Shown here: positions 1 to 64,000 of the stretch, one piece after another | Position numbering within the stretch: the first letter of the stretch is position 1 | Layout: every line of letters begins with the position of its first letter | Source: an uncultured delta proteobacterium | GTDB taxonomy: Bacteria; Desulfobacterota; Desulfobulbia; Desulfobulbales; Desulfocapsaceae | Assembly (NCBI GenBank): GCA_903875445.1 | Contig: CAIQWD010000089.1 | Span: 62,001 to 126,000, forward strand | Direction: 5' to 3' | DNA length: 64,000 nt | The notes under the pieces: generated by a model | Database searches by the model: none | Seen by the model: only the letters and a program-made list of their open reading frames with translations | Told to the model about the DNA's origin: nothing | Translations under genes and position numbers: made by a program

Positions 1-410
1 TCACCCTTCTCGGCACCGATATCTCGGATGCGGCTGTCTCCCAGGCGAGCTACGGAAAATACAACCGCTTCGAAATAGAACGAGGACTCGACAAAAAATA
101 CCTGCAAAAATTTTTCACACTCTTCGGCGACTCATGGAAGATCAAAGATGAAATCAGAGCGATGGTCAACTTTCGCAAACTCAATCTCATGCATCCTTTC
201 ACTGCCTTGGGAAAATTCGATATCATTTTCTGCCGAAACGTCGCCATCTACTTTACTCTTGAGGACAGGAAGAAGCTTTTCAATAAACTTGCCGACAGCC
301 TGGCTGATGATGGATATCTTGTCATCGGATCAACGGAGTCTCTTACCGGTGTATGTCCCAGGTTTATACCCAAACGACATCTCCGATCAATTTTTTACCA
401 AAAGCAATAA
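1..410 (+). CDS. cheR: CheR-type chemotaxis methyltransferase, C-terminal part (5' end outside window)
   Basis: An open frame enters from the left edge (first full codon at 3) and ends at 410. The readable 135 residues match the C-terminal half of CheR, which transfers methyl groups from S-adenosylmethionine to glutamates of chemoreceptors. Visible landmarks are GTDIS near the start, the NLMHPF stretch, the FDIIFCRNV strand typical of the SAM-binding fold, and the closing GxxxIGSTESL segment. The usual wording at the active region is FCRNVxIYF, and this is what is seen. The N-terminal all-helical domain is not in the window, so the start and total length are unknown. A response regulator gene follows 12 bases later on the same strand, so the two are probably co-transcribed. 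Confidence 0.88.
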   Translation, partial: TLLGTDISDAAVSQASYGKYNRFEIERGLDKKYLQKFFTLFGDSWKIKDEIRAMVNFRKLNLMHPFTALGKFDIIFCRNVAIYFTLEDRKKLFNKLADSLADDGYLVIGSTESLTGVCPRFIPKRHLRSIFYQKQ

Positions 411-422
411 AGAGGCATCCCC

Positions 423-992
423 ATGAAAAATCTATCTATTCTGGTTGTCGACGATGATCCCGTTATCAGGCGGCTTCTTGAGCAACGGTTAAAGAAAGAA
501 AATTACCAGGTCCAGGTGGCCGAAGACGGATATGTTGCGGAAAAAATGCTCGGGCAGCAGTTTTTTGATGTCGTTCTTACCGACCTGATGATGCCGGGCA
601 CGCTAGGTGGCATTGAAGTACTTGAAATAGCAAAAGATATTAACAGCAGAACAGAAGTGGTTCTGATCACTGCCCATTCGTCGGTGAATTCGGCTGTTGA
701 AGCGATGAAAAAAGGCGCTGTCGACTACCTGGAAAAACCGATTAATTTTGACGAACTTTTCCTGCGTCTCGACAAGATAGCCAATATGCAAACCATTCTG
801 CGCAGCGCCCAAGATTTACAAGTTGCCATGGATACAACGGAAAATGCAGCCTCGGAAACAATACAGAGCTTGGAAATGCAGGTTGCAAAAATGCGACAAA
901 CACTCGACGAGATCGAAACCATCCTCAGGGACGATCATCTTGCCGATTACAACAAGATTGCCAAGGCCCTGGATCTTGTCTGCGAGTCATAA
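423..992 (+). CDS. Response regulator, receiver plus C-terminal coiled coil
   Basis: A 189-residue protein. Residues 1-125 form a receiver domain with the acidic pair at D10-D12, a predicted phospho-acceptor D54 in VVLTDLMMPG, T83 in LITAHSS and K105 in YLEKP. All key residues are therefore present and it should be phosphorylated. Residues 130-189 contain no recognisable DNA-binding or enzymatic domain and look helical and heptad-like (SLEMQVAKMRQTLDEIETIL). Output is therefore probably by protein-protein contact. GAGG lies 7 bases before the ATG. The gene sits 12 bases behind the CheR end, which suggests a chemotaxis-like pathway. The cognate kinase is not evident; the kinases at 2491 and 6485 are candidates. 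Confidence 0.85.
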   Translation: MKNLSILVVDDDPVIRRLLEQRLKKENYQVQVAEDGYVAEKMLGQQFFDVVLTDLMMPGTLGGIEVLEIAKDINSRTEVVLITAHSSVNSAVEAMKKGAVDYLEKPINFDELFLRLDKIANMQTILRSAQDLQVAMDTTENAASETIQSLEMQVAKMRQTLDEIETILRDDHLADYNKIAKALDLVCES

Positions 993-1044
993 ACCGACAA
1001 ACAACTTTTCTCATTCGGCATCGGTCACAATCCGGGCAAACCGC

Positions 1045-2304
1045 TTACTTGGCAGCATCCCCGATTGCTTCCTTGAAACCCTTGGCAGATGCGGTTTGAG
1101 CACTGTCGAACATCGCCCCCTCTATCTTTGCCTCCGTCAAATCGGCCCCCGTCAAATCAGCTTTATAAAGATCGGCATTTTTCAAACTTGCCCGGCGCAA
1201 GTTGGCATTCAGCAGCAACGCGCCCTTCAGATTGGCGTTCTCCAAATCGGCCTTTTCAAGATTACAGCCGGTCAGATTAGCCTTTTCCAGGTCGGCACTG
1301 TCCAGATTTTTTCCGGCAAGATCAAGGCCTGAGAGATCGCAGCCAAAGCATTTCTTTTTATCAAGAAGAACCTGCAGATTGTCTTCTTTGCTCTTGCCCG
1401 CAACAGGGTTTTGTTGCGCCTTGGTTGCAGTTTGCGGAGCTGAAACGGTCGCCGCACTCTTAGTTTTTTGTTCGGACACACTTTCTTTCGGCATTTTCTC
1501 CGGAGTTGCAGTTACGGGTTCGACCGCCGCTTGTTTTTTTACCTCTTCTTTGACAGTAACCGGTGCTGTGACAGGAACTACGGCAATCTTCTCATCCTGT
1601 ACCGGGACATCGACTATCGCCTGTTGTACGAGAGCAACTTTTTTTTCAGTGGGTGCAGAAGAAAGAGAGGCAGAGGTTTGACTCTCTTTTTCGACCTTTT
1701 GCGGTTTTTCCGGCACTACCTCAGGTTTGGCCTCACTCACGGCGGCAACAGGGGCAGGCTCAATAAAATCCCGCCGCTCACCAACTTTCACCTCTCTTGT
1801 CTCGGGCTTTGGCTTGGGTTTTACAGGATCGGCGATGAACACTTCCTTTTTTACCTCAGTATCACCTGCTTCTTCATTTGATTTGGCGTCAATGAATTTC
1901 CCATCGACTCGCGCCCCTTGATGATAAGAGCTGTCTAGCGATGCCCCACGTAGATCGGCTCCTTGCAGATCGGCATCACTCAGATCGGTCCCGCCAAACA
2001 TTGCACCACGCAGGTTGGTATTTCGCAAATTAGCCCTCGTAAGATTAGTCAGAGAGATTTTTGCCGATGAAAGATCCGCTCCCTCCAAATCAGCATCGGC
2101 CAGATCCAGTCTGTTCAAGGTGAGGCCGGAAAGATCACAACCCTTACAACTTTTAGTTTTAACAAGTTTTTCCAAATTTTCCTGTGCCTTGGTGTTCTCG
2201 GTCGCACAGATCGGCCCGGCCGTATATATGGAAACGGGTAAGGTACAGGCCATAACCAGAATACTTGTTTGCAGATACTTTTTCATAGTAAACCCATTGC
2301 TCAT
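1045..2304 (-). CDS. Exported pentapeptide-repeat protein with two repeat blocks joined by a long linker
   Basis: About 419 residues. An N-terminal signal-like segment (MKKYLQTSILVMACTLPVSI) is followed by two blocks of A(D/N)Lxx pentapeptide repeats, at about residues 35-110 and 325-400. They are joined by a roughly 200-residue linker rich in Val, Lys, Pro and Glu. Each block opens with the same header: K-x-C-x-G-C-D-L-S-G-L, with a C-x2-C pair. Pentapeptide repeats fold as a right-handed four-sided beta helix. The function here is unknown. An upstream in-frame start at 2379 is rejected because a good sigma70 promoter (2375-2404) would place the transcript start near 2367. GGA lies a few bases before the chosen ATG. 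It converges with the response regulator gene ending at 992. Confidence 0.75.
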   Translation of the reverse strand: MSNGFTMKKYLQTSILVMACTLPVSIYTAGPICATENTKAQENLEKLVKTKSCKGCDLSGLTLNRLDLADADLEGADLSSAKISLTNLTRANLRNTNLRGAMFGGTDLSDADLQGADLRGASLDSSYHQGARVDGKFIDAKSNEEAGDTEVKKEVFIADPVKPKPKPETREVKVGERRDFIEPAPVAAVSEAKPEVVPEKPQKVEKESQTSASLSSAPTEKKVALVQQAIVDVPVQDEKIAVVPVTAPVTVKEEVKKQAAVEPVTATPEKMPKESVSEQKTKSAATVSAPQTATKAQQNPVAGKSKEDNLQVLLDKKKCFGCDLSGLDLAGKNLDSADLEKANLTGCNLEKADLENANLKGALLLNANLRRASLKNADLYKADLTGADLTEAKIEGAMFDSAQTASAKGFKEAIGDAAK

Positions 2305-2374
2305 ATTATTTCCACGTAGGTATTGTCGATAACAGTGCTGCCAATAGAGAAACCATTTCTGGCCAAAAAACGAA

Positions 2375-2404
2375 ACCATACAATATTTGGCAAAACAGTG
2401 TCAA
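2375..2404 (-). promoter_or_regulatory. Sigma70-type promoter of the pentapeptide-repeat gene
   Basis: On the minus strand TTGACA (2404-2399) is followed after 18 bases by TATGGT (2380-2375). Transcription would start near 2367, about 60 bases before the chosen start codon at 2304. The -35 box is perfect; the spacer is one base over the optimum. Confidence 0.55.
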
Positions 2405-2490
2405 GATAAGGATTTTTATCTGCAGAGCTCGCTCAACTTAGAAGTTGTTTTCCGCCTGGATTCTATCCACAGATTTACCAGGGGTTCGGT

Positions 2491-3777
2491 TTAGAGAGGG
2501 AGTTTGATAAAAAAAGTGGTCCCTTTGCCCACCGTCGACTCAAAGCTGAGTTCGCCCTGATGTTTATCGTGGACAATGGTCCGGGAGATGGCCAGCCCCT
2601 GACCGGAGCCGCGCCCCACCTCCTTGGTGGTGAAAAAGGGATCGAAGACCCGTTGCCGGACGCCTTCAGGAATACCACCACCGCTATCGGCAATCGAGAT
2701 GGTGATGACCTTGTCCACGCAGGACGTACTTATCCGGATTTTGCCCATCTCGCCGCTGTCTTTTTTCACATCGGCTATGGCATGGGCCGCATTCACCACC
2801 AGGTTGATGATAACTTGACCGATATCACCCGGATGAACCTGAACCGGCGGCAGCTCGCCAAAATCCGTCTCCATTTCCGCCACGTATTTGTAGGCGTTAT
2901 GACAAACGATCAGGCTATTGCTGATAATTTCATTGATATTGGCGGGATGTTTGGTTTCACCGGCGCCGGCATGGGCAAAGCCTTTGAGGCCGAGGACAAG
3001 CTTGGTTACCCGTTCTACCCCACCCATGGTCTGATCGAATGCTTTGGGCGTCTCCTCCTGAAGATATTCAAGATCGGCCTGATCTTCCAATTCTTCAATT
3101 TCATGAACAAATTTTTCGAATTGCGGTAATCCGACGACCGCCTCCTTCAATTGACCATACACGGCAATGAGGTTTTGCAGATCCTGAAAGCTCTCCCTGA
3201 GAAAGGACAGGTTACTGCCGATAAACTGAATGGGGGTATTAATTTCATGAGCAATTCCGGCTGACAGCTCACCAATCGATTCCAATTTCATACTGTGAAT
3301 TCGGTTGGCCTCTTTCAGCCGCTGTTCGGTGAGATTGCGAAAGGTCATCACTGCGCCGGTGATTTGATTATTCTCATCGCGGGTCGGACAAACAATATAA
3401 TCGGCTGAAAAGCTCGATCCGTTCTTGTGCCAAAATACATCGCCATCGACATGATGCGAAGAGCCGTCTTCAATCGCCGCAAAAGCAGGGCAGAAATCCC
3501 AGGGGTACTCACTGCCATCGCTCTGGCTGTGGTGGATGGTCTCATGTTTATGGCGGCCAATGAATTCCTCGGCCGACCAGCCGAGAGCTGTCAGAGCTGC
3601 AGTGTTAGCCTGAATGACCTTGCCTTCCCGATCGACCGTCACCACCGCGCCGTTCACCCAGCGAAGCATCATCGAATTCTGATAGCCCACCTGTTTGAGA
3701 GTCTCAAGCAAGCCTTCAATCTTTTTCTGGAGATGTGCGTAATCACTTGTTTCTTCCGTCGCCATCTTCTCCGTCAC
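2491..3777 (-). CDS. Soluble PAS-domain sensor histidine kinase
   Basis: A 428-residue protein without membrane segments. An N-terminal coiled segment (1-35) is followed by a PAS domain (about 38-155; AVVTVDREGKVIQANTAAL, then PAC-like FRNLTEQRLKEANRIHSM). The dimerisation/phosphoacceptor domain has H177 in SAGIAHEINTPIQF. The C-terminal ATPase domain has an N box (INLVVNAAHAIADV), a G1 box (DSGGGIPEGV) and a G2 box (GSGQGLAIS). It is predicted to autophosphorylate in response to a cytoplasmic signal. Its start overlaps the preceding response regulator gene by four bases (3774-3777), so they are translationally coupled and very likely partners. The H-box wording GIAHEINTP is shared with the kinase at 6485, suggesting the two are related. 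Confidence 0.9.
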   Translation of the reverse strand: MTEKMATEETSDYAHLQKKIEGLLETLKQVGYQNSMMLRWVNGAVVTVDREGKVIQANTAALTALGWSAEEFIGRHKHETIHHSQSDGSEYPWDFCPAFAAIEDGSSHHVDGDVFWHKNGSSFSADYIVCPTRDENNQITGAVMTFRNLTEQRLKEANRIHSMKLESIGELSAGIAHEINTPIQFIGSNLSFLRESFQDLQNLIAVYGQLKEAVVGLPQFEKFVHEIEELEDQADLEYLQEETPKAFDQTMGGVERVTKLVLGLKGFAHAGAGETKHPANINEIISNSLIVCHNAYKYVAEMETDFGELPPVQVHPGDIGQVIINLVVNAAHAIADVKKDSGEMGKIRISTSCVDKVITISIADSGGGIPEGVRQRVFDPFFTTKEVGRGSGQGLAISRTIVHDKHQGELSFESTVGKGTTFFIKLPL

Positions 3778-5000
3778 TCCTCTTTTTGTCCTTCTGTTTC
3801 AGTCTGTAAATTTTGGAGGCAGAGTTCTTGCCATTCCCCCACCCTGTCCTGCAGATCAAGTCCTTCCAATATCCGTAAATTCAATTCCATTCTTCGTCCG
3901 ATAATCTCCTCTGGACGGTTTCGGTAATAGAGGACGTTGGCGGCATGAACTGCCAAAGCCGGAGTAAAGGAGGTTACCGGATAACTGTCCAGGGCCGATT
4001 GAAAACAGATGGCTTCGATAATCGGGGTGGAAAAGCCCCACAGGCCGATGAGATAGGCTCCAATCGCGCTTTGACTTGCACCGAAAATGACCTGCTCGGC
4101 ATCCTGCAGGGAAATATTTTTCTCCTGGGCGACAGCAATCGCCTGCTTATACTTTTCCGGAAGATAGGAAACGAGAACCAATTTTCCTATATCATGCAGG
4201 GTTCCGGCAAGAAAAGCATTGCCGATCAGATCATTGTCTTGACTTTCCCGGGCGGCAATCGCTTTAGCAATCTTGCCGACGGTGAGACTATGGAACCAGA
4301 GTGTTTCCAGTGACAGGATAGTTGTCGGAATCTTGATTTGGGTGAATATTTCCAGCCCGAGCACCAACACCTTTATGGTTTCCAACCCCAATAATTGTAC
4401 CGCCCGAGTGGGACTGTCGACTTTCGAATAGATACCGAAAAAGGCTGAGTTGACCAGCTGGAGAACCTTGGCGCTCATGGCCATGTCCTGCTCGATGATC
4501 GCCCCCAACATGTCTATATTGACATCGACCGAGTTAATGATCTTTCGCAGTTTGTCGTAGGTAGCCGGGAGACTCGGCAAGGTGCCGATCTGCGAGATGA
4601 GATCCTTCAGGCCGCCATCGGAAAGAATATTCTGCAGGGCCGCTGTCTGTATGAGGATGGATTTCAGAAGTTCAGGGTCGCAGGGTTTGGCTAAAAACTG
4701 ATGTACCACCCCGATGGTGCGCATAATGGACTGCTCATCGGCCTGGCCGGTCAGCATTATCCTGATGGTATGCGGATATTGCTGCTGTATCTTTTCAAGC
4801 AGTTCGGCCCCATCCATGCCGGGCATACGCATATCGGAGATAACTACATCGTAACGATCCTCGGCCATCAACTCCAGTGCTTCACGGCCGCCGCCGGCAA
4901 AGTGCATGTCATAGTGATTGCGTAAGGATCTCAGCATTCTCCGCAAGCCATCGAGAATATTCGGCTCGTCATCAACAAAGAGTACCCTTTTCTTGTCCAT
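3774..5000 (-). CDS. Response regulator with HDOD output domain
   Basis: A 408-residue protein. The receiver (1-125) has D10/D11, phospho-acceptor D56 in DVVISDMRMPG, T in MLTGQADEQS, and K in FLAKPCDPELL. From about residue 145 an HDOD domain follows (IGTLPSLPATYDKL; DMAMSAKVLQLVNSAFFG; LLGLETIKVLVLGLEIF), with an HDIGK segment in FLAGTLHDIGKLVLVSYLPE. HDOD domains are HD-superfamily relatives that generally lack the full metal-binding set and mostly act by protein interaction in signalling. The gene is the middle one of a three-gene minus-strand operon: 49 bases behind the degenerate HD-GYP regulator and overlapping the kinase. Both regulators may be served by the same kinase. Confidence 0.88.
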   Translation of the reverse strand: MDKKRVLFVDDEPNILDGLRRMLRSLRNHYDMHFAGGGREALELMAEDRYDVVISDMRMPGMDGAELLEKIQQQYPHTIRIMLTGQADEQSIMRTIGVVHQFLAKPCDPELLKSILIQTAALQNILSDGGLKDLISQIGTLPSLPATYDKLRKIINSVDVNIDMLGAIIEQDMAMSAKVLQLVNSAFFGIYSKVDSPTRAVQLLGLETIKVLVLGLEIFTQIKIPTTILSLETLWFHSLTVGKIAKAIAARESQDNDLIGNAFLAGTLHDIGKLVLVSYLPEKYKQAIAVAQEKNISLQDAEQVIFGASQSAIGAYLIGLWGFSTPIIEAICFQSALDSYPVTSFTPALAVHAANVLYYRNRPEEIIGRRMELNLRILEGLDLQDRVGEWQELCLQNLQTETEGQKEE

Positions 5001-5049
5001 TCATATCCCCTTGGTTCTGTGACACTTCGGCTTGGCGGAGAGCAGCATT

Positions 5050-6183
5050 TTATTGCTTCACTCTGACTAAAATCGGCTCGTGAATTCCAACCTGGCGGGA
5101 AAAACTCTTTAACCCTTGAAGGAGCGCCCACGTCACCTCCATGCCCTTCGGGGCAATCAACGCGCCATTCGAAGCCTTGATATCCTGTTCGACAACCATG
5201 CCTACCTCCATGTCCTTCAGCTCAATCGACAGGGTAAGTTCGTGTTCACTGTCGAGTTTCAGTTGGGATAGGATTGCTATCATTTCAGGATTATACGCAC
5301 CGGTTTGTTCCTCGAATTGGCGAAGAATCTGCGGACGTTTTATGCCACGATGGCGCAGGGTATCGAAGTCCCCGGCAAGCTTCAGAAGCTGTGCACCAAG
5401 GCAGATATCTTCGTTCAAATCCTGGAAGCCGGCGAATGCCTCGTACGGCAGAAATTGATGGGCAATAATTTTTGCTACTGTTTCAAGACGGGGAATTTTT
5501 TCGAGAAGTTTGGCGCCGACCAGCGGATGGTTTTTATAGATCGCCTCTTCATCCTGGTCGATGGCCTGGTTGGCAAATATTTTATTGAGAATATCAGTTG
5601 GTATTGTGATACAACCGATCTGCGACATAAGGGCGGCAATTTCAAATTGCCAGATATTGGTGAGCTGCAAAAGCCTGGCAAACTCAACAACCAAGTCCTT
5701 GATCCGTAAGGCACTACTGAAGGCAATAGGATTTGCCAAACTGAGCACCTCCGAGAGAACGGTGATACTCCCTTTCAAGGTTTTATTGAGCAGTTCCTTC
5801 TCGGCGGTGATAAGGCGGTATTGGCGCACGGCCAGGGCCAGAGCCATGGCCAAGGTAGGGGTCGGGCAGGGTTTATTTAAAAATCTGAAGATTGCACCTT
5901 TGTTTACCGCCTCAATGGCTGTTTCTTGATCGGCATTACCGGTGAGCATCAGACGGACGGTTTCGGGATAGATATCCTTGACCGTCGTCAGCAGCTGGAT
6001 TCCGTCCATGACCGGCATACGCATATCCGAGACAATGACCGCAAAAGGCCCGTCTTTTCTGAGAACATCTAAAGCCTCAGTGCCACCGCAAGCCGTAAAT
6101 ACCTCAAAACGCTTGCGTAATTCCCGTTTGATCGATTGAAGGATGTTTTCTTCATCATCAACGAAGAGGATTTTATCACTCAT
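5050..6183 (-). CDS. Response regulator with degenerate HD-GYP-like output domain
   Basis: A 377-residue protein. The receiver (1-120) has D9/D10, D53 in VIVSDMRMPVMDG, T81 in LMLTGNADQ and K104 in FLNKPCPTP, all intact. Residues about 135-320 align by eye with HD-GYP c-di-GMP phosphodiesterases: ALMSQIGCITIPTDIL in place of ALLHDIGKIGIPDxIL, then NHPLVGAKLLEKI, VAKIIAHQF and GDFDTL. The metal-binding HD pair has become S187-Q188, the lysine of HDIGK is C191, and the HHE signature reads H242-Q243-F244. Catalysis is therefore unlikely. A C-terminal extension (about 310-377) resembles a small beta domain. First gene of the operon with the HDOD regulator and the kinase. Confidence 0.8.
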   Translation of the reverse strand: MSDKILFVDDEENILQSIKRELRKRFEVFTACGGTEALDVLRKDGPFAVIVSDMRMPVMDGIQLLTTVKDIYPETVRLMLTGNADQETAIEAVNKGAIFRFLNKPCPTPTLAMALALAVRQYRLITAEKELLNKTLKGSITVLSEVLSLANPIAFSSALRIKDLVVEFARLLQLTNIWQFEIAALMSQIGCITIPTDILNKIFANQAIDQDEEAIYKNHPLVGAKLLEKIPRLETVAKIIAHQFLPYEAFAGFQDLNEDICLGAQLLKLAGDFDTLRHRGIKRPQILRQFEEQTGAYNPEMIAILSQLKLDSEHELTLSIELKDMEVGMVVEQDIKASNGALIAPKGMEVTWALLQGLKSFSRQVGIHEPILVRVKQ

Positions 6184-6394
6184 CTTTATCCATTATCGGT
6201 TGAAGAAAGAGGATGGTATTTTGAACAGCAAAATGCCTTCATCAAAGTATCTTAATTTTTATGATAATAGTCAAATTTCTTGAGACTTTTTTCTTGTCGA
6301 GAGAAATTTAAACCCTCAAACATCGGCAGCTTCGCCGCAAGGATGATCAATGACAGTGCGGCTGGTATTTTACGACTTTTGTATAAAATAGTTC

Positions 6395-6424
6395 TTGGCA
6401 TTCTTACTGTCCAACACCTACAAT
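6395..6424 (+). promoter_or_regulatory. Probable sigma70-type promoter for the membrane histidine kinase
   Basis: TTGGCA (6395-6400), an 18-base spacer, then TACAAT (6419-6424). Transcription would begin near 6431, about 54 bases before the GTG start at 6485. It lies in the roughly 300-base gap between divergent genes (6184-6484). No clear promoter for the minus-strand regulator operon was identified in the rest of that gap, which is AT-rich and holds no open frame worth calling. Confidence 0.45.
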
Positions 6425-6484
6425 ATCTGTAGAACTTTTGGGGTTTTCTGCCAATCCCGTTACTGCTGACAGGAGTCAAGAACT

Positions 6485-8824
6485 GTGCGCAACGCCCTCA
6501 AGAAACTCCGCACATCAATGTCACTTACCACCGGTGTCGTTGTCATCCTGTTGGTTACCACAATTCTTTTCCAGGCCGCTGTAGGCGCATTCTTTTATAA
6601 CCAACAATATACATCGCAGCATAAGGATCTTGAAAGTCAAGTCCAACAGCTCAGCGAGCAAGCGGCTCGCACTCTGGCTCACCCTCTGTGGATTATGGAT
6701 ACTGCGCAAGTCGGGCAGATAGTCCACAACTTTACCCTCATCCCCTCTGTGTATCGAATATCCGTCACTGATGAAAATGGCAAGACTATCTACAGCAAAA
6801 TTCTCGGCAGCATGAATGACCACAGAGATACCGTCAAGGCGCCACGGCGAGAGATCGTCCATGTCGAAACGGTTCTCGGTTTTGTCGAGGTGGAACTTTC
6901 TACGGAACAGGCCAATAACAGCCTGCATCACTATCTTATCAGCTTACTTGCCAGCATTTTTGTCTTAACCTGTGTACAGGTGATGACCCTTTACCTGCTC
7001 TTCAAAGAAACAATAATCTCCTCGATCAAAGCCATCGAAAATTACGCCGCCGCAATCAGCTCCGAGACCATCACCCTGCCGGAGCCTCCCAGAGCAATTT
7101 TCACCAAGGAACTGACAAATCTCCGCCAATCTATTGTTGTCATGGTGACTGCCCTGCTGAATTCCGAAAAAGGATATCGCTCAATCTTTGAGAATTCGCT
7201 GGAAGGGATATTTCAAACTTCTCTTAATGGCAGTTTTATCAAAGCGAATCCGGCCCTCACCGGCATGCTGGGGTACAGTTCGTCCGAAGATCTGCGCGCC
7301 TCTTTCACCGATATCGGTCATCAGCTCTTTCTCGATGGTACCGAACGCCGGGAACTGATTGCCGACGTAACGGAGAAGGGCTACGTCACCCGCCGCGAGA
7401 TAGCCCTGCGTCACAGAGAGGGCCACACTATTTACTGCTTAATTTCACTCTATGCGATCCGCAATGAACAGGGAGAAATCAAGCATCTCGAAGGTTCCCT
7501 CATCGATATTTCCGAGAGAATAAAAGCGGAAGAACAGTTGGCCAGTCTCAATCACAATCTTGAAAACCTGATTGAACAACGCACAGAACAGCTTAATCGC
7601 CGCAACACCGAGTTGATTGCCAGTGAAGAACGTTACCGCAACCTGGTGGAAACCATTCAAGAAGGGATACTGACCGTCGACCATGAAGGTCGGCTAACCT
7701 TTGTCAATAAACAGATGAGCACTATGCTCGGACTCGATCCGCCGGACATGATCGGCAAAAATTTTCTCGATTTTATCGATGTCCTCCTAAGGGATAACTT
7801 CATCGCCAAACTGAGTGTCCCAAGCGGGCAATCTGCCGATCGATTTGAAATGACCTTCGCCCGTGCCGACGATCACAACGTCCATACCCTGATCAGCCCG
7901 ACCATCCTCTATAACACGGATGGCAGCTATAAAGGCGCCTTTGCGGTAGTGACGGATATTACCACCCTCAAACAGCTGCAAACCCGGCTGCTGCATGCGC
8001 AAAAGCTGGAATCAATCGGCCAGCTTGCCGCCGGTATTGCCCACGAGATCAACACCCCCACCCAGTATGTCGGCAATAATGTCGGTTTCCTTGAGGATGC
8101 CTTTAAGGAAACCCTGGAAGTTCTTGCCGCCCATGAATCGCTCTTCGCCGCGATTAAGAATGGAGAAGCATCAGCCACAGCTTTACAAGCGATCGAAGAG
8201 AGCCGAGAGCGCCTGCAGATCGAATCCCTCATCGCTGAGGTACCGTCCGCCTTCCGCGACACCTTCGAAGGAATCAACCGGATAACCAAAATAGTCAGTT
8301 CAGTGAAACGTTTTGCGCATCCCGGCAAGGATTCCACCGCGCCCACCGACCTGAATGAGGCCATCATCAGCACCATCACTGTGTCAACCAACGAGTGGAA
8401 ATACGTCGCCGATATCGATACCGACCTGGATCCTGCCCTGCCTCAGGTGCCCTGTATCGTTTCAGCTATCAATCAGGTAATTTTAAATGTGATTGTCAAT
8501 GCCGCCCATGCCATCGCCGACATCACCGAAAATGGCGGCAAGGGAAAAGGGAAAATTACCATCCGGACGAGGAATTGTGACGATTTTGTGGAAATCAGGG
8601 TGAGCGACACCGGGAGCGGCATCCCCGAAAACATAAAAAACCGGATCTTCGATCCCTTTTTCACCACTAAGGATGTAGGCAAGGGAACCGGTCAGGGTCT
8701 GGCAATCGCTAGGGCTATAATTACTGAAACGCACCACGGCAGTATTGAATTTGAAAGCAACCCGGGGTGCGGCACGACCTTTATCATCCGGCTGCCGTTG
8801 GCCAAAACTGGTGGGGCTTCGTAA
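6485..8824 (+). CDS. Membrane-bound PAS-PAS sensor histidine kinase
   Basis: A 779-residue kinase. Two transmembrane helices (about 15-37 and 150-172) flank a periplasmic sensor region of about 110 residues. A PAS domain (about 230-345) is followed by a coiled coil (LNHNLENLIEQRTEQLNRRN), a second PAS (about 375-495), a phosphoacceptor domain with H520 in AAGIAHEINTPTQY, and an ATPase domain with N box (LNVIVNAAHAIADI), DTGSGIP and GTGQGLAIA. There is no fused receiver. The GTG start is chosen because AGGAG lies 9 bases upstream; an ATG 33 bases later is the alternative. The cognate regulator is not adjacent: the next gene (PilZ) converges on it with only 6 bases between the stops. The core resembles that of the kinase at 2491. 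Confidence 0.9.
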   Translation: MRNALKKLRTSMSLTTGVVVILLVTTILFQAAVGAFFYNQQYTSQHKDLESQVQQLSEQAARTLAHPLWIMDTAQVGQIVHNFTLIPSVYRISVTDENGKTIYSKILGSMNDHRDTVKAPRREIVHVETVLGFVEVELSTEQANNSLHHYLISLLASIFVLTCVQVMTLYLLFKETIISSIKAIENYAAAISSETITLPEPPRAIFTKELTNLRQSIVVMVTALLNSEKGYRSIFENSLEGIFQTSLNGSFIKANPALTGMLGYSSSEDLRASFTDIGHQLFLDGTERRELIADVTEKGYVTRREIALRHREGHTIYCLISLYAIRNEQGEIKHLEGSLIDISERIKAEEQLASLNHNLENLIEQRTEQLNRRNTELIASEERYRNLVETIQEGILTVDHEGRLTFVNKQMSTMLGLDPPDMIGKNFLDFIDVLLRDNFIAKLSVPSGQSADRFEMTFARADDHNVHTLISPTILYNTDGSYKGAFAVVTDITTLKQLQTRLLHAQKLESIGQLAAGIAHEINTPTQYVGNNVGFLEDAFKETLEVLAAHESLFAAIKNGEASATALQAIEESRERLQIESLIAEVPSAFRDTFEGINRITKIVSSVKRFAHPGKDSTAPTDLNEAIISTITVSTNEWKYVADIDTDLDPALPQVPCIVSAINQVILNVIVNAAHAIADITENGGKGKGKITIRTRNCDDFVEIRVSDTGSGIPENIKNRIFDPFFTTKDVGKGTGQGLAIARAIITETHHGSIEFESNPGCGTTFIIRLPLAKTGGAS

Positions 8825-8830
8825 ATGTTG

Positions 8831-9508
8831 TTAGCGGCCAGCCGCCGGTCGGCACATTCTCTCCAGCTCAGCGGCTTGCGTCATCGACAAGGCCTCAAAT
8901 TTTACCCCGATACCGGGAATCTGATACCTCATACCCCACTTTACCACAGTGCGGATCTGAGCCCGAATGGGCGTGCTGTCGGTCAACTCCGGAAAGCCAA
9001 GAAAAATTTCGATTCCCTGGGTGAAACGACGTGTAGTGATAACGAAACACCCGCCGGGTGAGATATCCTTGGTGATTGAGCGCTCCGGACATTTGCTTGC
9101 GGGATGGCGGAAAAGCAGGACCGGTAGATGCATCTCCCTTCTCATCGATGTCCTAAGTTTCTGAGGCTCAAAGGGGCGACATTGAGAATCGATGAAATCA
9201 TGCAGGGAACGGCCCGTTTGCCGACCGACATGAAAACAGCGTATTGCGCCACTACCACGATCCATCTGCAGATGGGCGACCGGAAATTTTTCAGCCAGGC
9301 GATAGACTTCAACCTTGTTTTCCTTTATCGCCTTCATTTTGGTCGACAGATCAAAAAATAGCCCATGATAGGTCTGGCTACAGATTTCTTCACTTAAATG
9401 AAAGAAGGAAGTCGAGACAAAAACTCGGACGCCACAATCGGTCAGAGTGTCGAGATATTTTTGCTTTGCTTCTCCATCCTGGACAAAAAGTAATACGCGT
9501 ATTTCCAT
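8831..9508 (-). CDS. PilZ-domain protein with receiver-like N-terminal domain
   Basis: About 225 residues. The C-terminal part (about 115-220) carries the c-di-GMP-binding PilZ signature: RxxxR in LRTSMRREMHLP and DxSxxG in TKDISPGGCFVI, followed by beta strands ending GIGVKFEALS. The N-terminal 85 residues look like a reduced receiver fold (RVLLFVQDGEAKQKYL, then GLFFDLSTKMK), but the T/S and K positions are not clear, so this is an inference. The ATG at 9508 is preferred over a TTG nine bases upstream because a GAGGG lies 10 bases before the ATG and only 4 before the TTG. Likely role: a c-di-GMP effector. It stands alone between the kinase and the nuclease gene. Confidence 0.75.
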   Translation of the reverse strand: MEIRVLLFVQDGEAKQKYLDTLTDCGVRVFVSTSFFHLSEEICSQTYHGLFFDLSTKMKAIKENKVEVYRLAEKFPVAHLQMDRGSGAIRCFHVGRQTGRSLHDFIDSQCRPFEPQKLRTSMRREMHLPVLLFRHPASKCPERSITKDISPGGCFVITTRRFTQGIEIFLGFPELTDSTPIRAQIRTVVKWGMRYQIPGIGVKFEALSMTQAAELERMCRPAAGR

Positions 9509-9711
9509 GTTCAACAAACCCTCGAGGCCGGCAAATTATCGTATTTCTCCTCACAAAATAATTGTATATGCAAGCATCGCCGAATGAAAAGAAGAATCTT
9601 ACAACCAGCCAGGGTAAACGCGAAATGACATGCAACTACAAATAAGCCGTTATCAAAAAAACACTTTGGTTTAAGAAATGCTCTGAACGAATTCACTTCG
9701 CCGACAACCGC

Positions 9712-10203
9712 CTACCTGCCGTGTTCCAACTTCCTCCATTGCCAGGGTGCAATCGGTTGCCTATCATGCCATAGCCCTGATTTGGCACTGTGCGCAGCAC
9801 TTTCCAGCTCTTTCCAGGTCTTACACACATCTTTGCGGCAGTAGCGCGGATATACCCATGCCAAACCGACCCGGACCAGATCACTGTTCAGCACCTGATC
9901 TCCTTGAACTATCACTGCTACGGTTCTTCCGTACATATCCACATCTTCCGGTTGAACCATTACCCGTTGACGTCCGACCCAATGCTTGACATATATTTTT
10001 GCCTCTTCGGCAAAAGGTTGTTTATATTCCGGTGCATCAATGCCGTACAGGCGAATTTCAACGTTCCGCCCTCCCGCAGTGACAAGCAGAGAATCGCCAT
10101 CGATAACTCTTTTAACCGTAGCGTAAAATGGTTCTCCGGCTTCGGCAACAGGAGCGGGAAGAACAAGAAATACTGCGATAATTACCAATAATCTGTTGAT
10201 CAT
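9712..10203 (-). CDS. Exported thermonuclease (SNase) family protein
   Basis: About 163 residues. A signal peptide (MINRLLVIIAVFLVLPAPVAEA) is followed by a staphylococcal-nuclease domain. The catalytic set is visible: Arg in VEIRLYGIDAPE, Glu in PFAEEAKIYVK, Arg in MYGRTVAVI, with the acidic metal ligand in VIDGDSL. It should be a calcium-dependent nuclease acting outside the cytoplasm. The ATG at 10203 (AGG nine bases upstream) is preferred over a start at 10266, because only the shorter form begins with the signal peptide. The C-terminus contains a pair of cysteines (YPRYCRKDVCKTW). It has no functional link to the neighbouring signalling genes. Confidence 0.85.
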   Translation of the reverse strand: MINRLLVIIAVFLVLPAPVAEAGEPFYATVKRVIDGDSLLVTAGGRNVEIRLYGIDAPEYKQPFAEEAKIYVKHWVGRQRVMVQPEDVDMYGRTVAVIVQGDQVLNSDLVRVGLAWVYPRYCRKDVCKTWKELESAAHSAKSGLWHDRQPIAPWQWRKLEHGR

Positions 10204-10469
10204 GATAGAATGCCTTTTAAGAAATGATCGAGGAGCAGGCAAACCGGGTTTTCCGAACACAGTCACTTGCCGGTTTCGACAATTGCCTCTCTGGTAACAC
10301 CCCTCCGATTGCCATAATAATCAGAAAACACTATTGTTTTATGTCCTTTTGATATGATATGCTAAAATTCTTAGAACATATTTTGTGATCTTTGTTGATT
10401 TTTCCAGGTAATGAGAATCCTTGTCCGATTACCTGAGCACAAAAAACATTTTCCCCACCGACTGCTGTT
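10204..10469. other. Gene-free divergent intergenic region
   Basis: A 266-base AT-rich gap between the minus-strand nuclease gene and the plus-strand cNMP-binding gene. It holds one possible plus-strand sigma70-like promoter, TTGTTT (10334-10339), an 18-base spacer and TATGCT (10358-10363), giving a start about 100 bases upstream of the gene. No RNA gene or repeat was recognised. Confidence 0.35.
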
Positions 10470-10958
10470 ATGCCCCTGAATGCGATGAGAAAAAGTGAGG
10501 AGCAGACCAGGTCTTTCCTCGAAAACCTGCCAATCTTCTCCAGCTTAAATGTGGATGAGCTTTCCGTTCTCGCCCGACATATGAGTTATATCCAATTACA
10601 AAGAGGTGAGCACCTCTTTGTTGAAGGCGATCAGGGAACTTTCATGGGATTTGTTGTCAATGGCATTCTCGAAGTGCAAAAAAGAAGCGAAACCGGCGAA
10701 AACATCACCCTGGCACGACTGACAAAAGGCAGTTCCATAGGGGAGATGGCCCTTATTGACAAATCACCCAGATCGGCAACAGTCATCGCCAAACAGGCGG
10801 CGATTATGGTGACGCTTACCGACCGCGGCTTTGATCTGCTTGCCGACAAATATCCCGCCCTTGGCATAAAGGTGATAAGAAAGGTTGCCAGGCTCCTGAG
10901 CCTCAACATGCGGCGGACTTCGAGCAAACTCGCGGATCTCATGCAATCGTCACTGTAA
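10470..10958 (+). CDS. Stand-alone cyclic-nucleotide-binding (Crp/Fnr-type sensor) domain protein
   Basis: A 162-residue protein consisting of a single cNMP-binding beta-roll: FLENLPIFSSLNVDELSVLARH at the front, GEHLFVEGDQG, GSSIGEMALIDKSPRSATVIAK (the phosphate-binding cassette, with E and R in the expected GEMALxxxxxRxA order), then a C-terminal helix. There is no helix-turn-helix, so it is not a complete Crp/Fnr regulator. It probably acts by contacting a partner. The following sigma54 activator, 43 bases downstream and without its own sensor domain, is an attractive partner, but this is inference. No clear ribosome-binding site precedes the chosen ATG; a second ATG lies 15 bases further on. 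Confidence 0.75.
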   Translation: MPLNAMRKSEEQTRSFLENLPIFSSLNVDELSVLARHMSYIQLQRGEHLFVEGDQGTFMGFVVNGILEVQKRSETGENITLARLTKGSSIGEMALIDKSPRSATVIAKQAAIMVTLTDRGFDLLADKYPALGIKVIRKVARLLSLNMRRTSSKLADLMQSSL

Positions 10959-11001
10959 AAAAGATGATGAAAACCTCTTTTCTCGATAGTTGCCCGCAGA
11001 A

Positions 11002-12099
11002 ATGGCCATGGCTGTAATACCGACTCAACAAATAGCCGTCACGAAGGAATCGAATCGTAACTCCTTTCACGGCATGATCGGCTCGACCGCGCTCATGCAA
11101 CAGCTCTTCGACATGATCACTCGGGTGGCCGATGACGATGTCTCAACAGTCCTTATCCGCGGCGAATCCGGTACGGGCAAGGAGATGGTAGCAAAAGCCA
11201 TACACGCCGAGAGCAGGCGGAGGGATAAAAATTTTGTGCCCGTCAATTGTGCGGCTATCCCCGATGACCTCCTGGAAAGTGAATTATTCGGGTACACCAA
11301 AGGTGCGTTCACCGGGGCAACGGGCAATAAAATCGGCCGGATCCAATATGCCGATCAGGGTACCCTTTTTCTCGATGAAATAGGTGACATGAAGGCATCT
11401 TTGCAAGCCAAATTGTTGCGGGTTTTACAGGAAAAAGAATTCGAACCGGTCGGTGCCTTGAAATCGATCCCGGTAAACACCCGAGTACTCGCGGCTACGC
11501 ATTGTGATCTGGAAAAACTGGTCGGCGAAGGAAAATTCCGAGAGGATCTTTATTACCGTCTCAGCGTTATCCCGCTGAATATCCCGGCATTGAAAGAAAG
11601 AATCGCCGATATACCTCTTCTCATCGATACCTTTCTGGAAAAATATACCCGTCAAAGGGGCCGAGAACCGTTTGCCTTGTCGCCACGGGCAATGGCTGCC
11701 ATTACCCACTACGAATGGCGTGGCAATGTCAGAGAACTGGAAAACCTCATCCAACACATGAGCATTCTCTACAGCGGTAAAACCTTACAACTGGAGGATC
11801 TTCCGGAAAAATTTCATGATGTTATCCTCCCTGCCGAAGATACAACCGAAGATGAACAAAAAGCTGCTTCTCCTCCGCCACAAGAGGGTATGCAAAGGTC
11901 TCCACAGGCACTTGCTTGGGAGAATGGCCGGATCGATTTTAATGAGTTAATCAATGATTTCGAAACGCAACTCATTGTCCAGGCGATGAAACTGACGGAA
12001 GGCAATAAAAAAGAAGCCGCTCGTCTCCTTAACCTGAAGCGAACGACCCTTCTTGAAAAAATCAAAAAGAAGGATATCGAAGGATTATGGCAGAAATAA
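11002..12099 (+). CDS. Sigma54-dependent transcriptional activator without receiver domain
   Basis: About 365 residues. A short N-terminus (about 20 residues) leads straight into the AAA+ domain: Walker A GESGTGKE, the sigma54-contacting loop GAFTGA, Walker [11 protein letters not shown], and the arginine region ending [15 protein letters not shown] linker with acidic and proline stretches is followed by a Fis-type helix-turn-helix ([20 protein letters not shown]). It should remodel sigma54 RNA polymerase at -24/-12 promoters. Lacking a sensor domain, its activity may depend on expression level or a partner. A sigma54-type promoter lies in front of the flagellar cluster (16,566), so a FlrA/FleQ-like role is plausible but unproven. 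A TTG at 10990 is an alternative start. Confidence 0.85.
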
Positions 12100-12129
12100 G
12101 GAGGCCGTCCGAACGTTTGACGGTTGCTG

Positions 12130-14631
12130 TCAGGCGGCAAGCTTCAAGAGATTATTGGTAACATTTTCCTCAATGTCTGCCTTCGTGGCCGGCGTAAGGA
12201 GGATATCTCTTATTCCGTACTTCACAGCCTTGATTACTTTTGTTCTGGTCCAGCCCGGCCCGGCGGCAATCAGCGGTAAGGAACAAGAAGCACTGATTTT
12301 TATTGCGGCACCAAAGGCCTGCTCATTCACATCCTGCATCACCAGATAAATCGCCTTTAGTCCGCCGGGGATATAGTTGTGTACATTATCCTTGAAAGAC
12401 AAGGACTTGACGACAAAATCCATTCCTCCAAGCACAGCGGCGATTTTTGCCGTTTCCGCTTCGTCGTCACCAATCAGCAGGATATCAAGGGCTGCATCCG
12501 CCGCCCCTCCGACTGACTGCCGAATTGCCGATTGCTCTCTTTCCTCAACCTTGGCGATCTCTTCGTCGGCTGCCATGAGACCTTCCAACTCAAGAAGGCT
12601 CAAGGGGAATACAAGATGCACCTTGCCGAAAACACCCTCTCCGATGGCCAGATCCGAGGTACTTACGTAATAGTAACCGTTGGCAAAGGGATCGTCCGAA
12701 TCGGTTGCAACCTTCATCGGCACAACCTGCTGCAGCTCGGTTTTTACAAAGCGAATCCTTTTCGTGTATTGTTCTTCGAAAATGGCAGTGTATACCCCGG
12801 TGATAATGTTGGCAATCTCGCCGTAGGCATCCTTGGTGTCCTCGCCGAAAACTTCATCGCTTACAACCGACTCAAGCTCTTGGGAGGGCAGCATGATCAA
12901 CACCCCGCCGACGCGTATGGCATCCCGGAGATTAACAACCAGATAGCTCTTACCCTCCAAGTCACCCACTACATCCATATGGGCGATTACCTGCTTTCCT
13001 GACACCTCTTCATAAAAAAAACTCTCCTTGCCGACAACTCTATTGTGCAGATTGCTGAGCTGCACCTCGGCACCAAGAAGTGCACCTACTTCCCCCGCCA
13101 CCTTATCTCGACAAGAGGAAAGAAGTTTATCCACCAGTTTTTTCTGTTTTTCCGCAGCTTCCTTGGCCTGGGATGGATTTTTTTTATTTTTTTCCGCCAG
13201 AGAGACGATTTGCTCTCCTTCACCTTCTGTTTCTCTGGGCGCCTGTTGCAGCGCTGTTGATGCAAGAGGAGGCTGTTCCTTGCTCACCGGTGCAGCTTCT
13301 TCCACCGGTTCGCTGTCAAGCTGCAGCAGTTGCGCGGGGAAAAGCATATGAACGGAGCCCAGCTGTTTGCCGGTAACCAGCAACTGCAGACTGTGACGAT
13401 AATAGGCTTGGTTCGGTATCGGTTCGTCAGAGTCAGTGACTACCTTCTGAGGGACAACCTCCAAAAGTGCCTTCTTAATGAATCTGAGCTTTTCCGTGTA
13501 TTGTTCTTCGAATATTTTTGTATATACTCCGGAAACAATATTCACCACCTCGCCGAAAGCATCACGAACGTCATCGCTGAAGTCCTCTTCACTTATGACA
13601 TTTACGAGTTCCGACGGCGGCAGCATGATGAGTACGCCACCAAGATGGATAGCATCCTTAATTCCGAGAGAAAAGTAGCAAGTATCCCGGCGTTCTCCGA
13701 CGACCTCCATGTTTGTCAGGATCTGTTTGCCGGCCACTTGTTCGGAAAAGAAATCTTCCTTGCTGATTATTTGATTTTCAAGGCCATCGAAGGTGATGTC
13801 GACACCCAGAAGAGCACTGACTTCTTCAGTAAGCTTCTGCCGGCAATCGGCAAGAAGGCGATCAATTTTCTTTTTCTGTTTTTCCGGATTAACCTTCGAT
13901 TTTTGTTCTTTCTTTTGCTCCTGAACAGCGCCCTCTTCTTGGTTCGTAGCGGTATCCGCTTGGGTCACAATCTGTGTGCCGTTCGGTGGTGGCGGTGGAT
14001 TTTTTGCTGCTTCGGATTGTTGCAGCGGCGGTTCCGGAACTGGGGCAGGAGCAGCAGCCTCTTCCTCTAGCTCGAAGGTCAAGGCGGGAAAAAGAATAAC
14101 CAATTCTCCCATCTGCCGGCCGTCCATGAGCATGGCACTCGACATGAAGTAGAAGGTCTGATTGGCTACAGGATCATCGGAATCGATAACCGCCTTTGCG
14201 GGGACAAGAATTTCCTGCTCCTTACGGACAAAACGGCAGGTTTTCGGGTACATTTCCTCAAAAGCCTTGGTGATGGAGCCGGCGATAATATTGGCTATCT
14301 CGCCATACGAGTCCTCGACTTCCTCCCGGTACTCTTCCCTGCCGATAACTTCTTGCAACTCCTGGTCCGGCAACATGATAAGGGTGCCCCCCAAACGGAT
14401 CGCATCCTTAATACCGATCAGCAAGCAGCCTTTGCCGCTAATATCACCAGTAATGTCGAGACGGGCACAAATCTGCTTTCCCGGCAACCGCTCAAAGGCA
14501 TCAGCCTTGCTGATAAGTTCCCTACTGCCCGTGGTAACAGAAAAATTGCTTCCAAGAAGGTTTCCTACCTCATCTTGAATCCTGGCCTCAACAGCTTCCA
14601 GTATCTTGTCAATTCGTTTTCGCTGATCCAT
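12130..14631 (-). CDS. Triple CheC/CheX-like module protein with C-terminal degenerate receiver
   Basis: About 833 residues. Three homologous modules (about 5-190, 255-440 and 495-680) each begin with a helix (KxxDxLLxxCRxKxxxEVxxLLG), contain IKDAIxLGGxLIMLP, and carry DxxGExxNIxxG. This gives Glu/Asn pairs at E111/N114, E361/N364 and E605/N608, the arrangement used by CheC/CheX/FliY phosphatases to dephosphorylate CheY-P. Charged, proline-rich linkers separate the modules. Residues about 714-833 resemble a receiver (DILLIGDDEAET, YLVMQDVNE), but the Thr strand reads LPLIAAGPG and the Lys loop LLTPATK, so phosphorylation is doubtful. The ATG at 14631 is preferred over a GTG at 14664 without a ribosome site. 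It lies behind two cheX genes and cheY on the same strand. Confidence 0.8.
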   Translation of the reverse strand: MDQRKRIDKILEAVEARIQDEVGNLLGSNFSVTTGSRELISKADAFERLPGKQICARLDITGDISGKGCLLIGIKDAIRLGGTLIMLPDQELQEVIGREEYREEVEDSYGEIANIIAGSITKAFEEMYPKTCRFVRKEQEILVPAKAVIDSDDPVANQTFYFMSSAMLMDGRQMGELVILFPALTFELEEEAAAPAPVPEPPLQQSEAAKNPPPPPNGTQIVTQADTATNQEEGAVQEQKKEQKSKVNPEKQKKKIDRLLADCRQKLTEEVSALLGVDITFDGLENQIISKEDFFSEQVAGKQILTNMEVVGERRDTCYFSLGIKDAIHLGGVLIMLPPSELVNVISEEDFSDDVRDAFGEVVNIVSGVYTKIFEEQYTEKLRFIKKALLEVVPQKVVTDSDEPIPNQAYYRHSLQLLVTGKQLGSVHMLFPAQLLQLDSEPVEEAAPVSKEQPPLASTALQQAPRETEGEGEQIVSLAEKNKKNPSQAKEAAEKQKKLVDKLLSSCRDKVAGEVGALLGAEVQLSNLHNRVVGKESFFYEEVSGKQVIAHMDVVGDLEGKSYLVVNLRDAIRVGGVLIMLPSQELESVVSDEVFGEDTKDAYGEIANIITGVYTAIFEEQYTKRIRFVKTELQQVVPMKVATDSDDPFANGYYYVSTSDLAIGEGVFGKVHLVFPLSLLELEGLMAADEEIAKVEEREQSAIRQSVGGAADAALDILLIGDDEAETAKIAAVLGGMDFVVKSLSFKDNVHNYIPGGLKAIYLVMQDVNEQAFGAAIKISASCSLPLIAAGPGWTRTKVIKAVKYGIRDILLTPATKADIEENVTNNLLKLAA

Positions 14632-14740
14632 GTGGAAAATTCTAAAAAGAGAGAAGAAATGCACACCGGAATACTATTCCAGCCGTATTTCTCTTTATCG
14701 GCAGGGATGACTGGTTACTTAACAGGCAAGTTGTCGTTCA

Positions 14741-15211
14741 TCAGTTCACGACATACATTAATTCTATCCAAAACTGTTCTCCGTTCATTTTCAGAGGAAC
14801 AATTATTCTTTGCGATTTGGCTGCACCAGACATATTAAATGATTCCCCGACGATCGAGGTAGGAATAGCGAGTTCAATATTTATGGCAATTGTCGCATAT
14901 GCAACCTTCAGGTTGCCGGCAACCATATTAGCAATTTCTCCAATGGCGTCTTTAACATCATCGTCCAGTTCCAGCACCTCCATGCCAAGAAAACCGCTGG
15001 TAATCGCTTTGGCCACTGTTGCCGGACAATGAATAGCCAAAACCCCACGAATCCCTCCGCCCAAACCAATCATTGAGGTAAGGTTGGATTGAATTTCGCA
15101 CCCTTTATTGAAAAGAGCATCTTCACTTTCGAGTTCGATCATCAGCATGGTTGAAAACACATCCTGAGCACCTTTTACGATTTCACTCGCAATATCAAAT
15201 TCATCTTCCAT
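14741..15211 (-). CDS. cheX: CheX-family CheY-P phosphatase
   Basis: A 156-residue CheX-type protein. The N-terminal helix (ASEIVKGAQDVFSTML), the strand GGGIRGVLAIHCP and the catalytic helix VKDAIGEIANMVAGNLK are seen, with the E-x2-N pair expected to insert into the receiver active site. CheX accelerates loss of phosphate from CheY. AAGGA lies 8 bases before the ATG. It is the third gene in the minus-strand series cheY, cheX, cheX, triple-module protein (gaps 84-110, about 50 and about 110 bases). The neighbouring cheX is a paralogue with the same layout but clearly diverged, so the pair is not a recent duplication. Confidence 0.85.
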   Translation of the reverse strand: MEDEFDIASEIVKGAQDVFSTMLMIELESEDALFNKGCEIQSNLTSMIGLGGGIRGVLAIHCPATVAKAITSGFLGMEVLELDDDVKDAIGEIANMVAGNLKVAYATIAINIELAIPTSIVGESFNMSGAAKSQRIIVPLKMNGEQFWIELMYVVN

Positions 15212-15263
15212 AGAGATATTCCTTGATGCTCCTCTTCTTCCTCTTTGTCATTGGCACGGATTC

Positions 15264-15713
15264 TTATTTTTCCAACTGCAACTCGATTGCGAATTCCCCT
15301 GGTTCACAGCGAAACTGAATAAAGATTCTCTCTGCATCCTTGTTCGGCTGGTAGTCGTAATGCCTACCGGATATGGTGGTCGGCATCGAGAGGTTGATGT
15401 CCCGGCCCTTCTCCGAGAGTATTGCTTTGACATTGCCCCCAAGCATATTTGCCAATTCACCTACCGCATCTTCAACATCCGAATTCATCGCATCGACATC
15501 CATGCCGAGAAAATTGCTGGTAATGGCAATCGCCACCCGATGAGGAAGATGAATGGCCAGAACTCCTTTATGGGTGCCGGCCAAACCGATCACCCCGGAA
15601 ATACTGTCTACAAGAGGATGTGCTTCTGTTGTCGTTTCCTCTATTGCGGAAAGATCCATCATCAGCATGGAAGAAAAGATCTCTTTGGCAGATTCGATTA
15701 TTCTTTCTCGCAC
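15264..15713 (-). CDS. cheX: CheX-family CheY-P phosphatase, second copy
   Basis: About 149 residues from the GTG at 15713, chosen because a strong GAGGAGG sits 8 bases upstream and because the protein then begins like its neighbour (helix ESAKEIFSSMLM). A TTG at 15743 has no such site. The segments AGTHKGVLAIHLP and VEDAVGELANMLGGNVK give the CheX fold with E-x2-N. The C-terminus ends with a strand rich in acidic and aromatic residues. Expected to dephosphorylate the CheY encoded just upstream at 15828 or another receiver. Confidence 0.83.
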   Translation of the reverse strand: MRERIIESAKEIFSSMLMMDLSAIEETTTEAHPLVDSISGVIGLAGTHKGVLAIHLPHRVAIAITSNFLGMDVDAMNSDVEDAVGELANMLGGNVKAILSEKGRDINLSMPTTISGRHYDYQPNKDAERIFIQFRCEPGEFAIELQLEK

Positions 15714-15827
15714 TTCAACTCCCTCCTCTTTGTTGTCCTGCAATGCCAGCTCTCAAGAGCACAAAATTCTTGGAGGCGTACTGAAGTTTATAACTTGATA
15801 ATGGGTAGAGATATCCTTTCCAAGAGA

Positions 15828-16199
15828 TTAAAGCAGCGGTCCAAGTATTTCATTTACCTTGTCTGGAGTAAAAGGTTTTTTTATCGATCCGACAGCACCG
15901 AGAGATTTGGCTTCGCCGATGATATCATCGCCTGTTTCCGTGGAAATCATTAAGACCGGAATATCTTTTATAGCAGCACGGCTGGCTTTCTCTCTGAGAA
16001 AAGAAATCCCATCCATATTGGGCATGTTGATGTCGCTGAGGACGATGTCGACTTTTTTGCTCTCCAGAATCTCCAGGGCTTCCAAGCCGTCGGCGGCTTC
16101 ATATATGTTTTCAAAATCAATCCCGGCCTGGCGCAGTGAACGTCCGATGATCTTTCTCATGGTGCTTGAATCGTCTACTAGCAGTACGTTTTTTCCCAT
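15828..16199 (-). CDS. cheY: CheY-type single-domain response regulator
   Basis: A 123-residue receiver only. It has the acidic pair D9/D10 in LLVDDSSTMRKII, phospho-acceptor D56 in DIVLSDINMPNMDG, T in VLMISTETG, and K in IKKPFTPDKV. Such proteins carry the phosphate signal to the flagellar switch (FliM/FliN). The start at 16199 is supported by AGGAGAG just upstream; an in-frame extension to 16244 lacks homology. It is the first gene of the putative cheY-cheX-cheX-triple-module operon, so kinase target and phosphatases are encoded together. A possible sigma28 promoter lies at 16,299-16,326. Confidence 0.88.
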   Translation of the reverse strand: MGKNVLLVDDSSTMRKIIGRSLRQAGIDFENIYEAADGLEALEILESKKVDIVLSDINMPNMDGISFLREKASRAAIKDIPVLMISTETGDDIIGEAKSLGAVGSIKKPFTPDKVNEILGPLL

Positions 16200-16298
16200 T
16201 ACTCTCTCCTGTATTAAGTGCCGGCGTCGTCCTTTAAGCCACACCTGAAGTAGCGTGAGGTAACACCTCCGTTCCTTATAACAATAACCTCAAAACAA

Positions 16299-16326
16299 TT
16301 ATCGCCTCGATTGTCGCAAAACCGTG
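16299..16326 (-). promoter_or_regulatory. Possible sigma28 (FliA) promoter of the cheY group
   Basis: Read on the minus strand: CACGGTTT (16326-16319), a 12-base spacer, then GGCGATAA (16306-16299). Compared with TAAAGTTT and GCCGATAA this is 5 of 8 and 7 of 8 matches. The leader to the cheY ATG would be about 90 bases. The 12-base spacer matches that of other candidates in this window. Confidence 0.4.
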
Positions 16327-16398
16327 ATGGTCAATCTTACCAAGAAGCAATTGGAAAAATCAAACAAGTTATACAAAAAAAGTTGCAGACAGAAATAT

Positions 16399-16412
16399 TT
16401 AGGAGCCGTTAC
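16399..16412 (-). repeat. Conserved intergenic element, minus-strand copy
   Basis: On the minus strand this reads GTAACGGCTCCTAA, identical over 14 bases to the copy at 60,961-60,974. It lies upstream of cheY and 27 bases from an oppositely oriented, related copy at 16,440, forming an imperfect inverted pair in the cheY/flagellar divergent region. The 348-base gap 16,245-16,592 otherwise holds promoters only. Confidence 0.55.
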
Positions 16413-16439
16413 CCAATATAGGCCATTTTCACTCATTCA

Positions 16440-16450
16440 GTTACGACTCC
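16440..16450 (+). repeat. Conserved intergenic element, plus-strand copy (short form)
   Basis: Reads GTTACGACTCC on the plus strand, matching the core GTWACGRCTCC found at 16,412-16,402 (minus) and 60,961-60,971, and at 45,996-46,005 in the form without the leading G. It faces the secreted repeat-protein gene and flagellar operon. Confidence 0.4.
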
Positions 16451-16565
16451 ATATAGCTGCCATGGGAACCGCCCTTGTGTCAAATTTCCGGCACACATTA
16501 ATGCAACCGATTCTGCATGCTCCATAAACAACTCGAGAGCCCGCTTCTCTATTGCAGTTTATGGT

Positions 16566-16581
16566 TGGCATTCATATTGCA
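16566..16581 (+). promoter_or_regulatory. Sigma54 (-24/-12) promoter of the main flagellar cluster
   Basis: TGGCAT, five bases, then TTGCA: the GG (16567-16568) and GC (16579-16580) are separated by exactly ten bases, as sigma54 requires. Transcription would start near 16592, at the very start codon of the next gene (16593), implying a leaderless message or a later true start. Confidence 0.7.
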
Positions 16582-16592
16582 AATGATTTTTC

Positions 16593-19007
16593 ATGAGACC
16601 TTTGATACTCGCCATAATTCTGCTGATCAGCGTTTTCCGGATAGATGCCGGGGCATCCCACCTCACTAAGGTGGTACGCCTGGATATTTCAGAGGATCTA
16701 GTGCAGTTCTATTTCAGTTTTGATAAGGCACCGACTTTTAAGGCAACAAGTATCAATCGCCGTGTCGACCTGGTATTTGCAGATTCGACATTTACTTCTG
16801 AAGTTACCTTCCCTCCTCCCGACCAAAACATAGTCAAAATATTGCCACGACCGGGAAAAACTGAACTTATCGTTTCTCTCTTCTTCCGTTATAAACCGCA
16901 GAACTATAAACTAACGAAGAGTCCCGACGGCAAAATCGTTTTTGAAACTCTTCTCAGTAACGAATACAGTAAAACATATCATGAACTTGCCGAGCGGCTC
17001 AAGGGTATCGGTGAAATTAAGAAAGTATCCCTCGATTTCACTAATCCCACATTCCAATCTCCGTATAAAAAAGATTGGATGTCTTTTTTCTCAAACTATG
17101 AATCACCTGTGGAGATCAATGTTGCGGTAAAATTCACGCCTCCGCCTTTCCCTATTATTCGTTTTCTCCCGCCCGGTCGGGAAATGAATCTGCAGTTCCT
17201 CCCCTCCGACATTTTCGAACTGGCCGAAAAGGAGGCTTGGGCACAGCTTAGCGATAAAATCTTTGAAAAACTGCAACTATCCCAGAATTTAGAAAGCCAA
17301 AAAATGCTGGCTCTTACCTTTGGCGAAGCACTGCTGCACCAGGGCGACTTTGAAGGAGCCTATAAGCAACTGTATCTGCTCAAAGAGCAATACCATGAAG
17401 AATTGCTCGGCACCTACGCTGATTTTCTTCTCATTCATCTGAAAGCAAAGTATCAAGACCCGAATGTCGCCGAATATGAGTTACAAACTCTCGAATCGAC
17501 CTTAGGTCGTAAAAGCCTCCTGACCCCTTTCCTCTTTCTTGCCCAGATTGAGGCAGCTCTGGCATCGGCAAAATACACCCGGCTGAACAAACTCCTGCAT
17601 CGTGACGATGTTGCTTTGCCCGATGATTTGCAGGAAATCGTGCAAATTCACCAGGCCGATTACTGGTATGCCATAAAACAACCGATCAAGGCCTTTGCCG
17701 CCTACAAGTTACTTGCCAATTCAACAATTCTCCGCACCCTTCCCTATTCCTTGAACGGCTACTGCTCGTCTTCCTATCAACAGAAAAAATATCGTGATGC
17801 AGCAATATGTTATGAACAGCTCGGCGCTGTAGTGACGGACAAGTCGCTCCTCGGGCTCATTGCCTACAGAAAGAATATGGCAAAAATGAAAAACCAGGAA
17901 GCTGTCTCTCTCCTCAATGACTTTGCCCAGATCGAAAATGCATATTCCGGGACTGAAGCCGGTTTTCGTGCAGCCATGAAAAAAATTGATCTGCTGTATG
18001 GCCAAGACCGCAATTATGCGAAACAAGCTCTTGAAAAATACGGGGAAATTGCCGACAATTCCAGCGACCGCGCGGTCCGAGAAGAAGCCTTTTTCAAACA
18101 GGCACTGATACATTCGCAGCTGGGGGAGAATGAGAAGAGTGTCCAATTACTGCAGCAGTTTCTCCGAGAATTTCAGACCGGAGATGTCAGAATTTCGGCA
18201 CAAGCCTTGCTCATTGATATTTTGCCCGGTGAAATCAAAAGACTGGTAGATCATCAAGAGTATGTGAAAGCCCTTGTCTTGGCAAAAAAACACAAAGATC
18301 TTTTTCAAAAAAACTGGATAAACGGCAAATTTTTGGCCGATATCGCCGAGGCATATACTCGTATCGGTCTTTTTGATGAAGCCCAGAAACTCTATCTTTA
18401 TCTCATCGAGATTATGCCGGTCGATCAACGTGAACGGTTTTATTTGCCGATGATCCAATCAACCTTCGATCAAGGCAACTATGGCCTCGTTGAAGATTAC
18501 TCTGCTCAATACTTCTACAATTACCCGCAAGGAGCGAATAGCGCGGAGGTGCTGGTTATTCGGCTCCATTCCCTGATAGATGACGAACGTTTGGAGGATG
18601 CGCTCAAGCTGCTGCCGTCGCCTCTTCCGGATAATAAGGAACTCTACGGCATCGCCGGCACACTCTATTTTCGCACCGACGATTATAAAAAATGCCTGGT
18701 CGTCTTGAAAAAACTGGCACTTCTAGAGACACCATTACCGGCAAATGAACAATTTATGTTGGCAGAAAGCCTGTTCCAGACAGGTGCTTTTAACGAGGCA
18801 GAATCGATTTTTCAAACCATAACAGAAGAGCACCCCTTCTATGAACAGTCACTTTTCCGCCTCGCCGGTCTTGAACGAAAAAAAGGAAATGAGCAAAACG
18901 CCCTAAGCCTCTTTAAAAAAATTGTCGAAACAGGGAAAAGTCCTCAATGGAAGAAATATGCGGAACGGGAATTGCAATTTGCAAAAGTAACCACCCGCAG
19001 CCGTTAA
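16593..19007 (+). CDS. Large secreted TPR-like repeat protein at the head of the flagellar cluster
   Basis: An 804-residue protein. It has a signal peptide (MRPLILAIILLISVFRIDAGA), an N-terminal beta-rich domain (about 22-190; strands such as VQFYFSFDKAP and RVDLVFADSTF), then helical repeats to the end. Recognisable TPR-like units include FGEALLHQGDFEGAYKQL, AYTRIGLFDEAQKLYLYLI and LAESLFQTGAFNEAESIF. It probably acts in the periplasm as a protein-binding scaffold. No enzyme motif was seen. It is the first gene behind a sigma54-type promoter and ends 54 bases before flgB on the same strand, so it is likely co-transcribed and may serve flagellar assembly or stability. No ribosome site precedes the ATG, in line with a leaderless start. 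Confidence 0.75.
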   Translation: MRPLILAIILLISVFRIDAGASHLTKVVRLDISEDLVQFYFSFDKAPTFKATSINRRVDLVFADSTFTSEVTFPPPDQNIVKILPRPGKTELIVSLFFRYKPQNYKLTKSPDGKIVFETLLSNEYSKTYHELAERLKGIGEIKKVSLDFTNPTFQSPYKKDWMSFFSNYESPVEINVAVKFTPPPFPIIRFLPPGREMNLQFLPSDIFELAEKEAWAQLSDKIFEKLQLSQNLESQKMLALTFGEALLHQGDFEGAYKQLYLLKEQYHEELLGTYADFLLIHLKAKYQDPNVAEYELQTLESTLGRKSLLTPFLFLAQIEAALASAKYTRLNKLLHRDDVALPDDLQEIVQIHQADYWYAIKQPIKAFAAYKLLANSTILRTLPYSLNGYCSSSYQQKKYRDAAICYEQLGAVVTDKSLLGLIAYRKNMAKMKNQEAVSLLNDFAQIENAYSGTEAGFRAAMKKIDLLYGQDRNYAKQALEKYGEIADNSSDRAVREEAFFKQALIHSQLGENEKSVQLLQQFLREFQTGDVRISAQALLIDILPGEIKRLVDHQEYVKALVLAKKHKDLFQKNWINGKFLADIAEAYTRIGLFDEAQKLYLYLIEIMPVDQRERFYLPMIQSTFDQGNYGLVEDYSAQYFYNYPQGANSAEVLVIRLHSLIDDERLEDALKLLPSPLPDNKELYGIAGTLYFRTDDYKKCLVVLKKLALLETPLPANEQFMLAESLFQTGAFNEAESIFQTITEEHPFYEQSLFRLAGLERKKGNEQNALSLFKKIVETGKSPQWKKYAERELQFAKVTTRSR

Positions 19008-19061
19008 GGAGGATGGAGAAATTGCATAGTATCGTATTATGAGAATGGGCAGGGACAAAGT

Positions 19062-19478
19062 ATGGATCCGCTAAAACCGTTTGATGCAAACATGCTGTTG
19101 CTCAGCAAGGTGCTTGATCTCCGCGCCCAGAAGGCACAGGTGATCTCCGCCAATATTGCCAATGCCGAAACCCCCGGATATGCGGCCAACCGCTTTGATT
19201 TCGAAGAGGATCTGGCCCAGGCAATCCATACCGGTAAAGGTTTCAGACTCACCACATCGCACGCCGCCCATATACCACTGGGACCGACCAATTTCAATTC
19301 CGTGAGCGGAAAGATAGTTACTGTTAAAGATAAAACCGGGATAGGTGACAAAAACAATGTCAAAGTAAACCAGGAAATGATTGACCTGTCGGAAAACGAA
19401 CTGCTTTATGAAACCGCCGCCCAGTTACTGAAAAAGAAACTCACTCAAATCAATTACGTAGTCTCCGGCGGGCAATAA
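19062..19478 (+). CDS. flgB: Flagellar proximal rod protein FlgB
   Basis: 138 residues, the usual size. The rod signature is clear near the N-terminus (LRAQKAQVISANIANAETPGYAA), and the C-terminus ends with the helical YETAAQLLKKKLTQINYVVSGGQ typical of FlgB. It forms part of the periplasmic rod next to FliE and the MS ring and is exported by the flagellar system. AGGGA precedes the ATG. It begins the classic flgB-flgC-fliE-fliF series. Confidence 0.95.
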   Translation: MDPLKPFDANMLLLSKVLDLRAQKAQVISANIANAETPGYAANRFDFEEDLAQAIHTGKGFRLTTSHAAHIPLGPTNFNSVSGKIVTVKDKTGIGDKNNVKVNQEMIDLSENELLYETAAQLLKKKLTQINYVVSGGQ

Positions 19479-19514
19479 TCGGACACTCACTTCCAAGGAG
19501 ATGAAGGAATAACT

Positions 19515-19946
19515 ATGGATATTCTCAATACCTTTAAGATAAGCAGCTCAGCCATGCGGGCGCAGAGTCAGAGACTTGACACCATCAGCTCGAACCTGGC
19601 CAACATCGAAACCACCTCGACTCCAGAAGGCGGTCCCTATAAAAAGAAATCCGTGTATTTCCAGAGCACTCCTTTAAGCTTTCAGGAGCAGCTTGAGGGT
19701 AATCTTCGCAATGCAACTCAAGGTGTCAAGGTAACCAAAATCATCGAAGACCAAAGTACTCCACGGAAGGTTTACAACCCTTCTCATCCGGATGCCAATG
19801 CCGAGGGATATGTGGAGATGCCAAACATCAACGTCATGGAAGAAATGGTTGACATGATGTCCGCGACCAGCTCCTACCAGGCCAACGCAACGGTCATTAA
19901 GAGCGCTAAAAGAATGGCCCTCAAGGCCCTGGCAATAGGGGGGTAA
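19515..19946 (+). CDS. flgC: Flagellar proximal rod protein FlgC
   Basis: 143 residues. N-terminal MDILNTFKISSSAMRAQSQR and SSNLANIETTSTPEGGPYKK are the FlgC hallmarks, as is the C-terminal EEMVDMMSATSSYQANATVI. It polymerises in the proximal rod with FlgB and FlgF. A strong AAGGAGATGAAGGAA stretch lies just before the ATG. It sits 36 bases after flgB and 6 before fliE, clearly one transcription unit. Confidence 0.95.
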   Translation: MDILNTFKISSSAMRAQSQRLDTISSNLANIETTSTPEGGPYKKKSVYFQSTPLSFQEQLEGNLRNATQGVKVTKIIEDQSTPRKVYNPSHPDANAEGYVEMPNINVMEEMVDMMSATSSYQANATVIKSAKRMALKALAIGG

Positions 19947-19952
19947 GCTATC

Positions 19953-20252
19953 ATGAACAGCATTAACGGTATCACCGGTATCATGCCGCAAACTATTAAG
20001 CCTGTAGACACCAGTGCGGTTGGACAAGCAACTTCCGGTTTTGGTGATATGTTGAAAACAATGCTCGACAAAGTCAACGAGACGCAGATAGCCGGAGATC
20101 AGGCAACCAGGAACCTGCAAAGCGGCGATGCCAAACATCTGCATGAGGTGATGATTGCCGTCGAAGAAGCCGATGTTTCCTTACGTATGTTGGTGCAGAT
20201 GCGCAACAAGGCGTTAACCGCCTATGATGAAATTATGCGTATGCAGATTTGA
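19953..20252 (+). CDS. fliE: Flagellar hook-basal body adaptor FliE
   Basis: 99 residues. The C-terminal signature LHEVMIAVEEADVSLRMLVQMRNKALTAYDEIMRMQI (seen at residues 63-99) is diagnostic for FliE, the ring that joins the MS ring to the rod. The N-terminus is low in complexity, as is usual. The gene starts six bases after flgC. Confidence 0.94.
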   Translation: MNSINGITGIMPQTIKPVDTSAVGQATSGFGDMLKTMLDKVNETQIAGDQATRNLQSGDAKHLHEVMIAVEEADVSLRMLVQMRNKALTAYDEIMRMQI

Positions 20253-20323
20253 TCGTCAATGTTCTCTCTACAGCAAACAATTTCTCCGGTTTACCGGGGG
20301 CATGATACTAAAAAGGTACAATA

Positions 20324-21955
20324 ATGGCAGTGGAAAATAAAAGTATCTCTGTTCCAGCAACGGTCAACGCCCCTGACATTGTGCGTCCAGAGCGAAAAAC
20401 CCTGATGATGCTGGTGCAGGAGTGGCCGCTGTCACGAAAAATTGCCACCGCTGCGGTGCTGCTGATTGCATTGGTCCTCTCGGCCATCCTTGTTATTCAG
20501 GCGAGAACGGCGGACCAACAACTTCTCTACGCCAACCTTTCGGTGAATGATGCCGGATCGGTGGTTAATTGGCTGAAAAGCCAGAAAATCGAATACAGCC
20601 TGCGGCATGAAGGCAAAGATATTTGGGTCGCAGCCGATAAGCTTTATCAGACACGTCTTGAATTGGCGGCAAATGGCCTTCCCGCCGGCGGTGGTGTTGG
20701 TTTTGAGATTTTTGACAAGCAGAGCTTTGCCCTTTCCGATTACGTGCAAAAAGTTAATTATACAAGAGCATTACAGGGTGAACTGGCAAGAACGATAACG
20801 TCTCTTGCTCCGGTTGAGTCAACTCGAGTCCATCTCGCCCTGCCGGAAAAAAGGCTCCTGAAGAACCAGCAAAAGAATGCCACCGCATCGGTAATCGTCA
20901 CCCTTCGACCGGGCAAAACCCTTGATAAACAACAAGTTCAAGGGATTATCCACCTGGTTGCCGGCTCCGTCACCGATCTCGAACCGGCAAATGTCAAAGT
21001 CATCGATTCCAATGGTGTTGTCCTGGAAGGCCAGAAACAAGGACCGGAAGAAAATGCGGTTTCCCTCGATACCCTCACCTACCAGCGTGACGTGGAACAT
21101 AGCCTGGAAATGCGCGCTCAGGATTTACTCGACAAAACCATGGGCAAAGACAATGCAATGGTCAGGGTTTCGGCCACCCTTGATTTTTCCAAGGTGGAAA
21201 AGACCCAAGAACTCTTCAATGCCGACGACCCGGTAGTCAGAAGCGAGCAAGTAAACCAGGAATCGAGCGGTGCCGATAATACCGGCGGGATTCCCGGGGT
21301 ACAGTCGAATCTGCAGGGCAATGAATTCCAACAAGGCCCCGCATCTCCGCCTTCCAGTAAAAATTCCCGTACCACCAATTACGAAATAAGTAAAACCATC
21401 AGCAAGGTCACCAACCCAATCGGAACAATCAATAAACTCTCGGTTTCCGTACTGGTTGCCGATAAAGTCAAACAGGATGACAGCAGTACGCCCCCCTCAA
21501 CCACTCCTCGAAGCGCTGAGGAATTGAAGTCTATTGAAAACATGGTAGCGTCGGCAATCGGCCTGGCACCTGATCGTGGCGACATGATCAACATCACCTC
21601 CATGCCTTTTATCGATCCAGGTAAACCCCAAAGCGAAGGAGAACAGGTTCCGGCCAATTTCTTGTATCAGTACCTCCCTTTGGTTAAGTATGGCTTGATC
21701 GGCCTCGGGATACTGCTGCTGTATTTTCTCCTGGTACGACCTGTTATTAAGACCATGAAAGGTGAAGTGAAAAAGCATTATAAAACCGTTCAGCAACTGG
21801 AGCAGGAACAACAACAGCTGCAAAAACAGATTGAAGTCGAACCGGAAGAACCGCCGCTGCCTGTCGATGAAGCTATTACCGCCCTGCGCCGGGAAGTATT
21901 CCAAAATCAGGTACCAACTGCCTTTATTCTTAAGAATTGGATTCAGGAAGGTTGA
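20324..21955 (+). CDS. fliF: Flagellar MS-ring protein FliF
   Basis: 543 residues, normal length. A first transmembrane helix (about 36-55, IATAAVLLIALVLSAILVIQ) is followed by the ring-building motifs (NLSVNDAGSVVNWLKSQKIEYSL; GVGFEIFDKQSFALSDYVQ; RVHLALPEKRL). The periplasmic part has a Pro/Ser-rich segment, and a second transmembrane helix (about 443-464) precedes the cytoplasmic tail, which ends QVPTAFILKNWIQEG, the FliG-binding region. It builds the MS ring around the export gate. It precedes fliG by six bases. Confidence 0.96.
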   Translation: MAVENKSISVPATVNAPDIVRPERKTLMMLVQEWPLSRKIATAAVLLIALVLSAILVIQARTADQQLLYANLSVNDAGSVVNWLKSQKIEYSLRHEGKDIWVAADKLYQTRLELAANGLPAGGGVGFEIFDKQSFALSDYVQKVNYTRALQGELARTITSLAPVESTRVHLALPEKRLLKNQQKNATASVIVTLRPGKTLDKQQVQGIIHLVAGSVTDLEPANVKVIDSNGVVLEGQKQGPEENAVSLDTLTYQRDVEHSLEMRAQDLLDKTMGKDNAMVRVSATLDFSKVEKTQELFNADDPVVRSEQVNQESSGADNTGGIPGVQSNLQGNEFQQGPASPPSSKNSRTTNYEISKTISKVTNPIGTINKLSVSVLVADKVKQDDSSTPPSTTPRSAEELKSIENMVASAIGLAPDRGDMINITSMPFIDPGKPQSEGEQVPANFLYQYLPLVKYGLIGLGILLLYFLLVRPVIKTMKGEVKKHYKTVQQLEQEQQQLQKQIEVEPEEPPLPVDEAITALRREVFQNQVPTAFILKNWIQEG

Positions 21956-21961
21956 TAGGGC

Positions 21962-22966
21962 ATGGGCATTGAAACACTTACCGGACTTAACCGAGTGGCA
22001 GTTCTGCTGATCTGTATCGGCGAAGAGGCTACCTCGAAGATTTTTGAGGAACTGTCCGACGACGAAATCCGCCAGGTCACCAGAACCATGGCCACCATCG
22101 ATCATATCCCGTTAGATATCAAGGAGAAGGTGTTCGCCAATTTCCGTGACTCCCAGAAACGCTTTGCCGGCCTGTTCGTCAAGGGCGAAGAATTCGCCAA
22201 AAACGCCATAACAGCAACATCCAGCGAGCAACGGGCGAATTTTCTCCTCGATCAGTTCATGTCCGGGACTGAGTCAAAATCCCTGGAAACCATTGCCCTG
22301 ATGGCCCCGCGAATGGTTGCCGGGCTCCTGGAACATGAGCATCCGCAAACGGTAGCCCTGGTACTTTCTACCCAACATATCGAACACGCCGCTGAAATCC
22401 TCACCAACCTGCCGGAAACCATGCGTGCCGATGTCGTTTACCGAATTTCCAAGATTGAAAAAGTCTCGCCGGAGGTAATCAGCCGCATAGAAGATGCCCT
22501 GCACCGAGAAATCGGCCTGGTTTCCGGCAAAGCCCATAAAAAGGTCGGTGGCCTGGATGCGGTTGTAGGTATTCTCAATCACATGAAAAATAACCTGGAA
22601 ACCGAGATCCTTGAGGAGATGGAACAAAGCGATGCCGAGATGGCGGAAGAGATCCGCAAGAAGATGTTCACCTTCGAGCACTTAATTGCCCTTGATGGCC
22701 GGTCGCTGCAGATGATTCTCCGGGAAGTCAATAACGATTCCCTGACCCTTGCCCTCAAAACGGCATCCGAGCAGATGAAAGAAAAAATTTACGCCAACAT
22801 GTCGTCGCGGGCCGCCGATATGATCAAGGACGACCTCGAGGCCATGGGGCCGGTTCGCCTTTCCGAGGTCGAACTTATGCAGCAATCAATCGTCAAGATA
22901 GCCATGAAACTGGAGGAAGAAGGCAAACTGGTGTTGGGATCTGGAGGTGGGGATGAGCTTGTCTAG
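21962..22966 (+). CDS. fliG: Flagellar motor switch protein FliG
   Basis: 334 residues. Recognised by LTGLNRVAVLLICIGEEATSKIFEEL at the N-terminus, the middle EHPQTVALVLSTQ motif (EHPQT), and the C-terminal torque helix region with charged residues (LQMILREVNNDSLTLALK, then MSSRAADMIKDDLEAMGPVR). FliG transmits rotor-stator force and couples the MS ring to FliM. Its end overlaps the start of fliH by 14 bases, implying coupled translation. Confidence 0.96.
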   Translation: MGIETLTGLNRVAVLLICIGEEATSKIFEELSDDEIRQVTRTMATIDHIPLDIKEKVFANFRDSQKRFAGLFVKGEEFAKNAITATSSEQRANFLLDQFMSGTESKSLETIALMAPRMVAGLLEHEHPQTVALVLSTQHIEHAAEILTNLPETMRADVVYRISKIEKVSPEVISRIEDALHREIGLVSGKAHKKVGGLDAVVGILNHMKNNLETEILEEMEQSDAEMAEEIRKKMFTFEHLIALDGRSLQMILREVNNDSLTLALKTASEQMKEKIYANMSSRAADMIKDDLEAMGPVRLSEVELMQQSIVKIAMKLEEEGKLVLGSGGGDELV

Positions 22967-23762
22967 GTATTATAAGAACGCCCCTTCTTTCCAGGCGGAG
23001 GATCTGGTCAAACAGGCAGACAAGATATCTCCGGGTTGGACTCCAAATCCGAAGAAGGACCAGCACCCTTTCCGGACACAGCTGGTTTCCCCGCCAATCA
23101 AAGCATCAAACCCCATTGCCGACCAGGGATCTGCCTCCCCTCAACGCGACTCCTTTGAAAGTCGAGGAGCAAGCGATAGTCAACCACCGACATCGGAAGA
23201 AGGCAATAACGCTGGACCACTCCTAGCAAAAGATGTCGATCTCGACAATTATCTTGACCGCGCAGAAGCCGAAGAAAAGGCCACCGAGGCATACCGACAA
23301 GGCATAGAGGTAGGCCGGGAGAAAGCTGAAGAAGATTTTGGGACGGCGGCGCGATCACTGCTCCTCGCTTGTCAACAACTGGATACCCTGCGGGCAACGA
23401 TTATCGGCAACAGCAGTAAGGAACTCCTGGATTTTTCACTGGCCATTGCCGAACGGATTCTGCGCTTTTCGGTACGGGAACAGGATCATACCATCGTTGC
23501 CACCGTTGAAGAGGCGTTGCGCCGCGCCGTCAAGTCGGATGAATTCACCATCCATATACATCCGGACGACTATGACAGCCTCGCTGCAAAATCGGCGGAA
23601 ATCGTTGCCGGACTGAGTGGCTTGAACAATATCGTGGTGAGAAAAGACCCTACCGTTGAACGCGGCGGTGCACGCATAGAATCCGACAATTGTATGATAG
23701 ATGCAACAATAGCCAGCCAGTTCGAAGCGATACGAGAGGAAATGAAAAATAAAAACGCATGA
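22953..23762 (+). CDS. fliH: Flagellar export ATPase regulator FliH
   Basis: About 269 residues. The first 85 are low-complexity (Pro, Ser, Gln), as in most FliH proteins. A helical middle with AEAEEKATEAYRQGIEVGRE leads to a conserved C-terminal domain (LLDFSLAIAERILRFSVREQ; VEEALRRAV; IHPDDYDSL; RGGARIESDNCMIDATI). FliH forms a dimer that holds FliI at the export gate. GGAGG five bases before the ATG at 22953 decides against the GTG at 22947. It overlaps both neighbours (14 bases with fliG, 4 with fliI). Confidence 0.88.
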   Translation: MSLSRYYKNAPSFQAEDLVKQADKISPGWTPNPKKDQHPFRTQLVSPPIKASNPIADQGSASPQRDSFESRGASDSQPPTSEEGNNAGPLLAKDVDLDNYLDRAEAEEKATEAYRQGIEVGREKAEEDFGTAARSLLLACQQLDTLRATIIGNSSKELLDFSLAIAERILRFSVREQDHTIVATVEEALRRAVKSDEFTIHIHPDDYDSLAAKSAEIVAGLSGLNNIVVRKDPTVERGGARIESDNCMIDATIASQFEAIREEMKNKNA

Positions 23763-25114
23763 TTTTCAATACTCGGCATATTAGAGACCTCAATGTCATC
23801 AAGGTTTGGGGCAAGGTCACCCGAATTGTCGGCCTGGTGATTGAAGGCTACTGCCCCCATGCCACTGTCGGCTCTCTTTGCGAAATCACGCAACTGACCG
23901 GGAAAGAGGGTATTTTTGCCGAGATAGTCGGTTTCAAAGACAACAAGGCCCTGCTTATGCCTCTGGGGGAAATCCGCGGTCTCGGACCCGGCAGCCTTAT
24001 TCGCGTGGTCCGAGACAGTGCCACAATCGGAGTCGGCAACAACCTGCTCGGACGAGTCATCGATGCCATGGAAGTACCCCAAGACGGTTCGCCAAAACCC
24101 GTTCTCACTGAAGAACACGGGCTTTACTCCCTCCCTCCCGGCCCTATGGAGAGACAGAATATTACTGATCCTCTCGATCTTGGTATACGCGCCATAAACG
24201 GCATGATTACCTGCGGCATGGGGCAGAGGATGGGCATCATGGCCGGTTCCGGTATCGGCAAAAGTGTGCTCCTCGGCATGATGTCGAAATATGCCAAGGC
24301 GGATATCAACGTCATTGCCCTGATCGGTGAGCGCGGCAGAGAAGTACGCGAATTCATTGAAAGAGACCTGGGAAAAGAAGGCCTCTCCAGGTCGGTAATC
24401 GTTGTCGTCACCTCCGATCAGTCGCCCCTTCTTCGGATGAGGGGCGCCTTCGTGGCCACGGCAATTGCCGAATATTTCTGTGATCAGGGAAAAAACGTAC
24501 TGCTCATGATGGATTCGGTGACCCGCTTTGCCATGGCCATGCGCGAGATCGGTCTGGCTATCGGCGAACCGCCGACCACCAAGGGTTACACCCCTTCCGT
24601 GTTTGCCACCCTTCCCAAACTTCTCGAAAGAGCCGGAAGATTCCGCGACAAAGGCTCGATTACCGGTCTGTATACCGTCCTGGTCGATGGCGATGATATG
24701 ACCGAACCGGTAGCCGATTCCGTGCGATCCATCCTCGACGGCCACATCGTCCTTTCCCGGGCAATAGCGGCAAGAAATCATTTCCCGGCAATCGACATCC
24801 TCAACTCGACCAGCCGGGTCATGCGCGATATCGTCTCTCCACGCCACCAGGAGCTCGCCGGTAAGGCCCGAGAGGTTCTCGCCAGATACACAGAAGCGGA
24901 GGATCTTATCAATATCGGTGCCTATGTCAAAGGCTCAAATCCGAAAATCGATTATGCCATCAGCAAGATCGATGCTATCAACACCTTTCTACGACAAAAC
25001 TATACTGAAACCAACAATCTACAGCATTCCGTGGAACAATTAGGCAGCCTTCTCACGGAACGAAAAGACGAAGAACCAGCTAAAAAAAATCGTCGCCAGT
25101 CCGATAAAACATAA
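23759..25114 (+). CDS. fliI: Flagellum-specific ATPase FliI
   Basis: 451 residues. The F1-beta-like ATPase core shows Walker A at about residue 161 (GSGIGKS), then ALIGERGREVREFIE, Walker B VLLMMDSVTRFAMA, and the export-ATPase signature GEPPTTKGYTPSVFATLPKLLERAG. It hydrolyses ATP to prepare export substrates at the flagellar type III apparatus. The ATG overlaps the fliH stop by four bases (ATGA). Confidence 0.97.
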   Translation: MIFNTRHIRDLNVIKVWGKVTRIVGLVIEGYCPHATVGSLCEITQLTGKEGIFAEIVGFKDNKALLMPLGEIRGLGPGSLIRVVRDSATIGVGNNLLGRVIDAMEVPQDGSPKPVLTEEHGLYSLPPGPMERQNITDPLDLGIRAINGMITCGMGQRMGIMAGSGIGKSVLLGMMSKYAKADINVIALIGERGREVREFIERDLGKEGLSRSVIVVVTSDQSPLLRMRGAFVATAIAEYFCDQGKNVLLMMDSVTRFAMAMREIGLAIGEPPTTKGYTPSVFATLPKLLERAGRFRDKGSITGLYTVLVDGDDMTEPVADSVRSILDGHIVLSRAIAARNHFPAIDILNSTSRVMRDIVSPRHQELAGKAREVLARYTEAEDLINIGAYVKGSNPKIDYAISKIDAINTFLRQNYTETNNLQHSVEQLGSLLTERKDEEPAKKNRRQSDKT

Positions 25115-25121
25115 ACCAACC

Positions 25122-25145
25122 CCCCGAAAAACGGGGTGCCTTTTA
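25122..25145 (+). terminator. Small GC hairpin after fliI, possible attenuator
   Basis: Stem CCCCG (25122-25126) and CGGGG (25132-25136) with a five-base loop, followed by TGCCTTTTATT. The short stem and broken T-run suggest a weak terminator or attenuator inside the operon. The same stem recurs after flgF at 41,922-41,936. Confidence 0.4.
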
Positions 25146-25209
25146 TTCCCGCCTCGGGGGAAGAAAAAAATTGCCCGACAGCTCACACCAGTGAGGAATA
25201 TCCCGACCG

Positions 25210-25650
25210 ATGAAACCGTTCACCTTGGAAAATGTCCTCTCTTATCGAAAGCGGTTGGAAGATATAGCCCAGTATCGTTTCTCCGAGGCCCAAAAGGTGC
25301 AACAGCAGGTCGAGCAAATACTTGCGGATGAGAATAAAATCCTCGCCGAACTCAGCCGTCGCAGCGAACACCTGCAAGTCGAAGGCGTGAACATTACCGA
25401 GTTGATTCGTTATGAAGAGAGAATTCTCCAGGTCAAAGCCAACGTCAAGGCAATCGTCAAAACCCTCGCGGAAAAGACTGAAATCGTTTTACGCGAACGT
25501 CAGAATCTCATCAACCGAGCCAAAGAACGGCAAATAATGGAACGCCTGAAAGAACGACAAAACAAGGCCTGGACTGCCTTCCTCAATAAAAAGGAGACGG
25601 CCATGCTCGATGAAATCGCAATACTTCACCATGATTCCGAAGAACAGTAG
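25210..25650 (+). CDS. fliJ: Flagellar export chaperone FliJ
   Basis: 146 residues, almost wholly alpha-helical and charged, as expected for FliJ, the coiled-coil stalk that links the FliI ring to FlhA. The start KPFTLENVLSYRKRLEDIAQ fits the family wording (F-L-x-V-L-x-x-R). The middle has LIRYEERILQVKANVKAIV. It follows fliI after a 95-base gap holding the small hairpin, and precedes the MotE-like gene by 34 bases. The assignment rests mainly on position and helical character. Confidence 0.8.
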   Translation: MKPFTLENVLSYRKRLEDIAQYRFSEAQKVQQQVEQILADENKILAELSRRSEHLQVEGVNITELIRYEERILQVKANVKAIVKTLAEKTEIVLRERQNLINRAKERQIMERLKERQNKAWTAFLNKKETAMLDEIAILHHDSEEQ

Positions 25651-25684
25651 CAAAAAACAATCCTGCATCCGGTAAAATAAAACC

Positions 25685-26203
25685 ATGACAACCATAACCA
25701 AAACTCTCTTGACAATTGCCACTGTTTTGATCCTTTCGCAAAATGCCCAAGCCGCTGAAGACGTTGAACAGGACACCTTTAGTTCGGTAGAAGAGCGGCG
25801 GATAGACAATACTATTCTCCAGGAACGTGCCAATATCCGTAAAGAACGTGAAGATACCGATCTGCGTAAAAAGGAACTAAAGTCCCTTGAAGAGGGTGTC
25901 GATAAGAAACTTGCCGACATAGACCGCAAGCTGGAAGAGCTGAGAAATCTGCAAAAAAAAATCGAAACCCTGCTTGCGGCAAAAACCGCGGTAGAGAAAA
26001 AGCGGATAGAAAATCTGGCCGGCATATATGAAAAAATGGTCCCGGCCAAAGCCGCACTTGCCTTGTCCGGTTTAGAGCAAAAATTGGCTGCCGATCTTCT
26101 GGCGGGTATGAAAGCCAAAGCAGCTGCTAAGATTTTAGATCAAATCGCCAAACAGAAAGCCTCTGAACTGAGCACAACCTTTTCAACTTTGCAACTTGAG
26201 TGA
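25685..26203 (+). CDS. MotE-like exported protein (MgtE N-domain-like)
   Basis: 172 residues. A signal or anchor sequence (TITKTLLTIATVLILSQNAQAAE) is followed by a long coiled coil (about 45-110, RKEREDTDLRKKELKSLEEG) and a C-terminal domain with IYEKMVPAKAALALSGLEQKLAADLLAGMKAKAAAKILDQI. This arrangement matches the MotE family, described as a periplasmic chaperone for MotC, and the related MgtE N-terminal domain. The position between fliJ and fliK is the usual one in deltaproteobacterial clusters. No motA or motB is in the window, so its partner cannot be checked here. Confidence 0.7.
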   Translation: MTTITKTLLTIATVLILSQNAQAAEDVEQDTFSSVEERRIDNTILQERANIRKEREDTDLRKKELKSLEEGVDKKLADIDRKLEELRNLQKKIETLLAAKTAVEKKRIENLAGIYEKMVPAKAALALSGLEQKLAADLLAGMKAKAAAKILDQIAKQKASELSTTFSTLQLE

Positions 26204-26207
26204 CATT

Positions 26208-27812
26208 ATGCCCCAGATAGCTCTGATCCAACCAGCCGCTCCTCAAGTTCCCCCACCTAGCCCTCCAGCAAATAATGATAACCGGAATTTTTCTCCCCAT
26301 CTCAATCAAGCTATAGCCGGCAGAAAAGATCAGTCGCCCAGCCGCGAAAGTGCCGACAAAGCCAATGAACAGACAGCAAGTGACAAGAAAAATATCAGTA
26401 ATAATGAACTACCTGATACTGCCACGAACAAAACCGAGTCAGGACGAGACACCGCCAACGCCAAAGAAGTCTCGGAAGCAGCTGTTGACAACACCAAGAA
26501 CAAGGAGCAAACTACAGAACAAAGCAATATAGTTATTTTCATGACGGCGGTCCAGACAGTAAACCAGCCGGTATGCAAAATCCAAACTGATAGCTCTGCA
26601 ATTCAAACACTCAATCAGCAGCTTACCAACAACTCATCACCACTTTTCGAGTTTCTAGCAAAAAATACTGCAAACGGTACCGGAGTAAGCGGTCAACAGG
26701 AAACCCTGTCACAAAAATCCTTGCAAAACTCTTCCGAGGAAAGTCTTTTTTCTTCTCCCCTTGCTGAAGCGATGGGCGTATCAGCAGCAAAAAAAGCCTC
26801 TGTGCCTCTTGGGGTACAAGCATCAGGAGCAAAATCGGAAAGTAACGGCCTTTTACAACAACTCCAGAAAATAATTGATAATAGCAATGAATCCGGCAAT
26901 ATATCAATTACCGTAACAGGGAACACCGGGAAAGAACCATCCGGACTGAATGGCATGCAAACGACAATTCCAGGAGCAGTTTCAGCAAGCAATTCATTGC
27001 CGCCGGCAGTTACTTCTCCCAGTTTTACTGAGGTTGCTGCCGGTAGCTCCATAACCCTCTTACCAAACAGCTCCGACATACCTGTGGACAAAGCCAACCA
27101 GAGCCTGACCTCGCTGCGACACAGCATCCAGCAGCAGTATTATGAGGGGAAATTTGCTCTGCAAAACGATAAAGAAAAGCAAACTTCTTCAGAAAACGCC
27201 CAACAAGACAACACCTTTACCCCCAAGGGTTCGCCGACCTTAGAGGGAACGGCTCTCTCTTCTTTGAAGCAAGATCAAACCAGCACCTTTGATCAACCTT
27301 TGGTATTGGCAATAGAAGGGCAAAAACAGCCGACCGTTGAAGCGTTGCGGCCTGTGACTCTGCCATCGGGCAATGTCGTCCAGCAACAAGACGTCATCCG
27401 GCAGATCACCGAACATTTTCAAATCTCGAGAAGAGATAATGATACCCAAATTAATATCAAACTTTATCCGGCGGAGCTTGGCGAATTAAAAATCGATTTG
27501 TCTTTGAAAGGAGGTTCGGTTCGTGCAAACGTCGTTGCCAGTAGCCAATACGCTCAGGAAATCATAGAAAAAAACATGGGTAAACTGAGAACGATCCTGG
27601 AGAGTCAGGGGTTTACCATTGACGATATCTCGGTCACTGCCAAATCCGATACAACAAAAGAATTCAATCTCTTTGACAAACAACTCTTCAGCCAAAACGA
27701 TTACACTCCATCTTCGACCAAAACTACCCGTCCCCCCGGAGGATTTTTCACAATGGAAGATAGCGGTGCGAACGTCCAGGCTGCAGCAACCGGTGTAAAT
27801 GTAAAAATCTAA
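26208..27812 (+). CDS. fliK: Flagellar hook-length control protein FliK
   Basis: About 534 residues. The first 390 or so are low-complexity (Ser, Asn, Gln, Thr, Ala), the normal ruler-like exported region. The conserved C-terminal domain follows: TQINIKLYPAELGELKIDLSLKGGSVRANVVASSQ (residues about 403-440), then YAQEIIEKNMGKLRTILESQGF and DDISVTAK. FliK measures hook length and switches export specificity through FlhB. The ATG at 26208 is preferred over a TTG 12 bases earlier. A second, shorter FliK-like gene occurs at 61,005. Confidence 0.88.
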   Translation: MPQIALIQPAAPQVPPPSPPANNDNRNFSPHLNQAIAGRKDQSPSRESADKANEQTASDKKNISNNELPDTATNKTESGRDTANAKEVSEAAVDNTKNKEQTTEQSNIVIFMTAVQTVNQPVCKIQTDSSAIQTLNQQLTNNSSPLFEFLAKNTANGTGVSGQQETLSQKSLQNSSEESLFSSPLAEAMGVSAAKKASVPLGVQASGAKSESNGLLQQLQKIIDNSNESGNISITVTGNTGKEPSGLNGMQTTIPGAVSASNSLPPAVTSPSFTEVAAGSSITLLPNSSDIPVDKANQSLTSLRHSIQQQYYEGKFALQNDKEKQTSSENAQQDNTFTPKGSPTLEGTALSSLKQDQTSTFDQPLVLAIEGQKQPTVEALRPVTLPSGNVVQQQDVIRQITEHFQISRRDNDTQINIKLYPAELGELKIDLSLKGGSVRANVVASSQYAQEIIEKNMGKLRTILESQGFTIDDISVTAKSDTTKEFNLFDKQLFSQNDYTPSSTKTTRPPGGFFTMEDSGANVQAAATGVNVKI

Positions 27813-27836
27813 CCATCGACAGGACTCTCTTTAGTA

Positions 27837-27850
27837 ACCCCTTGAGGGGT
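27837..27850 (+). terminator. Short hairpin between fliK and flgD
   Basis: ACCCC (27837-27841), loop TTGA, GGGGT (27846-27850). It is followed by AAAAATTC, not by a T-run, so it is more likely an RNA-stability or pausing hairpin than a full terminator. Confidence 0.3.
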
Positions 27851-27899
27851 AAAAATTCTTGATGGCTGATGGCAATTCAGAGTTTTAAAAGGATACCAA

Positions 27900-28586
27900 A
27901 TGAGCACTGACATTAATTCGATAAACCAGGCAACAACAGCATCCAGCGGCACGAGCACCACCAAGAAGACCGACGTGAGCATGGGCAAGGAGGATTTCCT
28001 CAAGCTATTGGTGGCTCAGCTCCAGCATCAAGATCCTTTAACCCCCGACAACCCGACGGAGTTCACCGCTCAACTGGCCCAGTTCAGCTCTCTTGAACAA
28101 TTGACCACCCTGAATGCCAGTATGGATAAGTTGATAACTTCAAACACCAATTCCGGCAACCTTGCGACCCTCAACACAATCGGCAAAGATGTGGCATATA
28201 CCGGAAGCAGTTTCAACTTAACCGGGTCATCGATGGACTTGGGGTATAAACTGGATGCTCAGGCTTCGGCAGTCACCCTCTCCCTGCAACAAAACGGTAC
28301 CACCGTTGCCACCCTCAAAGGGACAGACCTCAGTACGGGCAATCATTTTATCACATGGAACGGCTTGACCAATGATGGCGCTAAAGCACCATCCGGCATT
28401 TATAATATCGTTGCCAAGGCGACAGCTGCAGATGGAACAACTGTTACAGCCTCGCCATTGATCAAGTCGGAGGTAACCGGTGTCGACCTGAGCGGACAAT
28501 CGGGTGGAACCCTTATCACCAAAGCCGGGGAAGCTGCCTACACGTCTGTTGTCGGGGTTTATGACCCGGGCACAACAACACTATAA
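27900..28586 (+). CDS. flgD: Hook assembly scaffold FlgD
   Basis: 228 residues. The N-terminal signature MGKEDFLKLLVAQLQHQDPLTP followed by TEFTAQLAQFSSLEQL is diagnostic of FlgD, the temporary hook cap. The C-terminal half has the FlgD Ig-like/Tudor fold wording (NHFITWNGLTNDGAKAPSGIYNIVAKA). AAGGA precedes the ATG. It lies 78 bases before flgE. Confidence 0.95.
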   Translation: MSTDINSINQATTASSGTSTTKKTDVSMGKEDFLKLLVAQLQHQDPLTPDNPTEFTAQLAQFSSLEQLTTLNASMDKLITSNTNSGNLATLNTIGKDVAYTGSSFNLTGSSMDLGYKLDAQASAVTLSLQQNGTTVATLKGTDLSTGNHFITWNGLTNDGAKAPSGIYNIVAKATAADGTTVTASPLIKSEVTGVDLSGQSGGTLITKAGEAAYTSVVGVYDPGTTTL

Positions 28587-28663
28587 TAGATACTAATGAG
28601 TATCGCAAAACCAGACAAACCTGGTTATACGATCTGACTCTTGCTGAATAAAAGGAGAAAATT

Positions 28664-29938
28664 ATGGGTATGTCAAGTGCGTTATACAGTGGAGTCAGCG
28701 GTCTTAACACCAACTCCCAGGCCATGAGTGTTATCGGTAATAACCTGGCTAATACCAACACCGTTGGTTTCAAAGGTTCACGGACTGTATTTGCCGATCT
28801 CCTCTCTTCCACGATCAACGGTTCGGGTGGCGAATCCCAGGTGGGTCGCGGTGTCGGCATGTCGAAGGTAGACCAGGTATTCAGTCAAGGCACCTTCGAA
28901 TCAACGGACTCGAAACTCGATGTCGCGATTGAGGGCCCGGGTTTTTTTATCCTTAAACAAAAAGGAAACGAAACTCCCTTCTACTCTCGAGCCGGGTCCT
29001 TCAGATTTGACCAGGATGGATATCTCGTCAACCCTGAAGGGTATCGGGTCCAGGGAAAAACCTTTAATGCCACCACCGGCGTCTTGAACCCGGGAAATGC
29101 CACTGATATCCAGGTGGCCGACACCGGGTTGATTCAAGGACAAGCCACATCCACCATGAAGATCACCACCAATCTCAATGCCTCTGAACCGATAATTGCA
29201 ACTGCTTTCAGCGTCACCGACCCTACCACCTATAACTTTTCTTCTTCAGCACAGGTCTTTGACTCTCTCGGCAACCCACATCTCTTGACCACCTATTTTA
29301 CCAAAACCGCCGCCAACACCTGGGGTGTGAACTGGAGTGCCGAGAACACGGCTGTACCTCCCGTAGTCTTGACGGGAGCATTACCTAATCTTACCTTCAC
29401 TTCCGACGGTGTTCTGACAGGTGCCGCTGCCGTTCCTCCCGTGCCAACCACCGCCACTATACCTGCGGGCAGCTTAAATTGGGCCAACAACACGACCAAC
29501 ACAGGCATAGCCGTCACCTTTGATACAACGCAGTTTAACAGCGCATCGGTGGTTATCTCGCAAGACCAAAACGGTTTCGGTGCCGGTAGCCTTACCGGGA
29601 CGACGATCGACCCAAATGGCATAGTAATCTCTTCATATTCCAATGGCCAACAAACCAAACAAGCCCAATTGATATTGGGAAGATTCGTCAACCCCAACGG
29701 ACTGTCCCTGGCCGGCAGTAACCTCTATAACGAAACACTCGCTTCCGGTGCGGCCCGTACCGGTCTGCCGGGACCGGAACTGGGCAAGGTGTTTACCAAT
29801 TCCCTCGAACAGTCAAATGTCGATATGGGTGCGGAGTTTGTCAGAATGATCACCGTGCAACGCGGCTTTCAGGCCAATTCAAAGATTATAACAACCGTTG
29901 ACCAACTGCTTGGCGAACTGATTAATCTCAAAACTTAA
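28664..29938 (+). CDS. flgE: Flagellar hook protein FlgE
   Basis: 424 residues. The N-terminal MSSALYSGVSGLNTNSQAM and VIGNNLANTNTVGFKGSR, together with the C-terminal LEQSNVDMGAEFVRMITVQR and ANSKIITTVDQLLGELINLK, are the hook/rod family ends. The middle contains beta-rich hook domains and a Pro/Thr/Ala-rich loop near residues 260-275. AAGGAGA precedes the ATG. FlgE forms the flexible hook. It ends the first part of the cluster; a 300-base gap with a possible sigma54 promoter follows. Confidence 0.95.
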   Translation: MGMSSALYSGVSGLNTNSQAMSVIGNNLANTNTVGFKGSRTVFADLLSSTINGSGGESQVGRGVGMSKVDQVFSQGTFESTDSKLDVAIEGPGFFILKQKGNETPFYSRAGSFRFDQDGYLVNPEGYRVQGKTFNATTGVLNPGNATDIQVADTGLIQGQATSTMKITTNLNASEPIIATAFSVTDPTTYNFSSSAQVFDSLGNPHLLTTYFTKTAANTWGVNWSAENTAVPPVVLTGALPNLTFTSDGVLTGAAAVPPVPTTATIPAGSLNWANNTTNTGIAVTFDTTQFNSASVVISQDQNGFGAGSLTGTTIDPNGIVISSYSNGQQTKQAQLILGRFVNPNGLSLAGSNLYNETLASGAARTGLPGPELGKVFTNSLEQSNVDMGAEFVRMITVQRGFQANSKIITTVDQLLGELINLKT

Positions 29939-30241
29939 TAGTCAATTTATTGACACCAGTTTGCCCACGGGGAGCCGCAAGTAATTACCTGGCCCACTTG
30001 CCATGGAGTTGTTGCGCCTCCCCATGACGTTTCCGCCATGTGCTGATCAATGCCGTTTCAATTTCCCCCTTCCTCTTGCTTTTATTCGTTTTTTGCCACT
30101 TGCCTTCTTTTTTCCGAATAGTTGCTTAACGCCTTGCTTACGAAGGTGCTTTTCAACCTGGAATGGTTTTTGCTATCTTGAGTTTAAATTCCACGGTCTC
30201 TGAGAAGAATATGCAGTTTCAGGTAATTGAGGCAGACATAC
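29939..30241. other. Intergenic gap between flgE and fliL
   Basis: About 300 bases, T-rich on the plus strand, with no convincing open frame; a 66-codon frame inside it has no homology that could be recognised. It splits the flagellar cluster into two blocks and contains the sigma54-like site at 30,159-30,174. No strong terminator was found after flgE. Confidence 0.5.
30159..30174 (+). promoter_or_regulatory. Possible sigma54 promoter upstream of fliL
   Basis: TGGAAT, five bases, then TTGCT, with GG (30160-30161) and GC (30172-30173) exactly ten bases apart. The -12 part is good and the -24 part has GG but not CAC. It would give a leader of about 55 bases for fliL. Confidence 0.45.
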
Positions 30242-30751
30242 ATGGCTGAAAAGAAAAAAGAAGTTGCGGAGGCACCGCAGAGCGGCAGTAAGAAAAAACT
30301 ATTTTTGATTGTCGGCCTGCTTGCGATTGTCCTTCTTGCAGGAGGCGGTACGGCCGCCTTTTTAATGCTGAAAAAGGCTCCAGAGCCTAAAGAAACCAAA
30401 GATCCGGCAAAGCATGTGCCGGTGCCGGACATTCATCAACAGGCGGATATCGGTCCGCAGGTGAATATTGAAGAGTTCATTGTCAACATCATTAGTGGCG
30501 ATTCCCCTCACTATGTCAAAGCATCCTTAACCGTCGAGTTGACCAATGAAGAGGTAAAAGGAGAGGTAGAAAAGAGAATGCCGCAGATGCGCGACTCCAT
30601 TCTCTTGTTGATAGGCAATAAAACCTTCGAAGAGTTGCAGGATCTCCAGGGCAAGAAACAACTGAAAGCGGAACTCACCAGTAAGATTAATTCTTTTCTG
30701 AAAACCGGTAAGGTGAAAGCTGTCTATTTCACCAACTTCGTGGTGCAATAA
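30242..30751 (+). CDS. fliL: Flagellar stator-associated protein FliL
   Basis: About 169 residues. A Lys-rich cytoplasmic start (MAEKKKEV) is followed by one transmembrane helix (about 22-42, LFLIVGLLAIVLLAGGGTAAF), a short Pro/Lys linker and the periplasmic domain (VNIEEFIVNIISGDSPHYVKASLTVEL; MRDSILLLIGNKTFEEL; KAVYFTNFVVQ). FliL surrounds and supports the stator at the basal body. The ATG at 30242 with GAGG upstream is chosen over a TTG at 30227. It leads the second block of cluster genes. Confidence 0.92.
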   Translation: MAEKKKEVAEAPQSGSKKKLFLIVGLLAIVLLAGGGTAAFLMLKKAPEPKETKDPAKHVPVPDIHQQADIGPQVNIEEFIVNIISGDSPHYVKASLTVELTNEEVKGEVEKRMPQMRDSILLLIGNKTFEELQDLQGKKQLKAELTSKINSFLKTGKVKAVYFTNFVVQ

Positions 30752-30766
30752 GGCGACGGGAAAGGC

Positions 30767-31747
30767 ATGGAACCGATTCTCAGCAAAACCGAAATCACAG
30801 ACCTCCTGAAAGCCATCCATGAAGGCCGGGTGTCCCTCGAACTTGACGAAAAACAGCAAACGCAGTTCCTCCACTGCACTCCGGCTAATCTCTTCCAGTT
30901 GACTCGGCCGGACAGTAAACAATTCAGAATCCCCAATTTTGATATCATCCTCGACGCTTTTTGCAGATCCTATTCCACCACGCTCAGCAACCAACTGCAA
31001 CGCTCCTTATCGATAAGTCGCACAAAGCTCGAAAGCTTTGAGTTCCAAAAATTCATGGCCGACAAAACCAACCCCGGGGCCATCGGCATCCTCGACATGA
31101 ATCCGTTGAAATATGGCGCCATGATCATTCTTGACCCGGTTATCTCATTTTCGGTACTGGAGATCATGCTGGGTGCCTCGGCTGAACTGCAAACCCTGCA
31201 CCTCGAAAGAAGGCTGACCGCCCTCGAACTGACTATTCTCAAGGCCATTATCTCCGATGCCTGCAACGACCTGAACAAGGCATTTTCGCAATTGCTGGAA
31301 ATGCACTCCGCCCTTATCAAGCTGGAAAACAATGCCCGGCTGGTATCGATTGTCGAACCCGAGGCGGAGGTTATTGTCGGCACCTTTATGCTCAAGGTGG
31401 GCGAGCATTCCGGAGAAATACATCTGATTTTCCCCTTTGCCACCCTTGAGCCGCTTCGAGATTCCTTGAGAGAACTCCTCAATATTCCGACAATAATCAA
31501 GAGTACCTGGCAGAGTGTCCTGGAGGATGAGGTCCAGGAGGTTCCAGCAACGATCACCGCCCTTTCCGGCAATATTACCCTCTCCATTAAGCAGATCCTC
31601 GATCTCCGGAAAGGCGATATCCTTGATCTCGACTACGATCCCAATGTACCACTGAAGGTTCTGGTTGAAGACAAAATTAAATTTTTGGCGATTCCCGGAA
31701 CACATAATGGCAAAAAGGCCATCAGTCTCACCGGCATTTACCAATAA
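30767..31747 (+). CDS. fliM: Flagellar motor switch protein FliM
   Basis: 326 residues. The N-terminal CheY-P-binding segment is present in slightly divergent form (EPILSKTEITDLLKAIHEG). The middle CheC-like domain shows the FliM wording FDIILDAFCRSYSTTLSNQL, NPLKYGAMIILDPVISFSVLE, and LELTILKAIISDACNDLNKAF. The C-terminal SpoA domain ends LDLDYDPNVPLKVLVEDKIKFLAIPG. FliM is the CheY-P-receiving part of the C ring. It does not carry the E-x2-N pair of the CheX-like proteins encoded at 12,130-15,713. Confidence 0.94.
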   Translation: MEPILSKTEITDLLKAIHEGRVSLELDEKQQTQFLHCTPANLFQLTRPDSKQFRIPNFDIILDAFCRSYSTTLSNQLQRSLSISRTKLESFEFQKFMADKTNPGAIGILDMNPLKYGAMIILDPVISFSVLEIMLGASAELQTLHLERRLTALELTILKAIISDACNDLNKAFSQLLEMHSALIKLENNARLVSIVEPEAEVIVGTFMLKVGEHSGEIHLIFPFATLEPLRDSLRELLNIPTIIKSTWQSVLEDEVQEVPATITALSGNITLSIKQILDLRKGDILDLDYDPNVPLKVLVEDKIKFLAIPGTHNGKKAISLTGIYQ

Positions 31748-31762
31748 TAAAGGAAGAGAGAT

Positions 31763-32131
31763 ATGGCGACACCAGGAAATACCCGTCCGGCTCCGGAAGA
31801 AATCAAAGAACTTCTGCAGAATGATGCGCAAAGCGGTTCGAAAAAGACCATTTCCTCGGACCAGAGAGATGGTCGCGGACTTGACTTCCTCTATGACATC
31901 CCTCTGCAGATATCCGTTGAAGTCGGGAGGAGCAAAATTCTTCTCCGAGATCTCCTGAAAATGAGCGAAGGATATGTCATCGAACTCGACAAGCTCGCCG
32001 GCGAGCCCTTAGACCTCTACGTCAATTCGCGTCTTATCGCCAAGGGTGAAGCGGTTATGGTCGGAGACAAATTCGGCATCCGTCTCACCGATGTGGTGAG
32101 CACCTCCGATCGCATAGAAAATCTCGGCTAA
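31763..32131 (+). CDS. fliN: Flagellar motor switch protein FliN
   Basis: 122 residues. A variable N-terminus of about 35 residues is followed by the SpoA/FliN domain: FLYDIPLQISVEVGRSKILLRDLL, GYVIELDKLAGEPLDLYVNSRLIAKGEAVMVGDKFGIRLTDVV (residues about 75-117). FliN builds the lower C ring and docks export complexes. Only 12 bases separate it from the chosen start of fliO. Confidence 0.96.
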   Translation: MATPGNTRPAPEEIKELLQNDAQSGSKKTISSDQRDGRGLDFLYDIPLQISVEVGRSKILLRDLLKMSEGYVIELDKLAGEPLDLYVNSRLIAKGEAVMVGDKFGIRLTDVVSTSDRIENLG

Positions 32132-32143
32132 GTGGAGAAAACA

Positions 32144-32548
32144 ATGGTCCCTGCAGCAATCCGCAGACAGATCTTCGCCCTGGCTCTCGTTTGTTTTTGC
32201 CGGGTGCCGGATGTGGTCCAAGCCGCTTCATCGCAAATGATCGAAATGGAGAGCTATTTCAAGGTGATTTGGGGTCTGCTTGTCGTCCTCGGGATAATCC
32301 TTGCCTTGTATGCCCTCCTGCGGAAACGTTTTTCCCTCTTTGCCACCACCCCGGAACAAAATATCAAGATTCTTGAGGTCAAGCCACTTATGGGCAGAAA
32401 GAGCCTTTGCCTGATCACGGTCAAGGGCAACGAATATCTCCTCGGTATATGCGGGGACCGGATCAGCCATCTCGCCACCTTGCCGAGCAAGACGGACCTG
32501 TCCTTCGCAGCAACTCTGCGATCTACTGAAGCGGACCGGCAGCCATGA
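32144..32548 (+). CDS. fliO: Flagellar export assembly protein FliO
   Basis: About 134 residues. There is an N-terminal signal-like segment (IFALALVCFCRVPDVVQA), then one transmembrane helix (about 42-64, VIWGLLVVLGIILALYALL), then a cytoplasmic domain with IKILEVKPLMGRKSLCLITVKGNEYLLGI, the FliO signature. It helps FliP assemble. The ATG at 32144 has GGAG seven bases upstream and is preferred over a GTG at 32132. The stop overlaps the fliP start by four bases. Confidence 0.88.
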   Translation: MVPAAIRRQIFALALVCFCRVPDVVQAASSQMIEMESYFKVIWGLLVVLGIILALYALLRKRFSLFATTPEQNIKILEVKPLMGRKSLCLITVKGNEYLLGICGDRISHLATLPSKTDLSFAATLRSTEADRQP

Positions 32549-33312
32549 CGCGGTCGAGTTCATCCCTCTCCGCCTGCATCGCCCTCCTTGTCGCGATATT
32601 CGGGGTGATGTTCCTCGCCGACAGTGTCCTGGCAATCGGCCTGCCAACCGTTACCTTTGGCGTCGACGACGCCCAGAACCCCAAGCAGATCTCCACCGCT
32701 CTCCAGGTGCTTTTACTTTTGACCGTCCTGTCGATGGCTCCGGCGATCCTTTTAATGATGACCTCTTTCACCAGGATCGTTATCGTTTTGGGCTTTATCC
32801 GCCAGGCAATGGGGACGCAAAATATGCCTCCTACCCAAATTATTCTCGGCTTGTCTCTTTTCCTCTCCTTTTTTATCATGTCGCCGACCCTCAATAAAAT
32901 GAACGAGGAGGCACTGCAGCCGTATCTCAAGGAACAGATCAGTCAGGCCGACGCTCTGGAGAAAGGTCTTGCCCCCCTGCGGGAGTTTATGTTGAGCCAG
33001 GTTCGTGAGGAGGAACTGACCCTCCTGACCGAAATCACCATGAAAAACCAGCCGTCTCGCCAGGAGGATATCCCGACGATGACCCTCATCCCCGCCTTTA
33101 TGCTGTCGGAGTTGAAACGTGCATTCCAGATGGGTTTCATGATTTATATCCCCTTTCTGGTGATTGACATGATTGTTGCATCGGTTCTTATGTCCATGGG
33201 CATGATGATGCTGCCGCCGGTCATCATCTCCATGCCCTTCAAACTCTTGCTTTTCGTCCTTGTCGATGGCTGGACTCTTGTAGTCGGATCACTGATTAAA
33301 AGTTTTAACTAA
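32545..33312 (+). CDS. fliP: Flagellar export gate protein FliP
   Basis: 255 residues. It begins with a signal peptide (about 1-30), and the mature part has four hydrophobic helices. Family wording is clear: MTSFTRIVIVLGFIRQAMGTQ, PPTQIILGLSLFLSFFIM, and the C-terminal PFLVIDMIVASVLMSMGMMMLPP. Five FliP subunits form the core of the export channel with FliQ and FliR. Translation is coupled to fliO by the ATGA overlap. Confidence 0.96.
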   Translation: MTRSSSSLSACIALLVAIFGVMFLADSVLAIGLPTVTFGVDDAQNPKQISTALQVLLLLTVLSMAPAILLMMTSFTRIVIVLGFIRQAMGTQNMPPTQIILGLSLFLSFFIMSPTLNKMNEEALQPYLKEQISQADALEKGLAPLREFMLSQVREEELTLLTEITMKNQPSRQEDIPTMTLIPAFMLSELKRAFQMGFMIYIPFLVIDMIVASVLMSMGMMMLPPVIISMPFKLLLFVLVDGWTLVVGSLIKSFN

Positions 33313-33385
33313 GTCGTTCGGAATAAGAATTTGCTTGGCTCGTTACTCCTCCTTCTATCCAACCTCTTATCCGTGGAGAGAACCC

Positions 33386-33649
33386 ATGACCCCTGAATTG
33401 GCTATCGATGTCTGTCGCAAGGCTATCGAGACCATTTTGCTGGGGTCGGCACCAATGTTGATCATTGGTCTGGTCATCGGCCTGCTCGTTTCTATTTTCC
33501 AGGCAGCAACCCAGATCAATGAACAGACTCTTTCCTTCGTTCCGAAGATAGTTGCCGTCTTTCTCACCATTTTGTTATTTGGCCCATGGCTTATCAAACT
33601 CCTCACTCTTTTTACCATCGGTCTCTTTGAAACCATGGTCACCCTGTAA
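33386..33649 (+). CDS. fliQ: Flagellar export gate protein FliQ
   Basis: About 87 residues with two transmembrane helices (about 15-40 and 50-75). The signature MTPELAIDVCRKAIETILLG, then LVIGLLVSIFQAATQINEQTL and FVPKIVAVFLTIL, is standard FliQ. The ATG at 33386 has GGAGAG upstream and gives the usual family length; an in-frame start at 33335 would add 17 unconserved residues. It lies eight bases before fliR. Confidence 0.95.
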   Translation: MTPELAIDVCRKAIETILLGSAPMLIIGLVIGLLVSIFQAATQINEQTLSFVPKIVAVFLTILLFGPWLIKLLTLFTIGLFETMVTL

Positions 33650-33657
33650 ATCTGTCC

Positions 33658-34440
33658 ATGGAAATCCCTCTTCTTCCTATAGAACAGATCCAAACCTTTC
33701 TTGTCGTTACTGCCAGGGTCGCCGGATTCATGGCCGGCATTCCAGTATTTGCCTCCGCTCAGACCCCAGGGCAAGTAAAAACCGCCCTGGTTTTTGTCAG
33801 CTCCTTGATGCTCTTCCCGGTCATGGCCGGGGCTATTCCCCAGGTGAGTTTTTCCCCCCTCCCCTTCTTCCTGCTCATCCTCTCCGAGGTTCTCCTTGGT
33901 CTTCTCTTAGGACTTGTCGCCACGCTGATTTTTACCTCTGTCGAATTCGGTGCAACGGTTATCGGCTTTCAAATGGGCTTTGCTTCGGCAAACGTCTACG
34001 ATCCCCAGAGTGAAAGGCAGGTAGAACTCATTTCTCAGTTTCAAAATGTCTTTGCCATTTTGATTTTTTTGGCCATTAACGGCCACCATATCTTTCTGCG
34101 AACCGTCGTTTTGTCTTATGAGCTTCTGCCTCCCGGTAAGTTCGATGTTTCCGGAGAGGCCATCCCTTACCTCATGCAGCTGGCATCGCACATGTTTACT
34201 ATCGGGGTGCAGTTCAGCGCCCCGGTGCTTGCCGTCCTCCTTTTTTCCGGCCTCATTCTTGGTATTTTGGCTCGCGTATTTCCACAGTTGAATGTCTTCC
34301 TGCTGTCTTTCCCCCTCAATATCGGAATCGGTTTTATAGTCATTGCTTTGACACTCAATATGGTATCGGCCCTTATCAGACAAGAATTTGACACTCTTGC
34401 AGAACGCATTTTTACCCTTCTCAGCTATCTCAATCCTTAG
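33658..34440 (+). CDS. fliR: Flagellar export gate protein FliR
   Basis: 260 residues, with about six hydrophobic segments. The wording VTARVAGFMAGIPVFASAQTPGQVK near the front, LLGLLLGLVATLIFTSVEFGATVIGFQMG in the middle, and IGIGFIVIALTLNMVSAL near the end fit FliR, the last piece of the FliPQR export gate. It ends seven bases before flhB. Confidence 0.94.
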   Translation: MEIPLLPIEQIQTFLVVTARVAGFMAGIPVFASAQTPGQVKTALVFVSSLMLFPVMAGAIPQVSFSPLPFFLLILSEVLLGLLLGLVATLIFTSVEFGATVIGFQMGFASANVYDPQSERQVELISQFQNVFAILIFLAINGHHIFLRTVVLSYELLPPGKFDVSGEAIPYLMQLASHMFTIGVQFSAPVLAVLLFSGLILGILARVFPQLNVFLLSFPLNIGIGFIVIALTLNMVSALIRQEFDTLAERIFTLLSYLNP

Positions 34441-34447
34441 ATAACCT

Positions 34448-35518
34448 ATGGCCGAAGAAAGCCCCGCCGGGGGAGAACGGACGGAAGAACCGTCATCGAA
34501 ACGGCGAGAAGATTTTCGTAAAAAGGGCCAGGTCGCTCAGAGCAAAGAGGTGCAGACCGCCGCTCTCTTAACGATCAGCCTGCTCTTCTGGCTGATGTAT
34601 CTGCCGGTCTTCTGGAAATCCTTAACCGAAATCATTTTTTCTCTCTGGCAGGCGAGCGGTGAATACCAAATCACCCCAACCTCAATCATCTCCCTGGCAA
34701 CTTTCCTTCTGCAGAAGATCGGCCTGCTCCTCGCACCCCTTTTTCTTCTGGTGATGCTCGTTTCTTTTTTCTCAAGCTTTTTCCAATTCGGCTGGCTGTT
34801 GACCAGTAACCCGCTGATCCCCGATTTTGCAAAACTCGACCCGATTGCCGGAATGGCGCGGTTCTTTTCCAAAAGGTCCCTACTCGAATTGGTCAAATCC
34901 CTGTTGAAGGTGCTCCTCATCGGCTGGATATCCTTTTCCACCGTTCTCGACCATTTCAACGAAGCCCTCATCCTCATCGACACCGACATCGGCACCACCC
35001 TCCGTTATCTCGCCAAGGTCTCGGCCCTCATCATGGCGAAGATCTGCACCATTCTCGTCCTTTTGGCGTTTCTTGACTTTCTTTTCGTCAGGTGGGAGAT
35101 GGAGGAAAAAATGAAAATGACCAAACAGGAATTGAAGGAGGAATTCAAGGAGAGTGAAGGCGATCCGCATATCAAGGCGCAAATACGTTCGATCCAGCAG
35201 GAAATGGCCCGCAAACGGATGATGGCCGAAGTGCCGAAGGCCGATGTGGTGGTTACCAACCCTACCCATCTTGCAATTGCCATCCGTTATAATGCCAAAG
35301 AGATGGATGCCCCCTTGGTGGTCGCTAAGGGGGCCGATTTAGTGGCCTTGAAAATCCGCGAGATCGCTGCTGCACACGAAATTCCGATTATCGAGGACCC
35401 GCCCGTGGCTCGATTATTGCATAAATTGGATTTAGGAGAACACATTCCCGAGAATCTCTTTAAGGTCATTGCCGAGATTCTCGCCCATGTTTATTCACTG
35501 AAAGGCAAGATGCATTAA
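34448..35518 (+). CDS. flhB: Flagellar export switch protein FlhB
   Basis: 356 residues. It has the charged N-terminus typical of FlhB (ERTEEPSSKRREDFRKKGQVAQSKEV), four transmembrane helices up to about residue 215, and the cytoplasmic domain with the autocleavage site N271-P272-T273-H274. The FlhBCC part continues IRYNAKEMDAPLVVAKGADLVA. Cleavage at NPTH is needed for the switch from hook to filament substrates, under FliK control. The last base of its stop codon (35518) is the first base of flhA. Confidence 0.97.
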   Translation: MAEESPAGGERTEEPSSKRREDFRKKGQVAQSKEVQTAALLTISLLFWLMYLPVFWKSLTEIIFSLWQASGEYQITPTSIISLATFLLQKIGLLLAPLFLLVMLVSFFSSFFQFGWLLTSNPLIPDFAKLDPIAGMARFFSKRSLLELVKSLLKVLLIGWISFSTVLDHFNEALILIDTDIGTTLRYLAKVSALIMAKICTILVLLAFLDFLFVRWEMEEKMKMTKQELKEEFKESEGDPHIKAQIRSIQQEMARKRMMAEVPKADVVVTNPTHLAIAIRYNAKEMDAPLVVAKGADLVALKIREIAAAHEIPIIEDPPVARLLHKLDLGEHIPENLFKVIAEILAHVYSLKGKMH

Positions 35519-37614
35519 TGGAACTGACCAACGTCCAAAATTCTCTGGCAAACCTGGATTTCAAGCAACTTTTCGGGCGCAGTGACATACTCGCAGCCGT
35601 TGGCCTTGTCTCCATCCTGATGATGATGATCATCCCTTTGCCATCGATCGTCCTTGACCTGTTCCTGACCTTGAGCATCACCATCGCTCTGCTCATTCTC
35701 ATTCTCAGCCTGTATACCGTCAAAGCGACCGACTTCTCGGTCTTCCCCTCGATCCTTCTCGTTACCACCCTGTTCAGATTATCCTTAAATGTTGCCTCCA
35801 CCCGTCTCATTCTTTTACATGGAGATGAAGGCCCGGGCGCCGCCGGTACGGTCATCATGGCCTTCGGGCAATTCGTGGTCGGCGGCAACTATGTGGTTGG
35901 CGTAGTCATCTTTGTCATACTGGTAATAATCAACTTCATGGTTATCACCAAGGGCGCCGGCCGGGTGGCCGAGGTGGCCGCCCGTTTCACTCTCGATGCC
36001 ATGCCCGGCAAACAGATGGCCATCGATGCCGACCTCAATGCCGGCCTTATCAACGAAGATGAAGCGCGGAGTCGGCGGGAAAACATCTCGAAAGAAGCCA
36101 ATTTCCACGGGGCAATGGACGGTGCTTCGAAATTTGTCAAGGGCGATGCCATCGCCGGCATCATCATCACCCTCATCAATATCGGTGCCGGCTTTGTTAT
36201 CGGTGTTGCCCAAAAAAATATGGCCATGGCCGATGCCGCTGCCAATTACACCATCCTTACAGTCGGTGACGGCCTTGTATGCCAGATTCCGGCGCTCATT
36301 ATCTCAACAGCCGCCGGTCTTCTGGTCACACGCACCACCGGGGAAAAGGATTTTGGCACCGACCTGAAGAAACAGCTTTCCACCAGTCCGGTTGCCCTGT
36401 GGGTGGTATCCGGAATTCTCGTTGTCTTTGCCATCATTCCCGGCATGCCCTTTTTCCCTTTTCTCCTCCTTGCCATCTCTATGGGGGCTCTGGCCTTTCA
36501 ACTTGATAAAAAAACAAAAGCTTTGACAGAGGAGATTGTCGAAAAGCCCCCGCAGGCACCGACACGAAAAGAAGAGAATTATGAAGAAATGCTTCATGTC
36601 GACTTGTTGCAGCTTGAAGTGGGCTACGGCCTTATCCCCTTCGTCGATTCAGCGCAGGACGGTGAACTCCTCAACCGCATCCAATCGATTCGCAAACAAT
36701 TTGCCATAAACAACGGCTTTATCGTCCCGCCCGTGCACATCAGGGACAACCTGCAGCTAAACCCCAATCAATATACCTTCTCCCTAAAAGGCGTAAGAGT
36801 CGCCGAGGCGGAGATGCTCCCCGGTCATTTCATGGCCATGGATCCGGGAATGGTGACGGAGACAATCAAGGGTATCGCCACCATGGAACCGGCCTTCGGT
36901 CTGCCGGCCATATGGATTTCCTCGGACAAGAAAGATCGGGCCCAAATTGCCGGATACACGGTGGTAGACTGCACTACCGTCATGGCCACGCACATCAGTG
37001 AAATTATCAAGCAACACTCGCACGAACTGATCGGCCGCCAGGAAGTTCAGGGCCTGCTCGATAATCTTAGCAAAACCTATCCGAAACTCGTGGAAGACCT
37101 GATTCCGACCGTTCTGTCCCTTGGAACCATCATGCGGGTGCTGCAGAACCTCTTGAAGGAAGGCGTTTCCGTCCGTGACCTGCGAACCATCCTGGAAACC
37201 TTGGCCGATTGGGCATCGGCAACGCAGGACACCGATGTTCTCACCGAATACGTCCGCCATGCACTGGCCAGGACCATCAGCAGCGATTTGGCGGTGAACG
37301 GCATTATTCCGGTCATCACCCTGTCACGTCCTGCCGAAGATGCTATCCGCAACTCCATCCAGCATAAAGAAACCGGCAGCTATCTGGCGATTGATCCGAT
37401 TATCGCCCAGCGAATTCTCGATTCCATAGGTAAGAGCATTACTCTCTTTGAAGGCGGCAGCAGGCCGGTACTGCTGTCGGCACCGCAGATACGTCCTTAC
37501 GTGCGCAGCCTGACGGAACGTTACTACCCGGCACTGGCGATCATTTCCCACAACGAAGTCACTCCTAACCTCAAAGTCAGATCTCTCGGCACGGTGACCC
37601 TCGATGCAAGTTAG
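35518..37614 (+). CDS. flhA: Flagellar export gate protein FlhA
   Basis: 698 residues. The N-terminal half has about eight transmembrane helices, with the FHIPEP-type conserved loop (RVAEVAARFTLDAMPGKQMAIDADLNAG and ARRRE-like EARSRRENISKEANFHGAMDGA). The C-terminal cytoplasmic domain carries HVDLLQLEVGYGLIPFVD and the end segment YPALAIISHNEVTPNLKV. FlhA binds chaperone-substrate complexes and couples export to the proton motive force. It overlaps flhF by 11 bases. Confidence 0.97.
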   Translation: MELTNVQNSLANLDFKQLFGRSDILAAVGLVSILMMMIIPLPSIVLDLFLTLSITIALLILILSLYTVKATDFSVFPSILLVTTLFRLSLNVASTRLILLHGDEGPGAAGTVIMAFGQFVVGGNYVVGVVIFVILVIINFMVITKGAGRVAEVAARFTLDAMPGKQMAIDADLNAGLINEDEARSRRENISKEANFHGAMDGASKFVKGDAIAGIIITLINIGAGFVIGVAQKNMAMADAAANYTILTVGDGLVCQIPALIISTAAGLLVTRTTGEKDFGTDLKKQLSTSPVALWVVSGILVVFAIIPGMPFFPFLLLAISMGALAFQLDKKTKALTEEIVEKPPQAPTRKEENYEEMLHVDLLQLEVGYGLIPFVDSAQDGELLNRIQSIRKQFAINNGFIVPPVHIRDNLQLNPNQYTFSLKGVRVAEAEMLPGHFMAMDPGMVTETIKGIATMEPAFGLPAIWISSDKKDRAQIAGYTVVDCTTVMATHISEIIKQHSHELIGRQEVQGLLDNLSKTYPKLVEDLIPTVLSLGTIMRVLQNLLKEGVSVRDLRTILETLADWASATQDTDVLTEYVRHALARTISSDLAVNGIIPVITLSRPAEDAIRNSIQHKETGSYLAIDPIIAQRILDSIGKSITLFEGGSRPVLLSAPQIRPYVRSLTERYYPALAIISHNEVTPNLKVRSLGTVTLDAS

Positions 37615-38941
37615 AGTCTTTGAAGCAACGGATATGGCGTCCGGTTTGAAAATGGTCAAAAAAGAACTTGGCCCCGACGCCCTGATACTGTCGACCAGGA
37701 CCATTCGCAACGGCAAACTTGGTCTCATGGGCAAACCGGTGTTGGAGATTACTGCCGCCTTTGATGCGAATTATCCGCATACACCCGTTGACTCGGAACA
37801 GGAGAGGATGGCTCGTCACCAGCAACCGGAAAATACCGGAAACAGGAGAATTGGCGGCTTTCGACATGTGGTCGATGACTCCGGCGAAAATGAGAGTCAA
37901 AGCCGAGCCGCGCTCGCCAACAACTACGGCCCATCCGGCAGCAAAAATGACAGAAGCCTTGAAACGGTTGAAACGAAACAGCAACCGGACCTGCAAAACG
38001 AGGTCAATGAACTGAAAGACCTGGTGAAAAATCTGGCCGGGAAAATTGCCCATCTCGCCGAAAAAGAGGACACAGCACAACAAGCGCGGCAGTTGAAAAT
38101 CAAAGACAGCGATTTCGGCAATCGTTATAATGCGGCAACCATTCATGGCGACCACATTCTCTCAATGCTAATTGATAGAGGAGTAAACGTCGAAACATCG
38201 AGGACTATAGCCGGATTCCTCAGGGAAAGCCTTACTGATCAGGAGCTCGGCAACCCGGACATAATCCGGTCGGCGATCATGGGCACCATCGAGGATCTCA
38301 TTCAGGTGAGCCCGCCATCCTTTGCAGACCGAAAAGACCAACAGCGCATTGCCCTGGTAGGTCCCACCGGCGTCGGCAAGACCACGACGCTTGCGAAGAT
38401 TGCCGCATTGTATCTGAGCCGATACTCCAATTCCATCGCCCTGATCACCATCGATACCTACCGCATTGCCGCTGTTGAACAACTGAAGGTATACGGGGAG
38501 ATTATGCACCTGCCGGTGGACGTGGTCATCACCCCGGAACAGCTGGAAAAAGCCATTGACCGGCACCGCGACAAGGAACTCATCCTTATCGATACCGCCG
38601 GAAGAAGCCCTCGAGACAGTTTCTGCATCGAGGAACTCGCCACCTTCCTTACACCGGAACTGAATATCGACAAACATCTGGTGCTGTCGGCGACTACCCG
38701 GGAGCATGAGCTTCTCGATGCCATAAGGCGTTTCCAGAGCCTCGGCATAACCCATACGATTTTCACCAAGATTGACGAGTGCGCCAACCTCGGGATATTG
38801 TTAAACGTGCAGATCCAGAACGCCAACCCCTTGTCGTATTTTGCCAACGGCCAAAGAGTTCCGGAAGATTTACTCGAAGCCGGCCCGAAAATAACCGCAG
38901 AACTGATCATGTCGCAAAAGGAAGGATCAATGCATGACTAA
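37604..38941 (+). CDS. flhF: Flagellar placement GTPase FlhF
   Basis: 445 residues. The N-terminal MQVRVFEATDMASGLKMVKKELGPDALILSTR segment is the FlhF B domain; a variable linker (about 70-150) is followed by the NG GTPase core: GPTGVGKTTTLAKIAALY (about 252), DTYRIAAVEQLKVY, DTAGRSPRD, and TKIDECANLG. FlhF is an SRP-type GTPase that sets where the flagellum forms. It is the partner of FlhG, whose gene overlaps it by eight bases. Confidence 0.95.
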   Translation: MQVRVFEATDMASGLKMVKKELGPDALILSTRTIRNGKLGLMGKPVLEITAAFDANYPHTPVDSEQERMARHQQPENTGNRRIGGFRHVVDDSGENESQSRAALANNYGPSGSKNDRSLETVETKQQPDLQNEVNELKDLVKNLAGKIAHLAEKEDTAQQARQLKIKDSDFGNRYNAATIHGDHILSMLIDRGVNVETSRTIAGFLRESLTDQELGNPDIIRSAIMGTIEDLIQVSPPSFADRKDQQRIALVGPTGVGKTTTLAKIAALYLSRYSNSIALITIDTYRIAAVEQLKVYGEIMHLPVDVVITPEQLEKAIDRHRDKELILIDTAGRSPRDSFCIEELATFLTPELNIDKHLVLSATTREHELLDAIRRFQSLGITHTIFTKIDECANLGILLNVQIQNANPLSYFANGQRVPEDLLEAGPKITAELIMSQKEGSMHD

Positions 38942-39833
38942 TATCTCCCGCCCGGCAGCCGACCAAGCCAAAACCCTCCGGGATCTTAATTCCCAGCTCC
39001 CCGGTCCGTTGCCACAGAAGACTGAACAGCCGACAAGCGTCTACTCGATAACCAGCGGCAAGGGCGGAGTCGGGAAAACCGCCGTGGCTGCCAACCTCGC
39101 CTACGTCCTCGCCTCCATGGGCAAACGGGTGCTTATCCTTGATGCCGATCTCGGTCTGGCGAATATCGATGTCGTCTTCGGCATTTCTCCAACCTTTAAT
39201 CTCAACCATTTTTTTACCGGGGAGCAAGATCTCCAGGGAATTATGTGCGACGGGCCGATGGGAATTAAAATCCTTCCCGCCGGTTCCGGCATCCAGAACT
39301 TCACCAACCTTGATTCGCAGCAGAAGATGCGCCTCTTGGACGGACTCGATGCCATGCAGAATCATTTCGATTTTGTCCTGATCGATACCGAAGCGGGCAT
39401 TTCCGAAAATGTTACCTATTTTAATACCGCGGCCCAAGAGATACTGGTTATAACTACTCCCGAACCGACGGCGATCACCGATGCCTACGCCTTGATGAAG
39501 CTGCTTTCCACCCAGTATCACGAAAAAAATTTCAACTTGGTTGTCAACCAGATAGAGAGCGAAGACGATGCCCTTGACGTATATCGAAAACTGACCATGG
39601 TTGCCAATAGATATCTTGATATTTCCATCGATTATCTCGGCTCGATCCCGAATGATCGGCAGATGGTCGAATCCATTCGTAAACAAAAGGTTATCAGCGA
39701 ACTCTATCCGGGATCAAAAATTACCCAGGCCTTCCATCTGCTGGCCGGCAGGATCTGCTCCGAACCGACCCAGGCCTCGCCGAAGGGCAATCTCCAGTTT
39801 TTCTGGAAGAAATTGCTGCATATGGGGGGATAG
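38934..39833 (+). CDS. flhG: Flagellar number regulator FlhG (MinD-like ATPase)
   Basis: 299 residues. An N-terminal region (about 1-30) rich in Gln and Leu could hold the FlhF-activating helix (DQAKTLRDLNSQL, a DQAxxLR motif). The deviant Walker A is SGKGGVGKTAVAANLAYVLA, followed by VLILDADLGLANIDVVFG and DFVLIDTEAGIS. FlhG limits flagellar number and, in polar flagellates, restrains the master regulator. It comes just before fliA. Confidence 0.94.
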   Translation: MTNISRPAADQAKTLRDLNSQLPGPLPQKTEQPTSVYSITSGKGGVGKTAVAANLAYVLASMGKRVLILDADLGLANIDVVFGISPTFNLNHFFTGEQDLQGIMCDGPMGIKILPAGSGIQNFTNLDSQQKMRLLDGLDAMQNHFDFVLIDTEAGISENVTYFNTAAQEILVITTPEPTAITDAYALMKLLSTQYHEKNFNLVVNQIESEDDALDVYRKLTMVANRYLDISIDYLGSIPNDRQMVESIRKQKVISELYPGSKITQAFHLLAGRICSEPTQASPKGNLQFFWKKLLHMGG

Positions 39834-39839
39834 AGGTCC

Positions 39840-40568
39840 ATGCTCTACAATCAAAATCCCCATATTGAAAATCGCACCCAGCTCATCCATGACCATCTCT
39901 ATCTTGTCGATATCATCGCCAGAAGGATGGTTACCCAAGTTCCGGCGTTTATGAACAGGGATGACATCAAAAGTGCTGGAATGCTAGGCCTCCTTGATGC
40001 GGCCAACAAGTTTGATCCAACTAAGAATATCCTTTTCAAAACCTTTGCCGAATATCGCATCCGCGGCGCCATTCTCGACGAAATGCGCAAGCTCGACTGG
40101 TTTTCCAGGTCGCTGCGAGACAAGCAAAACAAGATAGGAAGGACCATCAGTGACCTGGAATTGCAACTGGGACGAGACCCCGAAGACCATGAGGTTGCTG
40201 GGGCTATGGATATGACACTGGAGGAATATCGAGGGATTCTCATTGAGGTAAGTCATCTCGGTTGCGTCAGCCTCAATGAGACCCTTGACCATTCCGAGGA
40301 AGGTCGGTCCTTTCTCGACAGCCTGACCGATGACCGGCCGCAGACCTCGCCGGGTGCGCGGATTGAGGACCAACAACTGACCGGCATTATTGCCCTGGTC
40401 CTTGGTCAGCTTTCGGAAAAGGAACGTCTGGTGATTTCTCTCTATTACTATGAAGAACTCACCCAAAAGGAAATCGCCGAGGCCATGGAACTTTCCGAAG
40501 GACGAGTAAGCCAGTTACACAGTCAGGCACTGATCAAGCTGAAAACCAAACTGGATACTCGGCTCTAA
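39840..40568 (+). CDS. fliA: Flagellar sigma factor FliA (sigma28)
   Basis: 242 residues. Region 2 is seen in LVDIIARRMVTQVPAF and AGMLGLLDAANKFDPTKNILFKTFAEYRIRGAILDEMRKLDW. Region 3 follows with ISDLELQLGRDPEDHEVAGAM. Region 4 contains LSEKERLVISLYYYEELTQKEIAEAMELSEGRVSQLHSQA, the -35-binding helix-turn-helix. It directs late flagellar genes; sigma28-like promoters are visible in front of flgF, the flgM group and both flagellins. Its anti-sigma factor FlgM is encoded at 46,738. Confidence 0.96.
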   Translation: MLYNQNPHIENRTQLIHDHLYLVDIIARRMVTQVPAFMNRDDIKSAGMLGLLDAANKFDPTKNILFKTFAEYRIRGAILDEMRKLDWFSRSLRDKQNKIGRTISDLELQLGRDPEDHEVAGAMDMTLEEYRGILIEVSHLGCVSLNETLDHSEEGRSFLDSLTDDRPQTSPGARIEDQQLTGIIALVLGQLSEKERLVISLYYYEELTQKEIAEAMELSEGRVSQLHSQALIKLKTKLDTRL

Positions 40569-40623
40569 CCATCATACGTCTCCTTCAGGCCTTCTTTTGC
40601 CTCCCCAAAACCCCGGAGAAATC

Positions 40624-41046
40624 ATGGCCACGCTGACCATTTCTTTCTATCTTTTCATCTTGTTCCTGCTTCTGTTCCTTGGTGCATCGCTCAAGGCCTT
40701 TGCCTTAAAAAAGGAAAACAACCTCCTCGCCGAGCAGCTCACTGAAACCACGGTCTCCCTCGAACGAACCCGGCACAGCCTTGCAAAGCTCCAGGAAAAA
40801 CATGAGAAAATCGTCGAGTTTCAAAACAGCCTCGGGGAGGCCGAATTGACGACAAAATCACAAAAACCACAACCCAGCAAGGCCCATGCCCCGGAAAGGC
40901 CGCGCAACACTCCGGAAAGATACAGTTATATCCATTCGTTGGCGGAAAAAGGCTTATCCGTCGAAGAGATCGCCTCCATCTTGACAATCTCAACGCACGA
41001 AGCCAGTCAGCTGGTAACTTTAACAAAAATTGCCCAAGGAAATTAA
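40624..41046 (+). CDS. Small membrane-anchored protein with C-terminal HTH-like segment (DUF2802-like)
   Basis: About 140 residues. One N-terminal transmembrane helix (TISFYLFILFLLLFLGASLKAF) is followed by a coiled coil (about 25-75, AEQLTETTVSLERTRHSLAKLQEKHEKI), a variable Pro/Lys stretch, and a C-terminal helix-turn-helix-like region (IHSLAEKGLSVEEIASILTISTHEASQLVTL). Proteins of this build are common after fliA in several phyla, but their role is not known. The match to DUF2802 is by general layout only. The ATG at 40624 follows GGAG at a good distance. Confidence 0.55.
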   Translation: MATLTISFYLFILFLLLFLGASLKAFALKKENNLLAEQLTETTVSLERTRHSLAKLQEKHEKIVEFQNSLGEAELTTKSQKPQPSKAHAPERPRNTPERYSYIHSLAEKGLSVEEIASILTISTHEASQLVTLTKIAQGN

Positions 41047-41071
41047 AAGGATAAAGTTATTATTCGATGGT

Positions 41072-41098
41072 TAAGATTTAGCCGTCGCCAACCGATAA
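41072..41098 (+). promoter_or_regulatory. Sigma28 promoter upstream of flgF
   Basis: TAAGATTT (41072-41079), an 11-base spacer, then ACCGATAA (41091-41098). This matches TAAAGTTT at 6 of 8 and GCCGATAA at 7 of 8 positions, with the standard spacer. Start would be near 41105, about 45 bases before flgF. Confidence 0.6.
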
Positions 41099-41150
41099 GA
41101 AGATCAGCGACGGAGCCACTCACCCAACTCCAACTCATACAGAGAAACCC

Positions 41151-41900
41151 ATGGTATCAGGAAAATACAGCGCCCTTTCCGGGGCCATAGCAAGAGAACA
41201 GGCTATCGGCAACGTTAGCAATAACCTGGCTAATATCAGTACAACCGGCTACCGCCGATCACAAGTCAGTTTTGAAGCAATTCTCCGCGGCGAACGGCAA
41301 ACCAAAGAGGCCGCGGGTATTAATTACAGCAGGGTAAGCCGGAATTTCAGTGATTTTTCTGAAGGTCCGATGCGGCAAACCGAAGATCCGCTCAATTTTG
41401 CCATAAGCGGCGACGGATTCTTCAAGATTCAGGGAGCCAAGGGACCTCTCTATACCCGGCGCGGCGACTTTAAGGTTAATGCCACCGGCGTACTGACAAC
41501 CAGCACCAACCTGCCGATTCTCGACGAGGGGAATAGCCAAATTACCATCCCGGACACCAATGTCAACAAAATCTCCGTTGCCGACGATGGCACAATTTCC
41601 CTTATCGATCCGAAGGGTACACGTTCGGAAGTTGGCAAGATGGCGATTGTGGCCATAAACGATAAGAAAAAATTGACCCGTGAATCCGATACGGCTTTTG
41701 CACTAGCCGCAGGGGGAGCCGAACAACCAACCGAAAACATTCGGGTGGTTCAGGGGAGTCTTGAACTGGCAAATATTAATATGTCATCGGAACTTACGCA
41801 GATGATTGATAATTATCGGACCTTTGAGACCTATCACAAGGTGCTTAAAAGTTATGTAACCATAGGTGACACCCAAGATGAACTTGGAACCCTGGCATAA
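41151..41900 (+). CDS. flgF: Flagellar rod protein FlgF
   Basis: 249 residues. MVSGKYSALSGAIAREQAIGNVSNNLANISTTGYRR is the FlgF/FlgG-type start; the middle carries NFAISGDGFFKIQGAKGPLYTRRGDFKVNATG, and the end has ELANINMSSELTQMIDNYRTFETYHKVLKSY. It is a proximal rod subunit. It is the first gene behind a sigma28-like promoter; the distal rod protein FlgG follows 85 bases later. Confidence 0.92.
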   Translation: MVSGKYSALSGAIAREQAIGNVSNNLANISTTGYRRSQVSFEAILRGERQTKEAAGINYSRVSRNFSDFSEGPMRQTEDPLNFAISGDGFFKIQGAKGPLYTRRGDFKVNATGVLTTSTNLPILDEGNSQITIPDTNVNKISVADDGTISLIDPKGTRSEVGKMAIVAINDKKKLTRESDTAFALAAGGAEQPTENIRVVQGSLELANINMSSELTQMIDNYRTFETYHKVLKSYVTIGDTQDELGTLA

Positions 41901-41921
41901 TATTCACCCGTATACCCTCAA

Positions 41922-41946
41922 CCCCGATAAACGGGGATCTTTTCCG
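41922..41946 (+). terminator. Small GC hairpin between flgF and flgG, possible attenuator
   Basis: CCCCG (41922-41926), loop ATAAA, CGGGG (41932-41936), followed by ATCTTTTCC. Same stem as after fliI (25,122). Weak as a terminator because of the short stem and short T-run. Confidence 0.4.
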
Positions 41947-41984
41947 CACTCTCTTGAGGGGTGTAATTACTAAAAGGAAAAACA

Positions 41985-42770
41985 ATGATCCGCTCACTCT
42001 GGACCGGCACCACCGGCATGCACAGCCAACAGCTGAATCTCGACGTCATTTCCAACAATCTCGCTAACGTCAGTACGAACGGTTTTAAAAAGAGCAGGGC
42101 CGATTTCCAGGATCTTCTCTATCAGACCATGAAGGTTCCCGGAAGTCAAAGTTCCGCCACCACCGAATCTCCGACCGGTATTCTCATCGGCCTGGGAGTT
42201 AAACCCGCGGCCGTGTCCAAGATATTCACCCAAGGAGATCTCATCCAGACCCTGAATGAACTCGACGTTGCCATTCAGGGCGAGGGTTTCCTGCAGATCG
42301 AAATGCCGGACGGCAACACTGGTTATACCAGATCGGGAGCCTTAAAGCGAGACAGCACCGGTCGTTTGACCAATTCCGATGGTTATCCAGTGCTCCCCAC
42401 CATAACCATTCCGGACGGTACTCGGCAGATCACCATCAGTGAGGGCGGCATCGTCAGCGGCATCATCGGCGCCGCCACAACCAGCACGCAAATAGGCACC
42501 CTGGAACTTACCACTTTCACCAACAATGGCGGACTCTCTGCCATCGGCAAAAACCTTTTCACAGAGACTTCCGCCTCCGGAAGCCCTCAGAACGGCACCC
42601 CGGGAACTAACGGCGTCGGCACCCTGTTGCAAAATTACCTGGAAGGTTCCAACGTCAACATCGTCGAAGAACTGGCCAGCATGATCACCACCCAGCGGGC
42701 TTATGAAATTAATTCCAAGTCCATTCAAACCTCTGATGAAATGATGAAAACAACCAACGCCCTCATCTAA
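41985..42770 (+). CDS. flgG: Flagellar distal rod protein FlgG
   Basis: 261 residues, the family's typical length. MIRSLWTGTTGMHSQQLNLDVISNNLANVSTNGFKKSRADF, QGEGFLQIEMPDGNTGYTRSGALKRDSTG and the C-terminal GSNVNIVEELASMITTQRAYEINSKSIQTSDEMM are diagnostic. FlgG forms the distal rod that crosses the P and L rings. AAAAGGA precedes the ATG. It ends two bases before flgA. Confidence 0.97.
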   Translation: MIRSLWTGTTGMHSQQLNLDVISNNLANVSTNGFKKSRADFQDLLYQTMKVPGSQSSATTESPTGILIGLGVKPAAVSKIFTQGDLIQTLNELDVAIQGEGFLQIEMPDGNTGYTRSGALKRDSTGRLTNSDGYPVLPTITIPDGTRQITISEGGIVSGIIGAATTSTQIGTLELTTFTNNGGLSAIGKNLFTETSASGSPQNGTPGTNGVGTLLQNYLEGSNVNIVEELASMITTQRAYEINSKSIQTSDEMMKTTNALI

Positions 42771-42772
42771 TT

Positions 42773-43723
42773 ATGGTAAGACTTCTGCTCATAATAGTCA
42801 CTCTTCTCACGCTTCTGGAAAACTCCCAGGCGCTTGAAATCACTTTCAACCAGAGCGCCCAGGTCGATGCTGCAATCATCAGGCTGGGCGATGTGGCAAA
42901 GTGCGACGAGCAATCCCCTATGGCGGAAGCGCTTGCAACCCAAATAGTTGGTCAAGCTCCAGCCCCCGGTGAAACCCTTTTTCTCCGCTCGCAAACCATC
43001 AAACAAAACATTCTATCCAGCAATCGTTCTCTGCAGAGTGACATAAGCTGGAGCGGGTCACCAACCATCCGGATAAGTCGCCAGGGTGTTGTCATTGGCG
43101 CTGAGAGAATCCAGGCCATTATTACGGAATATATCAGCAGCAATAAAAAGAATCTTCCCGAGGCTGATATCAGGTTTATTCCGAATTCCCAGCCCCTGCC
43201 GTTTACCGTAACAAAGGGTGATCTCACCTACGATGTCATTCCCGCAAATCCCGGCATACTCGGCAGTTCCAGCTTTTCAATAATTTTCAAGGTGGACAAC
43301 AAGGTTGTAAAAAACATGTCGGTGCGGGGAAAAATCGAGGCCCTTGCCAAGGTCGCGGTTGCCGCTGAAACACTGACGAAAGGACTTATTCTCAGGCCGC
43401 AACACGTAACTCTCGTTGAAATGGACATCAGCGAAATCGCCCACCCGGAACTCGATTCGCGTGCCTTGATAGGTATGCAACTGACCAAAACCCTGTTTGC
43501 CGGTGTCCCAATTCTTGCGTCGAACGTTGAGGCCTTACCTCTGGTAAAACGCGGTCAAAAAGTGAAAATAATCATCGAAACAGGCGCGTTGCACCTGACG
43601 GCAACCGGTTTGGCCGACACTGACGGCAAACTCGAGCAGATGATCAGGGTACAAAATATCAATTCGAATAAAACGGTACAAGGCAGAGTTACAGGGCCGG
43701 GTGTCGTGGAGGTGATCCTTTAA
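42773..43723 (+). CDS. flgA: P-ring assembly chaperone FlgA
   Basis: 316 residues. It starts with a signal peptide (MVRLLLIIVTLLTLLENSQA). The C-terminal half holds the SAF domain with LAKVAVAAETLTKGLILRPQHVTLVEMDIS, the LIGMQLTKTLFAGVPILASNVE segment and the end RVQNINSNKTVQGRVTGPGVVEV. FlgA helps FlgI build the P ring in the periplasm. It lies between flgG and flgH with almost no spacing. Confidence 0.92.
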   Translation: MVRLLLIIVTLLTLLENSQALEITFNQSAQVDAAIIRLGDVAKCDEQSPMAEALATQIVGQAPAPGETLFLRSQTIKQNILSSNRSLQSDISWSGSPTIRISRQGVVIGAERIQAIITEYISSNKKNLPEADIRFIPNSQPLPFTVTKGDLTYDVIPANPGILGSSSFSIIFKVDNKVVKNMSVRGKIEALAKVAVAAETLTKGLILRPQHVTLVEMDISEIAHPELDSRALIGMQLTKTLFAGVPILASNVEALPLVKRGQKVKIIIETGALHLTATGLADTDGKLEQMIRVQNINSNKTVQGRVTGPGVVEVIL

Positions 43724-43724
43724 T

Positions 43725-44414
43725 ATGAAAAAGTTAATTTTCCCCCTCCTTGCAATTGTGCTGCTGGCAGCATGCTCCGCCCAGCAGAAACCACCGCTGG
43801 TCATTCATGAACCACTTGAGGAAATACAAACAGCCGATGAAAAAACCCACGAACCGGGGTCGCTGTGGCGGGAAGACACCAATTCAATGTTCGCCGATCA
43901 AAAGGCCAGGAACGTGGGCGATATAGTCACGGTAATTATTTCTGAAACAGCCAGCGCCTCAAAACAGGCAACCACCTCGACCAGCAGAAAAAGCAATATG
44001 GCGGCCTCAATCCCTAATTTCTTCGGCCTGGAAAATGACAAACTCTTGAAACAAATCCGTGATCCGATTGATCCTGCAAACTTGGTAAAAGCCGATTTTA
44101 CCAATGGATTTGACGGCTCCGGCACCACAACCAGGAAAGAAGACCTCAGCGCCTTTCTCACCACTCAAGTAATCGGCCGCTATCCCAATGGCCAGCTGAA
44201 AATTCGTGGCGGCAAGGAGGTTATGGTCAACGACGAGGTGCAAATTATCTATCTGACCGGTATTGTCAGACCGGTCGATATCACTGCCGCCAATACCGTC
44301 AGTTCGAACAAGATACTCAATGCCCGAATCAGTTATACAGGTAAAGGAGCGCTCAGCGACAAACAAGAACCGGGCTGGGCAATGCGCGTAATTGACAATA
44401 TCTGGCCGTTTTAA
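43725..44414 (+). CDS. flgH: L-ring lipoprotein FlgH
   Basis: 229 residues. The lipobox LLAAC is at residues 14-18 (MKKLIFPLLAIVLLAAC), so it is anchored in the outer membrane. Conserved segments GSLWREDTNSMFADQKARNVGDIVTVIISETASA and YPNGQLKIRGGKEVMVNDEVQIIYLTGIVRPVDI identify FlgH. It forms the L ring around the rod, which shows that the organism has an outer membrane. Confidence 0.96.
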   Translation: MKKLIFPLLAIVLLAACSAQQKPPLVIHEPLEEIQTADEKTHEPGSLWREDTNSMFADQKARNVGDIVTVIISETASASKQATTSTSRKSNMAASIPNFFGLENDKLLKQIRDPIDPANLVKADFTNGFDGSGTTTRKEDLSAFLTTQVIGRYPNGQLKIRGGKEVMVNDEVQIIYLTGIVRPVDITAANTVSSNKILNARISYTGKGALSDKQEPGWAMRVIDNIWPF

Positions 44415-44471
44415 GCGATCGATTGCGAGATTTTCAAAAGTCATAAAAACACAAATTCCCTGGTATCCGGC

Positions 44472-45596
44472 ATGAAATCTTCGCTCATATTTTTCACAAC
44501 CCTCATCTTTTGCACATTCTTCCTTACAACTCCCCCAGCAGATGCGGCAAGGATAAAGGATTTGGCGGAATTGCGCGGAGTCCGAAACAACCAGTTACTC
44601 GGTTACGGCTTGATAACCGGCCTCAACGGCACCGGCGACGATATGACTAAATCGGTCTTCACCCTGCAGGCTGTATACAATATGATGACCCGGCAGGGCA
44701 TCACCCTCAATCCCGACAACATCAATGCCATCAAGTTGAAAAACGTCGCCGCCGTAATGGTTACCGCCACCCTCCCGCCGTTTGCCAAGTCCGGTTCAAC
44801 CATTGACATCCAGGTATCATCAATGGGCGACTCGAAAAGCCTCGCCGGCGGCACCCTCCTTATGACTCCACTCATCGGACCGGACGGCAAGGTCTATGCG
44901 TTGGCCCAAGGATCGCTGTCGACCGGCTCCTTTGCCTTCGGCGGCAAGGCTGCCCAGGTGCAAAAAAATCATCCGACCGTCGGCACCATCTCCGGAGGTG
45001 CGACTATTGAGCGGTCGGTGGCAACTCAATTGGGTGTCGGCGGCAAGTTGGAGTACCAAATGCGGAACGCCGATTTTACCACCGCCTCCAATATGGCCGA
45101 GGTCATTAATAAAAGATTCGGCCAAGGCTCTGCCTTTCCAGAAACCTCGGGAACAGTTAAGGTGGCAATACCTTCGCAATTCAAGGAAGATGTTGTCGAT
45201 TTCATCGCCTCCGTCGAAATCCTCGACGTAGAAACCGATTCTCCGGCCAGGGTGGTGGTCAATGAACGAACCGGCACCATTGTCATGGGAAAAGACGTCA
45301 GACTGTCGACTGTGGCCGTATCCCATGGCAACCTGAGCCTTATTATCCGCGAAGATGCCAGTGTTTCGCAGCCCAATCCTTTAGCTGAAGGACAAACCGT
45401 CGTCATCCCAAAAACCAAGGCAAAGGTGGTTGAGGATGACGGGCAACTCGTCCTTCTGGATATGAAAAAAGGTGTATCCATTGGTGAAATTGCCAATGCC
45501 CTCAATGCCATTGGCGCTACCCCCAGGGATCTCATCGCCATTTTCCAGGCCATCAAGGCGTCCGGCTCCCTCCATGGCGAGCTGATCATTATTTAA
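44472..45596 (+). CDS. flgI: P-ring protein FlgI
   Basis: 374 residues. A signal peptide (SSLIFFTTLIFCTFFLTTPPADA) is followed by ARIKDLAELRGVRNNQLLGYGLITGLNGTGDD, the standard FlgI start. NERTGTIVMGKDVRLSTVAVSHGNLSL and the C-terminal LNAIGATPRDLIAIFQAIKASGSLHGELIII match throughout. It forms the periplasmic P ring. Confidence 0.97.
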   Translation: MKSSLIFFTTLIFCTFFLTTPPADAARIKDLAELRGVRNNQLLGYGLITGLNGTGDDMTKSVFTLQAVYNMMTRQGITLNPDNINAIKLKNVAAVMVTATLPPFAKSGSTIDIQVSSMGDSKSLAGGTLLMTPLIGPDGKVYALAQGSLSTGSFAFGGKAAQVQKNHPTVGTISGGATIERSVATQLGVGGKLEYQMRNADFTTASNMAEVINKRFGQGSAFPETSGTVKVAIPSQFKEDVVDFIASVEILDVETDSPARVVVNERTGTIVMGKDVRLSTVAVSHGNLSLIIREDASVSQPNPLAEGQTVVIPKTKAKVVEDDGQLVLLDMKKGVSIGEIANALNAIGATPRDLIAIFQAIKASGSLHGELIII

Positions 45597-45615
45597 TGTT
45601 TGCATCGGGAGCTTT

Positions 45616-45924
45616 ATGGATTTGCAAATTGATCCGCGCATCGTCTCCAGTCGCGCAACACAACCAACTGACAAAAAAACCAAAGATCTTGCATCCCTCC
45701 GCAAATCCAGCCAAGACTTTGAAGCGCTTCTCCTGACGGAGATGCTGAAGTCGATGCGCCAGTCTGTTCCGGACGGTGGACTTTTCGAGAAAAACAATTC
45801 CACCGAAATTTTTCGCGATATGCTCGACAGCGAAACGGCAAAGGCGGCCAGTCGCGGCAAGGGCCTGGGAATCGGTGAAGCCATGTATAAGCAAATGGCC
45901 GCCCAGATCGAAAAGAAAAAATGA
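45616..45924 (+). CDS. flgJ: FlgJ-type rod-binding protein, single domain
   Basis: 102 residues. It contains only the N-terminal rod-cap domain (SSQDFEALLLTEMLKSMRQSVPDGGLF, then NSTEIFRDMLDSETAKAASRGKGLGIGEAMYKQM). The peptidoglycan hydrolase domain of enterobacterial FlgJ is absent, so a separate muramidase must open the wall. This short form is common outside gammaproteobacteria. It ends the plus-strand block; a 217-base gap with a sigma28 promoter follows. Confidence 0.9.
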   Translation: MDLQIDPRIVSSRATQPTDKKTKDLASLRKSSQDFEALLLTEMLKSMRQSVPDGGLFEKNNSTEIFRDMLDSETAKAASRGKGLGIGEAMYKQMAAQIEKKK

Positions 45925-45985
45925 CTCCGCCTGACTGATTGCTTCACTTGATCTTCGCTTTTTCTTACAAAAATAAAACTTGGCC

Positions 45986-46008
45986 AAGTTATTTATAACG
46001 ACTCCTAA
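45986..46008 (+). repeat. Conserved intergenic element upstream of the flgM group
   Basis: AAGTTATTTA followed directly by TAACGACTCCTAA. The copy at 60,951-60,974 has the same first ten bases, one extra G and one A/G difference in the rest. Its last bases overlap the -35 region of the sigma28 promoter at 46,006. Confidence 0.6.
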
Positions 46009-46033
46009 AGTTTTTTTGTCTCGCCTCCGATAA
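46006..46033 (+). promoter_or_regulatory. Sigma28 promoter of the flgM-flgN-flgK-flgL group
   Basis: A perfect TAAAGTTT (46006-46013), a 12-base spacer, then TCCGATAA (46026-46033; 7 of 8). Transcription would start about 100 bases upstream of the unknown gene at 46,142. This is the best sigma28 match in the window. Confidence 0.72.
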
Positions 46034-46141
46034 TAGTGATGAAGAAAGACCTTCTGCCCAACACGAAAGACAGCAAAAAGGGTACAAGGTTTGAATAACA
46101 GTGCAGGGACGCACGATTAAATTCGCAGGGAGGCCAATAAA

Positions 46142-46723
46142 ATGTTAGCAAATTCCACAATCAGCGCATATCAACCTGCCGTAAATTACCCTAATCAACA
46201 AATCGGCAACGTAACCACATACCAGCAGAGCGGCCAAGTCACCGAGAAAGAAAATTTTAATCTTTCCACCGATAAGGTGACCCTTTCCTACAGCAGCGAA
46301 TCGGTATTGACCTATGACAGCACCATGACCCTGCAAGGCAATAAGGGTGACGGTTTCGACCTCTTGCGCGGGCTGGTCCTTAACATGTTAAAGGAACAGG
46401 GCATCGACTCGAAGATAGCAACAGGCGACAACACAAATATCGATATCAACACGATAACCCCGACACAAGCTCAAGACTTAGTTGCAAGTGACGGGTATTT
46501 CGGGGTAGAAAAGACATCACAGCGTATTTTCGATCTGGCTGTCGGCATCGCCGGCGGTGATCCGACAAGGGTTGATGCTGTTCGGGCTGGGGTGGAAAAA
46601 GGTTTTCAGGAAGCAAAGAAGGCATTCGGCGGCTCGCTTCCAGACATATCCTATAAAACCTATGATGCCGTTATGAAAAAACTGGATGACTGGGCAGGGG
46701 CAAATAGCAGTCAGCAATCGTAA
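46142..46723 (+). CDS. Unknown protein at head of the flgM operon
   Basis: 193 residues, no signal peptide or membrane helix. The first 65 are polar and low in complexity (Gln, Asn, Thr, Ser), much like the N-terminus of an exported flagellar protein. The rest is a compact helical domain with LLRGLVLNMLKEQGI, DGYFGVEKTSQRIFDLAVGIAGGDPTR, and VRAGVEKGFQEAKKAFGGSLPDISYKTYDAVMKKLDDW. This G-V-E-K-T-(x)-R-I and GG(D)P layout resembles domains labelled DUF5610 in other flagellates, but I cannot confirm it. A good GGAGG lies before the ATG. It is the first gene behind the best sigma28 promoter and 14 bases before flgM. Confidence 0.65.
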   Translation: MLANSTISAYQPAVNYPNQQIGNVTTYQQSGQVTEKENFNLSTDKVTLSYSSESVLTYDSTMTLQGNKGDGFDLLRGLVLNMLKEQGIDSKIATGDNTNIDINTITPTQAQDLVASDGYFGVEKTSQRIFDLAVGIAGGDPTRVDAVRAGVEKGFQEAKKAFGGSLPDISYKTYDAVMKKLDDWAGANSSQQS

Positions 46724-46737
46724 AATTAGGTGACGTC

Positions 46738-47025
46738 ATGAGCGTAGAGTTCTTTGGAATCGGCGGTCCGGGACAAATCGGCAGTCTAAAAAAGTCGCAG
46801 AAAATTCAAGGCGACAAAAAGATCGAAGGTGCGGGAGAAGACAAAGTCCAGTTTTCTTCAGTACTCCAGGATGTCAATCGGGCAAAAGCGGCAACGGCAA
46901 GTGGCGATGCGGAACGAACTGCACGGGTTCAGGAACTGCAAGCTCAGATTAAAGAAGGTTCCTACCAGCCTGATCTGCAGAAGGTCTCCGCCTCATTGTT
47001 ACAATTCTTAGTTGAGAATAAATAA
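46738..47025 (+). CDS. flgM: Anti-sigma28 factor FlgM
   Basis: 95 residues. The N-terminal half is polar and probably disordered; the C-terminal half (ARVQELQAQIKEGSYQPDLQKVSASLLQFL) is the conserved FliA-binding helix set. FlgM holds FliA inactive until it is exported through the completed hook. It is co-transcribed with its export chaperone partners flgN and flgK behind a sigma28 promoter, giving the usual feedback. Confidence 0.9.
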   Translation: MSVEFFGIGGPGQIGSLKKSQKIQGDKKIEGAGEDKVQFSSVLQDVNRAKAATASGDAERTARVQELQAQIKEGSYQPDLQKVSASLLQFLVENK

Positions 47026-47026
47026 T

Positions 47027-47380
47027 ATGGATACCGGAACCACCCACGACTATCTTATCCGCCTGCGCGACGTCATCCTCTATGAGAGAGAGTGCGCCAA
47101 AACTCTTGACATGCAAGGAATGACCGAGGCCATGAATACCAAAGAAGAAATCGTCAAGGTGCTGGTCCATATCAAGGTTATCGACGAAGAGGACAAACCG
47201 ATCGCCGCCCAGATTCGTGCCGAGAATCGCCGCAACGCCTTCCTCTTCAAATCGGCTCTCGGCTGGATCAGACAAACCATGGAATTTTTTGGCCAGAAAA
47301 CCGTAACCTCTACATATTCAGCGCATGGCTATACAGTTGCCTCCCAGGTAAATGGCCGCCTCCTTTCAGGAAGGATTTGA
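47027..47380 (+). CDS. flgN: FlgN-type export chaperone
   Basis: About 117 residues, helical. It has the wording YLIRLRDVILYERECAKTLDMQGMTEAMNTKEEIVKVL and a C-terminal IRQTMEFFG-x-KTVTSTYSAHGYT that fits FlgN chaperones, which bind the C-terminal ends of FlgK and FlgL before export. The position between flgM and flgK supports the call. An ATG at 47027 is chosen; an in-frame start at 47012 overlaps flgM. Confidence 0.82.
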   Translation: MDTGTTHDYLIRLRDVILYERECAKTLDMQGMTEAMNTKEEIVKVLVHIKVIDEEDKPIAAQIRAENRRNAFLFKSALGWIRQTMEFFGQKTVTSTYSAHGYTVASQVNGRLLSGRI

Positions 47381-47383
47381 ACT

Positions 47384-48835
47384 ATGTCCGGTCTCATCAG
47401 TGCACTCAACTCAGCCAAAACTTCTCTTGATGTCGGCCAAAAATCGATAGAGATCACCGGCAACAATATCGCCAATGTCAATACCGAAGGGTATTCCGCG
47501 CAAAAGGCCGTATATGAGACCTATCCGGCGATAAATTTTGGAGACTTTTTTATCGGTCAGGGTGTAAAAATTTCCAATGTCAGCCGTGAACACGATGTCT
47601 TCATTGAACAACAGTTGAAACAAAAAGCGACTGATTTGGGTTATCAAGATGCGCAGACCACCCCTCTTTCCGACCTGGAGGGCGTTGTCCCGATTACCGA
47701 CAATAACCTTTCCACAGACATTAACGGTTTTTTCGATTCACTGCAAAAGCTCAGCACCGATCCGAGCGATCTTGTACTGAGAAACAACGTTATTCTCCAA
47801 GGTGGGGTTGTTGCGACCAAATTTAATAACTCGATTGATCAAATCGATTCCATTCAACAAAACATTGATGGTAACATCACTTCGCAGGTCGATACCATCA
47901 ACTCGCAACTCAAGCAAATAGCCGACCTCAACGACCGTATTCATACTATTGAAATCCAGGGCCAAACTGCCAACAGCGCCAGGGACCAACGCGATTTGGT
48001 CGCCAAGGATCTAGCACAGTCGATTGGTGCCCAATCCCACGAAGATCAAAACGGCATGTTATCGGTACAACTTCCCGGCGGTTTGCCGCTGGTGCAAGGC
48101 CAAATGGCAATGTCCATCTCCGCCGATACATCCGGCAGTACTATGACCCTGCGGCTCCACGCCGGTGGAGTCACCAGGGATCTTAGTGAAAAAAATCTTG
48201 GCGGTGCCTTTCAGGGGCTGGTGCATATTCGCGATACCCTTATTCCCGATATGAAGGGTGATCTTAACAAACTCGCCTATGAACTGAGTACACAAGTCAA
48301 TCTCCAACACCAGGCCGGCGGCGGCCTCGATTCAAGCACCGGCAATCTCTTTTTCAACATGCCGCCAAATTATGTCGCCTCTCCTCCGGGTCCGGCTCCC
48401 ACTGCTACGCAATATGCCGATGCAGCTCGAAGCATCAGCGTCGTTATAACCGATCCAGCAAAGATAGCCGCCGGCGCAGCCCCCGATCCTGGTCCACCAC
48501 CGGGCACCGTTGCCCCCGGCGACAACAGCAATGCCCTCACTCTTGCTGGCATAAATGATACATACCTAATTAACGGAACCGACAGTTTCGCATCACTTTA
48601 CGGCAAGATCTCCGCCAAAGTTGGCCTTGAGAGCAACCAAAACCAACTCTCCCTAAAAGGTGCGCAGGATTCACTGAACCAGTTGGAAAATTTCCGCAGC
48701 AGTCTGGTTGGCGTATCGCTACAGGATGAAATGGTCAACCTCATGCAATTTCAACGCGGTTTCCAGGCATCCGCCAAATTCCTCTCCACCGTCGATGATA
48801 TGATGTCGACGGTCATTGATAAAATAATTCCATAA
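47384..48835 (+). CDS. flgK: Hook-filament junction protein FlgK
   Basis: 483 residues. MSGLISALNSAKTSLDVGQKSIEITGNNIANVNTEGYSAQKAVYET at the start and SLQDEMVNLMQFQRGFQASAKFLSTVDDMMSTVIDKI at the end are the FlgK hallmarks. An unusual Pro/Ala/Gly-rich insertion lies near residues 325-385 (SPPGPAPTATQ, then DPGPPPGTVAPGDN). It is the first junction protein on the hook. FlgL follows 17 bases later. Confidence 0.95.
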   Translation: MSGLISALNSAKTSLDVGQKSIEITGNNIANVNTEGYSAQKAVYETYPAINFGDFFIGQGVKISNVSREHDVFIEQQLKQKATDLGYQDAQTTPLSDLEGVVPITDNNLSTDINGFFDSLQKLSTDPSDLVLRNNVILQGGVVATKFNNSIDQIDSIQQNIDGNITSQVDTINSQLKQIADLNDRIHTIEIQGQTANSARDQRDLVAKDLAQSIGAQSHEDQNGMLSVQLPGGLPLVQGQMAMSISADTSGSTMTLRLHAGGVTRDLSEKNLGGAFQGLVHIRDTLIPDMKGDLNKLAYELSTQVNLQHQAGGGLDSSTGNLFFNMPPNYVASPPGPAPTATQYADAARSISVVITDPAKIAAGAAPDPGPPPGTVAPGDNSNALTLAGINDTYLINGTDSFASLYGKISAKVGLESNQNQLSLKGAQDSLNQLENFRSSLVGVSLQDEMVNLMQFQRGFQASAKFLSTVDDMMSTVIDKIIP

Positions 48836-48852
48836 AAGCTGGATGGTGCATC

Positions 48853-50514
48853 ATGAGAGTAACAGACAGTTCAACTTACCGACTAATGCAGACCAACCTT
48901 GATCGAATTACCAATGATCTGGCGTCCCTTCGCAACCAAGGAGCTAGCGGGTTGAAACTCAATAATCCCTCAGACGATCCCGGCTCGATTCAACCAGTGC
49001 TCTCTACAAGAACGCAAATCCAAGAGAATGACCGGTTTCTGGAAACCATGGGAACGACCGGGGATAAGATGGCTGCCTCCGACGGCTATCTCTCCCAGGT
49101 TGAGAATATCCTTGTCAGTGCCAAAGAAACCGCCCTGAATGCGGTTAACGGTGGTCTGAGCCAAACCGATCTGGCGACTCTTGGAGACCAAATTGCCCAG
49201 CTTCGCAATCAACTTCTCGACACCGCCAATGCAGTCGTTGACGGCAAGTATATTTATGCAGGATATAAGGTAGATACTAAGCCATTTACCGCCAACCCAA
49301 CCTACGACCCAGCTCTGTATAATGCAAATGATGTGACTACCTGGCCCTACCAGTATCATGGCGATAACAATCCAACCCAACTGGAAATTAGCCCCGGCGA
49401 GGTTCTCAAAACGAATCTCACCGGCAATGAACTCTTTATGGGTGTTACCAATGAAATAGCGGCCAACGGTTATTCGAACCCTTACCAGGGTCAATCGGTG
49501 ACCTCCGGGCCGATCGGCGTCGGTACCCCCGGCAATGATATCACCATAACCACCGGCGCCACACCACCGGTGGTCACCACTATTCCCGGGACCGCTCTTA
49601 CCGACACCGATAACAACTACGCCGCCAAAGTGGCCGGCCTTTTCAGTCAGGCAGGTACCGGCTTGATCGGCACGGCCAATGCGGCAAAGGTTAATCTCGG
49701 TGCCTTGACACTCAACAATTTCGTTGACACGCAAGATACTTACGGCCTCAATATCACTTCGGGCGGCACCACGGTTTCAGTGGCCCTCAATGGCCCCACC
49801 AGCGGCTATGATTTTACCTTGAATGGCATGGCATCAGCCCTTGCCAACACTGCCGGGGCTACCAACCTGACCCCCAAAAGCGGCACCCTCGCCAACGGAG
49901 TCTCCTATGATATTTCCAGCGGTGCTTTAGTCCTCACCGGACCGGCCAACGGCTCGGAGATAGGACTGAATGAAACAATCACCGACGGCGTGGTGGTCGG
50001 CCCGCCACCACCTCTGCCCTCCGGGGGAATTACCGGCGGCAACCAAACTGTCTATGGCACAATTAATATTGCCACCAATTCCCCGACCAATGTTACCCTT
50101 GCCGGGACCGGACTAACCAGTGTCGGTGTCACCGCCCAGACTCTTAATGGCGCGTCGGGCAAAGTCGATCTTTTTACGGTTCTGACACATGTGGAAGAGG
50201 CCATCCGGGCAGGCAATATCGACAACATCAACGGTCCAGGCGGGTCGTTGCAGGCACAGATCAACAACCTGGAGGTCGCTGCCAATCAAAACCGCGGCCT
50301 GCGGAGCTCTCTCGGTGCCAAAGCACAACATGTTGATTCGGCAATTACCCAACAGCAAACCGCACAAACCGATCTCAAGCAAATCCTTTCCCGGTACCAA
50401 GATGCCGACATGATACAAACCTTCAACGATATAACGCAGAAAGAAAGTGCTTTGCAAGCCGCCTTGAGCATTACCGCCAAAATTTCGAAAATTTCGATTC
50501 TTGATTATTTATAA
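48853..50514 (+). CDS. flgL: Hook-filament junction protein FlgL, enlarged
   Basis: 553 residues, well above the roughly 300 of the enterobacterial protein. The N-terminus (MRVTDSSTYRLMQTNLDRITNDLASLRNQGASGLKLNNPSDDPGS) and the C-terminal flagellin-like end (QQQTAQTDLKQILSRYQDADMIQTFNDITQKESALQAAL) are normal. The extra length is a central Gly/Thr/Asn-rich beta domain (about 190-470) with one proline patch (GPPPPLPSGG). It joins FlgK to the filament. It ends about 130 bases before csrA. Confidence 0.92.
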   Translation: MRVTDSSTYRLMQTNLDRITNDLASLRNQGASGLKLNNPSDDPGSIQPVLSTRTQIQENDRFLETMGTTGDKMAASDGYLSQVENILVSAKETALNAVNGGLSQTDLATLGDQIAQLRNQLLDTANAVVDGKYIYAGYKVDTKPFTANPTYDPALYNANDVTTWPYQYHGDNNPTQLEISPGEVLKTNLTGNELFMGVTNEIAANGYSNPYQGQSVTSGPIGVGTPGNDITITTGATPPVVTTIPGTALTDTDNNYAAKVAGLFSQAGTGLIGTANAAKVNLGALTLNNFVDTQDTYGLNITSGGTTVSVALNGPTSGYDFTLNGMASALANTAGATNLTPKSGTLANGVSYDISSGALVLTGPANGSEIGLNETITDGVVVGPPPPLPSGGITGGNQTVYGTINIATNSPTNVTLAGTGLTSVGVTAQTLNGASGKVDLFTVLTHVEEAIRAGNIDNINGPGGSLQAQINNLEVAANQNRGLRSSLGAKAQHVDSAITQQQTAQTDLKQILSRYQDADMIQTFNDITQKESALQAALSITAKISKISILDYL

Positions 50515-50612
50515 CCATCGGTTACTATCATATAAGTGAACAGATGCAAAAGGTGCTGTTCCTACCACGCACAAGGGAGCTAAAAATCCGTTGCCAACCA
50601 TCTTAATTATCC

Positions 50613-50628
50613 GACGGAACAAACCGTC
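50613..50628 (+). promoter_or_regulatory. Hairpin with GGA in the csrA leader
   Basis: GACGG (50613-50617), loop AACAAA, CCGTC (50624-50628). The GGA at 50616-50618 lies at the stem-loop border, the position favoured by CsrA. It is 14 bases before the csrA ATG, so it could serve autoregulation. Confidence 0.35.
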
Positions 50629-50642
50629 ACACGGTGTCAAAT

Positions 50643-50894
50643 ATGCTGGTTCTTACCAGAAAACTCGGTGAAGGTATCCTCATCGGTGACGATGTAACAA
50701 TCACCATTGTCGAAATGAAGGGCGGGAATGTCAGGATTGGTATCGAGGCCCCGCGCAGCAAGAAAATCTACCGTCAGGAAGTTTATGCTCGGATCGTTGA
50801 GGAAAATCGCGAGGCCGCTCGTTGGAATATGATGGATCTTGATACAATCAGCGATAACCTAACCGTGAGAAAAGACAAAAATGGAAAAAATTAA
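50643..50894 (+). CDS. csrA: Carbon storage / translational regulator CsrA
   Basis: About 83 residues. MLVLTRKLGEGILIGDDVTITIVEMKGGNVRIGIEAPRSKKIYRQEVYARIVEEN is the classic CsrA sequence with the RNA-binding residues of strand 1 and the R-x-E-V-Y region, followed by a longer than usual C-terminal tail (about 25 residues). CsrA binds GGA hairpins in leaders and blocks translation. An in-frame GTG nine bases upstream is less likely. It overlaps fliW by 14 bases, the arrangement in which FliW binds and blocks CsrA, linking filament assembly to flagellin synthesis. Confidence 0.95.
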   Translation: MLVLTRKLGEGILIGDDVTITIVEMKGGNVRIGIEAPRSKKIYRQEVYARIVEENREAARWNMMDLDTISDNLTVRKDKNGKN

Positions 50895-51300
50895 TACGCG
50901 TTTTGGTGAAGTCGAATATGACCCGGAAAATCTTCTCCATTTTCCTGCTGGATTGATAGGTTTGCCGAATCTTCGCCACTTCATTGTCATGCCGAATAAA
51001 AAGCAAGGCCCACTCTTTTGGATTCAGAGCGTTGACGACCCCGAGATCGCATTCGTGCTCACCGATCCGACCAATTTTTTTCTCGATTATCTGGCGGTAC
51101 CGGACACATCCGAACGACAGAGCCTGCATCTTGAGGATAATGATGAGTATTTTGTCCTCACTGTCGTCACTGTCCCTCCTGATCAGAATATTACTTTGAA
51201 TCTCGCCGCCCCTATTCTTTTTGCTGCAAAGACTAACAGAGCTATTCAAGTCATCCTTGAAGGCACCAATTATTCCTCAAGAACCCCTCTTCCAAAATAA
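50881..51300 (+). CDS. fliW: Flagellar assembly factor FliW
   Basis: 139 residues. INTRFGEVEYDPENLLHFPAGLIGLPNLRHFIVM and LFWIQSVDDPEIAFVLTDPTNFF, with the end TNRAIQVILEGTNYSSRTPL, are the FliW family pattern. FliW binds flagellin or CsrA; when flagellin is exported, FliW captures CsrA and frees flagellin translation. It overlaps csrA by 14 bases. A strong terminator follows, so csrA-fliW ends one transcript. Confidence 0.95.
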   Translation: MEKINTRFGEVEYDPENLLHFPAGLIGLPNLRHFIVMPNKKQGPLFWIQSVDDPEIAFVLTDPTNFFLDYLAVPDTSERQSLHLEDNDEYFVLTVVTVPPDQNITLNLAAPILFAAKTNRAIQVILEGTNYSSRTPLPK

Positions 51301-51321
51301 TTCATTTCCGATATAAAGCCG

Positions 51322-51361
51322 GCAGTCAACCACAATTAATAGCCAGGTTGGCTGCTTTTTC
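51322..51361 (+). terminator. Intrinsic terminator after fliW
   Basis: GCAGTCAACC (51322-51331) pairs with GGTTGGCTGC (51346-51355), ten pairs with one G-T, loop of 14 bases, followed by TTTTT. The flagellin gene after it is therefore a separate transcript. Confidence 0.72.
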
Positions 51362-51458
51362 CCTCCCGCCTGTTCATCAGTACAAGCTCCTTGCCTTATC
51401 CAGGCGCACTTATCTTTGCTTATTAGTCCATTTTTTATTGAACGAGTGATTTTTCTCC

Positions 51459-51486
51459 TAAAGAAAAATCTCTTTCAAGACGAAAA
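51459..51486 (+). promoter_or_regulatory. Possible sigma28 promoter of the first flagellin gene
   Basis: TAAAGAAA (51459-51466), a 12-base spacer, then GACGAAAA (51479-51486). The match to TAAAGTTT is 5 of 8 and to GCCGATAA 6 of 8. It lies about 100 bases before the ATG and is preceded by CTCC, as in the promoter at 46,006. Confidence 0.42.
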
Positions 51487-51584
51487 GTATCTTACCTGCG
51501 AGGTAAAAGAAAAGACGAGACTTTACGTTTGTATAAAATGATTGAAACCGACGCCTATGCACCCCATCATGGAGGATTATTACA

Positions 51585-53786
51585 ATGGCACTCACAATCA
51601 ATACAAACGTATCATCATTAAACGCTCAAAGAAATTTAGGTAAATCCCAGGCTGACCTCTCCCGCTCCATGCAGCGGCTTTCATCCGGTTTGAGAATAAA
51701 CTCGGCCAAGGACGATGCAGCTGGTCTTGCCATCTCCGATCGCATGACCTCGCAGATACGAGGCCTCAACCAAGCCTCCCGAAATGCGAATGACGGTATC
51801 TCCATGTCCCAGACCGCTGAGGGCGCTCTCCAGGAGACTACCAATATCCTGCAACGCCTGCGTGAACTGGGAATCCAGTCGGCCAACGATACCAACAGCG
51901 CCTCCGATCGATCCTCTCTGCAGGCCGAGGTAAACCAGCTGAAACAAGAGATCACCAGGATCGCCAACACCACCACCTTCAACGATCGCAATGTCTTGGA
52001 CGGCAGCCTCAGCAATGCCCAGTTCCAGGTAGGCGCCAATGCCAACGAGACGATCAGCTTCTCAATCGGCTCTGCAAAGGCGGTCGATCTCGGCAGCAAT
52101 GAACTCACCACCAGCAACCCCAACGGAATTGAAACGGCAACCTACGGCGGATTTACCTTCGGCGCCAACGGTCCGACAATGGGTGCAGTCAATGCCAGTG
52201 CCACACTCAACGGTATTGCCGCGGGCGAAGTGCTGACCGTAAAAGACTCGGGCGGTGCTACCGTCGGAACCTATACTACAGCTGCGAATGACCAGGCTTC
52301 CGCCATTGCCGCATCCCTCAGCGCTATTACCGGCGCAACCGGCACTACCGCCTCGAACACCATTGAGTTGGTTGGAACTACGGATGCCGCCACAACCCTC
52401 GTCATAGGCGGCGGCGGCGCAACGGTGACGGTCGGTGCCGGTGTCGACGTCACCAGTGGAACGGCACTGCTTTCGGCGATCACCGGCAACGTCAACTATG
52501 CCACATCCGGCTTCACTGCCACCCTCAATGCTGCCGGAACCGGGGTATCACTGCACAATACCACCGGTAACGATTTCAATGTAACCACAGGTGCGGGCAT
52601 GACCGCGACCGTTGTCGGCCTTAAAGGAGGTGCTCCTACAGTTGTTACAGCCGGATCGGTAACCGTATCGGGCCAAGTTGATGCCTCTCTTGCCAGTGGC
52701 TACACTATACAATCGAGCATCAATACCGGGTATTTTTCTTCGGGCACGGCCGCAACCCCAGTCACCACCACCAAGGCCGGTTTGGCAAACTACGCCGCCG
52801 GTAATGCGGTAGGTTCGCAAAATCTTACTATTGTCGGTCCAGTAGGTTCAAGCACCGCTCCTATCCTCGCAGGTGCCTCAGCAAATGGTGTTGCCACGGC
52901 GGTCAATGCCGTATCGGGGACCACCGGGGTCACGGCTACATCGCGGACCCAAGCCACTCTCTTTGGCCTTTCCGCCAATGGCACCGTCAGATTCAGCCTG
53001 CTCGGCACCAATGCAACTCCCGTGTCTGTCAGTGCCACGGTTACCACCAGCGACATGAGTTCACTGGCCCAGGCTATTAACGCCGAAGCGGGACAAACCG
53101 GTATCTCGGCCTCGCTTGCAGGCAGCAATACCAGAATAGTCCTGACCCAGGCGGAAGGAAATAATATTATCGTATCCGGCTTCACCAGTAGTGCCGCCTC
53201 TGATCCAGGGGTTCTCACCCCCACCGGCACCGAGGTCTCAATGAAGGTACTGGGCAATGAAAATGCCGGATTACCCTCCTATGGCGATGCCAACGCCACG
53301 ACGCTCTTTGATGGAGGAGCAAACACCAACGCCAATACCACCGTTGTCGGTGGCGAGGTAACCTTTTTCAGCAACGGCATCTTCAATGTAACCAGTGACA
53401 GCAATGCGACGCCAACAGGAGGGTCAATCTTCTCCGGAGTGGCCGGTACTGCCAACACCAGTATTCTCTATTCGGTAGATAGCATCGATATCTCAACGGT
53501 TGCAGGTGCCAACAAAGCCCTCAAGATCGTCGATGGGGCGCTGGGGCAGATAGACAGTCTGCGTGGTAATCTCGGCGCCATCCAGAACCGCTTCGAGTCA
53601 ACCATCTCCAATCTCCAGAATGTCTCGGAAAATCTTACCGCCGCCCGCAGCCGGATACTTGATGCCGACATTGCCATGGAGACCTCGGCCATGACCAAGA
53701 ACAATATCCTGCAACAGGCCGGGGTGGCCATCCTCGCCCAGGCCAATCAGACGCCGCAGTTGGCACTGCAGCTGCTGAAAGGATAA
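51585..53786 (+). CDS. fliC: Flagellin, first copy (large central domain)
   Basis: 733 residues. The D0/D1 ends are highly conserved: [47 protein letters not shown] at the start and [48 protein letters not shown] at the end. The central 400 residues (about 190-590) are Ala/Thr/Gly-rich beta domains exposed on the filament. GGAGG precedes the ATG. A strongly similar flagellin follows after its own terminator. Residues about 400-540 are closely alike in both; residues about 190-390 differ much more. Confidence 0.96.
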
Positions 53787-53807
53787 TTCTTAACTGTAAA
53801 ACTCTGC

Positions 53808-53855
53808 ATTCAGGGGACGGCGACCGGCAAAAACGCCTCCCCTGAATTATTTTTA
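53808..53855 (+). terminator. Intrinsic terminator after the first flagellin gene
   Basis: ATTCAGGGG (53808-53816) pairs with CCCCTGAAT (53839-53847), nine pairs, with an inner GGCG/CGCC helix possible in the loop, followed by TATTTTTA. The second flagellin is thus independently transcribed. Confidence 0.75.
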
Positions 53856-53874
53856 TCTCGGCTGCCTTTTTTTC

Positions 53875-53902
53875 TAAACTCATTTCAGATACCATCCGAT
53901 AT
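53875..53902 (+). promoter_or_regulatory. Sigma28 promoter of the second flagellin gene
   Basis: TAAACTCA (53875-53882), a 12-base spacer, then TCCGATAT (53895-53902): 5 of 8 and 6 of 8 matches. It lies directly after the terminator of the first flagellin gene. The leader would be about 160 bases long. Confidence 0.55.
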
Positions 53903-53925
53903 GAAGACTGCAGGAAAGAAAAAAG

Positions 53926-53942
53926 CGGTTGGAAGACAACCG
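53926..53942 (+). promoter_or_regulatory. CsrA-type hairpin in the leader of the second flagellin gene
   Basis: CGGTTG (53926-53931), loop GAAGA, CAACCG (53937-53942), with GGA at 53931-53933 at the top of the stem. The leader carries further GGA triplets before and after it, including the ribosome-binding site AAGGAGG just before the ATG at 54069. This is the pattern of a CsrA-repressed flagellin message, and csrA-fliW lies 3 kb upstream. Confidence 0.45.
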
Positions 53943-54068
53943 AAAAATTCACAAAAAGGAGGTGCCCCCCAGAAGAAGAAACAATTAAATCGCATTTGCA
54001 GAACTGTGTAACAACAGGGCACGGACGCCCAAGCAGTACCCCATAACACATATTCAAGGAGGAATATC

Positions 54069-56279
54069 ATGGGTCTTACTATCAATACAAACGTAATGTC
54101 TCTCAATGCTCAACGTAACTTGGGTCAATCTCAATCCGCGTTGGCAAAATCCATGCAGCGTCTCTCTTCCGGTCTCCGCATCAATTCAGCAAAAGATGAT
54201 GCAGCCGGATTGTCTATTTCCGACCGTATGACCTCGCAGATCCGCGGTTTGAATCAGGCAGGTAGAAACGCAAACGACGGTATCTCCCTCGCACAAACCG
54301 CTGAGGGCGCGCTCCAGGAAACGACCAACATCCTGCAGCGTATGCGTGAGCTGAGCGTTCAATCGGCTAACGATACCAACAGCGCATCCGACCGTACCTC
54401 CCTGCAAGCTGAGGTCAACCAGCTGAAACAGGAAATGACCCGGATTGCCAATACGACAACCTTCAACGGTAAGAACCTCCTCGACGGAACGATGTCCAAT
54501 GCCCAGTTCCAAGTAGGAGCCAATTCCAACCAAACCATCTCTTTCAGTATCGCTTCCGCAAAAGCCGTCAACCTGGGCAGCAACAGCCTGGCCACCAACA
54601 ACGCCAATGGTATTGAGGTAGCCACTTACAGAGGAGACGTCGCCACTAATGGTGCTCAATCCGGCAACACTGGTGCCTTAGCTGCTACCGGCGCCTCGGT
54701 AAACGGTGTAACAGGTGAAACACTCACCATTGCCGATGCATCCGGCAATACAGTGGGAAGTGTAGTAGTCGCAGGCAACGAGCAAATGAGCGCAGTAAAA
54801 GCAGCGTTGAATGGCGTCACCGGCGTTGCGGCAACAGGCACAAATCAAGTAAAATTGTCTGGTGGTGTTGATGGCGGCGGCACTGGAGTTCTTACGATTA
54901 ATGGGCAATCCTTAGGTGCGGGACTTCTTACTAGCGCTGACCTTATGGCTACTGCCGTCAATGCTAACGCCACATTGCAGGCCCAGGGCGTTTTCGCAAA
55001 AAGTGATGGGACGAACGCCTTTCTTTACAATAACACCGGTGCTGACATCACTGTAAATCTCACCGTCGCAGGAACACTGAATGCACAAGGCGCCGATGGT
55101 GCCGCAGCCGTTGGGCTTACTGGAGCTGTTGCTGGCACTAGAGAAATGACAGCTGGCGGATCGTTAAATCTTGACATGAGCCAGGGTTATACAATCTCAA
55201 CCGGTGCAACAAATCAATTGTTCACCGCTTCCGGAGTTCAAACCACAACCAAGGCTGGCTATGCCGATACAACCGGCGGTAACGCCGTCGGTCTCCAGAA
55301 CTTGACGATCATTGGGCCGCAAGGCTCGGCAACCGCCGCAATTGCCGCTCATTCTACGGCAGCCGGTATTGCCACTGCAGTAAATACCAATTCTGCAACA
55401 ACAGGTGTCACTGCTACCGCCAGTACGACTGCAACCCTGTTTGGGCTTTCGGCCGATGGTACCGTCGGTTTCACACTAATGGGGAGCAATACTACCGCCA
55501 TCAATATTAGTGCAACCGTCACCTCCGCCGATCTTTCCGCTCTATCAAAAGCCATCAACGATGAGGCTGGACGTACCGGCATCACCGCAACCCTGGCCGG
55601 CAGTAACACGAGAATTGTCCTCACCCAGGCGGAAGGACAAGACATCAAAATCGGCAACTTTACACATACCGCCGCCGTTGATGGGCAGAATCAGGTGACC
55701 GCCCTGACCACTGGCACCGGTACGGCTATCAATGCCTACGGTACAGAGCAGTCTCTGAAGGTCCTTGGCAATGAGGGTAATGACGCAAGCGCCACCGTGC
55801 TCTACGATGGCGGCAAAAGAACAGCTGCCGATTCCACTGTTGTCGGTGGCGAGGTGTCTTTCTTTGGCAGCGGCGATTTCAACGTTACCAGCGATATCGC
55901 CTCCACCAATGCCGGCGGCTCCATCTTCAGCGGCATTGCCGGACATGCCAACGTCAGTACCTTGGCTTCTGTTGACAATGTCGACATCACCACTGTTGCC
56001 GGTGCTGCCAATGCCATCAAGACTATCGACGGCGCTCTCGGCCAGGTAGACAATATCCGCGGTGACCTCGGTGCTATCCAGAACCGTTTCGAGTCCACCA
56101 TTGCCAACCTGTCGAACGTCTCCGAGAATCTCTCCGCTGCCCGCAGCCGGATTCTGGATGCGGACATTGCCCAGGAAACTTCGGCAATGACCAAGAACAA
56201 TATCCTGCAGCAGGCCGGTGTGGCGATTTTGGCCCAGGCAAATCAGGCTCCGCAGTTGGCTTTGTCACTGCTAAAGTAA
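54069..56279 (+). CDS. fliC: Flagellin, second copy (large central domain)
   Basis: 736 residues. Ends are nearly the same as in the first copy ([48 protein letters not shown] and [48 protein letters not shown]). The centre again has a beta-rich region; a module near residues 395-535 (from [14 protein letters not shown] to [12 protein letters not shown]) closely follows its partner, while the preceding 200 residues are different. AAGGAGG precedes the ATG, within a long leader with CsrA-type features. Which copy is the main filament protein cannot be told; the stronger leader signals favour this one. Confidence 0.96.
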
Positions 56280-56291
56280 GATAACGTCTTC

Positions 56292-56320
56292 CCTGGAGGG
56301 TCGCTTTTTGGCCCTCCAGG
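56292..56320 (+). terminator. Strong hairpin after the second flagellin gene
   Basis: CCTGGAGGG (56292-56300) pairs perfectly with CCCTCCAGG (56312-56320), loop of 11 bases containing a T-run. No T-run follows the stem, so it may be a stability hairpin or a partial terminator that lets some reading continue into flaG-fliD. Confidence 0.5.
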
Positions 56321-56373
56321 CCCCTTGATGCAGCGGCAACAAATGACAATGATGTGAACTGGAGGTGACGGTA

Positions 56374-56730
56374 ATGATAAGTGAAAGTCTCAATGTTACT
56401 GGTACCGGTTTGCAAAAGATGCCCACCACATCCGAGCAGATTGATACAGGCAGAAAAAAAGTACAGGAAGATCCCAACAAGGCCCAAGCTGATCCGCAAA
56501 AAAATCCTGGTATCCCGCCTGAGGAACTTCTTACAAAAATCAAGGCCCTTACGGAAAACGGCCAGTACAGTGTTCGCTTTGAAACCGATGACGCAACGCA
56601 TCAACTGGTTGTGAAAGTAGTCGACAGCGCAACCCAAAAGGTTATTCGTCAGGTCCCCGCTGAAACAATGCTGGGACTGAGAGAGGCACTCTCGAAATAT
56701 GAGGGCAATTTTGTGGATACCAAATCATAA
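56374..56730 (+). CDS. flaG: FlaG family protein
   Basis: About 118 residues. The first 60 are polar and variable; the C-terminal half (VRFETDDATHQLVVKVVDSATQKVIRQVPAETMLGLREALSKYEG) is the FlaG domain. FlaG proteins affect filament length in some species but their molecular role is not settled. GGAGGTGACGGTA precedes the ATG at 56374. It sits between flagellin and fliD, as usual. Confidence 0.9.
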   Translation: MISESLNVTGTGLQKMPTTSEQIDTGRKKVQEDPNKAQADPQKNPGIPPEELLTKIKALTENGQYSVRFETDDATHQLVVKVVDSATQKVIRQVPAETMLGLREALSKYEGNFVDTKS

Positions 56731-56777
56731 GTTTTTCAAGTTCTTGTAGTACCCCGTAACCGGACAAGGAGGCAGGT

Positions 56778-58232
56778 ATGGCCGATATTACCTTCAGTGG
56801 TTTAGCATCAGGCGTCAATACTGATGACATCGTCACCAAATTGATGGCAGTCGAGCGTCAACCACTCGATAATTTGAATGCCCAAAAAGACTCTGAGACC
56901 AATCGGCTCAAGGCCTTCGGGGGCTTGAACACCCTGTTGAGCGGTCTCAAGGATTCGGTTGCTGCAATGAACCTTACCAGCCAGGTTCGAACCACCAAGG
57001 CTACTGTCAGCTCGGAAACCGCCCTTACTGCGACCTCCGATGGTGCGTCCCCTGGAAGTTACAGTATAGTCGTCAAAAAACTGGCTCAGGTTCAAAAAAA
57101 TATCAGCGATGGTTATGCCTCTAATACCGACAGTGTATTTGGAACCGGCACAATTACTCTGGGTGGTCAGGCAATCAGCGTCGATTCCAGTAACAATTCC
57201 CTTCAAGGTCTTTCCTCGGCGATCAACGCAGTCTCCGACACAACAGGTGTCAGCGCCAGTATTATCAATGACGGCAGTGCAACAAACCCTTACCGTCTTA
57301 TCTTGACCGGCAAAGATGCCTCCACCAATTTCACTGTAAGCAGCAGTCTGACCGGCGGCACCGCGAGTTTTAATACCTCGTCAGGCCAACTTGCTCAACA
57401 AGCGGAAATGACGATCGACGGCCATACGGTTGTCAGTAATTCCAACACTGTCACCGGCGTAATCTCCGGCGTTACTCTCAATCTCAACGCCATAAGCCCG
57501 GTACCCGATCCCACAAACCCAACGCAATATACACCTACAAAATTGGATATATCAGCTGACACCAGCTCTTTGAAAGATAAAGTAACCACTTTTGTCAGCA
57601 GCTATAACAAAATTATGAACTGGATAGTTGCCGGCTACGCCAAGGATATTCCGGCAATTGCTTCAACGAGCACAACAACTTCCACATCCACCTCGACAAC
57701 GGCTACACCAACCGATCCGACTGACGCCCAACTCAGCCAGATTCTGCGAGGCGATGCAACCGTCAACACCATTAAAAGTGGTTTGCAAAACATTCTGACG
57801 AATGCGGTCAATACCAGTGGTTCCTTGCATGTTTTGAGTCAAATCGGGATCAAAACTAATGAAGATGGCACTCTCAATCTCAACAGCAGCACACTCGATA
57901 CCGCACTTTCCACTAATTTTGACGGAATGACAAAACTACTGGCTGGAGAGAACACCACCGATGGAGTAATGAAGAAATTCAACGCATATTTGGTCAATGT
58001 AACCTCGGTTACAGATGGTATGTATGCGGAAAAAAGAACTCGTTATGAAAGTAAGGTGAATAGTCTGGATAACCAGATCACTCAAAAGACGGCATTACTT
58101 GACAAAACCCAAGCTACCATGAAGGCACGATTTACTGCCATGGAGCTACTTGTCAGCAACCTGAATTCGCAGAGCAGTTTCTTGACGCAATGGGCCAGTA
58201 GTTTTTCGTCCACTACCACCAAATCAAGTTAG
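56778..58232 (+). CDS. fliD: Filament cap protein FliD
   Basis: 484 residues. MADITFSGLASGVNTDDIVTKLMAVERQPLDNLNAQKD and the C-terminal helical part (RYESKVNSLDNQITQKTALLDKTQATMKARFTAMELLVSNLNSQSSFL) are the FliD signature. A Ser/Thr-only stretch near residues 295-312 is an exposed loop. FliD forms the cap under which flagellin is added. AAGGAGG precedes the ATG. fliS follows 48 bases later. Confidence 0.95.
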   Translation: MADITFSGLASGVNTDDIVTKLMAVERQPLDNLNAQKDSETNRLKAFGGLNTLLSGLKDSVAAMNLTSQVRTTKATVSSETALTATSDGASPGSYSIVVKKLAQVQKNISDGYASNTDSVFGTGTITLGGQAISVDSSNNSLQGLSSAINAVSDTTGVSASIINDGSATNPYRLILTGKDASTNFTVSSSLTGGTASFNTSSGQLAQQAEMTIDGHTVVSNSNTVTGVISGVTLNLNAISPVPDPTNPTQYTPTKLDISADTSSLKDKVTTFVSSYNKIMNWIVAGYAKDIPAIASTSTTTSTSTSTTATPTDPTDAQLSQILRGDATVNTIKSGLQNILTNAVNTSGSLHVLSQIGIKTNEDGTLNLNSSTLDTALSTNFDGMTKLLAGENTTDGVMKKFNAYLVNVTSVTDGMYAEKRTRYESKVNSLDNQITQKTALLDKTQATMKARFTAMELLVSNLNSQSSFLTQWASSFSSTTTKSS

Positions 58233-58280
58233 TAAAATAACTGCCTTGACCGTAAACACTACAGTGCGGAGCTGTATCAA

Positions 58281-58745
58281 ATGAATCCATACAACCAATA
58301 CCAGCAAATTCAGGTTATGTCGGCATCTCCGGAGCAAATACTCCTGATGCTCTATGACGGGGCAATACGTTTCACCCGCCAAGGCATTAAGGGAATTGAA
58401 GAAAACGATCTCCTTCAATTCCATTACGGAATCCAGAAATCTCTGGCGATTATTACCGAATTTTCCAACTCTCTTGATCATTCCATTGGCGGCAAGATTG
58501 CAGAAGACCTTGATGCCCTGTACGACTTTATGATCCGCGAGCTGACAAAGGCCAATATTCGCAAAGATGTAGAGAAATTAAGGGTTGTGGAGAAACTCCT
58601 TGTTGACCTGCGTGCTACATGGGGAGAAGCAGTCGAAACAAACAACAGGGAACAGATGGCATTACCTGGCGTGCCTGTTCCGCCAAAGGCACCAACAAAC
58701 CATGCTATGGCTGAAGATTATGTCCCATTTTCAGTAACTCGTTAA
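58281..58745 (+). CDS. fliS: Flagellin export chaperone FliS
   Basis: 154 residues. NPYNQYQQIQVMSASPEQILLMLYDGAIRFTRQGIKGIEENDL is the FliS start, then FSNSLDHSIGGKIAEDLDALYDFMIRELTKANIRKDVEKL. It binds the C-terminal end of flagellin before export. A 20-residue Pro/Ala tail extends past the usual end. Confidence 0.95.
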   Translation: MNPYNQYQQIQVMSASPEQILLMLYDGAIRFTRQGIKGIEENDLLQFHYGIQKSLAIITEFSNSLDHSIGGKIAEDLDALYDFMIRELTKANIRKDVEKLRVVEKLLVDLRATWGEAVETNNREQMALPGVPVPPKAPTNHAMAEDYVPFSVTR

Positions 58746-58754
58746 CCATTGGGA

Positions 58755-59183
58755 ATGGATGCAATGGAAAAAGGACAGCAGATGGAAACAGGTCTCAAGC
58801 TATCGATTCAACAGTATGAACATATCTTGGAACACCTGCAGATAATAGATTTGGAGGTTGGAGTCGCCTCTCCCACCGAGCTGCTGAAAATGGGGAAATC
58901 TTTGGCGAATCTCCAGAACCTTGCAACCCAAACCGACCAAAATTTGTTGCATTTTATGCAGAGTGACTCGTCGCCAAATGAGGAAATTCAATACCTTATC
59001 GACAAACGTCAGTTTCTTATCGGTGATATCCTTCTTCTCAATGGGAGTATAGCCATAAAGGCATCGGGGATCAAATCTCTTATCGCCCATGAGTTAGGCA
59101 AACTGCAGAATGGTCTTTCAGCCTTGAGTGGCTACCGACAACATCAATACACCCCGGGACGGATCGTTGACAGCTCTTCGTAA
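58755..59183 (+). CDS. Small helical protein after fliS, possible FlgN/FliT-type chaperone
   Basis: About 142 residues, helical and charged with few aromatic residues (KLSIQQYEHILEHLQIIDLEVGV; LLKMGKSLANLQNLATQTDQNLLHF; LIDKRQFLIGDILLLNGSIAIKASGIKSLIAHELGKLQNGL). The size, helix pattern and place after fliS fit a flagellar export chaperone, but no diagnostic motif was found. Possible starts are at 58749 (TTG), 58755 and 58764 (both ATG); the middle one is given. It is probably co-transcribed with fliS and the next gene. Confidence 0.55.
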   Translation: MDAMEKGQQMETGLKLSIQQYEHILEHLQIIDLEVGVASPTELLKMGKSLANLQNLATQTDQNLLHFMQSDSSPNEEIQYLIDKRQFLIGDILLLNGSIAIKASGIKSLIAHELGKLQNGLSALSGYRQHQYTPGRIVDSSS

Positions 59184-59248
59184 AGAATTTTGCGAGTGTT
59201 CCCCGGTTGTTGCTTACTGATCAATCTCCAGGGAAGGAGAACAGACAA

Positions 59249-59599
59249 ATGCAGACCATCGAAATGTATTTGAACTCCGCCATCGAAAAGTACAGCCTTT
59301 TCGAACAGACCACTCTCTTGCTTAAGCAGGAGATTCCCTTGCTGACGCCTGATGATATCCAGCTCCGCAGTATAGAACTGGCTAGAATGCATAAGGAACT
59401 GACCGAAAACAAAAACCACATTTTCGATCTCATAGAGTTTGTTGGTCCGGGAATACTTGACTCCTCTTGCATCGGTGAATTCCAAAGGGCCTTGGAAAAA
59501 TCTATCCATGCCTGTGATGCTCTCTATGCAGAGATTCTCACTTATCGAGCTGGACTTACTAAATATTGCACTGAAAACACTCCTCTTGCCAATCCATGA
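59249..59599 (+). CDS. Small helical protein, FliT-like by position
   Basis: About 116 residues, all-helical pattern (MQTIEMYLNSAIEKYSLFEQTTLLLKQEIPLL; IELARMHKELTENKNHIFDLIEFVG; QRALEKSIHACDALYAEILTYRAGL). A good AAGGAGA lies before the ATG at 59249. Its size and place in the fliD-fliS segment suit a FliT-type chaperone for the cap protein, but there is no sequence proof. A 186-base gap follows, in which TTGTTT and TTTAAA boxes with a 17-base spacer could form a weak promoter for the PilZ gene. Confidence 0.5.
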   Translation: MQTIEMYLNSAIEKYSLFEQTTLLLKQEIPLLTPDDIQLRSIELARMHKELTENKNHIFDLIEFVGPGILDSSCIGEFQRALEKSIHACDALYAEILTYRAGLTKYCTENTPLANP

Positions 59600-59785
59600 C
59601 CGACTGTTCAATTCTGCCTTCATTTTTACCCACATCATCCTTCGAGAAGGCATTCTAGACACAATACTCGCTTTTACCAGTTACCCTGTTGCCGAGAACC
59701 ATTTTTGATGCTACTATTGTTTTCTGATAAGAATCGGACTTTAAAACGTTTTTCTCTTTTTCGTTGCCGGAGGTAAGCAATAAAA

Positions 59786-60475
59786 ATGAGCACCGACCCC
59801 AACATTTTACAAAACATTGCAAATGGCAAGCCGGTACGGATCTTCCTCCCTCTTCGCGATCGACAGGAACGACTCAGAGCGCATTGTATCTGCCAGGATA
59901 TTGTTCCACCAAAGTTTTCCCTGATTTTCAAATCGGGTATGCTTCCGGTCGATGAAATTGATGCTCAGCAGGCCTGTCTTATCAGTATCGACATGGGAGG
60001 CCCAACCCTTTCGCTGGAAGCAAAGATTCAGGAAATCGTTAATCAGCAGACCCTGAAGATGATTTTACAGAAATCCATCAGCCATGAACAGATGCGGGAT
60101 TTCTTTCGCATCGATGCGGTAACGAGAGTAATCTCAAGCTCTTTTCATACCCAGTTCGCCAATCAAAACAACGAGCCCTGGTCGATTCAAGGCGAGACGG
60201 TCGACCTCAGCGGCAGCGGGATTCTGGCCATCTTCCCGAGTCCACCTCCCACCGAGAAACAAGTGCAACTTGAGATATCCATCCCCTCCGCCGTACCCGA
60301 GACGGTGAAGGTGGTCGCCCACCAGGTACGGGTGCAGCAACAAAATGATGGCCGCTATGAAGTGGCCTACCACTTCGATGATATCACTCCCGAAGATAGA
60401 GATAAAATTATTGGTTGCTGTCTTATATTACAAAGAAAATTATTACGTCTTAGGGTGCAGATCCTGGAAAAATAA
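59786..60475 (+). CDS. YcgR-like c-di-GMP receptor (flagellar brake type)
   Basis: 229 residues. The N-terminal domain (about 1-105, starting LQNIANGKPVRIFLPLRDRQERLRAHCICQDI) resembles the YcgR N-terminal domain. The PilZ domain (about 110-225) carries RxxxR in MRDFFRIDAV and DxSxxG in VDLSGSGILAIF, both complete. Such proteins bind c-di-GMP and slow or bias the motor. The place next to the filament genes fits this. A second, single-domain PilZ gene follows after 35 bases. Confidence 0.82.
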   Translation: MSTDPNILQNIANGKPVRIFLPLRDRQERLRAHCICQDIVPPKFSLIFKSGMLPVDEIDAQQACLISIDMGGPTLSLEAKIQEIVNQQTLKMILQKSISHEQMRDFFRIDAVTRVISSSFHTQFANQNNEPWSIQGETVDLSGSGILAIFPSPPPTEKQVQLEISIPSAVPETVKVVAHQVRVQQQNDGRYEVAYHFDDITPEDRDKIIGCCLILQRKLLRLRVQILEK

Positions 60476-60510
60476 GTAGGGATCTTTGCCGCTTCTCATG
60501 AGATACCGCC

Positions 60511-60897
60511 ATGTCTGAACAGGATCTTCGCCAATTTTTCCGGGTAACCCTGCGCACCCGTATGGCAATTCGTTTCTTCCCCGAAAATCCCGAGAGCAAT
60601 CAACAAGAATGGGAGATGACAGGAGAAACGGTGGATATTTCCCAGTCCGGTCTTCTGGCCCTCCTTCCTGCCGACTGTCGTAATAGCAGCGGTCTTGACT
60701 TTGAAATAGCCCTGGTCAATCCAGCGAAGAAGGTGTTTTGCTCCGGCCATGTCGTCCGCTCTCAACGACTAAAAAAGGATCGCTGGCTCATTTCTTTTCA
60801 CTTTGATGAAATTTCGTCCTCGGACCGGGATACCATCGCCCAGAACTGCTTTGCCGAGCAGCGGCGACAACTGAGAGACAAGGGGCAAACCTACTGA
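60511..60897 (+). CDS. Single-domain PilZ protein
   Basis: 128 residues, PilZ only. RxxxR in DLRQFFRVTLR and DxSxxG in VDISQSGLLALL are complete, and the rest (VFCSGHVVRSQRLKKDRWLISFHFDEIS) matches the second half of the neighbouring PilZ domain. It looks like a shortened paralogue of the upstream gene that lost the N-terminal domain. It should bind c-di-GMP. It ends 108 bases before the FliK-like gene. Confidence 0.82.
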   Translation: MSEQDLRQFFRVTLRTRMAIRFFPENPESNQQEWEMTGETVDISQSGLLALLPADCRNSSGLDFEIALVNPAKKVFCSGHVVRSQRLKKDRWLISFHFDEISSSDRDTIAQNCFAEQRRQLRDKGQTY

Positions 60898-60950
60898 TGC
60901 CAAGGTCTGCCCGGGAAATGCACGGAGCAGAAACAAATGAGACAATGAAT

Positions 60951-60974
60951 AAGTTATTTAGTAACGGCTCCTAA
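60951..60974 (+). repeat. Conserved intergenic element upstream of the FliK-like gene
   Basis: AAGTTATTTA, one G, then TAACGGCTCCTAA. It agrees with the element at 45,986-46,008 except for the inserted G and one A/G difference. The 14 bases GTAACGGCTCCTAA are identical to the minus-strand copy at 16,412-16,399. Confidence 0.6.
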
Positions 60975-60998
60975 TTTTTCAGAATCCTCTGTCGATAG
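60972..60998 (+). promoter_or_regulatory. Possible sigma28 promoter of the FliK-like/FlhB-like pair
   Basis: TAATTTTT (60972-60979), an 11-base spacer, then GTCGATAG (60991-60998); 6 of 8 matches to each box. The start would fall near the ATG at 61005, leaving almost no leader, which weakens the call or implies a leaderless message. Confidence 0.35.
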
Positions 60999-61004
60999 AG
61001 AAGT

Positions 61005-62051
61005 ATGGATACCATTACCCCCCTTTCATCCATCTTACCCATTGGTTCCACCACATCTCAAAGCCAAGGACGCAGTCACGGTCAACAGCTTCCCGCTGCC
61101 GGCCAAACATTCAAAGCTGTAGTCCTCGAAGCAAACGGCAACAACCGTTTCGTTCTCGATATCGGCGGCAATCGCCTGTCCGCAAGCTCCGAGGCTAAGC
61201 TCACTCCCGGTCAGATTCTCCGACTCCAGGTAACCAAGACCGAACCGCAGATTGAATTGAAAATCGTTACCACCGATACCCTCAACCGTTTTGCCGGTCG
61301 GTCTCTCACCCTCCTCGGCAAAAATATAGACCTCTCCGCCCTCTTTGCGGCGGTCGAGAATTTTAACCCGCCACCCTTGCAACTGCTCACCCCAACAAGC
61401 CGCAGTGTTCTCGAGAGTTTTTATTCTCTGCAGCAAAATAGCCTTGCTGAAAAGGACGGCGGAGCCATCCTCAAACAGCTGATCGACGGTCTCGGCCTGG
61501 GGCTCGAACATATGCTGGCAAAAGGCGATAAAGACGCGGCTGTACACACTCTCAAAGCAGCCCTCCTGGAAATGGCGCATAGCTTCTCTTCCGCAGAACA
61601 CCTCGCCGAGGCTACGCAAAAAGTTCTCACTACTCTTGAACTTTTTCAGTTTGCCCAACTGCAACCCGGCAGTACTTCTCAGTTTATCTTTCCATTACCT
61701 CTGCCCTTTGTCGAGCAGGGTTATCTGATCATTGAACAGCAGGAAGAAGGGAGTAAATCAAGTGGGTCAGAGGCGGAAGAGAGCCGTTTTTCTCTGCACC
61801 TGACAATGTCCGATCTCGGCAATCTGCGTATCAATTTTCTCCACAACTCTGAAGGTTTATTTATCAGATTTCATGCAGATTCCGAGGAAAAGGCAGCTTT
61901 CCTCGCAGCCCATGGCGAGGACTTGAAGGCGGTCATCACCAATACGCCACTCATCGGCCTGGCTTTTTCGGGCGATGCTTCCGATCCGATCAATGACCTG
62001 ATCCGCAGCATCGTTCCTGAGGGAAGTTCAATGCTCGACACGAAGGTTTGA
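61005..62051 (+). CDS. FliK-like protein paired with an FlhB-like domain
   Basis: 348 residues. The C-terminal part (about 260-325, SLHLTMSDLGNLRINFLHNSEGLFIRFHADSEEKAAFLAAHGEDLKAVI) resembles the FliK hook-length domain. The N-terminal part is a beta-rich domain (FKAVVLEANGNNRFVLDIGGNRLSASSEAKLTPGQILRLQV) instead of the low-complexity ruler of the true FliK at 26,208. No signal peptide or membrane helix. The next gene, two bases later, is a free FlhB C-terminal domain, so the pair mimics the FliK-FlhB switch. Function in this form is not established. Confidence 0.68.
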   Translation: MDTITPLSSILPIGSTTSQSQGRSHGQQLPAAGQTFKAVVLEANGNNRFVLDIGGNRLSASSEAKLTPGQILRLQVTKTEPQIELKIVTTDTLNRFAGRSLTLLGKNIDLSALFAAVENFNPPPLQLLTPTSRSVLESFYSLQQNSLAEKDGGAILKQLIDGLGLGLEHMLAKGDKDAAVHTLKAALLEMAHSFSSAEHLAEATQKVLTTLELFQFAQLQPGSTSQFIFPLPLPFVEQGYLIIEQQEEGSKSSGSEAEESRFSLHLTMSDLGNLRINFLHNSEGLFIRFHADSEEKAAFLAAHGEDLKAVITNTPLIGLAFSGDASDPINDLIRSIVPEGSSMLDTKV

Positions 62052-62052
62052 G

Positions 62053-62349
62053 ATGGCTGAACAAAAAGTTATCAATAAAGCCGTAGCCATTGTCTATGAC
62101 GAAAAACAGTCGGCAGCGCCGAGGGTTGTGGCCAGCGGCAAAGGCATCGTCGCCGAAAAGATTATTGCCACCGCCAGAGAGGCGGGTATTCATATCCAGG
62201 AAGACCCCAACCTCGTGGAAATCCTCGCCAAGATCCCCTTAGGCACAGAGATACCGGTGGAGTTGTATAAGACGGTGGCCGAAGTTCTCGCCTTTGTCTA
62301 TCAGGTGAACAACAAATTCAAACATAAGCTCGGCGAAAGAACACTTTAG
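62053..62349 (+). CDS. Free FlhB cytoplasmic C-terminal domain (FlhX-like)
   Basis: 98 residues. KAVAIVYDEKQSAAPRVVASGKGIVAEKIIATAREAGI and the closing VPVELYKTVAEVLAFVYQV-like segment align with FlhB after its cleavage site (compare flhB, residues about 275-350: RYNAKEMDAPLVVAKGADLVALKI). The membrane part and NPTH site are missing, so the protein corresponds to the cleaved FlhBCC piece. Similar small proteins (FlhX in epsilonproteobacteria) can replace that piece. It follows the FliK-like gene by two bases. Confidence 0.85.
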   Translation: MAEQKVINKAVAIVYDEKQSAAPRVVASGKGIVAEKIIATAREAGIHIQEDPNLVEILAKIPLGTEIPVELYKTVAEVLAFVYQVNNKFKHKLGERTL

Positions 62350-62358
62350 AGCGGCAAC

Positions 62359-62399
62359 AAAAAAAGAGGCTTGCAGCATGAAAATGCTGCAAGCCTCTT
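62359..62399 (-). terminator. Intrinsic terminator of the left tRNA-Val/tRNA-Asp pair
   Basis: A perfect 16-base-pair stem (62364-62379 with 62384-62399), loop GAAA on the plus strand. On the minus strand it is followed by a run of seven T (complement of 62365-62359). It also faces the end of the FlhB-like gene, but on the plus strand no T-run follows. Confidence 0.85.
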
Positions 62400-62413
62400 G
62401 GTATTCCAATGAA

Positions 62414-62490
62414 TGGCGGAGCGGACGGGACTCGAACCCGCGACCTCCGGCGTGACAGGCCGGCATTCTAACCGACTGAACTACCACTCC
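62414..62490 (-). tRNA. tRNA-Asp (GTC), left copy
   Basis: 77 bases including encoded CCA. Acceptor GGAGTGG pairs with CCGCTCC (one G-T), the anticodon loop is CTGTCAC with anticodon GTC, and the T arm has GGTTCGAGTCC. It is transcribed after tRNA-Val of the same pair, 12 bases away. Confidence 0.95.
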
Positions 62491-62502
62491 AACGACCATT
62501 GG

Positions 62503-62578
62503 TGGTGGGCGACACAGGGTTTGAACCTGTGACCCTCGGCTTGTAAGGCCGATGCTCTCCCAGCTGAGCTAGTCGCCC
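62503..62578 (-). tRNA. tRNA-Val (TAC), left copy
   Basis: 76 bases with encoded CCA. Acceptor GGGCGAC pairs with GTCGCCC, anticodon loop CTTACAA gives TAC, T arm GGTTCAAACC. It differs from the right copy by one base in the T loop region (A versus G). Confidence 0.95.
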
Positions 62579-62640
62579 CCTGCATGATGAACTTTCCCTT
62601 GGCAACGATAAATCGTCGGGTCGGTCTATGCGGACACAAT

Positions 62641-62671
62641 AAAAAAAAGGAACCGAGGTTCTATCGGTTCC
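62641..62671 (-). terminator. Intrinsic terminator of the right tRNA pair
   Basis: GGAACCGA (62649-62656) and TCGGTTCC (62664-62671) form an eight-base-pair stem with a seven-base loop; on the minus strand it is followed by eight T (complement of 62648-62641). It separates the two tRNA pairs into two transcripts or attenuates reading into the left pair. Confidence 0.78.
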
Positions 62672-62685
62672 CAGGGTGCACGTAC

Positions 62686-62762
62686 TGGCGGAGCGGACGG
62701 GACTCGAACCCGCGACCTCCGGCGTGACAGGCCGGCATTCTAACCGACTGAACTACCGCTCC
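62686..62762 (-). tRNA. tRNA-Asp (GTC), right copy
   Basis: 77 bases with encoded CCA. Identical to the left copy except for one acceptor position (GGAGCGG instead of GGAGTGG), which gives full pairing with CCGCTCC. Anticodon GTC. Confidence 0.95.
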
Positions 62763-62776
62763 AACGACGTTTACGG

Positions 62777-62852
62777 TGGTGGGCGACACAGGGCTTGAAC
62801 CTGTGACCCTCGGCTTGTAAGGCCGATGCTCTCCCAGCTGAGCTAGTCGCCC
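62777..62852 (-). tRNA. tRNA-Val (TAC), right copy
   Basis: 76 bases with encoded CCA, acceptor GGGCGAC/GTCGCCC, anticodon TAC. It is the first gene behind the promoter at 62,876-62,904. Confidence 0.95.
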
Positions 62853-62875
62853 CCTCGCAAGCAAACGTGAAGGAC

Positions 62876-62904
62876 TATTTACCAACTTCACCCAGTCACG
62901 TCAA
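62876..62904 (-). promoter_or_regulatory. Sigma70-type promoter of the tRNA cluster
   Basis: On the minus strand TTGACG (62904-62899), a 17-base spacer, then TAAATA (62881-62876). Start would be near 62868, about 15 bases before the 5' end of the right tRNA-Val. Confidence 0.6.
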
Positions 62905-62970
62905 GGAAAAACATCAAGCACGGTAAATATCCGACAACATTCCATATTCACCTGCCATTTCAAAATGTTG

Positions 62971-64000
62971 CTACTGTTCGAAGAGGGCCTTTCCGGCCCC
63001 TGTCGCAAGTGCATGCCCAAGTACTTCGTCCATATGATTGACTAAATCAATTTTCAGAGATTTACGTATTTTCGTGGGAACATCATTAAGATCCCGTTCA
63101 TTATCCTTGGGCACCAGAACGTGGGTAATATTCCCTCGTTTGGCGGCCAAAAGCTTTTCGGTCAGGCCTCCGATGGGCAAAATCCTGCCGCGCAGGGTGA
63201 TTTCCCCGGTCATGGCCAGATGGTGTTTGACAGGTGTCTTGATAAGTGCTGAAACCAAGGAGGTGGCCATGGTAATTCCGGCAGACGGCCCATCTTTCGG
63301 GATAGCCCCTTCGGGAACATGGATATGAATATCGAGCTTCTGGTAAAAATCCTCTTCCAACCCTAGGACCTTGGCTCTGGTACGCACATAACTCAAGGCC
63401 GCCTGCGCCGATTCCTGCATGACGTCCCCAAGCTTGCCGGTAATGGTGAGCTTTCCCGATCCGGTCATGAGGCTAACTTCGATCTGCAGCAATTCGCCTC
63501 CGACCTCGGTCCAGGCGAGTCCGGTAGCCAGTCCGATTTCATCATTTTCTTCAGCCAAACCATATCGGTATTTGGGAGTTCCCAGATATTTAGCAACCGA
63601 TTGGGCGTTGACCTGATGCTTCTTGCCTTTGAGTTTTTTCTTTAATCGCTCCCTGGCTATTTTCCGGCAGAGGGAGGCAATGATTCTCTCCAGATTCCGC
63701 ACTCCCGCTTCACGGGTATAGCGGCGGATAATCTCAAAAATAGCCCCGTCGGTCAACTGGATGTCGCCGCTCTTGAAGCCGTTTTGTTCCAGTTGTTTGG
63801 GAATCAAAAAGCCATCGGCGATCCTCAGCTTATCTTCCTCGGTATAACCGCTGATCTGGATTACCTCCATCCGGTCCTGCAAGGGAACAGGAATACCATG
63901 CAGATTGTTAGCGGTGGTGATAAAAAACACTTCGGAAAGATCATAATCAATATCGAGATAATGATCGTTAAAGGCAACATTCTGTTCAGGATCAAGGACT
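62971..64000 (-). CDS. lon: ATP-dependent protease Lon, C-terminal part (5' end outside window)
   Basis: About 342 residues are visible; the frame runs off the right edge. It begins inside the AAA+ module ([37 protein letters not shown], then [16 protein letters not shown]) and continues into the protease domain with the catalytic Ser in [10 protein letters not shown] and the partner Lys in [18 protein letters not shown]. Lon degrades misfolded and regulatory proteins in the cytosol. Both catalytic residues are present, so the protein should be active. It is not functionally tied to the flagellar genes; the tRNA pairs lie downstream of it on the same strand. Confidence 0.96.

Follow-up and report, generated by a model that had tools for sequence, protein, structure and literature searches.

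A flagellar-locus protein of Desulfocapsaceae with three CheC/FliY-type modules and a C-terminal pseudo-receiver

In the usual picture, a CheY-P phosphatase is an enzyme with one head that is tuned by its location and its partners. CheC is a single protein that works with CheD (PDB entry 2f9z is the CheC–CheD complex), and CheX contacts CheY around the CheY acceptor site. Larger arrangements have been described: according to the passages that concern them, Halobacterium CheC3 has two CheC domains in one protein (PMC3579733), and CheA–CheC/CheX fusions occur in Leptospirae (PMC10782961). Among receiver-like domains, the pseudo-receiver of FrzS binds SgmX via α3–β4–α4, as related in a 2025 review that calls the switching of bacterial pseudo-receivers a mystery (PMC12632262).

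The protein described here is encoded in a 64,000-nucleotide stretch, referred to as the window, of a Desulfocapsaceae genome. It combines three modules of the CheC/CheX superfamily with a degenerate receiver. The reading favoured, with a probability of about 0.6, is that of a lineage-specific, multi-headed CheC/FliY-type CheY-P phosphatase docked by its pseudo-receiver.

Domain organization

The open reading frame begins with an ATG codon and encodes 833 residues, divided into modules M1, M2 and M3, the linkers that follow them and a receiver-like domain (Table 1). M1, M2 and M3 are pairwise 41–49% identical over about 190 residues (blastp E values of 1e-51 to 2e-72), a similarity far above chance, and the D-x3-E-x2-N motif is intact in all three; the first-pass annotation had recognized both the homology and the motif. 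The DNA of the modules is only 50–57% identical, which marks their multiplication as old and not as an assembly artefact. Linkers 1 and 2 are charged and contain proline, in keeping with the first annotation, and proline is abundant in linker 1; linker 3 is also disordered, at least in part, but lacks proline. The AlphaFold2 model of the full-length protein, built from 18 sequences (pLDDT 80.1, pTM 0.33), depicts well-formed separate domains with no defined mutual arrangement.

Table 1 Features of the locus, in window coordinates
Feature	Coordinates	Strand	Basis
Sigma-54 regulator, convergent	10990..12099	+	Pfam
833-aa protein, three CheC/FliY-type modules and C-terminal pseudo-receiver	12130..14631	-	ORF, blastp, model
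C-terminal Ala-Ala (..LKLAA-COOH), ssrA-like	12133..12138	-	Sequence
Pseudo-receiver, residues 716–833 (118 aa), conserved strip WTRTKVIKAVKYGIRDILLTPA	12133..12486	-	Fold, alignment
Linker 3, residues about 688–712, partly disordered, no Pro	12487..12573	-	Model
Module M3, residues 488–686	12574..13170	-	AlphaFold2 model, structural matches
M3 motif DAYGEIANIITG, D601 E605 N608	12796..12831	-	Sequence
Linker 2, residues about 440–485, 5 Pro/46, charged, disordered	13171..13311	-	pLDDT < 50
Module M2, residues 247–440, added middle module	13312..13893	-	Clusters with C-terminal modules
M2 motif DAFGEVVNIVSG, D357 E361 N364	13528..13563	-	Sequence
Linker 1, residues 191–246, 10 Pro/56, charged, disordered	13894..14061	-	pLDDT < 50
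Module M1, residues 1–190	14062..14631	-	Clusters with N-terminal modules of relatives
M1 motif DSYGEIANIIAG, D107 E111 N114	14278..14313	-	Sequence
cheX, 156 aa	14741..15211	-	PF13690, 79.3 bits
cheX, 159 aa	15264..15743	-	PF13690, 84.4 bits
cheY, opens the run; Asp, Thr/Ser and Lys as usual	15828..16244	-	Pfam, alignment
Canonical FliM and FliN, two separate genes, same genome	30767..32131	+	Pfam

Fold and family placement of the modules

M3 together with the receiver was modelled with AlphaFold2 from 58 sequences (pLDDT 92.4, pTM 0.63). The best Foldseek match of this model is FliY of T. maritima (E = 1.8e-11), followed by CheC (E = 1.2e-9) and then by FliM middle domains; the best CheX reaches E = 6.6e-7, its lower rank owing in part to its being shorter. 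Re-scoring of Foldseek's own match list with VIA-align 2 gave M3 a Z score of 20.7 with the FliM middle domain, 20.1 with FliY (181 aligned residues) and 17.2 with CheC (187 aligned residues). The result that the first-pass annotation had named as a refutation, modules without the CheC/CheX/FliY fold, did not arise. Their first label, CheC/CheX-like, holds at the level of the superfamily; within it CheX looks more distant from the modelled fold than FliY, CheC or the FliM middle domain.

The best-scoring Pfam family of the full protein is CheX (PF13690; 57.1 bits, cut-off 27); CheC scores 25.9 bits (cut-off 22). The single modules lie under the CheX cut-off of 27 bits (M1 24.9, M2 22.6 and M3 19.1). 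Plain CheX was rejected as the best label, since FliY, CheC and FliM outrank it by fold and each module exceeds it in length; CheX proper is a dimer of single domains of about 150 residues, unlike the three-module chain here with about 190 per module. No FliN domain (PF01052) was matched in the 833-residue protein up to E = 1.

When a profile built from 62 modules is aligned with T. maritima CheC, the match is weak (E = 0.0083) and E-x2-N falls on REIGNI, the second active site of CheC. In the same weak alignment (E = 0.0083) the first site is not kept, having K at the E position and no Asn. Read in this way, each module appears to retain just one active site, against two in CheC. The conserved N-terminal sequence EEVGALLG was considered as a first active site and rejected, because the profile alignment to CheC puts that site elsewhere. 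E21-x2-N24, present in the first helix of M1 alone, is a chance occurrence, the column holding N in 2 of 172 modules.

Genomic context and distribution

The genes for CheY, two CheX proteins and the 833-residue protein form a single minus-strand run that ends with the last of these, and Pfam matches upstream in the run bear out the position behind cheY and two cheX genes given in the first-pass annotation. A TPR gene and flgB-flgC-fliE-fliF-fliG diverge from the run. Neighbourhoods were counted for 78 relatives found on genome contigs, each count being limited by flank length. Among those with more than 3.5 kb upstream, cheY and at least one cheX precede the gene in 54 of 56 and two cheX genes in 49 of 56; neither cheY nor cheX lies beside the relatives L118 and L125. 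Divergent flgB/flgC are present in 39 of 43 relatives with more than 8 kb upstream (the exceptions are L129, L147, L149 and L156), and the convergent regulator in 64 of 70 with more than 1.5 kb downstream. The order cheY-cheX-cheX-(two modules)-regulator also occurs in Pelovirga (L156) and Geopsychrobacter (L155), which lie outside the order to which the window belongs.

The two CheX proteins of the operon could already provide phosphatase. No CheZ match was found in the genome, and Pfam detected no CheX/CheC-family member outside the operon; the Pfam models score single modules poorly and did not detect M3, which leaves room for divergent members to be overlooked. The operon CheY has at least 45 further receiver domains as matches at E ≤ 1e-8 (best 42% identity, 150 of 206 candidates scored), so it is not the sole possible substrate. 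The earlier tally of five phosphatase-like modules for one CheY is right as an operon total, but 'one CheY' is too narrow.

CheW domains also occur on six other contigs, a second reason why 'one CheY' is too narrow. A cluster at the left edge of the window (1–992, together with L197, 4954–10992) carries genes for CheW, CheB, CheR and a CheA that ends in a receiver domain, and includes a 189-residue response regulator at 423–992. Two further proteins, of 521 and 511 residues (L198, 7264–8829, minus strand; L199, 2262–3797, plus strand), have three CheW domains each and no further Pfam match at E ≤ 1e-6. Multiplied domains are a recurring feature of the chemosensory parts of this genome.

A search for the architecture in other genomes, as proposed in the first-pass annotation, showed that 117 of the order's 257 genomes have relatives (E ≤ 1e-8), as do 24 of 395 sampled genomes of the phylum (E ≤ 1e-10), including Desulfopila, Desulforhopalus, Desulfocapsa, Desulfofustis, Desulfogranum and others; the nearest named relatives in a tree of 117 modules are Desulfocapsaceae. 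Restriction to this one genome was rejected, given relatives across order and phylum, and the protein is a family trait, with none or one to three modules in its relatives. Its presence tracks FliG within the family of the window: among 93 genomes, the two occur together in 71 and are both absent from 16, while 4 have the protein only and 2 FliG only (Fisher p = 1.8e-12, shared descent ignored); four of the six discordant genomes are less than 90% complete, G007 and G142 being the other two. Order-wide, 77 genomes have FliG and lack the protein, so flagella do not require it.

Motif conservation and the Ala-Ala end

Among 76 proteins of the order, the glutamate of the motif is kept in 162 of 163 modules and the asparagine in 154 of 163. 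The profile behind these counts spans the motif itself; it is still fairer than the count over 79 contig-search loci, in which asparagine occupies 171 of 172 modules, a biased figure because the loci were located with patterns containing the motif or the receiver strip. The nine asparagine exceptions sit in six proteins (G025, G056, G086, G091, G094 and G177), and three of the four two-module proteins among them are decayed in both copies. In a further relative, G023 (L030, 8157–8927, minus strand), a 256-residue protein with a shortened N-terminal part keeps the pseudo-receiver and has no recognizable module; its genome of 2.1 Mb still has FliG. Since the six decayed relatives and G023 keep the receiver, the protein works without catalysis in some lineages.

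These seven relatives count in favour of a structural or scaffold protein, in which modules resembling the middle domain of FliM or FliY would bind motor or CheY surfaces and catalysis would be secondary. The FliM middle domain, tied with FliY, is the top structural match (Z 20.7), and FliM uses the same fold as a structural part, which counts against a catalytic reading; the divergent flagellar genes beside it, present in 39 of the 43 loci whose flank is long enough, also fit. However, the near-invariance of E-x2-N elsewhere would be needless for a scaffold, and canonical FliM and FliN are encoded separately; a scaffold is an unlikely account.

A second conserved feature is the C-terminus. 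An Ala-Ala end occurs in 68 of 77 contig-search relatives with an intact C-terminus, in 67 of the 76 proteins of the order set and in 1 of 618 proteins from 14 neighbouring gene families. The window protein ends in LAA, and the genome's own tmRNA tag is ADDYNYAVAA, ending in AVAA (ARAGORN; a second, starred call with another tag overlaps). The Ala-Ala end is missing from 6 of 7 motif-lost or module-less proteins versus 3 of 69 others (p = 2.6e-6, shared descent ignored; the motif-lost proteins are related, G025 and G177 belonging to one genus and G056, G086, G091 and G094 to another). This hints that ssrA-type protease turnover may matter when the heads are active.

Module number and its history

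The 76 proteins of the order comprise 20 complete proteins with three modules, 44 with two, 7 with one and 1 with none, together with 4 incomplete ones; the set was drawn from 76 of the 117 positive genomes and partly picked for length (three-module proteins), so these counts are no frequencies. The 78 contig-search proteins divide into 17 with three modules, 54 with two and 1 with one, all complete, and 6 that are incomplete. In the genus of the window, three modules are found in 12 of 15 genomes, one of the 12 being cut at a contig end; the remainder are a contig-end fragment, a genome 56% complete and one that also lacks FliG.

Trees were built from thinned sets, with 117 of the 172 modules in the first and 69 in the second. 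In the 69-module tree the middle module of the window groups with C-terminal modules (a set of 22 rows, support 100/93), and the middle modules of L105 (100/99) and L112 (100/92) are each sister to the N-terminal one; that of L102 likewise goes with the N-terminal module (95/93 in the 117-module tree, 80/70 in the 69-module tree). Two simpler histories were rejected. A single ancestral middle module, taken as a clade of all nine in the 69-module tree, fails the AU test at p = 1.4e-46, and a single ancestral two-module duplication, taken as one clade of all N-terminal modules, fails at p = 1.7e-4, a test that included the middle modules of L102, L105 and L112, assigned after the first tree.

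By these trees, the middle module has been gained at least twice, by copying of the C-terminal module in the lineage of the window and of the N-terminal module elsewhere. Rejection of the N-terminal clade suggests either more than one origin of the two-module state or homogenization of the modules by gene conversion; conversion between modules could mimic independent duplication. Rooting is approximate, the eight single-module outgroup rows not falling on one side of a branch. In L110, a two-module relative (4296–6299) is immediately preceded by a separate 151-residue open reading frame (3789–4244) that corresponds to the greater part of a module; the gene is split, the sequence contains an error, or a gain is under way.

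A buffer or sink, in which several weakly binding heads titrate CheY-P or CheY instead of hydrolysing it quickly, would also fit the number of heads next to a single co-encoded CheY and their repeated gain. Retention of the catalytic asparagine in 154 of 163 modules speaks against such titration, which we regard as very improbable.

The pseudo-receiver

The C-terminal domain has the receiver fold: receiver chains match it at Z 15–17 over 111–122 residues (VIA-align 2). PF00072 gave no match for the window domain and matched 4 of 15 relatives, with a best E value of 0.0012; PleD is the sole sequence match among solved structures (E = 0.015). As the first-pass annotation noted, the Thr and Lys of a working receiver are gone, the window domain having G and T in their places. 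Over 79 sequences, the position of Lys109 (CheY numbering) holds T in 75 and K in none, and the Thr87 position is filled by G in 72 sequences, by A in 6 and by S in 1. Beyond what had been noted, the acceptor Asp is unconserved too. The residue at its position in the window depends on register, being Met without a gap (counted from the end of β3) and Asp with a three-residue gap; the gapped column, itself of uncertain register, contains E in 40, D in 18, N in 7 and others in the rest of the 79 sequences, and so mixed a column means that no acceptor Asp is conserved. A phosphorylatable receiver was rejected because Lys is found in 0 of 79, the Thr position is G or A in 78 of 79 and the acceptor varies.

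The phylum search added 19 sequences, of which 6, every one from a one-module protein, retain the Lys; this suggests stepwise decay. These six relatives (L168–L173) belong to the phylum families f39 and f115, and beside them, as far as the flank reaches, lies a CheY-like open reading frame or a short one with a CheX-like motif.

Conservation within the domain is lopsided. Over 71 of the 79 rows (8 dropped), mean entropy is low in the β4–α4 loop (0.66 bits), α4 (0.56 bits) and β5 (0.34 bits) and high in α1 (2.38 bits) and α5 (1.97 bits), so that β4–α4–β5 is the best-conserved part. Taken whole, however, the pseudo-receiver varies far more than the CheY of the same loci (mean 1.39 versus 0.37 bits), and α4 of that CheY is likewise conserved (0.12 bits). 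We infer a docking role for the conserved side.

Another use of this domain would be self-gating, the pseudo-receiver mimicking CheY and inhibiting or ordering the heads until a partner pulls it away. Its CheY fold, its conserved α4 side and its fusion, in 75 of 76 relatives (recovered with a profile that joins module and receiver), to one or more modules are consistent with such a lid. Yet a single receiver accompanies any number of heads from one to three, which does not fit a one-to-one lid, and the acceptor-site region that CheX contacts on CheY is not kept here. Nor is any domain packing confident in the full-length model with its disordered linkers: its pTM of 0.33 lends no support to a fixed gated assembly, although a transient one could still form. 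Self-gating therefore appears rather improbable.

Proposed mechanism

Phosphatase activity is what the motif and the modelled fold would predict for the modules. This reading draws on homology, fold, a motif kept as the modules diverge, the operon setting, co-occurrence with FliG in the family, the lack of CheZ and of further CheC/CheX-family matches within the reach of the Pfam models, repeated module gain and the lopsided conservation of the pseudo-receiver. Weighing against it are the structural use of the fold in FliM, the lone CheC active site, the seven relatives with a lost motif or no module, the two CheX proteins already in the operon, single-module scores under the Pfam cut-off, the L118 and L125 loci, the 77 genomes with FliG alone and the low overall conservation of the pseudo-receiver. 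In a multi-headed phosphatase, each module would retain one CheC-type active site (E-x2-N), and the disordered linkers would let each head bind and dephosphorylate CheY-P independently. Local phosphatase capacity would be raised for the co-encoded flagellar CheY, the presumed substrate, with multivalency as the putative benefit. The pseudo-receiver would stay unphosphorylated and dock a partner, perhaps the motor, the pole or another Che protein, through its α3–β4–α4–β5 side. More speculatively, the conserved Ala-Ala end might let ClpXP limit the amount of protein. A fuller version for the flagellated bacteria of the order, in which CheY-P removal is tuned both by head number, raised repeatedly from different parent modules, and by a ClpXP-set amount and the dead receiver serves as a docking handle, is offered tentatively and is unlikely. 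The first-pass annotation had envisaged a three-headed phosphatase that could bind several CheY-P at once or gate its heads by the pseudo-receiver; its picture is correct in anatomy and conjectural in mechanism, so that the interpretation as a whole is partly supported.

With one, two or three heads on the same scaffold, gained repeatedly, the family is a natural series in which to test how phosphatase valency affects flagellar signalling. The family also places a pseudo-receiver with one conserved side in a defined operon. The conservation of the Ala-Ala tail and its link to motif decay are new here.

Comparison with known systems

In the literature covered, which takes in few subscription papers, passages describing several CheC modules, or CheC with a receiver, in the present arrangement were not found, the nearest being CheC3 and the CheA fusions. 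The passages on Geobacter, Pelobacter, Campylobacterota, Desulfuromonas and CheA architectures do not contain it; CheC and CheX have no match in the main text of the pseudo-receiver review (PMC12632262), and neither was found in the portions of PMC4395418 on aspartate-less receivers.

The first-pass annotation called CheX and CheC normally single proteins. That is the usual picture, from which FliY and, by the passages on them, CheC3 and the CheA–CheC/CheX fusions depart. CheC3 and the Leptospirae CheA fusions are likewise multi-domain, but the passages on them mention neither three heads nor a pseudo-receiver. CheX is the best Pfam family here; the operon CheX proteins have 156 and 159 residues and the modules about 190. 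CheC (T. maritima, 1xkr) shares the fold (Z 17.2) and the second active site, whereas its first-site motif is not kept here.

Receiver folds lacking phosphotransfer residues, as here, are described in FrzS and PleD, in the text available without mention of CheC-type modules, and the α3–β4–α4 surface reported for FrzS is the region conserved in this pseudo-receiver. The Ala-Ala end resembles an ssrA/ClpXP tag, and the genome's own tmRNA tag also ends in Ala-Ala. FliY (T. maritima, 4hyn), the best Foldseek match, shares the module fold, E-x2-N and the link to flagella. FliY is, by its PDB entry name, a CheC/FliN fusion; the protein described here, in contrast, has several modules, a pseudo-receiver and no FliN domain, with FliN and FliM encoded by separate genes.
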